41,126 bases of DNA, from the NCBI RefSeq assembly GCF_009663775.1, contig NZ_RDBR01000018.1:1-41126 (forward strand). Direction: 5' to 3'. Shown one piece after another: positions 1-41,126 of this stretch (within the stretch, counting starts at the first letter, position 1; each line of letters begins with the position of its first letter). This DNA comes from Lactobacillus sp. 0.1XD8-4 (GTDB lineage Bacteria > Bacillota > Bacilli > Lactobacillales > Lactobacillaceae). The translations under genes were made by a program, and so were the position numbers. The notes below the pieces were generated by a model. The model saw only the letters and a program-made list of their open reading frames with translations, was not told where the DNA came from and made no database searches.

Positions 1-33
1 TTTAGTTTTAACGCTAATTTTGGTCATATAAAA

Positions 34-66
34 TACCCCCAGAGTTGATTTCCAACTCTGGGGGTA
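34..66 (-). terminator. Rho-independent terminator after the kimA/small membrane protein unit
   Basis: A 14-bp perfect stem (TACCCCCAGAGTTG and its complement) closes a 5-nt loop. Read on the minus strand it is followed by TTTTATAT. It lies about 40 nt past the stop of the small membrane protein gene and would end that transcript. No T-run follows on the plus strand. Confidence 0.85.
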
Positions 67-102
67 CACGTCAAATCACCCTAAGCACTAACGACTCTTT
101 GT

Positions 103-363
103 TTAACTTAATACTATCTCAGCAATATCTAAAACTACTATTAAGGCTAAAATACAACTCAAGACTAGTAAAATCCGCCGAGTATGCTGATCTTTATTTT
201 GGAGTTTTTTCCAGTTTAGCCCCGCATACGAACTAAGGATAAGACCACATCCAATAATCCCGTATATTCCTGAATGAAAGCCCCGATTGTCAATGGAATA
301 GCTGGCAGCGAGGAATAAACCAACTGCAAATAATAATCCCCATAGAACCTGTTTTTTATTCAT
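103..363 (-). CDS. Small hydrophobic membrane protein, unknown function
   Basis: I do not recognise this 86-residue protein. It shows three hydrophobic stretches: about residues 5-22, 30-49 (GIYGIIGCGLILSS) and 64-84, separated by short polar, positively charged loops. That predicts a small integral membrane protein with two or three spans. I chose the ATG at 363 because AAGAAAG lies at ribosome-binding distance; an in-frame GTG at 375 leaves no room for that site. It starts 35 nt after the kimA stop and shares its terminator, so the two are probably co-transcribed. A 7-bp inverted repeat (374-397) overlaps its ribosome binding site. Whether it partners with KimA is open. Confidence 0.6.
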   Translation of the reverse strand: MNKKQVLWGLLFAVGLFLAASYSIDNRGFHSGIYGIIGCGLILSSYAGLNWKKLQNKDQHTRRILLVLSCILALIVVLDIAEIVLS

Positions 364-398
364 AGTAATCAACACTTTCTTAATTAATCTAGAAAGTA

Positions 399-2237
399 TT
401 ATTCTTGCAAGTGGTAATTATAACTGGCAACAATAATATTTTCCCGGGAATTTAATAGTGCCCGCAACCGAACACTGGTCTGGTTATGGAGGGCTAATTG
501 CCATGGCCGCTTAGGAATAAATTGCGGTACCAATACTGTCGTAGAGTAATTTCTTGCCTCTGCTCGTTTAGCAATCACATCGACAAAGCGTAACGTTGGT
601 TTAGCAATTGAACGGTAAGAAGAATGAATATCAACGAATCGTACATCTGGATATTCAGCTTTGAATTCGTTAGCGGTCTTATGCTCCTTACCAGGGTTCT
701 CGTCAAACGAGACGTGCATAGCAATTACATAATCACCAATTGAGCGAGCGTAGTTGATTGCGCCGCGGGTCACTCGGGTAACATTACCAACAAGCACAAT
801 AACTGTTGCTCCATCATAATCATGTAATTGCACTTTTGTTTTCTCCGCAACTCTTAATTGTGCCGCAACCTTAACGTAATGACGATGGACCGTATGGAAC
901 ATCCATAATAGTAACGGCATAATAATCAAGTAAGGCCACACATTAGCAAAGTGTTGCCAGAAAAGGCAGATAACAAGGGCAAATGAGATTAAAGCCCCCA
1001 CAAGGTTGATGAAAGCCTTACCGAGCCAGAAACCTTCTCGTTCACGGAACCAGTGAATAATCATTCCTGACTGTGACAAAGTAAATGGCACAAATACCCC
1101 GACTGCATACAACGGAATTAACATGTTAGTCTGACCATGGAAAATTAAAATTAAAATAATCGCACCGATAGCTAATGAAATAATCCCATTGGAATATCCT
1201 AAACGGTCACCACGGTCCATAAATGCGTGAGGCATATACTTATCCTTTGCCATATTGAAGGCTAGAATTGGGAAAGCAGAAAACCCAGTATTAGCAGCGA
1301 CTGCTAAGATCATAGCTGTTGACAACTGCAACATATAGAAGCCAAGCCCGTGACCACCAAAAATTTGCGCCGCCATCTGGGAAAGAATCGTCGTCCGCGA
1401 ATTAGGAACCACTCCTAGATAAAAACTAAAGAAGATAACTGCAATAAAGAAGAAGGCCAAAATGGCACTCATAATTGCAAGCGTAGTTGACGCATTCTTT
1501 TCTTTAGGCTTGTTAAAGTTAGGAACAGCATTACTTACCGCTTCAACCCCTGTTAAGGATGAAGAACCAGCAGAAAACGCCCGAATCAGCAAGACAAATG
1601 ACATTCCTGAAACCGGGGTACCATAATCAACAATTGCCTTGTAATGGATATGGCCCGTAGCTATATTATAGCCACCCCAAATGACCATGATAATCATCAT
1701 AATGACAAAGAAATAAACGGGGATTGTCAAGAAATTAGCACTCTCACTCATCCCCCGTAAGTTCATAAACATAATTAACAAAACAATAATAATCCCGAGG
1801 GGAATCGAAAATTTATACAATGCTGGAACAGCTGAAGTAATCGCTTCAACTCCTGATGTCGTCGATACGGCAACAGTCAACATATAGTCAACCAACAAGG
1901 AGCCTCCAGCGAACAAGCCACCATTGCTCCCCCAATTTCTTGTCGCAACAACATACGCACCCCCACCACTTGGATAGGCATGAATAATTTGCTGATATGA
2001 TAACGTAATCGCCAACAATAGGATCAAAACAATCGCCGCAATTGGAATTGAATACCAAATTGCAGCTGCCGATAAAGTAACTAAAACAGTCGTAATCTGT
2101 TCCGGTCCATAAGCAACTGACGATATCGCATCAGATGAAAGCATTGCTAATGCTTTAAACTTGGTTAGATGTGTCTGCCCCTCATCAAGGGTTTTTAACG
2201 GTTTCCCGATCAAAACACGTTTTAAATAGCGCCACAT
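399..2237 (-). CDS. kimA: KimA-type high-affinity potassium importer (APC superfamily)
   Basis: This 612-residue protein resembles Bacillus subtilis KimA (YdaO, 607 aa) along its whole length: N-terminal RYLKRVLIGKPLKTLDEGQ, then LTKFKALAMLSSDAISSVAYG, a YPSGGGAYVVA segment near residue 90, about 12 membrane spans, and a soluble C-terminal domain from about residue 470 (VIVLVGNVTRVTRGAINYA). The family imports K+ with protons as a dimer and is inhibited by c-di-AMP in B. subtilis. I placed the start at the ATG at 2237, directly behind AAGGAGGATAGT; an upstream in-frame TTG overlaps that ribosome binding site. It has its own promoter and a short leader without room for a ydaO riboswitch. Identity is confident by similarity; c-di-AMP control here is inferred. 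Confidence 0.9.
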   Translation of the reverse strand: MWRYLKRVLIGKPLKTLDEGQTHLTKFKALAMLSSDAISSVAYGPEQITTVLVTLSAAAIWYSIPIAAIVLILLLAITLSYQQIIHAYPSGGGAYVVATRNWGSNGGLFAGGSLLVDYMLTVAVSTTSGVEAITSAVPALYKFSIPLGIIIVLLIMFMNLRGMSESANFLTIPVYFFVIMMIIMVIWGGYNIATGHIHYKAIVDYGTPVSGMSFVLLIRAFSAGSSSLTGVEAVSNAVPNFNKPKEKNASTTLAIMSAILAFFFIAVIFFSFYLGVVPNSRTTILSQMAAQIFGGHGLGFYMLQLSTAMILAVAANTGFSAFPILAFNMAKDKYMPHAFMDRGDRLGYSNGIISLAIGAIILILIFHGQTNMLIPLYAVGVFVPFTLSQSGMIIHWFREREGFWLGKAFINLVGALISFALVICLFWQHFANVWPYLIIMPLLLWMFHTVHRHYVKVAAQLRVAEKTKVQLHDYDGATVIVLVGNVTRVTRGAINYARSIGDYVIAMHVSFDENPGKEHKTANEFKAEYPDVRFVDIHSSYRSIAKPTLRFVDVIAKRAEARNYSTTVLVPQFIPKRPWQLALHNQTSVRLRALLNSRENIIVASYNYHLQE

Positions 2238-2276
2238 ACTATCCTCCTTCAATCTTTACAATTTTTATAGGTGACC

Positions 2277-2305
2277 ATACTACAATTTCTGATCAAATTT
2301 TGCAA
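2277..2305 (-). promoter_or_regulatory. kimA promoter
   Basis: On the minus strand TTGCAA (2300-2305) and TAGTAT (2277-2282) are 17 bp apart, with an extended TG before the -10. The implied leader is only about 30 nt, so no ydaO-type c-di-AMP riboswitch can lie between this start and kimA. Confidence 0.6.
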
Positions 2306-2321
2306 TACACAAATGGCTAAA

Positions 2322-3929
2322 TTAATCTTCTAATGGTAGTTTTACCTTTGCATTTACCTTTTCTGCCGCAGGATCAATCTTTTTCATGCGACTAGCAACT
2401 GCCCACCAATAAAAGCCAAGGGAACAAATAATAATTATAACAAAGTCCCATGGATATTTAAGCCAATCCTGACCACCAAAACCTTCACTACCAATATATG
2501 AAATGATTGAAATAAAAATTAGATAAGCCAACATCCAATAACAGTTGCGCAAGTCCTTTAATCCCCTTGCGTGTCGATAGCGAATTTCATAGTAAAGGTA
2601 GATTGGCAGTCCTAATAAAATAACGCCAATAACCTGAACAGTGGTCGGCCACATTGTCCAATATATTGACAAACTAGTCAAGACAAACGCAAACGGAGCT
2701 AGCCACGACATAAAGCGAGGGTTAAACGGCCGTTTTAAATCTGCCCGCATTTTCCGTAATGAAATCACTGTTACTGGCCCGGTGAGATAAGCAATCAAGG
2801 TCGACCCTGTGATAACCGTTGCTAATAAGCTCCAATTACGGAAAAGACTAACCATAATAACAGCTAAAATTAAATCAACGACCATGGCAAATCGCGGAAT
2901 CATGTATCGCCGTTCAAGACGACCAAGCCACTGCGGTAAATGACCAGTATGCGTCATCGCTGCCAATGCCCGCGAGGCCGTTGCCACAAACGCAACACCG
3001 GTCCCAAATGGTGAAACAAAAGCATCCATATACAACAAAATTGCCAGCCAATTCATCCCTAGTAAAATCGCAATATCTGCAAAAGGCGATGTGTAGTTAA
3101 TCCCGTGCCAGCCCTTTTGTGTTAATAATCCTGGGTCAATCGCCCCAATAAATGCAACTTGTAACATAATATAAATAACTGCAGTAATAATCATCGAGAT
3201 AAGTACCCCGCGGACAATATTTTTATGGGGATTGACCATCTCGCCACCCATATTTATTACTGTCTGAAAGGCATCATACGACATAATGATTCCTGATACA
3301 GCCGCGGCCTCAAAGATGGACCGACTTCCATATGGCATAAAAGTATTAACACTATGACCAAAATTTCCCGGATGAAAACCTGCTACAATCAGCATCACAA
3401 TCGTCAGGGTCGGTAATAGGATCTTGAAAATTGATATAAGGTTGGTAAAACGCGTCATCAACTTCACTGACCAGAAATTTATCAACGTGAATACCAACAT
3501 AAAACCAAATACGACCAATAATCCCGGAGTGGTAATATTACCATTTTTCATGAAATGGTGGGTCCAATTTGCCCACGCCCACGGCCATGAACTCATATAT
3601 TGCACTGAGGCGACTGCTTCCATAGGGACAAGAGTTATCAACGAAATCCAATTTGCCCATGCCGCAATAAAGCCTAGTAGGGGGCCATGACTGTACTGCG
3701 CGTAACGACTCATTCCCCCGCTTTCTGGAAACATTGCCCCCAATTCAACATACGTGAGGGCAATACTGATAATAATTACTGCCCCTAAGATCCAAGAAAT
3801 GATTGCCGCCGGACCAGCCACTTTTGCCGCCGTTCCCGCACCAAATAGCCATCCAGACCCGATCAATGAATTAAGGGCAAGCATTACTCCCGAAAAAAGA
3901 GTAATTTTTTGGAACTTTACCTTTTCCAT
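2322..3929 (-). CDS. APC amino acid permease, aspartate:proton symporter (YveA/AspP)-like
   Basis: This 535-residue polytopic protein belongs to the amino acid-polyamine-organocation superfamily. The first span has the family's broken helix (ALNSLIGSGWLFG, about residues 18-30). Segments such as SWILGA, ELGAMFPESGG, YSHGPLLGF, the VAFIGAI/GW region and the late SYIGSEGFGG resemble Bacillus subtilis YveA (AspP), an aspartate/proton symporter. Substrate is therefore inferred as an acidic amino acid but not proven. The ATG at 3929 follows AAAGGAAC by about 8 nt. It stops 85 nt before kimA, which has its own promoter, so this is likely a separate unit with possible readthrough. I saw no convincing promoter for it. 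Confidence 0.85.
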   Translation of the reverse strand: MEKVKFQKITLFSGVMLALNSLIGSGWLFGAGTAAKVAGPAAIISWILGAVIIISIALTYVELGAMFPESGGMSRYAQYSHGPLLGFIAAWANWISLITLVPMEAVASVQYMSSWPWAWANWTHHFMKNGNITTPGLLVVFGFMLVFTLINFWSVKLMTRFTNLISIFKILLPTLTIVMLIVAGFHPGNFGHSVNTFMPYGSRSIFEAAAVSGIIMSYDAFQTVINMGGEMVNPHKNIVRGVLISMIITAVIYIMLQVAFIGAIDPGLLTQKGWHGINYTSPFADIAILLGMNWLAILLYMDAFVSPFGTGVAFVATASRALAAMTHTGHLPQWLGRLERRYMIPRFAMVVDLILAVIMVSLFRNWSLLATVITGSTLIAYLTGPVTVISLRKMRADLKRPFNPRFMSWLAPFAFVLTSLSIYWTMWPTTVQVIGVILLGLPIYLYYEIRYRHARGLKDLRNCYWMLAYLIFISIISYIGSEGFGGQDWLKYPWDFVIIIICSLGFYWWAVASRMKKIDPAAEKVNAKVKLPLED

Positions 3930-4030
3930 CTCATAGTTCCTTTCAATATATATTTAGTTAAATTTTTACACTCATTTACTTTACCACAATTTAAGGTCTT
4001 TAGATTAACTTAATAATCAGGACATAAAAA

Positions 4031-4074
4031 AGAGCGGAAAACAAAACTAATTTGTTAGTTTGTCCGCCCCCTCT
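4031..4074 (-). terminator. Terminator after the YbaK/PrdX-like gene
   Basis: An imperfect long hairpin pairs AGAGCGGAAAAC...ACTAA with TTAGT...TCCGC...CTCT. On the minus strand it is followed by TTTTTT, so it ends the deacylase transcript before the permease gene. Confidence 0.7.
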
Positions 4075-4135
4075 TAATAAAGGTAGTTAAGTTAATAAAG
4101 TTTGGATTACTTTTTGGTCTCAGGTTTTCTCTTCC

Positions 4136-4621
4136 TTATAAAGAAAGGATTTCAACCTGGTTGCCCCACTTTTTTATCAGCTGAACTAAATCGTCCACCT
4201 TAAGAATAACTGTTGCTGTATTATCGTTCGGGTGACAGCCAATCAGTTCGTCATTTAAAATATCACGATCCAGAATAAAGGTAATATCGTGCGCAGCGTT
4301 ATTCATCAGATTAAACGGTGAAACTGCACCGCTTCTTATTGCTAGCTTATTCGTTAAATCTGTTTGACTGGCAAAGGATAAACGTCCTGACTGTAAGCTT
4401 AGTTTTAGCTTTTTCATGTCAAGCCGCTTATTTTCTAACACGGCAACAAGGTAATATTTTTCTTTACTTTTTAAAAATAGGTTCTTTGTCCGCCCAAATT
4501 GATATCCCTTAACATACCTATCTGCTTCCTCAGCAGTATAGACAGGTGGATGGGTAACAACTTGGTAGTTAATGTTAACATCATCTAAATACTTTAATAC
4601 TTGCTTATTACTAATCGCCAT
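4136..4621 (-). CDS. YbaK/ProX-family aminoacyl-tRNA editing deacylase (PrdX-like)
   Basis: This 161-residue single-domain protein matches the YbaK/prolyl-tRNA synthetase-associated domain. It has HPPVYTAEEAD near residue 24, then GRTKNLFLKSK, a VLENKRLDMKKL strand-helix, a GAVSPFNLMNN segment near residue 98 and a late GCHPNDNTATV motif. Free-standing members hydrolyse wrongly charged tRNA-Pro or related species in trans (PrdX/ProX: Ala-tRNA-Pro; YbaK: Cys-tRNA-Pro), and the motif set fits PrdX/ProX better. The exact mischarged substrate cannot be read from sequence. The ATG at 4621 follows AAGGAG. It is monocistronic, placed between the groEL terminator and its own. Confidence 0.85.
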   Translation of the reverse strand: MAISNKQVLKYLDDVNINYQVVTHPPVYTAEEADRYVKGYQFGRTKNLFLKSKEKYYLVAVLENKRLDMKKLKLSLQSGRLSFASQTDLTNKLAIRSGAVSPFNLMNNAAHDITFILDRDILNDELIGCHPNDNTATVILKVDDLVQLIKKWGNQVEILSL

Positions 4622-4737
4622 TTTTACTCCTTACAGCAAAAGAACGCGGTCCCGAACTGGCAATTCCACTGATGATTTATCAACGTTTGAAGTACCTGTC
4701 AGCTACTCCGCTGTAACATTTTCTGCTTGAAAATAAT

Positions 4738-4765
4738 AAAGCGGCTGAGAAAACTCAGTCGCTTT
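4738..4765 (-). terminator. groESL terminator
   Basis: AAAGCGGCTGAG and CTCAGTCGCTTT form a 12-bp stem (one mismatch or wobble) with an AAAA loop. On the minus strand it is followed by TTATTATTTTC, 16 nt past the groEL stop. Confidence 0.85.
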
Positions 4766-4780
4766 AGCATCTTCAAGTTA

Positions 4781-6406
<1,626 letters not shown>

Positions 6407-6492
6407 TTATGTCACCTCAAAATTGATTTCATTTTTCGAGACGGTGAAGGAAAACGATCCTTCAACCTCAATAATTTTCAAATAATAATTTT

Positions 6493-6777
6493 TTATTCAA
6501 CAATTGCTACTAAGTCCTTAGCATGAACAACTAAGTACTTTTCACCGTCATATTCTACTTCGTTGCCAGCGTACTTATCAAATAATACGCGGTCGCCTTC
6601 CTTAACAGCTGGAGCAAGCTTTTGTCCGTTGTCTAAAGTACGACCTTCTCCAACGGCAATAACCTTTCCAGTAGTTGGCTTTTCCTTTACGTTAGAAGCA
6701 AGGACAATTCCACCAACTGTCTTTTCTTCTTCAGTTTCAGCTTTTAGAACAACGCGATCTCCTAATGGTTTTAACAC
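6493..6777 (-). CDS. groES: Co-chaperonin GroES
   Basis: This 94-residue protein is GroES at its usual length. It opens with [12 protein letters not shown] and contains the mobile loop ([13 protein letters not shown], about residues 16-30), [20 protein letters not shown] and the closing [14 protein letters not shown]. Seven copies cap the GroEL ring. It is the first gene of the groESL operon; its start is 34 nt downstream of the CIRCE element, so HrcA repression and heat induction are expected. hrcA is not in this window. Confidence 0.99.
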
Positions 6778-6810
6778 GTTAATCCCTCCATCTTGTTAAT
6801 AAATTTATTT

Positions 6811-6837
6811 TTAGCACTCAAAACGTTTAAGTGCTAA
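6811..6837 (-). promoter_or_regulatory. CIRCE operator (HrcA binding site) of groESL
   Basis: TTAGCACTC-N9-AAGTGCTAA matches the CIRCE consensus TTAGCACTC-N9-GAGTGCTAA at 17 of 18 positions. The one mismatch is the first base of the right arm as read on the plus strand. It lies between the -10 and the groES start, the usual place for HrcA repression. Confidence 0.95.
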
Positions 6838-6848
6838 CCACATATTTA

Positions 6849-6876
6849 AATATAACATGTTATTTCCAAAATGCAA
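6849..6876 (-). promoter_or_regulatory. groES promoter
   Basis: Minus-strand TTGCAT (6871-6876) and TATATT (6849-6854) are 16 bp apart and lie just upstream of the CIRCE element, giving a vegetative-type promoter under HrcA control. Confidence 0.6.
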
Positions 6877-6965
6877 TAAAAACACTTTGACTTTTTTTGA
6901 CCATCAAACATTTTTAAATATGCTAGTTATAACTAAACGTTGATTTGAGTGGTTATTAATATACA

Positions 6966-7007
6966 AAAAGCACTAGTTTAACGCTTCCATTAAACCAATG
7001 CTCTTTT
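6966..7007 (-). terminator. rex terminator
   Basis: AGCACTAGTTTAA and TTAAACCAATGCT pair with two mismatches around an 8-nt loop. The hairpin is followed by TTTTTG on the minus strand (and CTTTTAA on the plus strand). It separates rex from the groESL promoter. Confidence 0.75.
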
Positions 7008-7012
7008 AATAA

Positions 7013-7657
7013 TTATTCAACTGAATCTTCACTATAATTTTTAATGAAGTAAATCAACGTCTGTAATTCATTTGTTAAATCTATATTTTGTACCTGAACA
7101 TTCTTTGGCACGGATAACCGTACGGGAGTAAAGTTAAGGATTCCCTTTACACCTGCCTCAACCAATTGGTCAGCAACATGCTGTGCTTTGATCCCAGGAA
7201 CAGTCAAAATAACAACATCAATCTGTTGTTCTTTTAATTGCTTAACCATGTCTTCAGAAGGATAGATTGGGATACCACTCTTAACAGTGTTAGCGTATTC
7301 TGGCTTAGTATCAAAGGCAGCACTGATCCGCAAATTTGTATCTTGATGGAAATTGAAGTTTAATAAGGCGCTCCCTAAACTACCAACCCCCACTAAGGCA
7401 ACACTAACTAAAGAGTCCTGATGAAGGATTCCCTTAAAAAACTTCAACAAACTCTCCACATCGTAACCGTAGCCCCGTTTACCAAGTTCACCAAAATATG
7501 AAAAGTCACGACGAATCGTTGCAGAATCAACCTGCACTGCTTCTGATAGCTCAGTCGATGAAACCCGTTGCTTATTTGCATCCTTCAATACATTTAAATA
7601 ACGGAAGTAAATCGGCAACCGTTTGGCAGTTGCTCGTGGAATCTTTTTATTAACCAT
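7013..7657 (-). CDS. rex: Redox-sensing transcriptional repressor Rex
   Basis: This 214-residue protein is Rex at its usual length. The N-terminal winged helix (residues 1-80) has [16 protein letters not shown] and the recognition segment [23 protein letters not shown]. The Rossmann domain begins at [14 protein letters not shown] (G90-G95) and binds NADH or NAD+. Rex dimers leave DNA when NADH/NAD+ rises, turning on fermentation and NADH-reoxidising genes. The ATG at 7657 follows AAAGG. A Rex-like box overlaps the -35 of its own promoter, suggesting autoregulation, and adhE in this window carries Rex boxes. In Bacillus, rex also lies between the ydiF and groESL loci, supporting the assignment. 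Confidence 0.97.
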
Positions 7658-7775
7658 TCTACCTTTGTTCCTCCTAAAATTAGTTTTTTCTCCTGCCTAG
7701 TTTGCCAACTGATTGCTAGGTTTAATTATGGATAAACTTACTAATTTTTACTTTGTGAAATTTAAGTCTGTGTAT

Positions 7776-7815
7776 ATTCTAGCAATTAAACTATTTTTTG
7801 TGAACTAAAATACAA
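7776..7815 (-). promoter_or_regulatory. rex promoter with an overlapping Rex-like operator
   Basis: On the minus strand TTCACA (7799-7804) and TAGAAT (7776-7781) are 17 bp apart, with an extended TG before the -10. The 18-bp sequence TTGTGAACTAAAATACAA (7798-7815) covers the -35 and matches the Rex consensus TTGTGAA-N4-TTCACAA well in its left half, with ACAA kept on the right. The same region also lies upstream of the divergent ABC-F gene. Confidence 0.5.
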
Positions 7816-7900
7816 AAATATTTTCAAATTTTTATTTAAAATTAGAAATCTGCTAAAATAAAATCATATCAAATTAACGGAATTACAATGAGGTTTCAAA

Positions 7901-9829
7901 ATGTTACTTTTACAAACAAATGACGTTACCCGGCGATTTGGCGCGGACGTTTTATTTCACAATATGAATTTACAAATCCAAGAGCACGGTCGGACTGCCC
8001 TCGTCGGCCGTAACGGTGCCGGCAAAACAACCTTTTTAAAAATGATTGCCGGCATTACTGAACCTGACGAAGGGACCATAACCAAAGCCAAGGACCTGAC
8101 AATCGGTTATCTCGCCCAGGACCAGGGACTTGATAGTCAAAATAGCATTTGGTCTGAGCTTGACACAGTTTTTACGCCATTACATAAGATGGAAAAACAG
8201 ATTCACGACCTTGAGCAGCAGCTTGGCGAACTCGATAGCAGCAGTGAGCATTATCAACAAATTCTGGCCTCCTATGATACATTGCAAACATCGTTTAAGA
8301 AGCAAGGCGGATATGAATATGCTTCTCGGATGCGGGGAATTTTACACGGGTTCGGTTTTGACGAAGATACTTATGATACCCCGATTAACTCCCTTTCTGG
8401 TGGACAAAAGACAAAATTAGCCCTCGCTAAGATTCTCCTTCAAGCGCCAGGACTATTAATCTTAGACGAACCAACAAACCATTTAGACATGAATATCTTA
8501 GCGTGGCTTGAAGACTACCTCAAAAGTTATCAAGGGGCCCTCCTCATCGTCTCCCACGACCGGTACTTCCTTGACCGTGTTGTTAATGACGTGTATGACC
8601 TTGATAACAAGACCCTTACCCACTATACCGGTAACTACACCCAGTTTGTTCAACACAAGCAAGAGCGGCTTCAAGCAGAATGGAAGCACTATGACCAACA
8701 GCAAAAAAAGATCGCTAAGCTTGAAGATTTTGTCAATCGTAATATCGTCCGCGCTTCAACTACTAAACGAGCCCAAGCACGCCGTAAACAATTAGAGAAA
8801 ATGGAACGTCTCGACCGTCCAGAAACTGATGACAAGTCTATTCATTTCCATTTTCACGCAGATAAAGCAAGCGGAAATGAAGTCCTCGATGTGGAGCAGG
8901 CAAAAGTCGGCTATCACGAACAGGTACTTGCCGGCCCGCTCTCATTCACCGTTCGTAAGCCGCAACGAATCGGGATTGTTGGCCCCAACGGAATCGGCAA
9001 GTCAACCTTACTCAAATCAATTCTCCATAAAATCCCGCTTATTAGCGGAACAATCAAGATGGGGGCAAACCTTGAAATTGGCTACTACGACCAGGAGCAG
9101 CAACAATTGCACCCCCATAAGACTGTCCTTGAAGAAGTATGGGATGACCATCCAGAAGTGCCAGAAAAAGATATTCGTTCCTTGCTTGGTAGTTTCTTAT
9201 TTGTGGGTGATGATGTTTATAAGGTTGTCCATGAACTTTCTGGTGGAGAAAAAGCCCGTCTTGAATTAACCAAATTATCATTCAAATCAATTAACTTCTT
9301 AATTCTTGATGAACCTACAAACCACCTTGATATTGATAGCCGTGAAGTTCTTGAAAGTGCAATTAATGAATTTGACGGTACTGTGTTGTTTATTTCCCAT
9401 GACCGGTACTTTATCAATCAAGTTGCTACAGATATTTTGGCAATGCAGCAAAACGGCATCAAACATTACGAAGGGGACTATGACGACTACCTTGCCACTA
9501 AGGATAAGGAAAATCCTACTATTGTCGAAAGCGCCAATACTAATAAGGGAGCAGCCGGCAAGCAATCCTACCAGCAAAATAAGGAGCAGCAACGGGCACG
9601 GCGGAAAATCCAGCGACAAGTGGATAGCCTTGAAAAAGAAATGGCAGACTTAGAAAACCAGCAAAGTGCTGTTCAAGAGCAGATGAGTCAACCAGAAATT
9701 GCTACTGATATTGGTAAGCTAACCGACCTGCAAAAACAGCTCGATGCACTTGCGGCAAAGGCAGAAGAAGTTGAACTTGCTTGGACCGAAGCAGCAGAAA
9801 AGCTAGAGGACTTCGACCAGCAAAATTAA
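7901..9829 (+). CDS. ydiF: ABC-F family ATPase, YdiF-like
   Basis: This 642-residue protein has two ABC domains and no membrane spans, the hallmark of ABC-F proteins. Walker A motifs are GRNGAGKT (residues 36-43) and GPNGIGKS (about 361). Signatures are LSGGQKTK (about 165) and LSGGEKAR (about 446), with LILDEPTNHLD in both halves. The inter-domain linker (about 230-310) is basic and helical, and the last 100 residues are a Q/E/K-rich coiled coil. ABC-F proteins act on the ribosomal E site; antibiotic-resistance members are a subset, and nothing here marks this one as such. Length and position beside rex match B. subtilis YdiF. GAGG before the ATG is a modest ribosome binding site. Function in translation quality control is inferred. 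Confidence 0.9.
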   Translation: MLLLQTNDVTRRFGADVLFHNMNLQIQEHGRTALVGRNGAGKTTFLKMIAGITEPDEGTITKAKDLTIGYLAQDQGLDSQNSIWSELDTVFTPLHKMEKQIHDLEQQLGELDSSSEHYQQILASYDTLQTSFKKQGGYEYASRMRGILHGFGFDEDTYDTPINSLSGGQKTKLALAKILLQAPGLLILDEPTNHLDMNILAWLEDYLKSYQGALLIVSHDRYFLDRVVNDVYDLDNKTLTHYTGNYTQFVQHKQERLQAEWKHYDQQQKKIAKLEDFVNRNIVRASTTKRAQARRKQLEKMERLDRPETDDKSIHFHFHADKASGNEVLDVEQAKVGYHEQVLAGPLSFTVRKPQRIGIVGPNGIGKSTLLKSILHKIPLISGTIKMGANLEIGYYDQEQQQLHPHKTVLEEVWDDHPEVPEKDIRSLLGSFLFVGDDVYKVVHELSGGEKARLELTKLSFKSINFLILDEPTNHLDIDSREVLESAINEFDGTVLFISHDRYFINQVATDILAMQQNGIKHYEGDYDDYLATKDKENPTIVESANTNKGAAGKQSYQQNKEQQRARRKIQRQVDSLEKEMADLENQQSAVQEQMSQPEIATDIGKLTDLQKQLDALAAKAEEVELAWTEAAEKLEDFDQQN

Positions 9830-9923
9830 TAATCTCTTTAATTTTCATCGTTCCCACTACCAACCGCCTGTCATGCCTATTTTCTTCCAAGTTTATTTCG
9901 ATGATTAATATTTCACTCTCCTG

Positions 9924-9929
9924 TATAAT
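9924..9929 (+). promoter_or_regulatory. Probable promoter of the SDR gene (extended -10)
   Basis: CTGTATAAT gives a consensus TATAAT with an extended TG. No good -35 precedes it (best TGATTA at 16 bp). The start codon follows about 45 bp downstream. Confidence 0.5.
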
Positions 9930-9975
9930 TAAGCTATAGCTTTTATAAATTAATTTATGCAGAGGAGGAAGGACC

Positions 9976-10776
9976 ATGGGATTTTTAACTGGTAAAGTGG
10001 CCTTAATCACTGGTGGTGACCGTGCCGTTCTCAGTAATGGTCAAAGCGGCTCGATTGGTTATGGAATTGCAACCGCTTATGCCAAAGAAGGCGCTAATTT
10101 AGTAATTACAGGACGTAAAGAAGACAAGTTAGCTGGTGCAAAAAAAGAGCTGGAAGAAAAATATGGCATTAAGGTTATTCCGGTACAGGCAGATATTAAT
10201 GCTAAAGCTGACAATCAAGCAGTCGTTAAAAATGTCGTCGACCAAGCAATTAGTAATTTTGGACAAATCGATGTTCTAATTAATGTCGCTCAAGGATCCG
10301 CCTCAGGGGTAACGTTAGCTGATCATACAAAGGATCAATTCGACTTAGCAATTTATTCCGGATTGTACGCGACCTTCTATTTCATGCGGGCATGTTATCC
10401 ATGGTTAAAGAAATCCCAAGGTTCGGTAATTAACTTTGCTTCAGGGGCAGGACTTTTTGGCAATTATGGACAATCTGCATACGCTGCCGCTAAGGAAGGT
10501 ATTCGTGGATTAAGCCGGGTAGCAGCTAATGAATGGGCCAAGGACAACGTTAATGTTAATGTTGTTTGTCCGCTTGCTTGGACGGTTAAGCTGGAACAAT
10601 TTAAAACAGAATTTCCCGAGGCTTTCAAGGCCAACGTCCACGTTCCGCCAATCGGCCGGCTCGGGGATGCTGAAAAAGATATTGGTCGTGTCTGTGTTCA
10701 GCTTGCCTCACCTGATTTCAAATACATGACCGGTGAAACTTTGACTCTGAAAGGCGGCTTAGGGTTGCGACCATAA
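9976..10776 (+). CDS. Short-chain dehydrogenase/reductase (SDR), substrate unknown
   Basis: This 266-residue cytosolic oxidoreductase has the SDR Rossmann fold: KVALITGG at residues 7-14, a glycine-rich loop completed by GSIGYGIA (25-32), the serine segment VINFASGAG (about 150-160) and the YAAAK active-site pair (about Y169/K173). Two details depart from the classical pattern. About nine residues are inserted between TGG and SGSIG, and the NNAG motif reads NVAQG (103-107). Basic residues after strand 2 (TGRKEDK) suggest NADP(H), an inference. The ATG follows a strong GAGGAGGAAGG site. It stands alone, with its own promoter and a shared terminator. I cannot name the substrate. Confidence 0.85.
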   Translation: MGFLTGKVALITGGDRAVLSNGQSGSIGYGIATAYAKEGANLVITGRKEDKLAGAKKELEEKYGIKVIPVQADINAKADNQAVVKNVVDQAISNFGQIDVLINVAQGSASGVTLADHTKDQFDLAIYSGLYATFYFMRACYPWLKKSQGSVINFASGAGLFGNYGQSAYAAAKEGIRGLSRVAANEWAKDNVNVNVVCPLAWTVKLEQFKTEFPEAFKANVHVPPIGRLGDAEKDIGRVCVQLASPDFKYMTGETLTLKGGLGLRP

Positions 10777-10789
10777 AAATCTAAACAAA

Positions 10790-10836
10790 AATACAGGAGT
10801 TGCGAAAGTTATTTTCCCAGCTCCTGTATTTTTTAT
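10790..10836. terminator. Bidirectional terminator between the SDR gene and the ketopantoate reductase-family gene
   Basis: AATACAGGAGTTG and CAGCTCCTGTATT pair around a 16-20 nt loop. TTTTTTATT follows on the plus strand and TTTTTGTTT on the minus strand, so it can serve both convergent genes. Confidence 0.8.
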
Positions 10837-11795
10837 TGACGGAATTTGCGGGTATTTTCCGCTAAATGAACTAAATTACGCAAAAAATCATGAGTCGATG
10901 CTTCATAGTTATATTTCTTTCCTAAGTCATAAATATATCCATTAATATAGTCAACCTCAGTCGGCCGGTTCTTACTCATATCTTGATACATCGATGGATA
11001 ATGAAGCGGATTGGTAACTTCACTAACGTACTTAATGGTTTGCCATTCTTCTTCGCGGGTACTTAATAATTGGATACCAGCACGTTCAGCAACATCAAAA
11101 GCTTCGTTAATTAACTGTTTACCAAGTTTTTCGGCTCCCGCGAAGGCGATAAACTGCCCCATCTGAATCTCAAAAAGGGTACAAATCGTATTGATAACCG
11201 AATTAAAGACCACCTTTGTTAATAAGGTTCCATAAAAATTATCATTTAAATGCGGATTAATATTAGCCGTCGTAAAATCCTCCACAATCGCTTTAACTCG
11301 TTCATCTGGTTCCCCCGCTTGCGGTGCTAGGTTAATTGAGCCGGCTCCGGGTTTACCGATAAAATCGACATCCCCGGTCTGGTTAAGAACGGTCCCAATC
11401 AAGCACGTCCCGGCAACAACGTGTTCCGCCGGGAAATACTTGTTAATCTTTTCAATATGGCCCATCCCGTTCATTCCGGAAAAAACATATTGATGGTCAG
11501 GGTGAAAGAAGTGGGCGCTTCGTTTGAGGAGGTCACTTAGCGTCATTTGTTTAGCAAAGACAATGAAAACATCAGGATCCCCAGCGTATTCTTCTGGTGA
11601 ATAGATATTAATTGGTACCAAGTGGCGATTTTCGTGGTCACGGGAAACATAAACGCCTCCCTGTTGCTTAATGGTTTCCACTTGGGGTGCCCAGTTATCA
11701 ACAAAGTCAACTTGGGCGCCTGCTAGTTCTTGCAAAAGGACGCCAAACCGTAATCCCATCGCTCCTGCGCCTAATACTGTATATTTTAATGTCAT
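10833..11795 (-). CDS. Ketopantoate reductase (PanE/ApbA) family 2-ketoacid reductase
   Basis: This 320-residue protein has the PanE fold: VLGAGAMG (residues 7-14) for NADP(H), the catalytic-lysine segment LLTKVVFNSVINTIC (about 190) and the glutamate-containing RPTEVDYINGYIYDLG (about 275-290). PanE reduces 2-dehydropantoate to pantoate for CoA synthesis. In lactic acid bacteria, family members also reduce amino-acid-derived 2-ketoacids to 2-hydroxyacids. It is the third gene of the mtnU-mtnE operon, 17 nt after mtnE with GAGGAGGAATC as ribosome binding site, and falls under the Met T-box. That context favours a role with the ketoacid of methionine over pantothenate synthesis, but this is inference. 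No other pan gene is nearby. Confidence 0.8.
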   Translation of the reverse strand: MTLKYTVLGAGAMGLRFGVLLQELAGAQVDFVDNWAPQVETIKQQGGVYVSRDHENRHLVPINIYSPEEYAGDPDVFIVFAKQMTLSDLLKRSAHFFHPDHQYVFSGMNGMGHIEKINKYFPAEHVVAGTCLIGTVLNQTGDVDFIGKPGAGSINLAPQAGEPDERVKAIVEDFTTANINPHLNDNFYGTLLTKVVFNSVINTICTLFEIQMGQFIAFAGAEKLGKQLINEAFDVAERAGIQLLSTREEEWQTIKYVSEVTNPLHYPSMYQDMSKNRPTEVDYINGYIYDLGKKYNYEASTHDFLRNLVHLAENTRKFRQ

Positions 11796-11812
11796 AATGA
11801 TTCCTCCTCTAC

Positions 11813-12991
11813 CTACTTAAATAAATTTAACTTTGCAATCCGGTCTACTGCCTCCACTAAGCGGTCAGGCTCAATCAGCAAGCCGATCCGGACATAACCT
11901 TCACCATGCGTTCCAAAACCATTTCCCGGGGCAACGGCGACCCCCGCCTTATCCAATAGTAAATCGGCAAAACTTTCACTGGTATACCCGGCCGGCACTG
12001 GCATCCAAGCATAAAAAGTCCCCTTCGGCACAAATGGGTGCCAACCAATCTTATTTGCCGCTGCCACAAAGGCGTTTCGCCGTTCTTCATACCGCTCAAT
12101 AATTTGCTCAATTGCCGCATCACGTTGCGGATCTGTTAACGCCTCAACGGCTGCCTCTTGCAAAGCAGGAAAAAGACTAACAAAAAGGTGGTCTTGGATT
12201 AAGTTCAAAGCTCCAATGATATCTGGGTTTCCCACCGCAAAAGCAATTCGCCAGCCGGCCATGTTAAAGGTTTTAGAAAAGGTATAAAATTCAATCCCAA
12301 CCTCCTTTGCTCCTGGTGTTTCCATGAAGCTAACCGGTGCCTGTCCATCAAATCCGAGCGCTCCGTAAGCAAAATCGCTAATAATGCCCACGTGGTACTG
12401 CTTTGCCCATGCTACTAATGCGGTATAAAACTCTGGGGTTGCAACGGCTCCCGTTGGATTATTAGGATAGTTAAGGTAGAAGAATTTTGCCCGTTTCGCA
12501 ACGTCTGCGGGAATTGCTTCTAAGTCGGGTAAAAAGTTGTTTTCAGCAAGTAAGGGCACGGTTTCAAACTTAACCTTTCCCAAGGCAGCTCCTGAGAGGT
12601 AATCGGGATAACCCGGGTCAGGAAGCAACAAGGTATCCCCAGGATTCATCAACGCCCACGGGAGCTCAACTAACCCAATTTTAGAACCGCCTAAAACAGA
12701 AACTTCTTTTTCTGGATCAAAGACCGCCCCATACTTTTCATGATAAAAATTAGCCGCCGCCTGCTTAAAAGCCGGCAAGCCACGAAATAACGAATACTTA
12801 TGTGTGCGGGGATCAGCCACCCATTTTTGAGTACTTTTTACAATATACTCTGGGGTTGGCTTATCTGGATTTCCTTGACCTAAGTTAATAACATCTACTC
12901 CGGCTGCAATTTTTTGGTTAACCTTTTTTACAAGCGTGGCAAAAAATTGTTTAGGCAGACTGGTTAAAAGTTGTGATTGTTGAAATTCCAT
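11813..12991 (-). CDS. mtnE: MtnE-type aminotransferase (glutamine transaminase-like, methionine-forming)
   Basis: This 392-residue class I/II PLP aminotransferase closely resembles B. subtilis MtnE (YkrV). Both open with a FxQSxxLxxLPKQFFAxLV segment, then VINLGQGNPDKPTPE, LNYPNNPTGAVA (about 174-185), the PLP-binding lysine in YTFSKTFNMAGWR (about K240), and GEGYVRIGLL near the end. MtnE transaminates 4-methylthio-2-oxobutyrate to methionine, preferring glutamine as donor. The partner omega-amidase gene mtnU lies directly upstream, as in Bacillus. The ATG at 12991 follows AAAGGAATGAAG. No other methionine-salvage gene (mtnK, mtnA, mtnB and so on) is in the window, so it may serve general ketoacid or methionine transamination. 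Confidence 0.85.
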   Translation of the reverse strand: MEFQQSQLLTSLPKQFFATLVKKVNQKIAAGVDVINLGQGNPDKPTPEYIVKSTQKWVADPRTHKYSLFRGLPAFKQAAANFYHEKYGAVFDPEKEVSVLGGSKIGLVELPWALMNPGDTLLLPDPGYPDYLSGAALGKVKFETVPLLAENNFLPDLEAIPADVAKRAKFFYLNYPNNPTGAVATPEFYTALVAWAKQYHVGIISDFAYGALGFDGQAPVSFMETPGAKEVGIEFYTFSKTFNMAGWRIAFAVGNPDIIGALNLIQDHLFVSLFPALQEAAVEALTDPQRDAAIEQIIERYEERRNAFVAAANKIGWHPFVPKGTFYAWMPVPAGYTSESFADLLLDKAGVAVAPGNGFGTHGEGYVRIGLLIEPDRLVEAVDRIAKLNLFK

Positions 12992-13009
12992 TATTCTTCA
13001 TTCCTTTCT

Positions 13010-13795
13010 TTAATGGTAAAGGTTTGGTTGGCGATCCTTAAAAACTGGAATCGGTCCCCGAACCGCTTGCAATTGCTGGGGATCAATCGTTGCATATGCA
13101 ATTTGTTCTGTTTCACCAGCATCGACCAAGATTTTTCCCAGCGGGTCGACAACCAGCGAATGACCACCAAAATGGTTGGCATCATCATCACCAACCCGAT
13201 TCACGGCTACGACAAAAGCTTGATTTTCCACCGCGCGTGACTGGAGCATTATCTTCCACTGCGGAATCCGGCTGGCTGGCCATTCAGCCGGCAAGTATAA
13301 TACCTCTGCACCGTGGCGGGCTACCGTCCGAACCCACTCCGGAAAACGCAAGTCATAGCAAATAAAACTGGCACTTGGTATCCCTGATAACGTAAAATAA
13401 TTTTCTTGCTGCCCAGCTGTTAAATACTGGTCTTCATTCATTAAGCCGAAAAGATGCACCTTATCATAGCTGCCTACTAATTCGCCAGTCCGCGAAAAAA
13501 CATAAGTAGTATTAAAAAAGTGCTGATGACGTTGGATTGCTACAGAACCACCAACAATCCCAATTTGATATCGTTGGGCTAAGTCATGAAGAAAACGCTG
13601 GGTGGTTTCACCATCTTTATCGGCAAGGGTCGCCAGCTCGGGCAACGCATAGCCCGTATTCCACATCTCAGGCAACACAATAATATCGGCGTGGCGGGCA
13701 GCCGCCGTGGTTATTGCGCGTCGGACACTGGCATAGTTTTCTGCTGGAGATGCTAAATGAATATTGAGCTGGGCCAATGCAATTTTGATCTTCAT
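13010..13795 (-). CDS. mtnU: Carbon-nitrogen hydrolase, omega-amidase (MtnU-like)
   Basis: This 261-residue protein is a nitrilase-superfamily amidase with the Glu-Lys-Cys triad visible: E43 in VLPEMWNTGY, K112 in SYDKVHLFG, C146 in SFICYDLRFPEW. The DxRFPEW context is typical of Nit2/omega-amidases, which hydrolyse 2-oxoglutaramate to 2-oxoglutarate and ammonia. That reaction pulls glutamine-dependent transamination forward and fits the neighbouring mtnE. I set the start at 13795, 8 nt after GGAGG; an ATG at 13810 lies upstream within that ribosome binding site. It is the first gene behind the Met T-box, whose terminator ends 17 nt before the start codon. Specificity is inferred from context and family. 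Confidence 0.85.
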   Translation of the reverse strand: MKIKIALAQLNIHLASPAENYASVRRAITTAAARHADIIVLPEMWNTGYALPELATLADKDGETTQRFLHDLAQRYQIGIVGGSVAIQRHQHFFNTTYVFSRTGELVGSYDKVHLFGLMNEDQYLTAGQQENYFTLSGIPSASFICYDLRFPEWVRTVARHGAEVLYLPAEWPASRIPQWKIMLQSRAVENQAFVVAVNRVGDDDANHFGGHSLVVDPLGKILVDAGETEQIAYATIDPQQLQAVRGPIPVFKDRQPNLYH

Positions 13796-13811
13796 TTTCT
13801 TTTCCTCCATA

Positions 13812-13847
13812 AAAAAATACTCATCCTTTAATCAAAGGACGAGTATT
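13812..13847 (-). terminator. Regulated terminator of the Met T-box
   Basis: AATACTCGTCCTTT and AAAGGATGAGTATT form a long stem (one G-T pair) with a GATT loop and TTTTTTT after it on the minus strand. It competes with the antiterminator that includes the T-box sequence. Confidence 0.9.
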
Positions 13848-14082
13848 CCCGCGGTGCCACCTAAATTCGCTATCCATTCACATGAACAGCCTCTGTAAGT
13901 TCATTATAAACTTTGATACCTGATAACGGATACCAGCCGGTCGCAGTTTGGTCGTTCCTCACTACGACAGTAATTTTCTCAAGACCATCTTCAAAGCATC
14001 TTGTAATTTTCTCTCACCAGCCGAAAACTCTCTTAATACAACACTGCTTCTACTCATCTCGAACACTTCATATTAAATTGTT
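13812..14082 (-). promoter_or_regulatory. T-box leader, specifier ATG (methionine), of mtnU-mtnE-panE-like operon
   Basis: Read on the minus strand, the leader has a Stem I with an AGTA-containing specifier loop, closed below by TCGAGA/TCTTGA and above by AAGCA/TGCTT. The right side of the loop reads GAAG-ATG-G, putting ATG (plus 13986-13988) at the specifier place with the usual purine after it. GGCTGGTG is the probable distal loop. The T-box sequence TTTAGGTGGCACCGCGG (13849-13865) is nearly perfect. It is followed by the terminator AATACTCGTCCTTT/AAAGGATGAGTATT with seven Ts. Uncharged tRNA-Met should therefore allow readthrough. The T-box call is near certain; the Met assignment rests on my manual fold. 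Confidence 0.93.
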
Positions 14083-14088
14083 ATCAGT

Positions 14089-14117
14089 ATTCTAATTTTA
14101 TTTTAATCTTTTGTCAA
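14089..14117 (-). promoter_or_regulatory. Promoter of the mtnU operon
   Basis: A near-consensus pair on the minus strand: TTGACA (14112-14117) and TAGAAT (14089-14094), 17 bp apart. The predicted start is near 14082. Confidence 0.8.
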
Positions 14118-14151
14118 CCACTTTTTAATTTAGCTTAAAAAATAATTAGCC

Positions 14152-14181
14152 TTGACAAAAGCTCCTCAACACGATTACAAT
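14152..14181 (+). promoter_or_regulatory. Promoter of proBAC
   Basis: TTGACA (14152-14157) and TACAAT (14176-14181) are 18 bp apart. The -35 lies only 34 bp from the -35 of the divergent mtnU promoter. Confidence 0.8.
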
Positions 14182-14187
14182 TTTAGT

Positions 14188-14362
14188 GTAGATTAAAGTA
14201 AGCCAGTTTAGGAATGGAGGTCAGCGACTGAAAGCCCCCACGAGTGCTGAAGCCCTGCTACATATAATTAATTTTAACAATCATATATCTAAAAAGTGTA
14301 AAGCGCGTCTTTAAACGAGAATGGTACCGCCATGATTGGTGTCTCGGTTAAAGGCGTTTTTT
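14188..14362 (+). promoter_or_regulatory. T-box leader, specifier CCT/CCC (proline), of proBAC
   Basis: A short Stem I is closed by TGTAG/CTACA. The left side of the specifier loop carries AGTA, and the right side reads GAAGCCCTG before the closing helix. Taking the triplet followed by a single purine gives CCT (14254-14256); CCC overlaps it, and both encode proline. GCGACTG is the likely distal loop. The T-box core TGGTACCGC is at 14322-14330. The terminator pairs CGCGTCTTTAAACGAGA (304-320 past 14000) with TCTCGGTTAAAGGCG, followed by TTTTTT. proBA in Bacillus is likewise under a proline T-box. Family is secure, and the proline reading agrees with the genes downstream. Confidence 0.88.
14304..14362 (+). 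terminator. Regulated terminator of the Pro T-box
   Basis: The 14304-14320 and 14342-14356 arms pair over about 15 bp with G-T pairs. The T-box core lies inside the loop side of this hairpin rather than only at its 5' arm. Six to seven Ts follow. Confidence 0.75.
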
Positions 14363-14384
14363 GTTTTCTGAAAGGATTCTTATT

Positions 14385-15173
14385 ATGACCCAGCATTTAC
14401 GAAGAGTTGTCATTAAAATCGGGACTAGCAGCCTTGTCCTACCCAATGGCCGTATTAATCTCCGGACAATCGACCAACTATCCTTTACCCTTGCGACCCT
14501 CAACAACCAAGGCTATGAGCTCATTCTTGTTTCTTCAGGGGCGATGGGGGTTGGTCTTGCCAGCCTTGGGTTAAAGGAACGACCCGCGGAAATTGAGCAG
14601 CAACAAGCATTGGCATCAATCGGTCAAGCAGAATTAATGCGGATTTATTCGCAACGCTTCCTTGATTATCAGACCCATGTTGCCCAGCTCCTCCTCACTC
14701 GGGATGTTCTTAGCTACCCAGTCAGCCGCAACCACATTCTCAACACGATTACGACCCTGCTGGACCGCAACGTGATTCCAATCGTTAACGAAAATGACCC
14801 CGTTTCGGTTGATGAATTAGACCATCATACTACTTTTAGTGATAACGATGAGCTTTCTTCTCAAGTCGCCGTTGCAATCAACGCTGACCAGCTAATCGTA
14901 TTATCAGATATTGACGCCCTTTACGATAAGGACCCGCATAAATATCCAGATGCAAAAGTAATTAAAGAAGTGCCAACGCTCACTGCGGAAATTGAAAAGG
15001 TCGCTAGCGGCACCAGCACCCGTTTTGGCACTGGCGGAATGGTCACTAAGCTCCGGGCAGCCGCAACCGTGATGAAGGCCGATAAACAAATGGTGCTTTG
15101 TAATGGCCGTGACCCCAAAATTCTCTTTGATGTTTTCGATGGACAAGATGTCGGTACTCGTTTTGGTAAATAG
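14385..15173 (+). CDS. proB: Glutamate 5-kinase (short form, no PUA domain)
   Basis: This 262-residue protein carries out the first step of proline synthesis, glutamate to gamma-glutamyl phosphate. It has the amino acid kinase fold: VVIKIGTSSL near residue 10, LVSSGAMGVGL, IVNENDPVS, FSDNDELSS, LSDIDALYDKDP and FGTGGMVTKLRAA. It ends soon after the kinase domain, about 100 residues short of E. coli ProB, so the C-terminal PUA domain is absent; such short forms are known in Gram-positives. The ATG at 14385 follows AAAGGA by 8 nt; an in-frame TTG at 14361 overlaps the T-box terminator and is rejected. It is first of proB-proA-proC. Confidence 0.96.
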   Translation: MTQHLRRVVIKIGTSSLVLPNGRINLRTIDQLSFTLATLNNQGYELILVSSGAMGVGLASLGLKERPAEIEQQQALASIGQAELMRIYSQRFLDYQTHVAQLLLTRDVLSYPVSRNHILNTITTLLDRNVIPIVNENDPVSVDELDHHTTFSDNDELSSQVAVAINADQLIVLSDIDALYDKDPHKYPDAKVIKEVPTLTAEIEKVASGTSTRFGTGGMVTKLRAAATVMKADKQMVLCNGRDPKILFDVFDGQDVGTRFGK

Positions 15174-15185
15174 GAGGTTGTTATA

Positions 15186-16430
15186 ATGACACAAGACTTA
15201 ACAAGCATTGGTAAAAAAGCACAAGCAGCCGCAAGCAAATTAGTTCTGTTAAATACCGCTACTAAAAATAAGGCGCTCTTGCAATTAGCTGACGCATTAA
15301 CGGCTAACCAAGATCAAATTATTGCCGCCAATAAACTAGATCTCGCCAACGCAACTGAAATGCCGGCTAAATTTACCGACCGGTTAATGGTTAATTCTCA
15401 ACGGATTGCTGACATGGCAAGCGGTTTGCGGACGGTGGCCGACCTTAGCGACCCCACTGCTCAGATTGATAAGGGCTGGATTACAAAGGATGGTCTGCAG
15501 ATTTTACAACGACGCGTCCCGCTAGGCGTGGTGGGGATTATCTTTGAAGCCCGGCCTAATGTCACCGTTGACGCAACCGGCTTAACCTTTAAGAGCGGGA
15601 ACGCAGTAATTCTCCGTGGCGGTAAAGAAGCCCGCCAAACTAACATTGCCCTAGTAAAAATTCTCCGTCAGGCTCTTCAAAAACAAGGTCTGCCGGTCGA
15701 TGCCGTTCAATTAATCACGGACACGAGTCATGCCGTTGCGGACGAGATGATGAACCTAACAGATTATATTGATGTCCTAATTCCACGAGGGGGACGCAAC
15801 CTTATCCAACGGGTTGTAACGACCGCCACCGTTCCCGTAATCGAAACAGGTGCTGGTAATTGTCATATCTATATTGATAAAGATGCTGACTTGCAAATGG
15901 CTACTGAGATTGCCGTGAATGCCAAGGTACAACGGCCATCAGTCTGTAACGCAGCAGAAAAACTCCTGATCCACCAAGATGTCGCGCCTCAATTCTTACC
16001 GTTGATCGCGCAGGCATTAATTGATCACGGTGTCCAGTTAAGAGGCGATGCCACGGCCTGTGAATTAGTGCCCGCAATTAAGCCGGCCACAAACGCTGAT
16101 TGGGATACCGAATATAATGACTTGATCATGGCCGTCAAAGTTGTCGACTCCCTTGACGATGCTATTAAGCATATTAACGAACACAGTACCCACCATTCCG
16201 AAGCAATCATTACCAAGGATCTTAATCGGGGGCGGTACTTCCAACAAGCGATCAATTCTGCCTGTGTTTATGTTAATGCTTCTACTCGGTTCACTGATGG
16301 TGGTGAATTTGGCTTTGGTGCTGAAATCGGTATTAGTACCCAAAAGCTCCATGCCCGCGGACCAATGGGTCTTCAACAATTAACCACGATTAAGTATGAA
16401 ATCACAGGTAACGGTCAAGTCCGGAAATAA
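15186..16430 (+). CDS. proA: Gamma-glutamyl phosphate reductase
   Basis: This 414-residue protein reduces gamma-glutamyl phosphate to glutamate semialdehyde with NADPH, the second proline step. It is an aldehyde dehydrogenase-fold enzyme at family length, with VPLGVVGIIFEARPNVT (about 110-126), the catalytic cysteine in QRPSVCNAAEKLL (about C255), and a FGFGAEIGISTQKLHARGPMG ending. It starts 12 nt after proB behind GGAGG, so translation is probably coupled. ProB and ProA are thought to channel the labile phosphate intermediate. Confidence 0.98.
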   Translation: MTQDLTSIGKKAQAAASKLVLLNTATKNKALLQLADALTANQDQIIAANKLDLANATEMPAKFTDRLMVNSQRIADMASGLRTVADLSDPTAQIDKGWITKDGLQILQRRVPLGVVGIIFEARPNVTVDATGLTFKSGNAVILRGGKEARQTNIALVKILRQALQKQGLPVDAVQLITDTSHAVADEMMNLTDYIDVLIPRGGRNLIQRVVTTATVPVIETGAGNCHIYIDKDADLQMATEIAVNAKVQRPSVCNAAEKLLIHQDVAPQFLPLIAQALIDHGVQLRGDATACELVPAIKPATNADWDTEYNDLIMAVKVVDSLDDAIKHINEHSTHHSEAIITKDLNRGRYFQQAINSACVYVNASTRFTDGGEFGFGAEIGISTQKLHARGPMGLQQLTTIKYEITGNGQVRK

Positions 16431-16445
16431 ACTTAGGAGGTTTTA

Positions 16446-17222
16446 ATGATGAAAATTACAGTTATTGGTGTCGGTAACATGGGCAGTGCGATTATTAAGG
16501 GGTTAGGTAATAGTAAAAAATTCACTCTGAGCGCGATGAACCCAGTTAACCCACGAGTTAGCAAACTCGCTGATACCCTAAAGTTTGAACTTGTTAATAC
16601 CAATGCGGACGTTGCGGAATTAGCACCAGATGTTGTGATCCTAACGACCCCTGCTCCCGTTACTGTTGCGGTTGCCAAGGAACTCGCTGTGCTTAATGAC
16701 CACACAATCTTTATTTCCGCTGCTGCGGGCGTCAGTCACAATGACCTTCGCGCCGTCCTCCCGAATAAGATTATCGCTAACATCATTCCTAATACCCCCG
16801 TAGAGGTAAATGCGGGGACGATTGGGCTTGCTTTACCTCGTGAAATTGCGGCTGATGATATCTCAACAATCATGACCGTTCTTGATAGTCTTGGCGATGT
16901 TATCGAAGTCCCTGAACAACAGCTCGATATTATCGGGGTAGTAGGGGGATGCGGTCCGGCATTCGTGGATGTAATGATGGATGCCATGAGTGATGCTGCA
17001 GTTAAACACGGCCTTGACCGTCAAACTGCTTACCAAGTCGTTGCTAGTATGGTGAAAGGTACGGGAACCCTCGCCTATGACAGCCAGCTTGCTCCCGCCC
17101 TGCTTCGTGATCAAGTAACCTCCCCTGGCGGCACCACGATTAAAGGCGTGGAAGCCCTAGAGAAAAACGGTTTCCGTTACGCTATTATGGATGCCGTCAA
17201 TAAAGCAACTGGTGAAAAATAA
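16446..17222 (+). CDS. proC: Pyrroline-5-carboxylate reductase
   Basis: This 258-residue enzyme reduces 1-pyrroline-5-carboxylate to proline, completing the pathway in one operon. The N-terminal Rossmann motif is ITVIGVGNMGSA (residues 4-15). VGGCGPAFVD and the C-terminal LLRDQVTSPGGTTIKGVEAL signature (about 219-238) are diagnostic. TAGGAGG lies 6 nt before ATGATG; the first ATG is the better spaced. The gap to proA is 15 nt, and all three genes depend on the Pro T-box. Confidence 0.98.
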   Translation: MMKITVIGVGNMGSAIIKGLGNSKKFTLSAMNPVNPRVSKLADTLKFELVNTNADVAELAPDVVILTTPAPVTVAVAKELAVLNDHTIFISAAAGVSHNDLRAVLPNKIIANIIPNTPVEVNAGTIGLALPREIAADDISTIMTVLDSLGDVIEVPEQQLDIIGVVGGCGPAFVDVMMDAMSDAAVKHGLDRQTAYQVVASMVKGTGTLAYDSQLAPALLRDQVTSPGGTTIKGVEALEKNGFRYAIMDAVNKATGEK

Positions 17223-17264
17223 CGCGGAGAAATAACCGCCTTGTTGAGAAGATTATTTTCCGCG
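17223..17264 (+). terminator. Hairpin just after proC
   Basis: CGCGGAGAAATAA and TTATTTTCCGCG pair with one bulge around a 17-nt loop. Only TTTTAG follows after a few bases, so it may be a weak terminator or a 3' stabilising hairpin ahead of the stronger one downstream. Confidence 0.4.
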
Positions 17265-17288
17265 ACTGGTTTTAGTAATATTTAAAAT

Positions 17289-17338
17289 AAATCGGAGAGA
17301 CTGGAAAAAGCTTTTATTTTTCCTAACCTCTCCGATTT
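17289..17338. terminator. Bidirectional terminator between proC and tsaD
   Basis: AAATCGGAGAG and CTCTCCGATTT form an 11-bp perfect outer stem, and GGAAAAA/TTTTTCC an inner one. T-rich tracts follow on both strands. It serves the convergent proC and tsaD genes. Confidence 0.85.
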
Positions 17339-17343
17339 CTCTT

Positions 17344-18372
17344 TTAAATTTTCATGCGATCAAACATCAACCCCGGCACAGCATTCAAGTCCAGCCCGGC
17401 CCGGTCGCCATGGCAGTAATTAACATACCCAGCCGCCCCAATCATCGCGGCATTATCACCACACAGCTTAAGCGGGGCTTGGAGCATGGTTACCTCAGGG
17501 TGGAATTTTGCCATATCATGGTCAAGACGGGCCCGCAACCCGTGATTAGCAGCCACGCCCCCTGCTAAAATCAATTGCTTTACCGGATACCGGTCCAAGG
17601 CCCGCATCGTCTTTTCGGCTAAAACATCGACAACACTTTGCTGAAAACTAGCAGCCAAGTCCTCCTTATTGAGTTCTTCACCGCGTTGGTCTGCATTATG
17701 GACCGTGTTGATAAAGGCACTCTTAAGGCCGCTAAAACTAAAATCATAGTTAGCCTCTTTTTCCATTGCCCGTGGGAAATGGAAGCTATCCTCACCTTTA
17801 GCTGCCCACTCATCAATCGTTTTTCCCGCTGGATAATTAACGCCGAGGACCCGGCCAATCTTATCGTAGGCTTCTCCTGCCGCGTCATCACGGGTTTCGC
17901 CAATAATTTGGTATTCATGCTCTGTTGGCATATAGACTAACTCTGTATGACCGCCAGATACTAATAATGCCATCTGGGGATATTTGAATTCATCCACAAA
18001 ACGCGCGGCATAAATGTGACCAGCCATGTGGTTAACTGGTACTAGGGGCAGGCCATGAACCCAGGCAATCGTCTTGGCTGCTGTCACCCCGATCAATAAT
18101 GAACCAACTAAGCCCGGCCCATAAGTAACCGCCACCGCTGTAATGTCATTGTAGCTGACACCAGCCTGAGCTAGTGCCTCGTTAGTACACTTTGTTATCT
18201 GTTCAATGTGGTGCCGGCTGGCAACTTCAGGAACAACGCCCCCAAACCGCTGGTGGCTATCAATCTGCGTAGCAACAATATTTGAAAGGATTTTGTGACC
18301 GTCTTCAATCACGGCAACACTTGTTTCATCACAGCTCGATTCAAACGCTAATATTAATGTGCGCTCTGTCAT
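17344..18372 (-). CDS. tsaD: tRNA N6-adenosine threonylcarbamoyltransferase TsaD
   Basis: This 342-residue enzyme transfers threonylcarbamoyl to A37 of tRNAs that read ANN codons. The ASKHA-fold motifs are [14 protein letters not shown] near the N-terminus, the metal-binding HMAGHIYAA (about 111-118), [11 protein letters not shown] and [14 protein letters not shown]. It works with TsaB, encoded two genes upstream, and with TsaE and TsaC, which are not in this window. The ATG at 18372 follows GAGGAGAAG by about 11 nt. The order tsaB-rimI-tsaD matches B. subtilis ydiC-ydiD-ydiE. Confidence 0.98.
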
Positions 18373-18390
18373 AATAAAATAACTTCTCCT

Positions 18391-18945
18391 CTACCTAAGT
18401 AAATTTGCTTGCATATCAACCGCATCCTCGTGGTCATCAAGGTAGTAACGGGGCTTGATATGCTGATCACGAAAACCTAAACTCGCATATAATTTTCGCG
18501 CTGAAACATTATGAACCCGCACTTCTAAGCTCATTGAATGGAGCTTTAAGTGACGGGCATAATTTTTAAAAGTTGAAATCAAATAGGTACCAATTCCCTT
18601 GCGCTGGTAACTTGGCGTTATCCCAATATTCGTAATGTGGAGGTCATAATGGTACCAATCAACAGCTGTCCCGATGAAGCCCACAATCTGCTGGTCATCT
18701 TCAACTACCAAATAAAGGCGGTCATGAGGACGTTGCAATTCAATCTGAAAGGCCGCGTAACTCCACGGGGCCTTACCGTAAATCCGTTCTTCAATTTCTA
18801 CTAATGTTTGAATGTCTTGGTCACAAGCCATGCGGACGACATATTGGTGCCCCGAGATCATTACAACACGGCGGGTAAAATCAAGCGTCGGGCGTTTTGT
18901 CGGGGTAGTCGTATTGACCAGCCATTCTTTAAACTTCTCGAACAT
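18391..18945 (-). CDS. rimI: RimI-type N-acetyltransferase
   Basis: This 184-residue GNAT protein is named for ribosomal-protein S18 alanine N-acetyltransferase. The acetyl-CoA loop is YQRKGIGTYLI, with preceding strand LHITNIGITP and following VRVHNVSARKLYASLGF, all typical of RimI. About 30 extra N-terminal residues (MFEKFKEWLVNTTTPTKRP) precede the fold. The reading frame is open back to 19065, but I start at the ATG at 18945, which overlaps the tsaB end by 17 nt. GGAG is rather far upstream, so translation is probably coupled to tsaB. An internal ATG about 28 codons in is the alternative. Acetylation target is assumed from family and synteny. Confidence 0.85.
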   Translation of the reverse strand: MFEKFKEWLVNTTTPTKRPTLDFTRRVVMISGHQYVVRMACDQDIQTLVEIEERIYGKAPWSYAAFQIELQRPHDRLYLVVEDDQQIVGFIGTAVDWYHYDLHITNIGITPSYQRKGIGTYLISTFKNYARHLKLHSMSLEVRVHNVSARKLYASLGFRDQHIKPRYYLDDHEDAVDMQANLLR

Positions 18946-19654
18946 AATTTTTTCTTGTTTCTCCAGGATGAAGCTTTTGCCAGTTTGCCTCTGCTTCAGT
19001 AATCCGCAGGTAATGAGGGACAAAGGGGTCAATCTCTTTGACCGGAGCCTGCTGTTCACCAGCAAGTGCTAATTGATAAGTCGATGGGATGCTATAAGAC
19101 GATGGTAATAAGGTCACGTTAGCCGGCAGCTGATCATACTTTGCCCGAATCTTATCTGTCATTTGACCGACTAGTACAACCGGCTGGTCCAACTTAGCTA
19201 ACTGGTCTAACAAAACGTCAGCGCCAAGGTGTTGATCCGCGATCCGGCTTACTAAGGTCCCCTCTTCCCATTGGTACGCACCCGCGAAAACATTTCCGCG
19301 ACGGGCATCAAAAAACGGTACGATAATGGCTGGTGAGGTCGGCACCACATTCCGGGCTAAGACGGCTAGACTTGAAATGCCAACTAAATCAATCTTTTCC
19401 GTATCTGCTAAAACCTTCGCGGTCGTTACTGCAATCCGCACCCCCGTGTAGGATCCCGGTCCCTGGGCAACGACAACCCGGTCAAGATCAGTCGGCTGCC
19501 ATTGAACTAATTCAAATAACTTACTAATTGCTGGCATCAGGTAAATACTGTGATTACGAACCATGTTCAAGGTCGTCGTTGCCAGTAACTGCTCATCTTC
19601 AACTAAGGCCACGCTCATCGGGTGGTTGGATGTATCGATGGCAAGTATCTTCAT
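18929..19654 (-). CDS. tsaB: tRNA threonylcarbamoyladenosine biosynthesis protein TsaB
   Basis: This 242-residue ASKHA-fold protein is the TsaD partner in t6A synthesis. It begins MKILAIDTSNHPMSVALVED and contains VVAQGPGSYTGVRIAVTTAK (about 66-85) and PFFDARRGNVFAGAY, all TsaB signatures. The ATG at 19654 follows AAAGGA by 9 nt; an in-frame TTG at 19672 includes that site and is rejected. It is the first gene of tsaB-rimI-tsaD. TsaB lacks catalytic ability of its own and acts as a scaffold for TsaD. Confidence 0.96.
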   Translation of the reverse strand: MKILAIDTSNHPMSVALVEDEQLLATTTLNMVRNHSIYLMPAISKLFELVQWQPTDLDRVVVAQGPGSYTGVRIAVTTAKVLADTEKIDLVGISSLAVLARNVVPTSPAIIVPFFDARRGNVFAGAYQWEEGTLVSRIADQHLGADVLLDQLAKLDQPVVLVGQMTDKIRAKYDQLPANVTLLPSSYSIPSTYQLALAGEQQAPVKEIDPFVPHYLRITEAEANWQKLHPGETRKNYVREV

Positions 19655-19780
19655 TTTTATCAATCCTTTCAATCATCTTACATCTTATCACAACCGCTCC
19701 CGTTTGACCGCCTTTTAAGGCTAATCTCTGTAGTTAATAACCGAAACAAGGCAATCTCCCCGTCCTTGCAAGCAAAAAGA

Positions 19781-19815
19781 GGACTCGAGCATTCATTTTC
19801 TGAACACTAGAGTCC
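19781..19815 (-). terminator. galE terminator
   Basis: On the minus strand GGACTCTAG...CTCGAGTCC forms the hairpin, followed by TCTTTTTGC. It lies about 100 nt past the galE stop. Confidence 0.7.
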
Positions 19816-19822
19816 CGTTGTG

Positions 19823-19874
19823 TACTGTATTGCAGTATTTTATCTTGCTATCGTTCGTTAACGGACTAAGATAA
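19823..19874 (-). other. Two extra hairpins in the galE 3' untranslated region
   Basis: TTATCTT/AAGATAA (19840-19874, with CGTTAACG inside the loop) and TACTG/CAGTA (19823-19837) precede the galE terminator. The message therefore ends in three consecutive hairpins. Function is not evident. Confidence 0.4.
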
Positions 19875-19915
19875 AAACTAAATTTTCTCTTAGCCCCTAG
19901 TTAAATCATTTTTAA

Positions 19916-20911
19916 TTAATCACGATCATCATAACCCTTTGGGTGGGTAGAATGCCACTTCCAGGCAGTTGCGATAATATCATGAACATCATCATACTTA
20001 GGGTTCCAGCCAAGAATGTTGCGAGCCTTATCACTAGCCGCAACTAATGAGTCGGGGTCCCCTGGACGGCGTGGTGCCATCTTAGCAGGAATTGGTTCAC
20101 CAGTAACTTCACGGGCCGCTTCAAGCATTTGCTTGTTAGAGAAACCAGTCGATGAACCAAGGTTAAAGGCGTTACTCTTGTTACCTTCTTTTAAGTACTT
20201 GATTGCCAGAATGTGCGCATCTGCTAAGTCCATAACATGAACATAGTCACGGACATTCGTTCCGTCTGGCGTGTTGTAGTCATCACCAAAGATGCTTAAT
20301 TCATCCCGCTTGCCTTGCGCCACTTGTAAGATGATTGGTACTAAGTGCGTTTCTGGACCGTGATCTTCACCAATTGTTCCGTCTGGAGCAGCCCCAGCAA
20401 CGTTGAAGTAACGAAGGGCGACAAACTTAATCCCGTAAGCCTTATCTGCCCATGCCATCATTTCTTCCATCATGAGCTTACTTAAACCATATGGGTTAAT
20501 TGGCTTTTGCGGGTCCGTTTCCTTAATTGGCATATGTTCAGGAACACCATAAGTAGCAGCCGTTGAACTGAAGACAATGTACTTAATATCATGATCATGC
20601 ATTGCTTCAAGCAAGGTAATCATTCCACCAGTATTGTTATCAAAGTACTTCAATGGCTTACTCATTGATTCTGGAACAATTGAGAAAGCAGCAAAGTGAA
20701 CAACTGCGGTAATATCTTCATTATCAAAAATCTTGTCTAGGAATTGACGATCGCGAATGTCGCCTTCATAGAATTTCGCCTTAGGATTAATCGCGTCACG
20801 GTGCCCCGTTGATAAATTATCAGCAACCACTACATCTTCACCGTGTTCGATAAGGTCTTTTACCATGTGGGAACCGATGTATCCGGCACCACCAGCAACT
20901 AAAATTGACAT
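19916..20911 (-). CDS. galE: UDP-glucose 4-epimerase
   Basis: This 331-residue NAD+-dependent enzyme interconverts UDP-glucose and UDP-galactose for the Leloir pathway and for cell-surface polysaccharides. The NAD motif is [12 protein letters not shown] (4-15), and the active-site pair is Y141/K145 in NPYGLSK, with FSSTAATYG before it. [10 protein letters not shown] and the C-terminal [10 protein letters not shown] are typical. The ATG at 20911 follows AAGGAGGAAACAAG; an in-frame GTG/TTG extension upstream overlaps this site. It is monocistronic and away from galKT, suggesting a role in UDP-galactose supply. Its promoter lacks a -35 and carries three phased repeats. Confidence 0.97.
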
Positions 20912-20949
20912 CTTGTTTCCTCCTTGATCCAACTAAAGCTTTCATAGTG

Positions 20950-20955
20950 ATTGTA
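20950..20955 (-). promoter_or_regulatory. galE promoter -10 (extended), no recognisable -35
   Basis: TGCTACAAT on the minus strand gives an extended -10 (TACAAT). The bases 16-18 bp upstream are A/T rich but do not resemble TTGACA. The repeat array follows immediately upstream, so activator dependence is possible. Confidence 0.55.
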
Positions 20956-20978
20956 GCACAGTTTCACGATTGAAAATT

Positions 20979-21005
20979 AGTAAAATTTAGTAAAAATAAG
21001 TAAAA
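20979..21005 (-). repeat. Three direct repeats TTTTACT at exact 10-bp period upstream of galE
   Basis: Plus-strand AGTAAAA occurs at 20979-20985, 20989-20995 and 20999-21005, a strict 10-bp period. Counted from the likely start they span about -36 to -62. Phased direct repeats there are the usual layout of sites for dimerising activators such as OmpR-family response regulators. A/T-richness makes chance more likely than for a mixed motif. Confidence 0.55.
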
Positions 21006-21033
21006 GTTTAATGCTGGTATTACAAGAAGGCCC

Positions 21034-22005
21034 TTACAGGGAGGTCTTGAGCTCACCAAAGTCCACCTGCTGGTCAAGGTACTTAAATAACAGTCCTTCA
21101 CGTAAGCCACTATTACTAAAACTAATCTCATTAATTGACAGCTGCCGCATCAACGAAATCAAGGGTAATAATCCGCCCACAATCACGTCTGCCCGGACTT
21201 TCGTAATTCCGCGAATCCCTGCCCGAGTTTGACGGTCAACCTCCAGCAACTGTCGCATAATCAGAAAAGCTTCTTGCGCCCGCATTGTTAAGCCGTGAAC
21301 CGGCATTACTTCATTCGGACTAAGGGCTTGCTGCCACCGATAGACCTTGGCTAAGGCTCGGTTGCACCCTCCTAAAGCAATGATCTTCGTCTGGCGCATC
21401 CGGTTAAGCCACCGTTGTTGTAACAGGACTTCATCAATCCGAACCATCGCATCAAAAAGGTCAGCAGGGTTGATTTTGTCCTCAAGGTGGTAAGTCTGCG
21501 AAATCGTGACCGACCCGATCGGAATGCTGACCGTTTCTTCTGCTTCACCGTTATTAACGGAGATGAGCTCCATACTAGCGCCACCAGTATCAATAATTAG
21601 CCCCTTATCAAGTGGCAGCGTCCGACTGACCCCGACATAGTCAAGGTAGGCCTCCCGTTCTCCGCTAATGACATGGATATCAAAGCCCGTTGTCTGGCGC
21701 ACTTTTTCTAAAAATTGACGCTGGTTTTGTGCTTGACGGACTGCTGCCGTCGCTACCGCCAAAATCGTCAAATCCTTATCACGGTAACGGTCACAAATCG
21801 CCCGAAATTCTTCTAAGGCCGCGATTGTCCGCTTCATTGGTCCTTGCTTAAGGAGCTTTTCAGGGCCGATATTGGAAGCCAAACGGACATACCTTTTCTC
21901 GTATTGAACCGTTTCATAATTTCCCGCTCCCTGAATCTTCGTTATCTTAAGCCGGACGGAATTGGAACCAAGATCAATAATTGCCAAGTGCTTTTCTTTG
22001 ACCAT
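21034..22005 (-). CDS. ppx: Exopolyphosphatase, Ppx/GppA family (intact active site)
   Basis: This 323-residue ASKHA phosphatase removes terminal phosphates from polyphosphate (or pppGpp). It keeps the key motifs: phosphate-1 DLGSNSVRL (11-19), the glutamate segment ISGEREAYLDYVG (113-125), phosphate-2 IIDTGGASMEL (138-148) and ALGGCNRAL. It lacks the C-terminal HD-type domain, as short Ppx proteins do. The ATG is 3 nt after the ppk stop, so expression is coupled. An opposed pair with polyphosphate kinase in one operon is usual in lactobacilli. The stretch after its stop has a weak hairpin without a T-run. Confidence 0.9.
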   Translation of the reverse strand: MVKEKHLAIIDLGSNSVRLKITKIQGAGNYETVQYEKRYVRLASNIGPEKLLKQGPMKRTIAALEEFRAICDRYRDKDLTILAVATAAVRQAQNQRQFLEKVRQTTGFDIHVISGEREAYLDYVGVSRTLPLDKGLIIDTGGASMELISVNNGEAEETVSIPIGSVTISQTYHLEDKINPADLFDAMVRIDEVLLQQRWLNRMRQTKIIALGGCNRALAKVYRWQQALSPNEVMPVHGLTMRAQEAFLIMRQLLEVDRQTRAGIRGITKVRADVIVGGLLPLISLMRQLSINEISFSNSGLREGLLFKYLDQQVDFGELKTSL

Positions 22006-22008
22006 TGT

Positions 22009-24249
22009 CTACTCATCCTTTCGATCATCGAGGTGGAGGTTGGAAACATGGCGGCTCAAGGTTTCAAAGACCGCCGAAAAATGCTTCTGCGCCTTTTTCT
22101 CTTTCTTTTCTTCTTTATTTAGTTTGACTGCCTGCGCAACAAAATACTCCTGCGAGTTAAACGGGGCCGCTGATCCGCGATCAATTCGCTCATAATGGTC
22201 GCCCACTAATTTGCGCGCCTTGACATTGTCTTTCCACATCATATCAAAAATATGGATTGCGTGCGCCTTGGTATCATTTTGGGTTACTGGATATAATTCC
22301 TCGACCCGCCGATTGAGGTTCCGCGTCATCATATCTGCACTGGCAAGGTAGACTTCTTCATGCCCATTGCTCTTAAAGTAATAAATTCGTGAGTGTTCAA
22401 GGAACCGGCCAACAATCGAGTGGACTTCGATGTTGCCGTGAAGTTCCGGTAAATCATTCCGTAAACAGGTAATTCCCCGAATTAGCAGCTCAACTTTGAC
22501 CCCGTTAGCTGCCGCGTCGTATAACCGGGCAATAATTTGCTTATCAGATAATGAGTTCATCTTCATCCGGATTAAAGCCGGATTACCGTTCTTGGCGTTT
22601 TCAATCTGCTCATCAATTTTAGCATTGATAAAACTCCGAATCCCATCGGGCGAGACCCGCAGTTCATTAAAGTAGGCTGGCCGGGCAAATCCCGAAAGCA
22701 TATTAAATAAGTTGGTCATGTCAATCCCCAGTTCATGGTCACAGGTAAATAACCCCATGTCGGTATAGAAGTGGGCTGTTACATCATTATAGTTTCCAGT
22801 CCCGAGGTGCATGTACCGTCGTAAGCCATCTTCATCGCGCCGAATAACCAATGCAACCTTACAGTGGGTCTTCAAGCCGACTAACCCGTAGATAACGTGG
22901 CAGCCCATCTGCTCCAGCCGTTGAGCCCAGCGGACATTATTCTGCTCATCAAACCGAGCCTTAACTTCAACTAGGACGGTCACTTGCTTCCCTTGTTGCG
23001 CCGCCATTCCCAGATACTTAATAATTGGCGAATTACCAGAAACCCGGTATAAGGTCATCTTAATCGCCAAGACGTCCGGATCAACCGCTGCCTGATGGAT
23101 AAAGTTAACTACCGCTTGAAAATTATCATAAGGATGCTGCATCAGGTAGTCTTTTTGGCGGATCGCGGTAAAAATATTATGCTCCATATCTAAGGCCGGG
23201 TCTAAGTACGGCTTGTATGGCGGGAAGCGTAAATCGTCATGACCATCAACCATTCCCGCTAGTTTTTTCAAAAATGTCAAATCAACCGGACCGTCCACTT
23301 CATAGAGGGACCGCTCACTAACATGCAGGTTATCGATTAATTGCTCCTTTAGCCAGTCGTCAATTGACCGTGGAACTTCTAACCGCATGACGCGGCCGTG
23401 TTCCCGTTCACGAAGCTGGTGTTTCACCGCCCGTAATAGGTCAGAAGTATCCTCTTCGGCAACGTCCAGATCCATATCCCGCATTACTCGGTAGGAAGCG
23501 GTGGCAAGAATCTCGTAACCGGGAAAGAGGGCGCTAAGAAATTCCGTAATAATTTCATCAATCAAGATAAAATTATTTTCCCCCGGCAGGCGGACCAGCC
23601 GCTTATAAATCTCTGGTACCCGCACGGTCGCAAACTTAATATCCGCTTCCTGCCGGTCATCATGCGGCTCTGTCTGGCGCCGATGGACTTCCTGATCGCC
23701 TTCTAGGATTTCTTCTTGTCGCTGGGTAGTTGGTCTTATTCGCCGCCGTAATTGGATGGCGATATTCAACGAATTATTTGAGATAAAGGGAAATGGTCGC
23801 GAGGCATCATCAGCCATCGGCGTAAGAACCGGCATTAATTCATCATTGAAATACCGTCGAATAAATTCATACTGCTTTTCGTTTAATTGCCGAATGTGCA
23901 GAATCTGAATATTATTTTCCGCTAGCTCGGGGATGATCTGCTGGTTATAGACCTCATAGCGTTGTCTGACCATCCGGTGTTCTTTTTCGTTCACCGCATC
24001 GAGCTGTTCTTCAGGCGTTAATCCAGAAGCATCAGTCGTTGTTACTTTAGCGGCTGCTAATTTATGAAGGGAAGCGACCCGCACCATGAAGAATTCATCA
24101 ACGTTACTCTGGGTAATCCCTAAAAAGTTAGCCCGTTCAAGCAAGGGATTCGCCGCGTCCGTTGCTTCGCCTAAGACGCGGCCGTTAAAATCGATCCAGC
24201 TCAACTCACGGTTAACATAATTTTGTGGTTTGTAAAAATCCTTATACAT
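22009..24249 (-). CDS. ppk: Polyphosphate kinase 1
   Basis: This 746-residue enzyme makes inorganic polyphosphate reversibly from ATP. It opens with YVNRELSWIDFNGRVL and SNVDEFFMVRVA. The two histidines used in catalysis are both present with family spacing: H462 (GLKTHCK, phospho-histidine) and H481 (MHLGTGNYN). IKMTLYRVSGNSPII and VEVKARFDEQNNVRWA flank them. A charged, low-complexity stretch (about residues 171-204, rich in R, Q, E, D, H) interrupts the region where others read LR...FARVxVP, making this protein longer than typical relatives. The ATG lies 1 nt after the preceding stop. Confidence 0.97.
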   Translation of the reverse strand: MYKDFYKPQNYVNRELSWIDFNGRVLGEATDAANPLLERANFLGITQSNVDEFFMVRVASLHKLAAAKVTTTDASGLTPEEQLDAVNEKEHRMVRQRYEVYNQQIIPELAENNIQILHIRQLNEKQYEFIRRYFNDELMPVLTPMADDASRPFPFISNNSLNIAIQLRRRIRPTTQRQEEILEGDQEVHRRQTEPHDDRQEADIKFATVRVPEIYKRLVRLPGENNFILIDEIITEFLSALFPGYEILATASYRVMRDMDLDVAEEDTSDLLRAVKHQLREREHGRVMRLEVPRSIDDWLKEQLIDNLHVSERSLYEVDGPVDLTFLKKLAGMVDGHDDLRFPPYKPYLDPALDMEHNIFTAIRQKDYLMQHPYDNFQAVVNFIHQAAVDPDVLAIKMTLYRVSGNSPIIKYLGMAAQQGKQVTVLVEVKARFDEQNNVRWAQRLEQMGCHVIYGLVGLKTHCKVALVIRRDEDGLRRYMHLGTGNYNDVTAHFYTDMGLFTCDHELGIDMTNLFNMLSGFARPAYFNELRVSPDGIRSFINAKIDEQIENAKNGNPALIRMKMNSLSDKQIIARLYDAAANGVKVELLIRGITCLRNDLPELHGNIEVHSIVGRFLEHSRIYYFKSNGHEEVYLASADMMTRNLNRRVEELYPVTQNDTKAHAIHIFDMMWKDNVKARKLVGDHYERIDRGSAAPFNSQEYFVAQAVKLNKEEKKEKKAQKHFSAVFETLSRHVSNLHLDDRKDE

Positions 24250-24250
24250 G

Positions 24251-25765
24251 TTAATGATTACTCCTCTCAGTCAGCACTGGTTGAATGCCATATACATCCC
24301 TAAATAACTGCGACTTTTGGCTAAATGACCATTTCTCTAAGACGAGGTCATCGTTAGCCGTGGCCTTGATAATCAAACGGTCATCCCCCACCAGTGTCAG
24401 CTTAATATTTGAAATCTTTTGCAAACGTGAATCATCCAACGCATCGACAAGCCGTAAAATCGCGGCCAGCTTAGCCACCGGCATCTGAATATCATTATCG
24501 AGGTGGCGGTAATGGGCCTGGCTAATATCTGGCGATTCGGCACTATGGTAGCGGGCAACCTCCGCAATAATCCGGTTATCCTTATCAGACAGGCCAATCA
24601 AGGGCGTTGCTTCCATAATGTAGGCCGAATGACGGTAATGGCCCCGCTGGTTAATAAAGTTGCCAATATCGTCAATCCGACTGGCTATCTCTAACAGCAA
24701 GCGCTCATGCTGGCCAAGGCGGTGAATCGGTCGTAACTGGTCAAATAATTGCAATGAAAATTGGGTCACAAAATCACGGTGGGCCGAGTCAACCCCGTAC
24801 CGTTCCGAAATATTATCCGCCGCCGTCCTAATCATCCTATTGATCTGTCGCCGCGTCTGGTCATTGTTGACCCCGATACCATGGGAAATCCCATCCATCG
24901 TTGAAATATCAGTTACGTACAAGCCCGCTGGTTGGATTAAGCGTACAGTCCGAGCGGTTACCAAGTAATTAGGCAGGAGCAATTCAAACTGCTGGTCATC
25001 AATTTGAATATTTTTCACCAGCCCGTCCTTCGCCGGTGTCAAGATCTTTTGGTAATCATCATGGAATTCGGCCAGCGGTACTTCCGCAATCTGCTGACCA
25101 TGGGGCAAAAAGAGCTTATTAAGGGCTAGCGCGTTTTGGACCATCATCACCGTGTGCTTTTTCTTCGTTAGCTCAGGCGTCAAGTATTCCAATTTGCTGC
25201 TGATATAGTCCTGAATGATCTCGGTCGGGTTAGTCGCCGTCTTCCGCAAGCGGCTAACAAGGTGGCTGATCTTCGCATTGCCTAAGTCAATATCCCATGC
25301 CCGCTCAAAGCTCCCGTGATGGAAATAGGCCAGCGTCGTAGAACTCAGACCAATGCTAAGGAGATACATATTATGCCTGCTCAGCTTGTCGAACTCCGGC
25401 AAGAGGGTCAGTAAGTAGCTCATTGACTGGGCCATTAACTGGTTGTTGTTGAGCCACTCGATTTGCAAACCGGTCCGCACTTCTAGCTGGTCAGTAACAT
25501 ACCGGGCAGTTACCGGATCGAGGTCTTCGAAATCCCCGTAAAATTTAACCGGACTAGCCTGATAATCCTTAATAACCTGTTTAAATCCTTCGATGTTACT
25601 AACAATCGCCGCCATATTTTCCGAATAATTAGCAACCTTTGCTTTACCAATATTTAAGAGGCCTGATCGAACATTGTTTACCACCGTTAATGTTGGTATT
25701 TCGACAATTCGCAAGCTTACTTGATCAGGCTCCAAGTAAATTATCGCCGTCAATGATCTTTTCAC
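24251..25765 (-). CDS. Ppx/GppA-HD-like protein with degenerate motifs, probably non-catalytic
   Basis: This 504-residue protein has the two-part layout of long Ppx/GppA enzymes: an ASKHA part to about residue 300, then an HD-like helical domain (about 305-490). Compared with the neighbouring Ppx, phosphate-1 DLGSNSVRL is replaced by LEPDQVSLR (11-19), the glutamate segment by NNNQLMAQSMSY (107-118), and phosphate-2 DTGGAS by SIGLSS (137-142). In the HD-like domain the expected HD/HE doublet reads DD in SRIDDIGNFI, although RHSAYIM and RYH remain. I therefore infer a regulatory or structural role in polyphosphate metabolism. GTG start behind GAGGAG. First gene of the operon with ppk and ppx. 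Confidence 0.8.
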   Translation of the reverse strand: MKRSLTAIIYLEPDQVSLRIVEIPTLTVVNNVRSGLLNIGKAKVANYSENMAAIVSNIEGFKQVIKDYQASPVKFYGDFEDLDPVTARYVTDQLEVRTGLQIEWLNNNQLMAQSMSYLLTLLPEFDKLSRHNMYLLSIGLSSTTLAYFHHGSFERAWDIDLGNAKISHLVSRLRKTATNPTEIIQDYISSKLEYLTPELTKKKHTVMMVQNALALNKLFLPHGQQIAEVPLAEFHDDYQKILTPAKDGLVKNIQIDDQQFELLLPNYLVTARTVRLIQPAGLYVTDISTMDGISHGIGVNNDQTRRQINRMIRTAADNISERYGVDSAHRDFVTQFSLQLFDQLRPIHRLGQHERLLLEIASRIDDIGNFINQRGHYRHSAYIMEATPLIGLSDKDNRIIAEVARYHSAESPDISQAHYRHLDNDIQMPVAKLAAILRLVDALDDSRLQKISNIKLTLVGDDRLIIKATANDDLVLEKWSFSQKSQLFRDVYGIQPVLTERSNH

Positions 25766-25833
25766 GTCAACTCACTCCTCATATTTACTACTATTCATAG
25801 AATACCATCTTCCCCCGCTTGGCTCTACAAAAA

Positions 25834-25873
25834 ACGAGGCTGGTGAAAAAACTAAAGTTTTTTCCAGCCTCGT
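25834..25873 (-). terminator. Terminator of the dnaX-to-thioesterase operon
   Basis: ACGAGGCTGG/CCAGCCTCGT encloses AAAAAACT/AGTTTTTT, giving an almost continuous 18-bp stem. TTTTTTG follows on the minus strand. It ends the long housekeeping operon before the polyphosphate operon. Confidence 0.9.
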
Positions 25874-25922
25874 GGTGGTTATTTCGTGACCTGCACGCAA
25901 GTTACAAAATAATTACTATGTT

Positions 25923-26681
25923 TTAATACCATTTTATTTCTGCAATCGCGGCTACTTGGTCGCCCATGGCAATTTGGTGATAGCTTGTCGCTTCGTCTGC
26001 CGATGGTTGATTTACCCGACTCTTGATTGTTTCGCCGTCCCGTACTTCTTGGAGGTACTGCAGGCTAAAAGACCGGAGCTGGTGGCCTTGCAAGAACTCC
26101 CGCCCGAGCGGATCAAGGAGCCAATCAAAGTACCGCGCATTATTTACGTGGTGGTTAGCATCAAGGTCAAAGTACCGCACTCGGTATTCCTGCTCAACGA
26201 CAGCCACTGTTTCCACCAGCTTATGCGGACGTTTCAAGCGAGGAATCCGTTTTACTAACGGCGATTTGAACGGCTCAATCAATGCTGGCGGGATTGATTC
26301 CATCCGGCGCGTCTTTAAGTTCATAAAGACAAAGATGGATTTGAAGCGCGCGTACTCGACCTGATGTTCCTTATCCATCACCCAAAACTCCCGAACCGCA
26401 AAGAAACGATTATAGGCTACTGCCCGGGTACCGAGGATAATCGTTTCCCCAAAGTGTGGCTGGTCATTATTGAGCTGACCTTCATACCCGCTGACGACCC
26501 AAGTACCACCAGTCGTTTGAACTTCATCAATTCCCAGTCCCAGACTCATACTATGCTCATCGGAGACCATGGAGATCATGCTTAGCAGCATACTCATACT
26601 CGGATGACCAGTCTCATCACATTCATAATATGTTAGCAAGTGGGGCATTTCAAAAGTTTGGGCGTCCTGTGTTAATTTCAT
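25923..26681 (-). CDS. Acyl-ACP thioesterase (FatA/FatB family)
   Basis: This 252-residue protein has the double hot-dog fold of acyl-ACP thioesterases: an N-terminal half with LTYYECDETGHPSMSMLL and GTWVVSGYEGQL, and a C-terminal half with the catalytic segment VRYFDLDANHHVNNARYFDWL (D-x-N-x-H-x-N, about 165-183). It hydrolyses acyl-ACP to release free fatty acid, which may adjust membrane lipids. Chain-length preference cannot be read. The ATG at 26681 follows TAGGAGAAGAAA, which overlaps the rsmI stop, so it is translationally linked to rsmI and is last in the operon. Confidence 0.9.
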   Translation of the reverse strand: MKLTQDAQTFEMPHLLTYYECDETGHPSMSMLLSMISMVSDEHSMSLGLGIDEVQTTGGTWVVSGYEGQLNNDQPHFGETIILGTRAVAYNRFFAVREFWVMDKEHQVEYARFKSIFVFMNLKTRRMESIPPALIEPFKSPLVKRIPRLKRPHKLVETVAVVEQEYRVRYFDLDANHHVNNARYFDWLLDPLGREFLQGHQLRSFSLQYLQEVRDGETIKSRVNQPSADEATSYHQIAMGDQVAAIAEIKWY

Positions 26682-26690
26682 TTTCTTCTC

Positions 26691-27557
26691 CTACAATTGG
26701 TGGTACTGCTTATATAGTTCTTGACGTTTGACATGGTTTTGCTTAGCAACAAGCTTAATTGCCGCGTTAGTCGAAAGGCCTGTAAGGATTGCCTGGTCGA
26801 CCTGCTCTGTCAATGATAATTGGGAAGTTGCGGGCGTTGCATCAGCCGGCTGGTCATTTCCTGCGACGAGGATCACAAATTCACCGCGGGCTTGATGCTG
26901 GTCATACCATGCTAGTACTTCCGCGAGCGTCCCCCGCGTGAATTCCTCATATCGCTTGGTCAGTTCGCGGGCCAGGACAACGCGCCGCTGGTCACCAAAG
27001 ACCTCGGCCATCGTAGCTAATGTTTTCTTTAAACGGTGGGGCGCTTCGTAAAAGATCATTGTCTCTTCACGATTTTTCAGCTTTTCTAAGGCCGTAACCT
27101 GTTGCTGGTGCTTGCGCTCTAAAAAACCAAAAAAATAAAACGGCTGGGGGACTAACCCCGAAGCAATTAAAGCCGTTAACCCAGCATTAGCCCCCGGAAG
27201 CGGGATCACCGGCAATCCTGCTTTTACAGCGGCTGCCACTAATTCCTTACCCGGATCTGAGATAGACGGCATCCCGGCATCGCTACACTGGGCAATTGAA
27301 AGGCCCGCTTTTAATTTTGCAATTAATTCGGGCACCCGTTGTTCTGTATTATGCTCATGAAAACTTATTTGCCGCGTAGGAATCTCAAAATGATTTAGCA
27401 ACTGCTGGGTATGCCGGGTGTCTTCTGCCGCGATCAAGTCGACTTCCTTGAGAGTTTTAATTGCACGAAAAGTCATATCATCTAAGTTGCCGATTGGGGT
27501 CGGCACAAGATAGAGGCTCCCCGACTGGTGTTCACTAAAACTACTAATTTGCTGCAT
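26691..27557 (-). CDS. rsmI: 16S rRNA (cytidine1402-2'-O)-methyltransferase RsmI
   Basis: This 288-residue protein is a tetrapyrrole-methylase-fold SAM enzyme acting on 16S rRNA C1402 in the decoding centre. It shows LYLVPTPIGNLDDMTFRA at residues 15-32, AEDTRHTQQLL, SDAGMPSISDPG, VIPLPGANAGLTALIASG and YEAPHRLKKTL, all RsmI signatures. The ATG at 27557 follows GGAGGAATC, which overlaps the end of yabA. B. subtilis has the same yabA-to-yabC order with a few genes between. Confidence 0.97.
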   Translation of the reverse strand: MQQISSFSEHQSGSLYLVPTPIGNLDDMTFRAIKTLKEVDLIAAEDTRHTQQLLNHFEIPTRQISFHEHNTEQRVPELIAKLKAGLSIAQCSDAGMPSISDPGKELVAAAVKAGLPVIPLPGANAGLTALIASGLVPQPFYFFGFLERKHQQQVTALEKLKNREETMIFYEAPHRLKKTLATMAEVFGDQRRVVLARELTKRYEEFTRGTLAEVLAWYDQHQARGEFVILVAGNDQPADATPATSQLSLTEQVDQAILTGLSTNAAIKLVAKQNHVKRQELYKQYHQL

Positions 27558-27565
27558 GATTCCTC

Positions 27566-27916
27566 CTATTTCGCCATTCCTTGGTCGTGACCAAAAATAG
27601 CATCAAGACAGAAAGTACACGATTCATTCGGCGCTAACCGTTTGCCATAATATTCGCTGCAAACATGAAAGCCTTGTTGGTACAATTCTTTCAAATTTTG
27701 CCGTGACCCAGACAAGTGGTTATCGTTATGCTTTGGCTGCTGTTTCTTTACTACTTGACGGAGATGCTCGTTTTCAATCGACAACTCAACGTTTTCTTCG
27801 AGAATTGCGGTTATTTGGTCTTGCAGTTGCTCCATATTGCTAACAAGGTCACGCGTTTGTTGCATTACTTGAGCAAAACGTTCATAAATATTACTTGAAT
27901 TATGCTGTTCACTCAT
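27566..27916 (-). CDS. yabA: Replication initiation control protein YabA
   Basis: This 115-residue protein has the YabA layout: an N-terminal coiled coil (about 10-65, EQLQDQITAILEENVELSIENEHL) and a C-terminal zinc-binding part with HVCSEYYGKR and CTFCLDAIFG. YabA binds DnaA and the sliding clamp and limits re-initiation of replication. The ATG at 27916 follows GGGGCGAGAAA; an in-frame TTG at 27937 overlaps the holB end and is rejected. It follows holB directly, consistent with a replication role. Confidence 0.93.
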   Translation of the reverse strand: MSEQHNSSNIYERFAQVMQQTRDLVSNMEQLQDQITAILEENVELSIENEHLRQVVKKQQPKHNDNHLSGSRQNLKELYQQGFHVCSEYYGKRLAPNESCTFCLDAIFGHDQGMAK

Positions 27917-27926
27917 TTTCTCGCCC

Positions 27927-28940
27927 CTATCTAGCACTTAATGTCTGTACAAGTTTGATTGTTAGTTGTTCGACAATATTTTGGAAATTAATGTTTTGCT
28001 CGAGCAGGTGGCGAGTCGCTAAGGTTAACTGACTCGCTGCTAATAATTGCTGAGCCGGGTGTTGGCTGACGACGGCCTGCATTTCACCTAAAATATTATT
28101 AAAGTGCAACCGATCGGGAGCATTAATCCCCGTTGCCAGCATTAATGTATCCCGCCAAATCAGCGTAATTAAGTCCAAAATAATCTGCTGTTTATCACGA
28201 TCAGCCGCTACTTTTAGAAGCAATGTCTGCACATCAACGAACCCAAGCATATCACCCTTAGCAGTATCCTTATACCACTGCACAACTGCCTTAATAGCCT
28301 CGTCAAACCAGCCATCTTCTTGCCATTGCTCAATAGTTGCCACCGAATCGGTAATCCCAACTGCAATCTGGCGCTGGGTTGGGGAAATATCATGTTCGGC
28401 TAACACTTTTAAAAGAGCTTCTCTTTTTAATGGCGGCAATTCAATTACCTGCGTCCGTGATCGAATCGTCGGAAGAACTGCACTCTTGTTAGTCGTCAAC
28501 ATTAGGATATAAACACCAGTGCCTGGTTCTTCGATGAACTTTAAGAGGCTATTAGCAGCTCCGTTGGTCATCTTGTCGGCATCTTGGATAATAAATAATT
28601 TTTTATTTCCTTCGACAGCGCTTTTAGTAAATTCCGCTTTAAGGCGCCGAATCTCATCAACCTTAATCTGACGGCCGGCCGGAGCTGCGTAGACAATATC
28701 TGGATGGTTGCCAGATAAAATCCGCTGACATTCAGGACAAGTCAAGTCCGGCTCATTATCTTCCGGATGAAGGCAAAAGAGCCGCAATGCTAACCACTTG
28801 GCAATTGACATCTTGCCTGCTCCTCCTGGCCCAACTAATAGGTATGCATGGGCAAGCTCCTTATTTGCTAAGATTTTTTGAAAACGGGCCACAATCGTTG
28901 GTTGTAATCGTTCAGCCCGTGTCCGTCCTTGTTCAGCCAC
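27927..28940 (-). CDS. holB: DNA polymerase III subunit delta'
   Basis: This protein (337 residues from the chosen start) is the clamp-loader delta' subunit. It has HAYLLVGPGGAGKMSIAKWLA (Walker A, about 33-45), a cysteine cluster around LTCPECQRIL, the KLFIIQDADKM strand and a NSLLKFIEEPG segment. The usual SRC motif reads SRT (IRSRTQVIELP). I start at GTG 28940, 5 nt after a consensus AGGTGA; an in-frame GTG at 28949 overlaps that site. It follows darA by about 14 nt. Confidence 0.93.
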   Translation of the reverse strand: MAEQGRTRAERLQPTIVARFQKILANKELAHAYLLVGPGGAGKMSIAKWLALRLFCLHPEDNEPDLTCPECQRILSGNHPDIVYAAPAGRQIKVDEIRRLKAEFTKSAVEGNKKLFIIQDADKMTNGAANSLLKFIEEPGTGVYILMLTTNKSAVLPTIRSRTQVIELPPLKREALLKVLAEHDISPTQRQIAVGITDSVATIEQWQEDGWFDEAIKAVVQWYKDTAKGDMLGFVDVQTLLLKVAADRDKQQIILDLITLIWRDTLMLATGINAPDRLHFNNILGEMQAVVSQHPAQQLLAASQLTLATRHLLEQNINFQNIVEQLTIKLVQTLSAR

Positions 28941-28954
28941 CCATCTCACCTACT

Positions 28955-29278
28955 TTAAAATTTAATGAAATCCTCGATTGGTAAAACGAAGACCGTTGCG
29001 CCACCAATCTTTACGTTAACAGGGAAAGCCGAACCGCCCTCAACATCCATATGCATTTGCGAAGTAACGTATTGTTCACGCGATTCAGCGTTTTTCTTAA
29101 TCACATCAAGAACTTCTTGAACCCGGTCATCTTCAATCCCGATTAAGAAAGTCGCGTTCCCTTCCCGAAGGAATCCACCAGTAGTAGCTAACTGCGTCAT
29201 GTGAATCTCGGCCTTATTAAAGGCTTTCCGCAAGCGGTTGCTATCCTTTGATTGAACAATTGCAATAATCATTTTCAT
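28955..29278 (-). CDS. darA: Cyclic di-AMP receptor DarA (PstA/YaaQ family)
   Basis: This 107-residue protein is a PII-like trimer former that binds c-di-AMP. It begins MKMIIAIVQSKDSNRLRKAF and continues with TQLATTGGFLREGNATFLIGIED (about 31-53) and a late VKIGGATVFVLPIEDFIKF, matching YaaQ/DarA closely. Its downstream partners remain unclear in Gram-positives. It lies between tmk and holB, as in B. subtilis (tmk-yaaQ-yaaR-holB, with yaaR absent here). The ATG follows AAAGGGTGA. KimA, a c-di-AMP-controlled transporter family, is encoded in the same window. Confidence 0.95.
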   Translation of the reverse strand: MKMIIAIVQSKDSNRLRKAFNKAEIHMTQLATTGGFLREGNATFLIGIEDDRVQEVLDVIKKNAESREQYVTSQMHMDVEGGSAFPVNVKIGGATVFVLPIEDFIKF

Positions 29279-29296
29279 AATTAATCACCCTTTTCG

Positions 29297-29938
29297 TTAA
29301 AATAACTCTGAAAACCGGTCATGAATTGTTGTTTTTACATCGTTAATTACAGTTGGCAGCGGCTGGCTCGCGTCAATCAGCTTAATCCGCGCTGGATGTC
29401 GTTGCTGGAGACGTAAGTATGACTGGCGAACCGTTTGGTGGAAGGCCAGCTTTTCCTTGTCAAGACGGTTAACTTGGTTGGCGCGGTGCTCTGCAATTCG
29501 CTGCAAGCCTAATTCTGATTCAATATCAAGGTAAATCGTAAGGTCCGGCATCAAGCCGTCAATTGCAAACTGGTTAATCTGCCAAATTTCTTGTTCACCA
29601 AGTCCGCGTCCTGCCCCTTGATATGCAATTGAGCTATCGACATAGCGGTCGCATAAGATCGTCTTGCCTGCTTTTAACGCTGGAATTATCTCGGAAACAA
29701 CCACTTGGCGTCGGGATGCTGCAAAAAGCAACGCTTCGGTTCGCGGGTCCATATCAGCGTTCTGGTTGTCAAATAACAACTGGCGAATTTCCTCTGAAAT
29801 CCGACTCCCGCCCGGCTCACGAATGTACTTTACCGCTTCTTTGCCTAACTGTTGTTCAAGATCTTCTTGGATTTGCTGAATGACACTCGTCTTGCCAGCG
29901 CCATCTGGTCCTTCAAATGAAATAAATTTTCCGTCCAT
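29297..29938 (-). CDS. tmk: Thymidylate kinase
   Basis: This 213-residue P-loop kinase phosphorylates dTMP to dTDP. It has Walker A FEGPDGAGKTS (8-18), the REPGGSRISEEIR segment, ALLFAASRRQVV, and DRYVDSSIAYQGAGRGLG (the DRY/H motif). AGGAGAG precedes the ATG at 29938. It supplies dTTP next to polymerase III subunits in the same operon. Confidence 0.98.
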   Translation of the reverse strand: MDGKFISFEGPDGAGKTSVIQQIQEDLEQQLGKEAVKYIREPGGSRISEEIRQLLFDNQNADMDPRTEALLFAASRRQVVVSEIIPALKAGKTILCDRYVDSSIAYQGAGRGLGEQEIWQINQFAIDGLMPDLTIYLDIESELGLQRIAEHRANQVNRLDKEKLAFHQTVRQSYLRLQQRHPARIKLIDASQPLPTVINDVKTTIHDRFSELF

Positions 29939-29947
29939 TATACTCTC

Positions 29948-30196
29948 CTAGCGGTCAATAACGCCTTGATTTAACGTTCCATGTACTTTAAATTTGCGGG
30001 CAATCTTATACAAGTACAAAAATTTCTGCTCTTGAATCCGTGAACGGTAGTGAAGCTCACTATTAACGTTTGCTTCGTATACGGCCCGCTCCGTCTCACG
30101 TGCATGGTCCCAGCTAGCCTTCGTAGAATAAACCGCATCGAGGAGCCGTTCATTTCGCTGGTGTTCAACTTCATTTGATGTTCGTCTAAAAAACAT
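29948..30196 (-). CDS. yaaL: YaaL family protein (DUF2508)
   Basis: This 82-residue, strongly charged helical protein matches the YaaL/DUF2508 family that follows recR in many Firmicutes. It has no membrane span and no clear catalytic motif. The family function is unknown. GGAGATG precedes the ATG at 30196, overlapping the end of recR. Confidence 0.85.
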   Translation of the reverse strand: MFFRRTSNEVEHQRNERLLDAVYSTKASWDHARETERAVYEANVNSELHYRSRIQEQKFLYLYKIARKFKVHGTLNQGVIDR

Positions 30197-30200
30197 GCTC

Positions 30201-30803
30201 TTACATCTCCGTCCGCCCTTGAACTGCCTTAAATAGTGTCATCTCATCTGCATAGTCAATATCAGCACCAACAGAAAGACCGTGGGCCAACCGCGTCACC
30301 TTGATACCGGCCGGTTTGATCAGCTTAGCAAGATAACCGGCTGTTAACTCACCATCAGATGATGCATTCGTGGCAATAATGACCTCTTTTACTTCATCAT
30401 CTTTCTGCAGCCGTTTGAGTAAGCTCGTGATATTAATATCCTCTGGGCCTGTCCCTGCAACTGGGGAGATTACGCCTTGTAGGACATGGTAGAGGCCATG
30501 GTATTCGTGCATCCGTTCCATTGCCATAATATCTTGTGACTGCTCAACAACCAAAATTTGCGAACGATCCCGTGTCTTATCCCGACAGATCGGGCACGGA
30601 TCATCCTCGGTGATATTACCGCAGATGCTGCAATCATGCAGGTCGCGCTTTGCCGATAAAAGCGACTTAGCAAAATTTGTCACGTCATCTTCTTGCATAC
30701 TCAATGTATAAAAGGCCAGACGGGTAGCTGTTTTTTGACCGATCCCTGGCAGCTTAGTATAGCTTTCGATTAACTTAGCTAATGGCTCTGGGTACTGAAT
30801 CAC
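30201..30803 (-). CDS. recR: Recombination protein RecR
   Basis: This 200-residue protein loads RecA with RecF/RecO at gaps. It has the helix-hairpin-helix [15 protein letters not shown] (17-31), the four-cysteine zinc site CSIC...CPIC (C58, C61, C70, C73) and the Toprim segment [15 protein letters not shown] with [16 protein letters not shown]. The start is a GTG at 30803 (the complement CAC is in the sequence), with only a weak G-rich site upstream. It begins a few bases after the ybaB stop, so coupling is likely. Confidence 0.97.
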
Positions 30804-30806
30804 TTT

Positions 30807-31115
30807 TTACAACCCCATACCTTGTGTGTACTTGCCAAGCTTTTGTTGGGTGGCATTGCTTACTTGGCTCATCCCGTCCTTAACAGCAGCAATAACCAAG
30901 TCTTGCAACATATCAACATCATCAGGATCAACTGCTTCTGGGTTAATCTTTAAATCAATTAATTGGTTATCTCCGCTGAAAGTAGCAGTTACCATATCAT
31001 CGGGAGCCTTTCCAACAAATTCTTGTTTAGCAAGTTCTTCTTGTTCTGCCATCATTTTCTTTTGCATTGCTTTAGCTTGCTTCATCATTTGTTGCATATT
31101 CATTCCACGCATCAT
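30807..31115 (-). CDS. ybaB: YbaB/EbfC family nucleoid-associated protein
   Basis: This 102-residue protein has the family hallmarks: methionine-rich N-terminus ([17 protein letters not shown]), [21 protein letters not shown] and a [21 protein letters not shown] helix. Dimers bind DNA and appear beside dnaX and recR in most bacteria. I place the start at 31115, about 11 nt after AGGA; the ATG at 31127 leaves only about 3 nt. Confidence 0.92.
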
Positions 31116-31133
31116 AATATCATCCATCCTTTT

Positions 31134-32957
31134 CTAATTATCTTCTACTTTTACTATCTCGCTGCCAAATATTTTTTGGGCAGCCGCCACTTGTTCGTCT
31201 TGAACGGGGGCTTCTTCAGTCGGTGCGTCCTCTTCTGATGGTAGCGGCGGTTCATCACTAGAAGCCGGAGCTGTTGCGCTAGCCTGACTCTGCGACGTGC
31301 TAGACGGCTTACCAGCTGACGAACTCTTTTTACCAAAGCCGTGATCCTGCAGAAAGTCTTTTCTGATTTGCGGCCACTTATCCTTCGGCACAAACACAAC
31401 TTGGCGTTCGTTCCCCGTTAAGCGTTGCAAGGCATCTTCCATATTTTTTAAGAGGGTCATGTCATCCGCTGCTTGCTGGAACAAGAAGGGATAATCGAAG
31501 GCCACAATGATGCCCACCGCACTCGCGGCAACGGGTTGCGATACATGCAATAAGGATCGTTGCGGAACCGATAGCATATTTAGCATATCGCCCCATAAGT
31601 CACGCACCTTAATCAAATCTTGCCGGGTTGCATTTTCAAGTACCGGGTAGACTTTATTAATATTAACATGAACTTTCTTTTGCTGAACTCGCGGCGGCTC
31701 ATTTTTTTGCCGAACAGGGGTTGCTCGACCATTGTTAGCAGGTGCTGCTTGCAATTGTTTAACCGTCTGCTGTAATTGCTGGATCTCTTGTTGCAGGTGT
31801 TTGATGGTGTCATCTGCCACGTTAGGAGCGGCGGCAGGCTGGCTAGTAGCGGACGCCGGCGTTGCTACTGTTTGCTTGACCTGCGCTAACTTAATCGTTA
31901 AGACCTCTAAGTACACATCGGGATGAGTCGTAAACCGCATTTCTTCTTGAATATTGTTTAGCTCATCAATCATCTGGTAGAGGACCGCTGATGACGCCAG
32001 CTGAGACAGTTGCTGAAAGTCAGCCTCTTTTAAGCCGGTACTTTCAACATTGATTAATGTCGGTGACTCTTGGTATAGCAAGACATCACGGATAAACGAG
32101 ATCAGGTCTTCAATGAAACGCTGCCCATCCTTTCCTTCCGCCAAAATGTCCTTCATTGTATCTAAGGCCGTTGCCCCCTCATGCTGACAGACTTGTAAAA
32201 AGTACTGCTTTAACAATTGTTTGGTAACGCTGCCAGTAACTAACAAGGCGTCATCAAGGTTTACCGCATTATCACTAAAGGAAAGTACTTGATCCAGGAT
32301 ACTCAAAGCATCCCGCATCCCCCCTTCAGCGGCATTTGCAATCACCCACAGGGCTTTTTCATCGTATGTCACCTTTTTTTGATCGAGAATATACTTCATC
32401 CGGTCAAAGGCATCCTGAGACGAAATCCGACGAAAATCAAACCGCTGTACCCGGGAAATAATCGTCAACGGGATCTTATGCGGTTCAGTCGTCGCAAGGA
32501 TAAAAATCACATTGGCAGGCGGCTCTTCAAGTGTCTTTAACAACGCATTGAAAGCCCCTGTCGACAGCATATGGACTTCATCGATAATATAGACCTTATA
32601 ATCGGCCTGCGTTGGCGCATACTTTGCCTTATCCCGAATATCACGAATCTCTTCGACACCATTATTAGAAGCCGCATCAATCTCAATAACGTCATTAAGC
32701 TGACCATTAGTAATCGCCTTACATGTGGCACACTCATTGCAGGGTTCCCCATCTTGGGAATGGTGACAGTTAACGGCCTTAGCAAAAATCTTGGCTGCTG
32801 AGGTCTTCCCTGTCCCCCGCGGACCGGCAAAGAGGTATGCATGACTAATCTGGTGAGTAATAATTGCGTTTTTTAGGGTTCTTGTAACAACTTGTTGACC
32901 AATAAGATCATCGAATCGTTGCGGCCGCCAAACACGATACAACGCCTGATAGCTCAT
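31134..32957 (-). CDS. dnaX: DNA polymerase III subunit gamma/tau
   Basis: This 607-residue protein is the clamp-loader motor. The AAA+ module has Walker A GPRGTGKTS (45-53), a zinc module C64...CNECATC (C73, C76, C79), VYIIDEVHMLS and a FILATTEPHKIP sensor. A proline/glutamine-rich linker (about 365-425) and a domain with LRDLWGDML-like tau features follow, ending in an acidic tail. The ATG at 32957 follows AAAGGAAGT. It leads the ten-gene operon to 25923. I saw no clear slippery site for gamma production. Confidence 0.97.
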   Translation of the reverse strand: MSYQALYRVWRPQRFDDLIGQQVVTRTLKNAIITHQISHAYLFAGPRGTGKTSAAKIFAKAVNCHHSQDGEPCNECATCKAITNGQLNDVIEIDAASNNGVEEIRDIRDKAKYAPTQADYKVYIIDEVHMLSTGAFNALLKTLEEPPANVIFILATTEPHKIPLTIISRVQRFDFRRISSQDAFDRMKYILDQKKVTYDEKALWVIANAAEGGMRDALSILDQVLSFSDNAVNLDDALLVTGSVTKQLLKQYFLQVCQHEGATALDTMKDILAEGKDGQRFIEDLISFIRDVLLYQESPTLINVESTGLKEADFQQLSQLASSAVLYQMIDELNNIQEEMRFTTHPDVYLEVLTIKLAQVKQTVATPASATSQPAAAPNVADDTIKHLQQEIQQLQQTVKQLQAAPANNGRATPVRQKNEPPRVQQKKVHVNINKVYPVLENATRQDLIKVRDLWGDMLNMLSVPQRSLLHVSQPVAASAVGIIVAFDYPFLFQQAADDMTLLKNMEDALQRLTGNERQVVFVPKDKWPQIRKDFLQDHGFGKKSSSAGKPSSTSQSQASATAPASSDEPPLPSEEDAPTEEAPVQDEQVAAAQKIFGSEIVKVEDN

Positions 32958-32996
32958 CGCCAGACTTCCTTTCTGAATTTAAAAATACTATACAAT

Positions 32997-33002
32997 ATTA
33001 TA
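32997..33002 (-). promoter_or_regulatory. dnaX operon promoter -10
   Basis: CTTGTATAAT on the minus strand is a consensus -10 with an extended TG. The best -35 17 bp upstream (TACTTT) is weak. It lies between the SRP RNA terminator and dnaX. Confidence 0.55.
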
Positions 33003-33082
33003 CAAGGAATTAGTCCCATAAAGTAGGAAAAATATTTATTATTTATTTTAAGAATTGTTAAGCAGCGTTTGCTATAAAAAAA

Positions 33083-33107
33083 GACCTGCAGCGAAAGGCT
33101 GTAGGTC
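33083..33107 (-). terminator. SRP RNA terminator
   Basis: GACCTACAGC and GCTGCAGGTC pair around a short loop, followed on the minus strand by TTTTTTT. It lies just downstream of the SRP RNA. Confidence 0.85.
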
Positions 33108-33122
33108 AGCTTGAATATCAAT

Positions 33123-33212
33123 AAAACTTAGAGCACAAGGCACATCATACTTAGTGCTGCTTCCTTCCAGACCTGACACGGTTCGTAAGCATACCCTTGC
33201 TCTAAGGCCTTA
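33123..33212 (-). ncRNA. ffs: Signal recognition particle RNA (small bacterial type)
   Basis: On the minus strand the conserved Ffh-binding segment CAGGTCTGGAAGGAAGCAGC is exact (plus about 33157-33176). The outer helix pairs CCTTAGAGCAAGG (33194-33208) with CCTTGTGCTCTAAG (33127-33140). The RNA brings Ffh to ribosomes making membrane proteins. Ends are approximate (within about 5 nt). Upstream, TATTAT or TATACT near 33220-33228 on the minus strand gives a likely -10. The order tadA-SRP RNA-dnaX is the same as in B. subtilis. Confidence 0.95.
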
Positions 33213-33249
33213 CGGCAAATAGTATAATACACTATTTTTCACTAAAATG

Positions 33250-33762
33250 CTAGGGGTTAGTTTTATTTTTCCGGCGCGCTTCCTTTCGGCGCCGTCTTAT
33301 TTCCCGAAAAAAACTTTTTAGCATTTGACTGCACTCATCCCCGAGAATCCCAGAATAGACATTCACCTGGTGGTTCAGCCGCGTGTCATTTAACAAGTGA
33401 TATAAACTATCGACAGCTCCTGCTTTAGGATCAGCTGCTCCGTAATAAACGTTTTCTATCCGAGCATTAATAATTGCTCCGCTACACATAATGCACGGCT
33501 CAAGGGTGACGTAAAGGTCACAATCTTCCAGCCGCCAGCTATGTAAATTCGTGCATGCTTCCATCATTGCGAGCATCTCCGCATGATAGGTAACATCTTG
33601 AAACTTTTCCCGCATATTATGTCCCCGCCCAATTACTTGACCATCATGAACGACAACGGCCCCAATTGGTACTTCATCTAAAACTTTTGCCTGTTGTGCT
33701 TCAGCTATCGCCATCCGCATAAATTTTTGCTGGGCTAGTAATGATGAATTATTTTTTTCCAT
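33250..33762 (-). CDS. tadA: tRNA adenosine(34) deaminase TadA
   Basis: This 170-residue zinc deaminase converts A34 to inosine in tRNA-Arg(ACG). The zinc and catalytic residues are H60 and E62 in YHAEM and C90/C93 in EPCIMCSGA. VPIGAVVVHDG and a FFREIRRRRKEARRK basic tail are typical of TadA. The ATG follows TGGAGAAAATAA. It is separated from dnaX by the SRP RNA, with its own unit. Confidence 0.96.
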   Translation of the reverse strand: MEKNNSSLLAQQKFMRMAIAEAQQAKVLDEVPIGAVVVHDGQVIGRGHNMREKFQDVTYHAEMLAMMEACTNLHSWRLEDCDLYVTLEPCIMCSGAIINARIENVYYGAADPKAGAVDSLYHLLNDTRLNHQVNVYSGILGDECSQMLKSFFREIRRRRKEARRKNKTNP

Positions 33763-33902
33763 TTATTTTCTCCATTTACTTAAAATTATCCTGCTTTTCA
33801 GTGTATAATATTAATTTGGTTTTTCAAATTGATTTAGGCTTGACCAATCACCTGCTTATAATTTTCACAAAAAAAGTTTCACAGGTGGCAATTCCAGTAT
33901 TA

Positions 33903-33918
33903 AGTACTATATGTTGTG
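33903..33918 (+). promoter_or_regulatory. NrdR box 1 of nrdHEF
   Basis: AGTACTATATGTTGTG fits the NrdR consensus (acaCwATATAtwttgtgt type). It is the distal of two boxes 32 bp apart start to start. Confidence 0.7.
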
Positions 33919-33934
33919 TTTCACTATTTTCTCA

Positions 33935-33950
33935 GCACGAAATATAGTGC
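33935..33950 (+). promoter_or_regulatory. NrdR box 2 of nrdHEF
   Basis: GCACGAAATATAGTGC, read on the other strand as CACTATATTTCGTG, matches the NrdR box. It ends 8 bp before the -35, so bound NrdR would block RNA polymerase. Confidence 0.7.
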
Positions 33951-33958
33951 TTTTTTGA

Positions 33959-33986
33959 TTGATTTTTTTAAATTCCCCGCTATACT
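33959..33986 (+). promoter_or_regulatory. nrdHEF promoter
   Basis: TTGATT (33959-33964) and TATACT (33981-33986) are 16 bp apart. The start codon of nrdH is about 37 bp downstream. Confidence 0.65.
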
Positions 33987-34022
33987 AGAAAACATCGATT
34001 AACGTTTAGGAGGCTAATTAAA

Positions 34023-34244
34023 ATGGTAACTGTCTTTTCCAAAAACAACTGTATTCAATGCAAAATGACCAAGCGTTTTTTAGAACAACACAAGATTGCA
34101 TTCGTTGAACATAATATAGATGAACAACCAGAATATGTATCCCAATTAAAGTCTGAAGGCTTCATGGCGACCCCAGTAGTGAAGCTTCCCAATGGCAACG
34201 CATTTTCTGGTTTTCGTCCCGACCAACTAAACCAGCTTGCCTAA
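34023..34244 (+). CDS. nrdH: Glutaredoxin-like protein NrdH
   Basis: This 73-residue thioredoxin-fold protein reduces class Ib ribonucleotide reductase. The redox site is C10-I-Q-C13 (FSKNNCIQCK), followed by FVEHNIDEQPEYV and a GFMATPVVKLPNG cis-proline segment, as in NrdH. TTAGGAGG precedes the ATG. It is first of nrdH-nrdE-nrdF. Confidence 0.95.
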   Translation: MVTVFSKNNCIQCKMTKRFLEQHKIAFVEHNIDEQPEYVSQLKSEGFMATPVVKLPNGNAFSGFRPDQLNQLA

Positions 34245-34265
34245 TCAAATAGCATTGACAATCTT

Positions 34266-34296
34266 GCCAGGCAGCAATCCTCATTGTTGCGCTGGC
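34266..34296 (+). terminator. Hairpin between nrdH and nrdE
   Basis: GCCAGGCAGCAA and TTGTTGCGCTGGC pair with a mismatch or bulge, followed by TTCTTTATT. It could be a leaky terminator that lets nrdH outnumber nrdEF, or a processing site. Confidence 0.45.
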
Positions 34297-34342
34297 TTCT
34301 TTATTGGCATAATTAAATTATCTTAGAAAGTGAGTTATTAAC

Positions 34343-36514
34343 ATGGCATTATCAGACATTGATATGACAAAGGTCAAATACTACGACTACAACAACGAGG
34401 TAAACATCCCGAAAAATGGGCAAATTCAGCTTGATAAAGATAAAATGGCCCTTGAAGATTTTATTAAAGAAAATGTTGAACCTAACACGAAACATTTTTC
34501 TTCTCTTCAAGAACGTTTTCAATGGTTAGAAGATAACGACTACATTGAAAAAGGGTTCATGAGCAAGTACAGCACTGAATTTATCGAAAAGCTGTACGAC
34601 TACCTCAAGGATCAAGACTTCCACTTCCACTCCTTTATGGCCGCTTATAAGTTTTATGCTCAGTATGCACTACGGACTAATGATAAGGAATATTACCTCG
34701 AAAACTATATTGACCGGGTTGCCATGAACGCGCTGTATCTTGCCAACGGGGACGAAGAGTTAGCGATGCAACTGGCTGACGAGATTATTCACCAACGCTA
34801 CCAACCCGCTACCCCGACTTTTCTTAATGTTGGCCGGAAGCGACGGGGAGAATTTGTTTCCTGTTTTGCAATCCAAACAACTGATGATATGAATACGATT
34901 GGACGGACTATCAATTCGGCCCTCCAGCTATCTAAAATCGGTGGCGGGGTCGGAATTAACCTCAGTAATCTTCGTGAAGCCGGTGCTCCGATCAAGAAAA
35001 TCAAGGGCGCTGCTAGCGGGGTTGTGCCAGTAATGAAATTATTAGAAGATAGCTTCTCATACTCCAACCAATTAGGTCAGCGTCAGGGAGCCGGGGTTGT
35101 CTACCTGAGTGTTTTCCATCCCGACATTATTGAATTTTTGGGTGCTAAAAAGGAAAACGCTGATGAAAAGATTCGGTTAAAGACCCTTTCCCTTGGAATT
35201 ACGGTTCCTGACAAGTTCTATGAGTTAGTCGAAAAGGATGCAGATATGTATCTCTTTAGCCCTTATGACGTAGAACGCGTCTATGGCGAGCCATTCTCCT
35301 ACATCGATATTACGAAAGAATACGATAACTTAGTTGCAAATGATGAGATCCGCAAGAAAAAGGTTAACGCGCGGGATCTCGAAGACGAAATCAGCAAGTT
35401 GCAACAAGAATCCGGTTACCCATATATTATTAATATCGATACTGAAAATCGCGACAACCCAATTAATGGTAAAATTGTGATGAGCAACCTTTGTTCGGAA
35501 ATTGCTCAAGTCCAAGTTCCAGCACGGGTAAACGATGACCAATCATACTCGGAAATGGGAATTGATATTAGTTGTAATCTTGGTTCAACTAACATTGCTA
35601 ACATGATGGAAAGCCCTGACTTTGGTCAATCAATCAAGGCCATGATGCGCGGACTTACCCGTATCAGTGATGTTGAAGACCTTGATGTTGTCCCAACGAT
35701 TCAAAACGGAAACCGGCTTGCGCACTCTGTCGGCTTAGGAGCAATGGGGTTACATAGTTACCTCGCCAAGCACCATATTCAATATGGAAGTCCGGTAGCA
35801 ATTGAATTTACCGGAGTCTACTTCATGCTCTTAAACTACTGGTCCCTCGTTGCATCAAACGAAATCGCCAAGGAGCGGCACGAGACTTTCCATGATTTTG
35901 AAAACAGTAAGTATGCGGACGGTTCATATTTTGATAAGTACGTGACAAAAGATTGGGGACCACAATCTGATGTTGTAAAAGAATTATTTGCCGGTATCTT
36001 TATTCCTGGAATTAAGGATTGGCAAAAGCTCAAAGAAAATGTCATGCAAGACGGCTTATACAACCAATACCGACTTGCAGTAGCACCTAACGGCTCAACA
36101 TCTTACATCAACGATTCCACAGCTAGTCTTCATCCGATTATCAACCGGGTAGAAGAACGGCAAGAAAAGATGATTGGGAAAATTTACTACCCAGCACCTT
36201 ACCTTTCAAATGACACAATGCCTTACTACCGTTCAGCTTACGATATGGATATGCGGAGGGTAATTGATACCTACGCTGCCGCTCAGCAACACGTCGATCA
36301 ATCACTTTCCATGACGCTGTTCATGCGGTCAACTATTCCTGCCGGCCTCTATGAATGGAAAGACGGTCGGACTGATAAGATGACCACCCGTGATCTTAAT
36401 ATTTTAAGGCACTATGCTTACAAGCGCGGAATCAAGTCGATTTACTATATCCGAACATTTACCGACGACAGTGATGAAATTGGGGCAAATCAATGTGAAA
36501 GCTGTGTAATTTAG
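34343..36514 (+). CDS. nrdE: Class Ib ribonucleoside-diphosphate reductase, alpha subunit NrdE
   Basis: This 723-residue protein reduces nucleoside diphosphates to deoxy forms. It lacks the N-terminal ATP cone of class Ia, as NrdE does. It has FVSCFAIQT (first redox cysteine, about 174), IGGGVGINLSNLR, the active-site SNLCSEIAQV (about 380), a YNQYRLAVAPNGSTSYI segment and the C-terminal cysteine pair QCESCVI. NrdH reduces that tail. GAAAGTGAG precedes the ATG at 34343. It is preceded by a hairpin after nrdH. Confidence 0.98.
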   Translation: MALSDIDMTKVKYYDYNNEVNIPKNGQIQLDKDKMALEDFIKENVEPNTKHFSSLQERFQWLEDNDYIEKGFMSKYSTEFIEKLYDYLKDQDFHFHSFMAAYKFYAQYALRTNDKEYYLENYIDRVAMNALYLANGDEELAMQLADEIIHQRYQPATPTFLNVGRKRRGEFVSCFAIQTTDDMNTIGRTINSALQLSKIGGGVGINLSNLREAGAPIKKIKGAASGVVPVMKLLEDSFSYSNQLGQRQGAGVVYLSVFHPDIIEFLGAKKENADEKIRLKTLSLGITVPDKFYELVEKDADMYLFSPYDVERVYGEPFSYIDITKEYDNLVANDEIRKKKVNARDLEDEISKLQQESGYPYIINIDTENRDNPINGKIVMSNLCSEIAQVQVPARVNDDQSYSEMGIDISCNLGSTNIANMMESPDFGQSIKAMMRGLTRISDVEDLDVVPTIQNGNRLAHSVGLGAMGLHSYLAKHHIQYGSPVAIEFTGVYFMLLNYWSLVASNEIAKERHETFHDFENSKYADGSYFDKYVTKDWGPQSDVVKELFAGIFIPGIKDWQKLKENVMQDGLYNQYRLAVAPNGSTSYINDSTASLHPIINRVEERQEKMIGKIYYPAPYLSNDTMPYYRSAYDMDMRRVIDTYAAAQQHVDQSLSMTLFMRSTIPAGLYEWKDGRTDKMTTRDLNILRHYAYKRGIKSIYYIRTFTDDSDEIGANQCESCVI

Positions 36515-36578
36515 GGCATGTTGGAATTTGATTTAAATGTAGTGCACTGGTAAACTTGATATTATGTATAATTGACTT

Positions 36579-36604
36579 CTTGGCAAGTTATTTCACCTGC
36601 CAAG
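36579..36604 (+). other. Hairpin in the nrdE-nrdF spacer
   Basis: CTTGGCA and TGCCAAG form a 7-bp perfect stem with a 12-nt loop, 17 nt before the nrdF ribosome binding site. An extended -10 like TATGTATAAT lies just upstream (near 36565-36573), so an internal start is possible. No T-run follows. Confidence 0.4.
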
Positions 36605-36631
36605 AGTAACCTGTTTGGAGGAGCGCAATCA

Positions 36632-37651
36632 ATGAAATTGGAAGAATTTAAACCTGTAAATCATTACGATGCGATCAACTGGAATGAAGTTTCCGATATG
36701 ATCGATAAAGCAACTTGGGAAAAACTGACAGAACAATTTTGGCTTGATACACGGATTCCTGTTGCCAACGATATGGATGATTGGCGCGAACTAGATGACG
36801 ATCACCAATGGACTGTTGGTCATGTTTTCGGTGGCTTGACCCTTCTTGATACTGTCCAGTCAGAAGCAGGATTGACTGCTCTTAAAGAAGACGTTAAAAC
36901 TCCACATGAGACTGCTGTTTTAAACAACATCCAATTCATGGAATCAGTTCACGCCAAGAGTTATTCAACAATCTTCTCAACCCTTAATACTCCTGACCAA
37001 ATTAAGGAAATCTTCGAATGGTCTGATACTGAAGAATATTTACAAAATAAGGCTGTTAAGATTGCTAATATGTACTTAGACCCAAGCCAGGACCCATTAA
37101 AGAAGAAAGTTGCTAACGTGTTCTTGGAAACTTTCCTATTCTATTCTGGTTTCTATACTCCTCTGTACTATCTTGGTCATAATAAATTAAATAACGTGGC
37201 GGAAATTATCAAGTTAATCTTACGTGATGAATCTGTTCACGGTACTTACATCGGTTACAAGTTCCAAGTTGGCATGCGTGACCGGACTGAAAAACAACAA
37301 CAGGATATGAAGGACTGGATGTACAACTTCCTATACGAACTTTACGATAACGAAGAAAAGTACACCCACCTGCTTTACGATCAAGTTGGCTGGACTGACG
37401 ATGTTTTAACCTTCATTCGGTACAATGCCAATAAGGCCTTGATGAACCTTGGTCAAGACCCGCTATTCCCTGATACTGCCTCTGATGTTAACCCTGTCGT
37501 TATGAATGGTACCTCTACTTCAACTTCTAACCATGATTTTTTTAGCCAAGTCGGCAATGGATATCGCATGGGAGCCGTTGAAGCGATGAGCGACAGCGAT
37601 TATGACGTTAAAGATCCAAACGCTGGCAAAGATAAAAACGCCCGCGACTAA
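36632..37651 (+). CDS. nrdF: Class Ib ribonucleoside-diphosphate reductase, beta subunit NrdF
   Basis: This 339-residue protein holds the dimetal-tyrosyl radical cofactor. Metal-ligand segments are visible: LLDTVQSEAGL, NNIQFMESVHAKSYS (E and H) and ILRDESVHGTYIGYKFQ (E and H), with the FYSGFYTPLYYLG region. I start at ATG 36632 behind TTGGAGGAG; the open frame from 36572 has no ribosome binding site. The last 60 residues are poorly conserved until the acidic tail. nrdI, whose flavodoxin product activates manganese NrdF, is not in this operon. Confidence 0.97.
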   Translation: MKLEEFKPVNHYDAINWNEVSDMIDKATWEKLTEQFWLDTRIPVANDMDDWRELDDDHQWTVGHVFGGLTLLDTVQSEAGLTALKEDVKTPHETAVLNNIQFMESVHAKSYSTIFSTLNTPDQIKEIFEWSDTEEYLQNKAVKIANMYLDPSQDPLKKKVANVFLETFLFYSGFYTPLYYLGHNKLNNVAEIIKLILRDESVHGTYIGYKFQVGMRDRTEKQQQDMKDWMYNFLYELYDNEEKYTHLLYDQVGWTDDVLTFIRYNANKALMNLGQDPLFPDTASDVNPVVMNGTSTSTSNHDFFSQVGNGYRMGAVEAMSDSDYDVKDPNAGKDKNARD

Positions 37652-37664
37652 TTAATAATAGGTT

Positions 37665-37701
37665 AAATAGCCATTATCCTTAACCGGGTAATGGCTATTT
37701 T
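37665..37701 (+). terminator. nrdHEF terminator
   Basis: AAATAGCCATTA and TAATGGCTATTT form a 12-bp perfect stem with a 12-nt loop, followed by TTTGTTTAAATTTTT. Confidence 0.85.
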
Positions 37702-37716
37702 GTTTAAATTTTTAAG

Positions 37717-37776
37717 TTGTGAAATCGATATATAACAAATTTATCTATCACTTTTTTATCATTGTGAAATACAATG
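37717..37776 (+). promoter_or_regulatory. Distal TTGTGAAAT sites upstream of adhE
   Basis: TTGTGAAAT, the left half of a Rex box, occurs at 37717 and 37762. The first is followed by ATAACAA with non-standard spacing. The second sits in a palindrome CATTGT-gaaat-ACAATG (37760-37776). They could be auxiliary Rex sites, which is uncertain. Confidence 0.35.
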
Positions 37777-37869
37777 CAAGTACATTGATTTAGCAAAAAT
37801 CACTTATCAAGTATTCCAAAAATAATACCAATCTTTTTTACTATTCTACCAGTATTATCAGCTCAACAA

Positions 37870-37883
37870 TGTAAGCGAATTCA
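37870..37883 (+). promoter_or_regulatory. Possible cre site upstream of adhE
   Basis: TGTAAGCGAATTCA resembles the cre consensus TGWAANCGNTNWCA with one or two mismatches in the right half. It lies about 40 bp upstream of the -35, and CcpA control of adhE is common in Firmicutes. Confidence 0.35.
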
Positions 37884-37896
37884 ATATTTATAACCA

Positions 37897-37914
37897 TTGT
37901 TTAAAGGTTCACAA
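37897..37914 (+). promoter_or_regulatory. Rex operator 1 of adhE
   Basis: TTGTTTAAAGGTTCACAA has the 18-bp Rex layout TTGT-N10-ACAA, with the right half TTCACAA exact. It ends 6 bp before the -35. Confidence 0.7.
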
Positions 37915-37919
37915 AGGTA

Positions 37920-37950
37920 TTTACAACGCAAAAAAATGTAGTAATATTAT
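37920..37950 (+). promoter_or_regulatory. adhE promoter
   Basis: TTTACAA (37920-37926) and TATTAT (37945-37950) are about 18 bp apart and lie between the two Rex boxes. The start codon is 50 bp further on. Confidence 0.55.
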
Positions 37951-37952
37951 AC

Positions 37953-37970
37953 ATGTTCAAAGGTTAACAA
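37953..37970 (+). promoter_or_regulatory. Rex operator 2 of adhE
   Basis: ATGTTCAAAGGTTAACAA repeats operator 1 with only three changes in 18 positions. It covers the expected transcription start just after the -10. Confidence 0.65.
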
Positions 37971-37999
37971 AAAAAGAATTGAAAAAGGAGATTTCAATT

Positions 38000-40636
38000 A
38001 TGCCTGCTAACAACAAGAAACAAGTTGAAAAAAAAGAATTAACTGCTGAAGAAAAAAAGCAAAACGCTCAAAAGTTAGTTGACGATTTAATGGCTAAGAG
38101 CCAAGCTGCTTTCGAACAGTTGCGTTACTACTCACAAGAGCAAGTTGACAAGATTTGTCAGGCAATGGCCCTCGCTGCTGAAGAACACCACATGGACTTA
38201 GCCGTTGATGCTGCCAACGAAACTGGTCGTGGAATTGCCGAAGATAAGGCTATCAAGAACATCTACGCAAGTGAATACATTTGGAACAACATCCGTCACG
38301 ATAAGACTGTTGGTATTATTGAAGACAACGATGAAGACCAAACTATCACAATTGCTGATCCTCTTGGTATTATTGCTGGTATCGTTCCCGTTACCAACCC
38401 AACCTCTACCACTATCTTCAAATCAATCATTAGTGCAAAGACGCGGAATACAATTATCTTTTCATTCCACCGTCAAGCAATGAAGTCATCCATTAAGACC
38501 GCAAAGATTCTCCAAGAAGCGGCTGAAAAAGCTGGTGCGCCAAAGAACATGATTCAATGGCTTCCTGAAAGTAGTCGTGAAAACACTACTGCCTTACTTC
38601 AACACCCTAATACCGCTACTATCTTAGCAACTGGTGGTCCTTCCCTTGTTAAGGCAGCCTACAGTTCTGGTAACCCTGCCCTCGGTGTTGGTCCTGGTAA
38701 CGGTCCTGCCTACATCGAAAAGACTGCTAACATCGAACGGTCAGTTTACGACATTGTTCTTTCTAAGACTTTCGATAACGGAATGATTTGTGCTACTGAA
38801 AACTCAGTTGTTGTTGACGAAGAAATCTATGACAAGGTTAAGGAAGAATTCCAAAAGTGGAACTGTTACTTCTTAAAGCCAAATGAAATTGACAAGTTTA
38901 CTGATGGCTTTATTGATCCAGACCGTCACCAAGTTCGTGGTCCAATCGCTGGTCGTTCTGCTAACGCAATTGCTGATATGTGTGGAATCAAGGTTCCTGA
39001 CAACACTAAAGTTATCATTGCTGAATATGAAGGTGTTGGTGACAAGTACCCACTTTCAGCTGAAAAGCTTTCCCCTGTATTGACAATGTACAAGGCTACT
39101 TCTCACGAAAATGCCTTTGATATCTGTGCTCAATTATTGCACTACGGTGGTGAAGGACACACTGCTGCTATCCACACCCTTGATGATGACTTAGCTACTA
39201 AGTACGGTCTTGAAATGCGTGCTTCACGGATTATCGTTAACTCACCATCTGGTATCGGTGGTATCGGTAACATTTACAACAACATGACGCCATCCCTTAC
39301 TTTAGGTACTGGTTCATATGGTAGCAACTCAATTTCACACAACGTTACCGACTGGGATCTCTTAAACATCAAAACAATTGCAAAGCGGCGTGAAAACCGT
39401 CAATGGGTTAAGATCCCCCCAAAAGTATACTTTCAACGCAACTCACTAAAAGAATTGCAAGATATTCCAAACATTGATCGGGCATTCATCGTTACTGGTC
39501 CTGGAATGAGCAAGCGTGGTTACGTTCAACGGGTTATCGACCAATTACGTCAACGTCAAAACAACACTGCTTTCTTAGTATTTGACGATGTTGAAGAAGA
39601 TCCATCAACAAACACGGTTGAAAAAGGTGTTGCGATGATGAACGACTTCAAGCCAGATACAATCATTGCCCTTGGTGGTGGTTCACCAATGGATGCAGCA
39701 AAGGCTATGTGGATGTTCTACGAGCACCCAGAAACTTCATGGTACGGTGTTATGCAAAAGTACCTTGATATCCGTAAGCGTGCTTACCAAATCAAGAAGC
39801 CTACTAAGTCTCAACTTATCGGTATCCCTACTACTTCTGGTACTGGTTCAGAAGTTACACCATTTGCGGTTATCACTGACTCTGAAACCCACGTTAAGTA
39901 CCCGCTTGCCGACTACGCATTGACACCAAACATTGCGATTGTTGACTCCCAATTCGTTGAAACTGTTCCTGCAACTACTACTGCTTGGACTGGACTTGAC
40001 GTTTTATGTCACGCTACTGAATCATACGTTTCAGTAATGGCAACTGACTACACTCGTGGTTGGTCATTACAAACAATCAAAGGGGTAATGGAAAACCTTC
40101 CTAAGTCAGTTCAAGGTGACAAGTTAGCTCGTCGTAAGATGCACGACTTCTCAACGATGGCTGGGATGGCATTCGGTCAAGCCTTCTTAGGAATTAACCA
40201 CTCCCTTGCCCACAAGATGGGTGGAGCATTTGGCCTTCCTCACGGTTTGCTTATTGCTATTGCAATGCCACAAGTAATTCGTTTCAATGCGCAACGTCCA
40301 CAAAAGCTTGCCCTCTGGCCACACTACGAAACTTACCATGCTACTAAAGACTACGCTGATATTGCTCGCTTCATTGGTTTGAAGGGTAACAGTGATGAAG
40401 AATTAGCTGAAGCATACGCTAAGAAAGTTATCGAACTTGCTCACCAATGTGGTGTTAAGTTAAGTTTGAAGGACAATGGTGTTAAGCGTGAAGACTTTGA
40501 CAAGGCTGTTGATGATCTTGCCCGTCTTGCTTACGAAGACCAATGTACTACTACTAACCCAGTTGAACCACTTGTTAGCCAACTCAAAGAATTACTTGAA
40601 CGTTGCTACGATGGTACTGGCGTAGAAGAAAACTAA
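38000..40636 (+). CDS. adhE: Bifunctional acetaldehyde-CoA/alcohol dehydrogenase AdhE
   Basis: This 878-residue fusion reduces acetyl-CoA to acetaldehyde and then ethanol, using two NADH, a key redox step in heterofermentation. The aldehyde dehydrogenase half (to about 440) has PLGIIAGIVPVTNPTST and the catalytic cysteine in DNGMICATENSVVV (about 246). The iron alcohol dehydrogenase half (from about 460) has ALGGGSPMDAAKAMW, TTSGTGSEVTPFAV, LDVLCHATESYVS and NHSLAHKMGGAFGLPHG, supplying metal ligands. The ATG at 38000 lies 9 nt after AAGGAG; a TTG at 37979 overlaps that site. Codon use is strongly biased (GGT, GCT, CGT, AAG), consistent with very high expression. Rex control is expected. Confidence 0.98.
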   Translation: MPANNKKQVEKKELTAEEKKQNAQKLVDDLMAKSQAAFEQLRYYSQEQVDKICQAMALAAEEHHMDLAVDAANETGRGIAEDKAIKNIYASEYIWNNIRHDKTVGIIEDNDEDQTITIADPLGIIAGIVPVTNPTSTTIFKSIISAKTRNTIIFSFHRQAMKSSIKTAKILQEAAEKAGAPKNMIQWLPESSRENTTALLQHPNTATILATGGPSLVKAAYSSGNPALGVGPGNGPAYIEKTANIERSVYDIVLSKTFDNGMICATENSVVVDEEIYDKVKEEFQKWNCYFLKPNEIDKFTDGFIDPDRHQVRGPIAGRSANAIADMCGIKVPDNTKVIIAEYEGVGDKYPLSAEKLSPVLTMYKATSHENAFDICAQLLHYGGEGHTAAIHTLDDDLATKYGLEMRASRIIVNSPSGIGGIGNIYNNMTPSLTLGTGSYGSNSISHNVTDWDLLNIKTIAKRRENRQWVKIPPKVYFQRNSLKELQDIPNIDRAFIVTGPGMSKRGYVQRVIDQLRQRQNNTAFLVFDDVEEDPSTNTVEKGVAMMNDFKPDTIIALGGGSPMDAAKAMWMFYEHPETSWYGVMQKYLDIRKRAYQIKKPTKSQLIGIPTTSGTGSEVTPFAVITDSETHVKYPLADYALTPNIAIVDSQFVETVPATTTAWTGLDVLCHATESYVSVMATDYTRGWSLQTIKGVMENLPKSVQGDKLARRKMHDFSTMAGMAFGQAFLGINHSLAHKMGGAFGLPHGLLIAIAMPQVIRFNAQRPQKLALWPHYETYHATKDYADIARFIGLKGNSDEELAEAYAKKVIELAHQCGVKLSLKDNGVKREDFDKAVDDLARLAYEDQCTTTNPVEPLVSQLKELLERCYDGTGVEEN

Positions 40637-40647
40637 TTAACTAATTT

Positions 40648-40682
40648 AAGCCTAGTTTCACAGAATTGTGTGACTAGGCTTT
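40648..40682 (+). terminator. adhE terminator
   Basis: AAGCCTAGT and ACTAGGCTT form a perfect stem with CACA/TGTG inside, followed by TATTAGTTT. Confidence 0.8.
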
Positions 40683-40823
40683 ATTAGTTTAATGATTTGA
40701 TATTACTTAAATAACATAGTAAGCCAGTTATTAAATTCCAATAACTAATTCACATAGAAACGTGTTTTTGACTTTATCTTCACGCCTCATCGATACGTGA
40801 CCAATTTATACAAAGAACAAATA
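40683..40823. other. AT-rich spacer, no gene seen
   Basis: I see no supported gene here. The only structure is a 7-bp inverted repeat AGTTATT/AATAACT (40726-40746). Confidence 0.6.
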
Positions 40824-40862
40824 GGGGCTCCAAAGTTCGGATTTTCCGAGCTTTGGAGCCCC
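40824..40862. terminator. Strong terminator-like hairpin
   Basis: GGGGCTCCAAAG-TTCGG and CCGAG-CTTTGGAGCCCC form a 17-bp stem with one mismatch and a 5-nt loop. Only TTT follows on the plus strand and TATTTG on the minus. It may be a second adhE terminator or end a minus-strand transcript. Confidence 0.55.
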
Positions 40863-40960
40863 TTTACGTAGTGTGCTTTAACTAAGAAATGCATTCAAGC
40901 TACAATTCCTTTTATCTACAAAATTAAATGATATAAAAACATATTATTATTTTTTTGTAA

Positions 40961-40974
40961 AGAAAGCGCTTGCA
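40961..40974 (+). promoter_or_regulatory. cre site (CcpA) overlapping the -35 of the last gene
   Basis: AGAAAGCGCTTGCA matches the cre core GAAARCGYTTWC almost exactly. It overlaps the -35 TTGCAT, the arrangement for carbon catabolite repression. Confidence 0.7.
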
Positions 40975-40997
40975 TTTTATTCCATTGGCGCTATACT
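40970..40997 (+). promoter_or_regulatory. Promoter of the gene at the right edge
   Basis: TTGCAT (40970-40975) and TATACT (40992-40997) are 16 bp apart. The expected start is near 41004, about 60 nt before the ATG. Confidence 0.65.
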
Positions 40998-41006
40998 TTA
41001 AATTGA

Positions 41007-41029
41007 AATAAGAAATATAGTTTCTTATT
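41007..41029 (+). promoter_or_regulatory. Palindrome AATAAGAAA-N5-TTTCTTATT just after the transcription start
   Basis: Nine-base perfect arms flank TATAG. Its position at about +3 to +25 suits either an operator for a local repressor or a 5' message hairpin. I do not recognise the motif. Confidence 0.5.
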
Positions 41030-41064
41030 AAGAAATGAAGAAATATTACAAAGAAGGTATATTT

Positions 41065-41126
41065 ATGGCTCAATCACAAGAAGAAATTAAACAAAATGAG
41101 GCTGCTCTTGATAAATTCAAAATGTC
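41065..41126 (+). CDS. Start of an unidentified protein, cut by the window end
   Basis: Twenty codons are visible (MAQSQEEIKQNEAALDKFKM), polar and probably helical, behind AAGAAGG. The frame is open to the edge. The cre site and the palindrome suggest a catabolite-repressed gene, perhaps for transport or use of a carbon source, but the product cannot be named from this fragment. Confidence 0.6.
   Translation, partial: MAQSQEEIKQNEAALDKFKM

Follow-up and report, generated by a model that had tools for sequence, protein, structure and literature searches.

The window, a stretch of 41,126 nucleotides from Lactobacillus sp. 0.1XD8-4, carries on its minus strand genes for an omega-amidase-like carbon-nitrogen hydrolase, a class I/II aminotransferase and a PanE/ApbA-family protein, preceded by a T-box leader; a proBAC leader lies beyond it in the opposite orientation (Table 1). 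The family matches agree with the original prediction, which had named an mtnU-mtnE pair plus a PanE-family gene. Residues E48, K117 and C151 of the amidase, invariant in 14 homologs, make up the Glu-Lys-Cys catalytic triad of the nitrilase superfamily, and no NCBIfam equivalog scored above its cutoff with this protein. The position of a Shine-Dalgarno sequence, GGAGG (13808-13804), makes the ATG at 13795, rather than 13810, the most likely start of its gene. Most alignments to orthologs start within residues 2-8 of the longer frame; against the start at 13795, the alignment reaches residue 1 in eight rows, which come from other genomes at 67-69% identity. The aminotransferase matches a broad NCBIfam subfamily only, its nearest solved chain being 6l1l ("Aminotransferase"), which we take to be BacF. 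For the PanE-type protein the nearest solved chains are 8wl3 and 3wfi, the latter presumably D-mandelate dehydrogenase.

Table 1. Features of the amidase operon and of the adjoining leaders, in window coordinates.
Feature	Position	Strand	Basis
PanE/ApbA-family 2-keto acid reductase / D-2-hydroxy acid dehydrogenase-like	10833..11795	-	PF02558, PF08546; TIGR00745 201.1 bits, cutoff 141.35
Class I/II aminotransferase, MtnE/BacF-like	11813..12991	-	NF005977 "transaminase" 667.5 bits, cutoff 494; PF00155
Omega-amidase-like carbon-nitrogen hydrolase, MtnU/Nit2 type	13010..13795, open frame from 13810	-	PF00795 4.4e-57
Intrinsic terminator hairpin and U tract	13811..13850	-	fold z -6.0
T-box leader RNA, RF00230	13832..14075	-	covariance-model match
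Antiterminator, AGG/CCU and GCGGG-type helices flanking bulge UGGCACC	13836..13862	-	Rfam alignment
T-box bulge UGGC facing tRNA NCCA; N = C, mismatched with A73 of tRNA-Met	13856..13859	-	Rfam alignment, ARAGORN
Specifier-loop closing helix, 3' strand UCUUGA; 5' partner UCGAGA at 14062-14057	13979..13984	-	covarying
Specifier codon AUG (Met, supported) in GAA-G-AUG-G	13986..13988	-	sibling leaders, covarying helix, geometry
Sigma-70-type promoter-like site TTGACA-17-TAGAAT	14089..14117	-	11/12 consensus matches
proBAC leader, predicted proline T-box variant, separate from the amidase operon	14188..14363	+	covariance model, covariation

The leader matched the Rfam covariance model RF00230 with 100.4 bits (gathering cutoff 93, E 3.9e-21) over model positions 1-219, which is the full model. 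Its AGUA, AGAGA and GGUGA motifs align to a Stem I complete with specifier loop, AG bulge and distal loop. The antiterminator with its UGGC bulge and the terminator have CUCGUCCU in common and are mutually exclusive through it. The terminator folds at -35.5 kcal/mol against -19.6 +/- 2.6 for shuffled sequences, none of 200 shuffles being as low, and a U tract (13817-13811) lies 3' of the hairpin. These results confirmed the element as a genuine T-box leader of the canonical transcriptional type, and the leader and terminator recognized in the original prediction stand with it. The T-box motif needs correcting: it had been given as GGUGGUACCGCG and is actually GGUGGCACCGCG, with C (13856) as the base that should pair with tRNA position 73. 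The region holds three promoter-like sites where shuffled sequences average 1.8, which makes the site weak evidence when taken alone; similar TTGACA...TAGAAT sequences are visible upstream of several orthologs. A T-box search of the window's genome returned 28 matches at E<=0.001, 13 of them over cutoff. MIR529 matches in the leader searches fell below cutoff and were taken as chance matches to an inverted repeat.

Reading of the specifier codon

On its 3' side the specifier loop has the sequence GAA-G-AUG-G-UCUUGA. Folding by hand had placed ATG at 13988-13986, G at 13985 and the closing TCTTGA at 13984-13979, and this arrangement was recovered. Two overlapping frames, GAU (Asp) and UGG (Trp), were raised by the C in the acceptor-pairing position and by the Rfam/Infernal alignment, which puts UGG, not AUG, into the model's specifier columns of this leader, with one inserted base.

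The register of the closing helix was read from 26 ortholog leaders, 24 from the genus (the window's included) and two from a neighbouring genus. The helix begins directly after AUG and one G, and pairs with the strand that precedes (N)GAGUA. The 16 distinct helices have 96 positions, of which 79 pair in register, as compared with 20-41 when shifted by 1-3 bases; 0 of 5000 shuffles reached 79 (mean 57.9, sd 4.2). The closing helices of L236 and L238, from the neighbouring genus, pair poorly. The same geometry, that is GAA, one base, codon, one base and helix, recurs in the window's genome in the leaders of valS (GUA), asnA (AAC), brnQ (AUC), pheS (UUC) and a metE-like gene, the first four genes being named by eye from protein starts and the last by family search. 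Since the valS, pheS and metE-like leaders have this geometry and their correct codon appears only in the frame that reads AUG in the window leader, the UGG placement was set aside. Four leaders of the same genome with an identical GAA-G-AUG-G precede genes for a homocysteine S-methyltransferase, a MetQ/NlpA-like lipoprotein, LuxS and a MetE-like synthase; the targets at L007, L013 and L016 exceed NCBIfam cutoffs and the MetQ-like protein (L008) scores 206.9 bits, under its cutoff of 228.85. Two further leaders with this specifier (L018 and L027) stop at contig ends with no gene visible.

Together, the covarying helix register, the geometry shared within the genome and the sibling leaders on Met genes support AUG as the specifier codon and hence a predicted Met-specific T-box; on the sibling leaders and helix register the GAU and UGG frames were rejected. 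The Met specificity proposed from the sequence is thereby upheld, as it is by an AUG leader on the same gene pair in Liquorilactobacillus mali. The covariance-model check suggested along with it gave a divided answer: the RF00230 match was obtained, whereas the specifier columns hold a different triplet, an outcome that had been named as refuting and that we discount on the geometry of the valS, pheS and metE-like leaders.

Conservation and the acceptor-pairing base

The amidase occurs in 31 of 50 genomes of the genus and in 96 of 301 of the family, where some of the proteins are distant paralogs. At 24 of the 31 genus loci an AUG leader precedes the omega-amidase/transaminase pair, and in the neighbouring genus at two loci out of six, being missing in the other four; each of the 26 leaders is an RF00230 match at E<=0.01, and 12 exceed the cutoff. 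Seven genus loci are without a readable AUG leader. At six (L216, L218, L228, L231, L234, L235) no T-box was found at E<=0.01, L234 being cut by a contig end and L231 keeping what by eye is a degenerate leader remnant. The seventh, L233 (G035), is rearranged, with the amidase gene after the transaminase gene, then proB, and no leader was seen. The transaminase gene adjoins the amidase gene in 31/31 genus loci; the PanE-type gene is present in 24 (partial in one) and missing in seven, five of which have the leader. The L. mali leader (L129, another genus) scores 99.7 bits, over cutoff, and reads GAA-A-AUG-G. Among the matches listed in the named-genome collection (80 loci), a transaminase gene lies nearby in 32 and a PanE-type gene in none in the DNA examined. 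At L240 the operon lies immediately behind two transporter-like genes (MetN/MetI-like by eye), and at L130 in Secundilactobacillus a luxS-like gene (by eye) directly follows the amidase gene.

Some loci have peculiarities of their own. Genome G030 has two amidase-transaminase pairs (L216 and L243), one with AUG leader and PanE-type gene and the other with neither. At G009:C8:21610-22592 the amidase gene is broken by several stops and the GAAGATGG leader still stands in front of it. A second, divergent T-box-like match (L232 5267-5503, 53 bits) lies beside an amidase leader, and at L237 an array of near-identical repeat units directly precedes the amidase gene, with no T-box.

Complementarity of the N in UGGN to the discriminator base is a usual feature of T-boxes, if not of every one. 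The C of the window leader is not complementary to A73, the base that ARAGORN places in the CAU tRNAs of the window's genome in the stretches examined; this mismatch should weaken the acceptor contact relative to the sibling leaders. The rule as worded in an excerpt of the TBDB paper is a Watson-Crick or wobble match (PMC7778990). All five sibling AUG leaders with their 3' end present have N = U, and among the leaders read in the window's genome the window leader alone has N = C. Of the 26 amidase-ortholog leaders, 15 carry C at N and 11 carry U (within the genus, 15 and 9). A genus-wide search for GAAGATGG-N(110-140)-GGTGGCAHC returned 30 matches: the 15 amidase leaders, three other T-box-like sequences (in G005, G008 and G010) and 12 that are not T-box-like. 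With T in place of C there were 173 matches in 49 of 50 genus genomes; those listed include amidase leaders as well as sequences that are plainly no T-boxes. A spacer of 95-125 had returned these leaders and one sequence that is not T-box-like; the three T-box-like matches added by the wider spacer led us to reject exclusivity. N = C is thus enriched at the amidase operon, not exclusive to it.

Mapped on the transaminase tree, the N base requires five changes by parsimony, of which well-supported branches force only one. The mismatch with A73, and leaders that are degenerate or absent in several relatives, would fit a T-box in decay, a weak or dead switch with the operon expressed mostly by readthrough; we consider this highly improbable, as Stem I, terminator and specifier loop are kept in all 15 N = C leaders and their lineages are interspersed with N = U leaders.

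The bulge bears also on which tRNA is read. Both bases found at N in the 26 leaders pair with G73 (C-G, U-G), the base carried by tRNA-Trp and tRNA-Asp in the window's genome, and N = C is frequent only at the amidase operon. Along with the Infernal placement of UGG, this would suit a leader reading tRNA-Trp (UGG) or tRNA-Asp (GAU) through the overlapping GAUGG frame, with an operon serving aromatic or aspartate keto acids. That Met-gene leaders of the same genome have an identical specifier loop, that the closing helix starts right after AUG and G, and that the valS, pheS and metE-like leaders share the geometry of the AUG frame make such a reading very doubtful. A variant retaining Met is that the leader reads two tRNAs, AUGG holding AUG and UGG one base apart; the bulge C, which fits G73 of tRNA-Trp and not A73 of tRNA-Met, is what suggests it. 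The operon might then respond to shortage of Met and Trp together, or need stronger Met starvation than its siblings, and it would amount to a general glutamine-driven rescue of keto acids. Two-codon T-boxes are known, one being cited in TBDB's reference list (excerpt of PMC7778990); for the present leader the idea is improbable. Whatever the contribution of the mismatch, the 15 C and 9 U leaders of one genus form a natural test series for the weight of the pair between T-box and discriminator base.

Other pairings at this position were recorded in passing. The trpS (L024) and asnA (L002) leaders have N = U facing G73 of tRNA-Trp and tRNA-Asn, a G-U wobble; for Trp T-boxes this wobble is reported by TBDB too (excerpt of PMC7778990). 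At L005 and L026, two tandem T-box motifs with specifier CAC (His, by eye) precede an amino acid ABC permease gene, and there, as in a hisS-like leader, N is A although tRNA-His has C73. A divergent, low-scoring tRNA-Met(CAU)-like sequence (L062) lies beside ordinary ones in the window's genome.

The divergent proB leader

A leader of the kind found before proBAC in the window occurs at 13 of 14 proB loci compared. Its 35 pairs, a pseudoknot included, are 97.8% formed among the 13 (32-43% when slid) and eight change on both sides. The covariance model built from these leaders found the element in 40 of 301 family genomes and 6 of 40 genera, with proB adjoining in all 30 loci examined (L293-L322). 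In an alignment of 33 matches fitted to this model, 97.3% of cells pair, as compared with 34-47% in slid controls, and 24 of 31 pairs change on both sides. Under a permissive pattern, CCN, a proline codon, follows GAA after 1-2 bases in 31 of the 33 rows; it is not seen in L219 or in a second match within L212 that is probably spurious. Stem I is short, the bulge reads UGGU and helix A2 ends in G-U. Judging by these features, the leader is a proline-type T-box variant. In contrast to an ordinary T-box, the top of the terminator hairpin still contains the complete antiterminator. The lower part of the terminator is built from one strand of a Stem III-like hairpin together with the final bases ahead of the U tract, from which it follows that the competitor of the terminator would be Stem III and not the antiterminator. 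Rfam detected none of the 13 leaders at E<=0.01; among 14 relatives tested it matched six, at 29-51 bits, below cutoff. Near the proB leader locus of G017 lies a SAM-III (SMK box) riboswitch (L305 126-216, 47.2 bits), and the window has an ordinary bacterial small SRP RNA at 33117-33214 on the minus strand (62.3 bits).

Predicted role of the operon

From the observed leader, specifier, terminator, gene families and conservation we infer a tRNA response, the substrates and a direction from keto acid to Met. We propose, with a probability of roughly 0.78, that a Met-specific T-box controls an omega-amidase, glutamine-type transaminase and PanE-type reductase operon that rebuilds Met from its keto acid. 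In T-boxes, uncharged tRNA favours the antiterminator (excerpts of PMC7583486 and PMC7778990). When Met runs short, uncharged tRNA-Met would pair at two places, by its anticodon with the Stem I AUG and by its acceptor end with the UGGC bulge; the antiterminator would form instead of the terminator, and the operon would be transcribed. The transaminase would then transfer the amino group of glutamine to 4-methylthio-2-oxobutanoate (KMTB), giving Met, and the amidase would hydrolyse the leftover 2-ketoglutaramate, rendering the transamination irreversible; a ketoglutaramate ratchet made of a transaminase and an omega-amidase is described in an excerpt of PMC6302742. The PanE-type reductase would form a link between KMTB and the corresponding D-hydroxy acid, opening the hydroxy analogue to salvage as well.

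Acireductone dioxygenase (ARD) is the methionine salvage enzyme that makes KMTB. None of the 50 genus genomes has an ARD over the PF03079 cutoff, with one weak match below it; KMTB would therefore be external or come from the hydroxy acid via the PanE-type enzyme, and the operon probably acts on keto or hydroxy acid taken up from outside. The step from hydroxy acid to KMTB through the PanE-type enzyme is our hypothesis, and a search of open literature listed no paper on it. In the window's genome, T-boxes with AUC (Ile, by eye) stand before a PanE paralog, an L-lactate-dehydrogenase-family gene and a hydratase-like gene (L004, L010, L014), the paralog being 59% identical to the window's PanE-type protein. 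This hints at 2-hydroxy acid dehydrogenases under amino acid control, in the service of hydroxy acid salvage.

The broad subfamily of the transaminase would also allow a Met T-box on an operon that is not mainly Met-making, one in which glutamine would supply amino groups to several keto acids, or in which Met would be broken down to KMTB and the hydroxy acid as a redox sink. The PanE-type reductase, in its usual direction, would consume KMTB, and its paralog is found behind an Ile leader. A Met-consuming path induced by lack of charged tRNA-Met would make no sense, however; the other leaders with this specifier in the genome precede Met supply genes, and it is the reductase that is missing in 7/31 loci, the transaminase in 0/31. 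We regard this alternative as unlikely.

Met T-boxes as such are familiar. Excerpts of the literature give 3-7 per genome in lactobacilli (PMC3771891), describe them for Met supply in L. plantarum (PMC2494555) and, in an L. reuteri study, name a "T-box (methionine)" gene set (PMC10949432). The window leader resembles the Met T-boxes of Lactobacillales and staphylococci in its RF00230 family, AUG specifier and terminator/antiterminator switch, and differs in its N = C and in its omega-amidase/transaminase/PanE target, theirs being synthesis or uptake. With the mtnU-mtnE salvage of Bacillus it shares two enzyme families, often neighbours in Bacillaceae loci, some of which have SAM riboswitches; it differs in having a T-box instead of an S-box, a co-transcribed PanE-type gene and, with no above-cutoff ARD in the genus, no complete salvage cycle. 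The pairing of transaminase and omega-amidase with irreversible transamination is that of the glutamine transaminase-omega-amidase (GTwA, glutaminase II) pathway (excerpt of PMC6302742); the window pair differs by lying in one operon under a predicted tRNA-Met switch. The open literature searched yielded no study of a T-box in front of an omega-amidase operon. Thus, the kind of T-box is known and the amidase-operon target is unusual, and it may already be in databases, possibly in the RegPrecise or TBDB tables.

For the genus, these findings would tie an omega-amidase/glutamine transaminase pair to Met supply where an above-cutoff ARD is lacking, and predict salvage of external KMTB or of its hydroxy acid.
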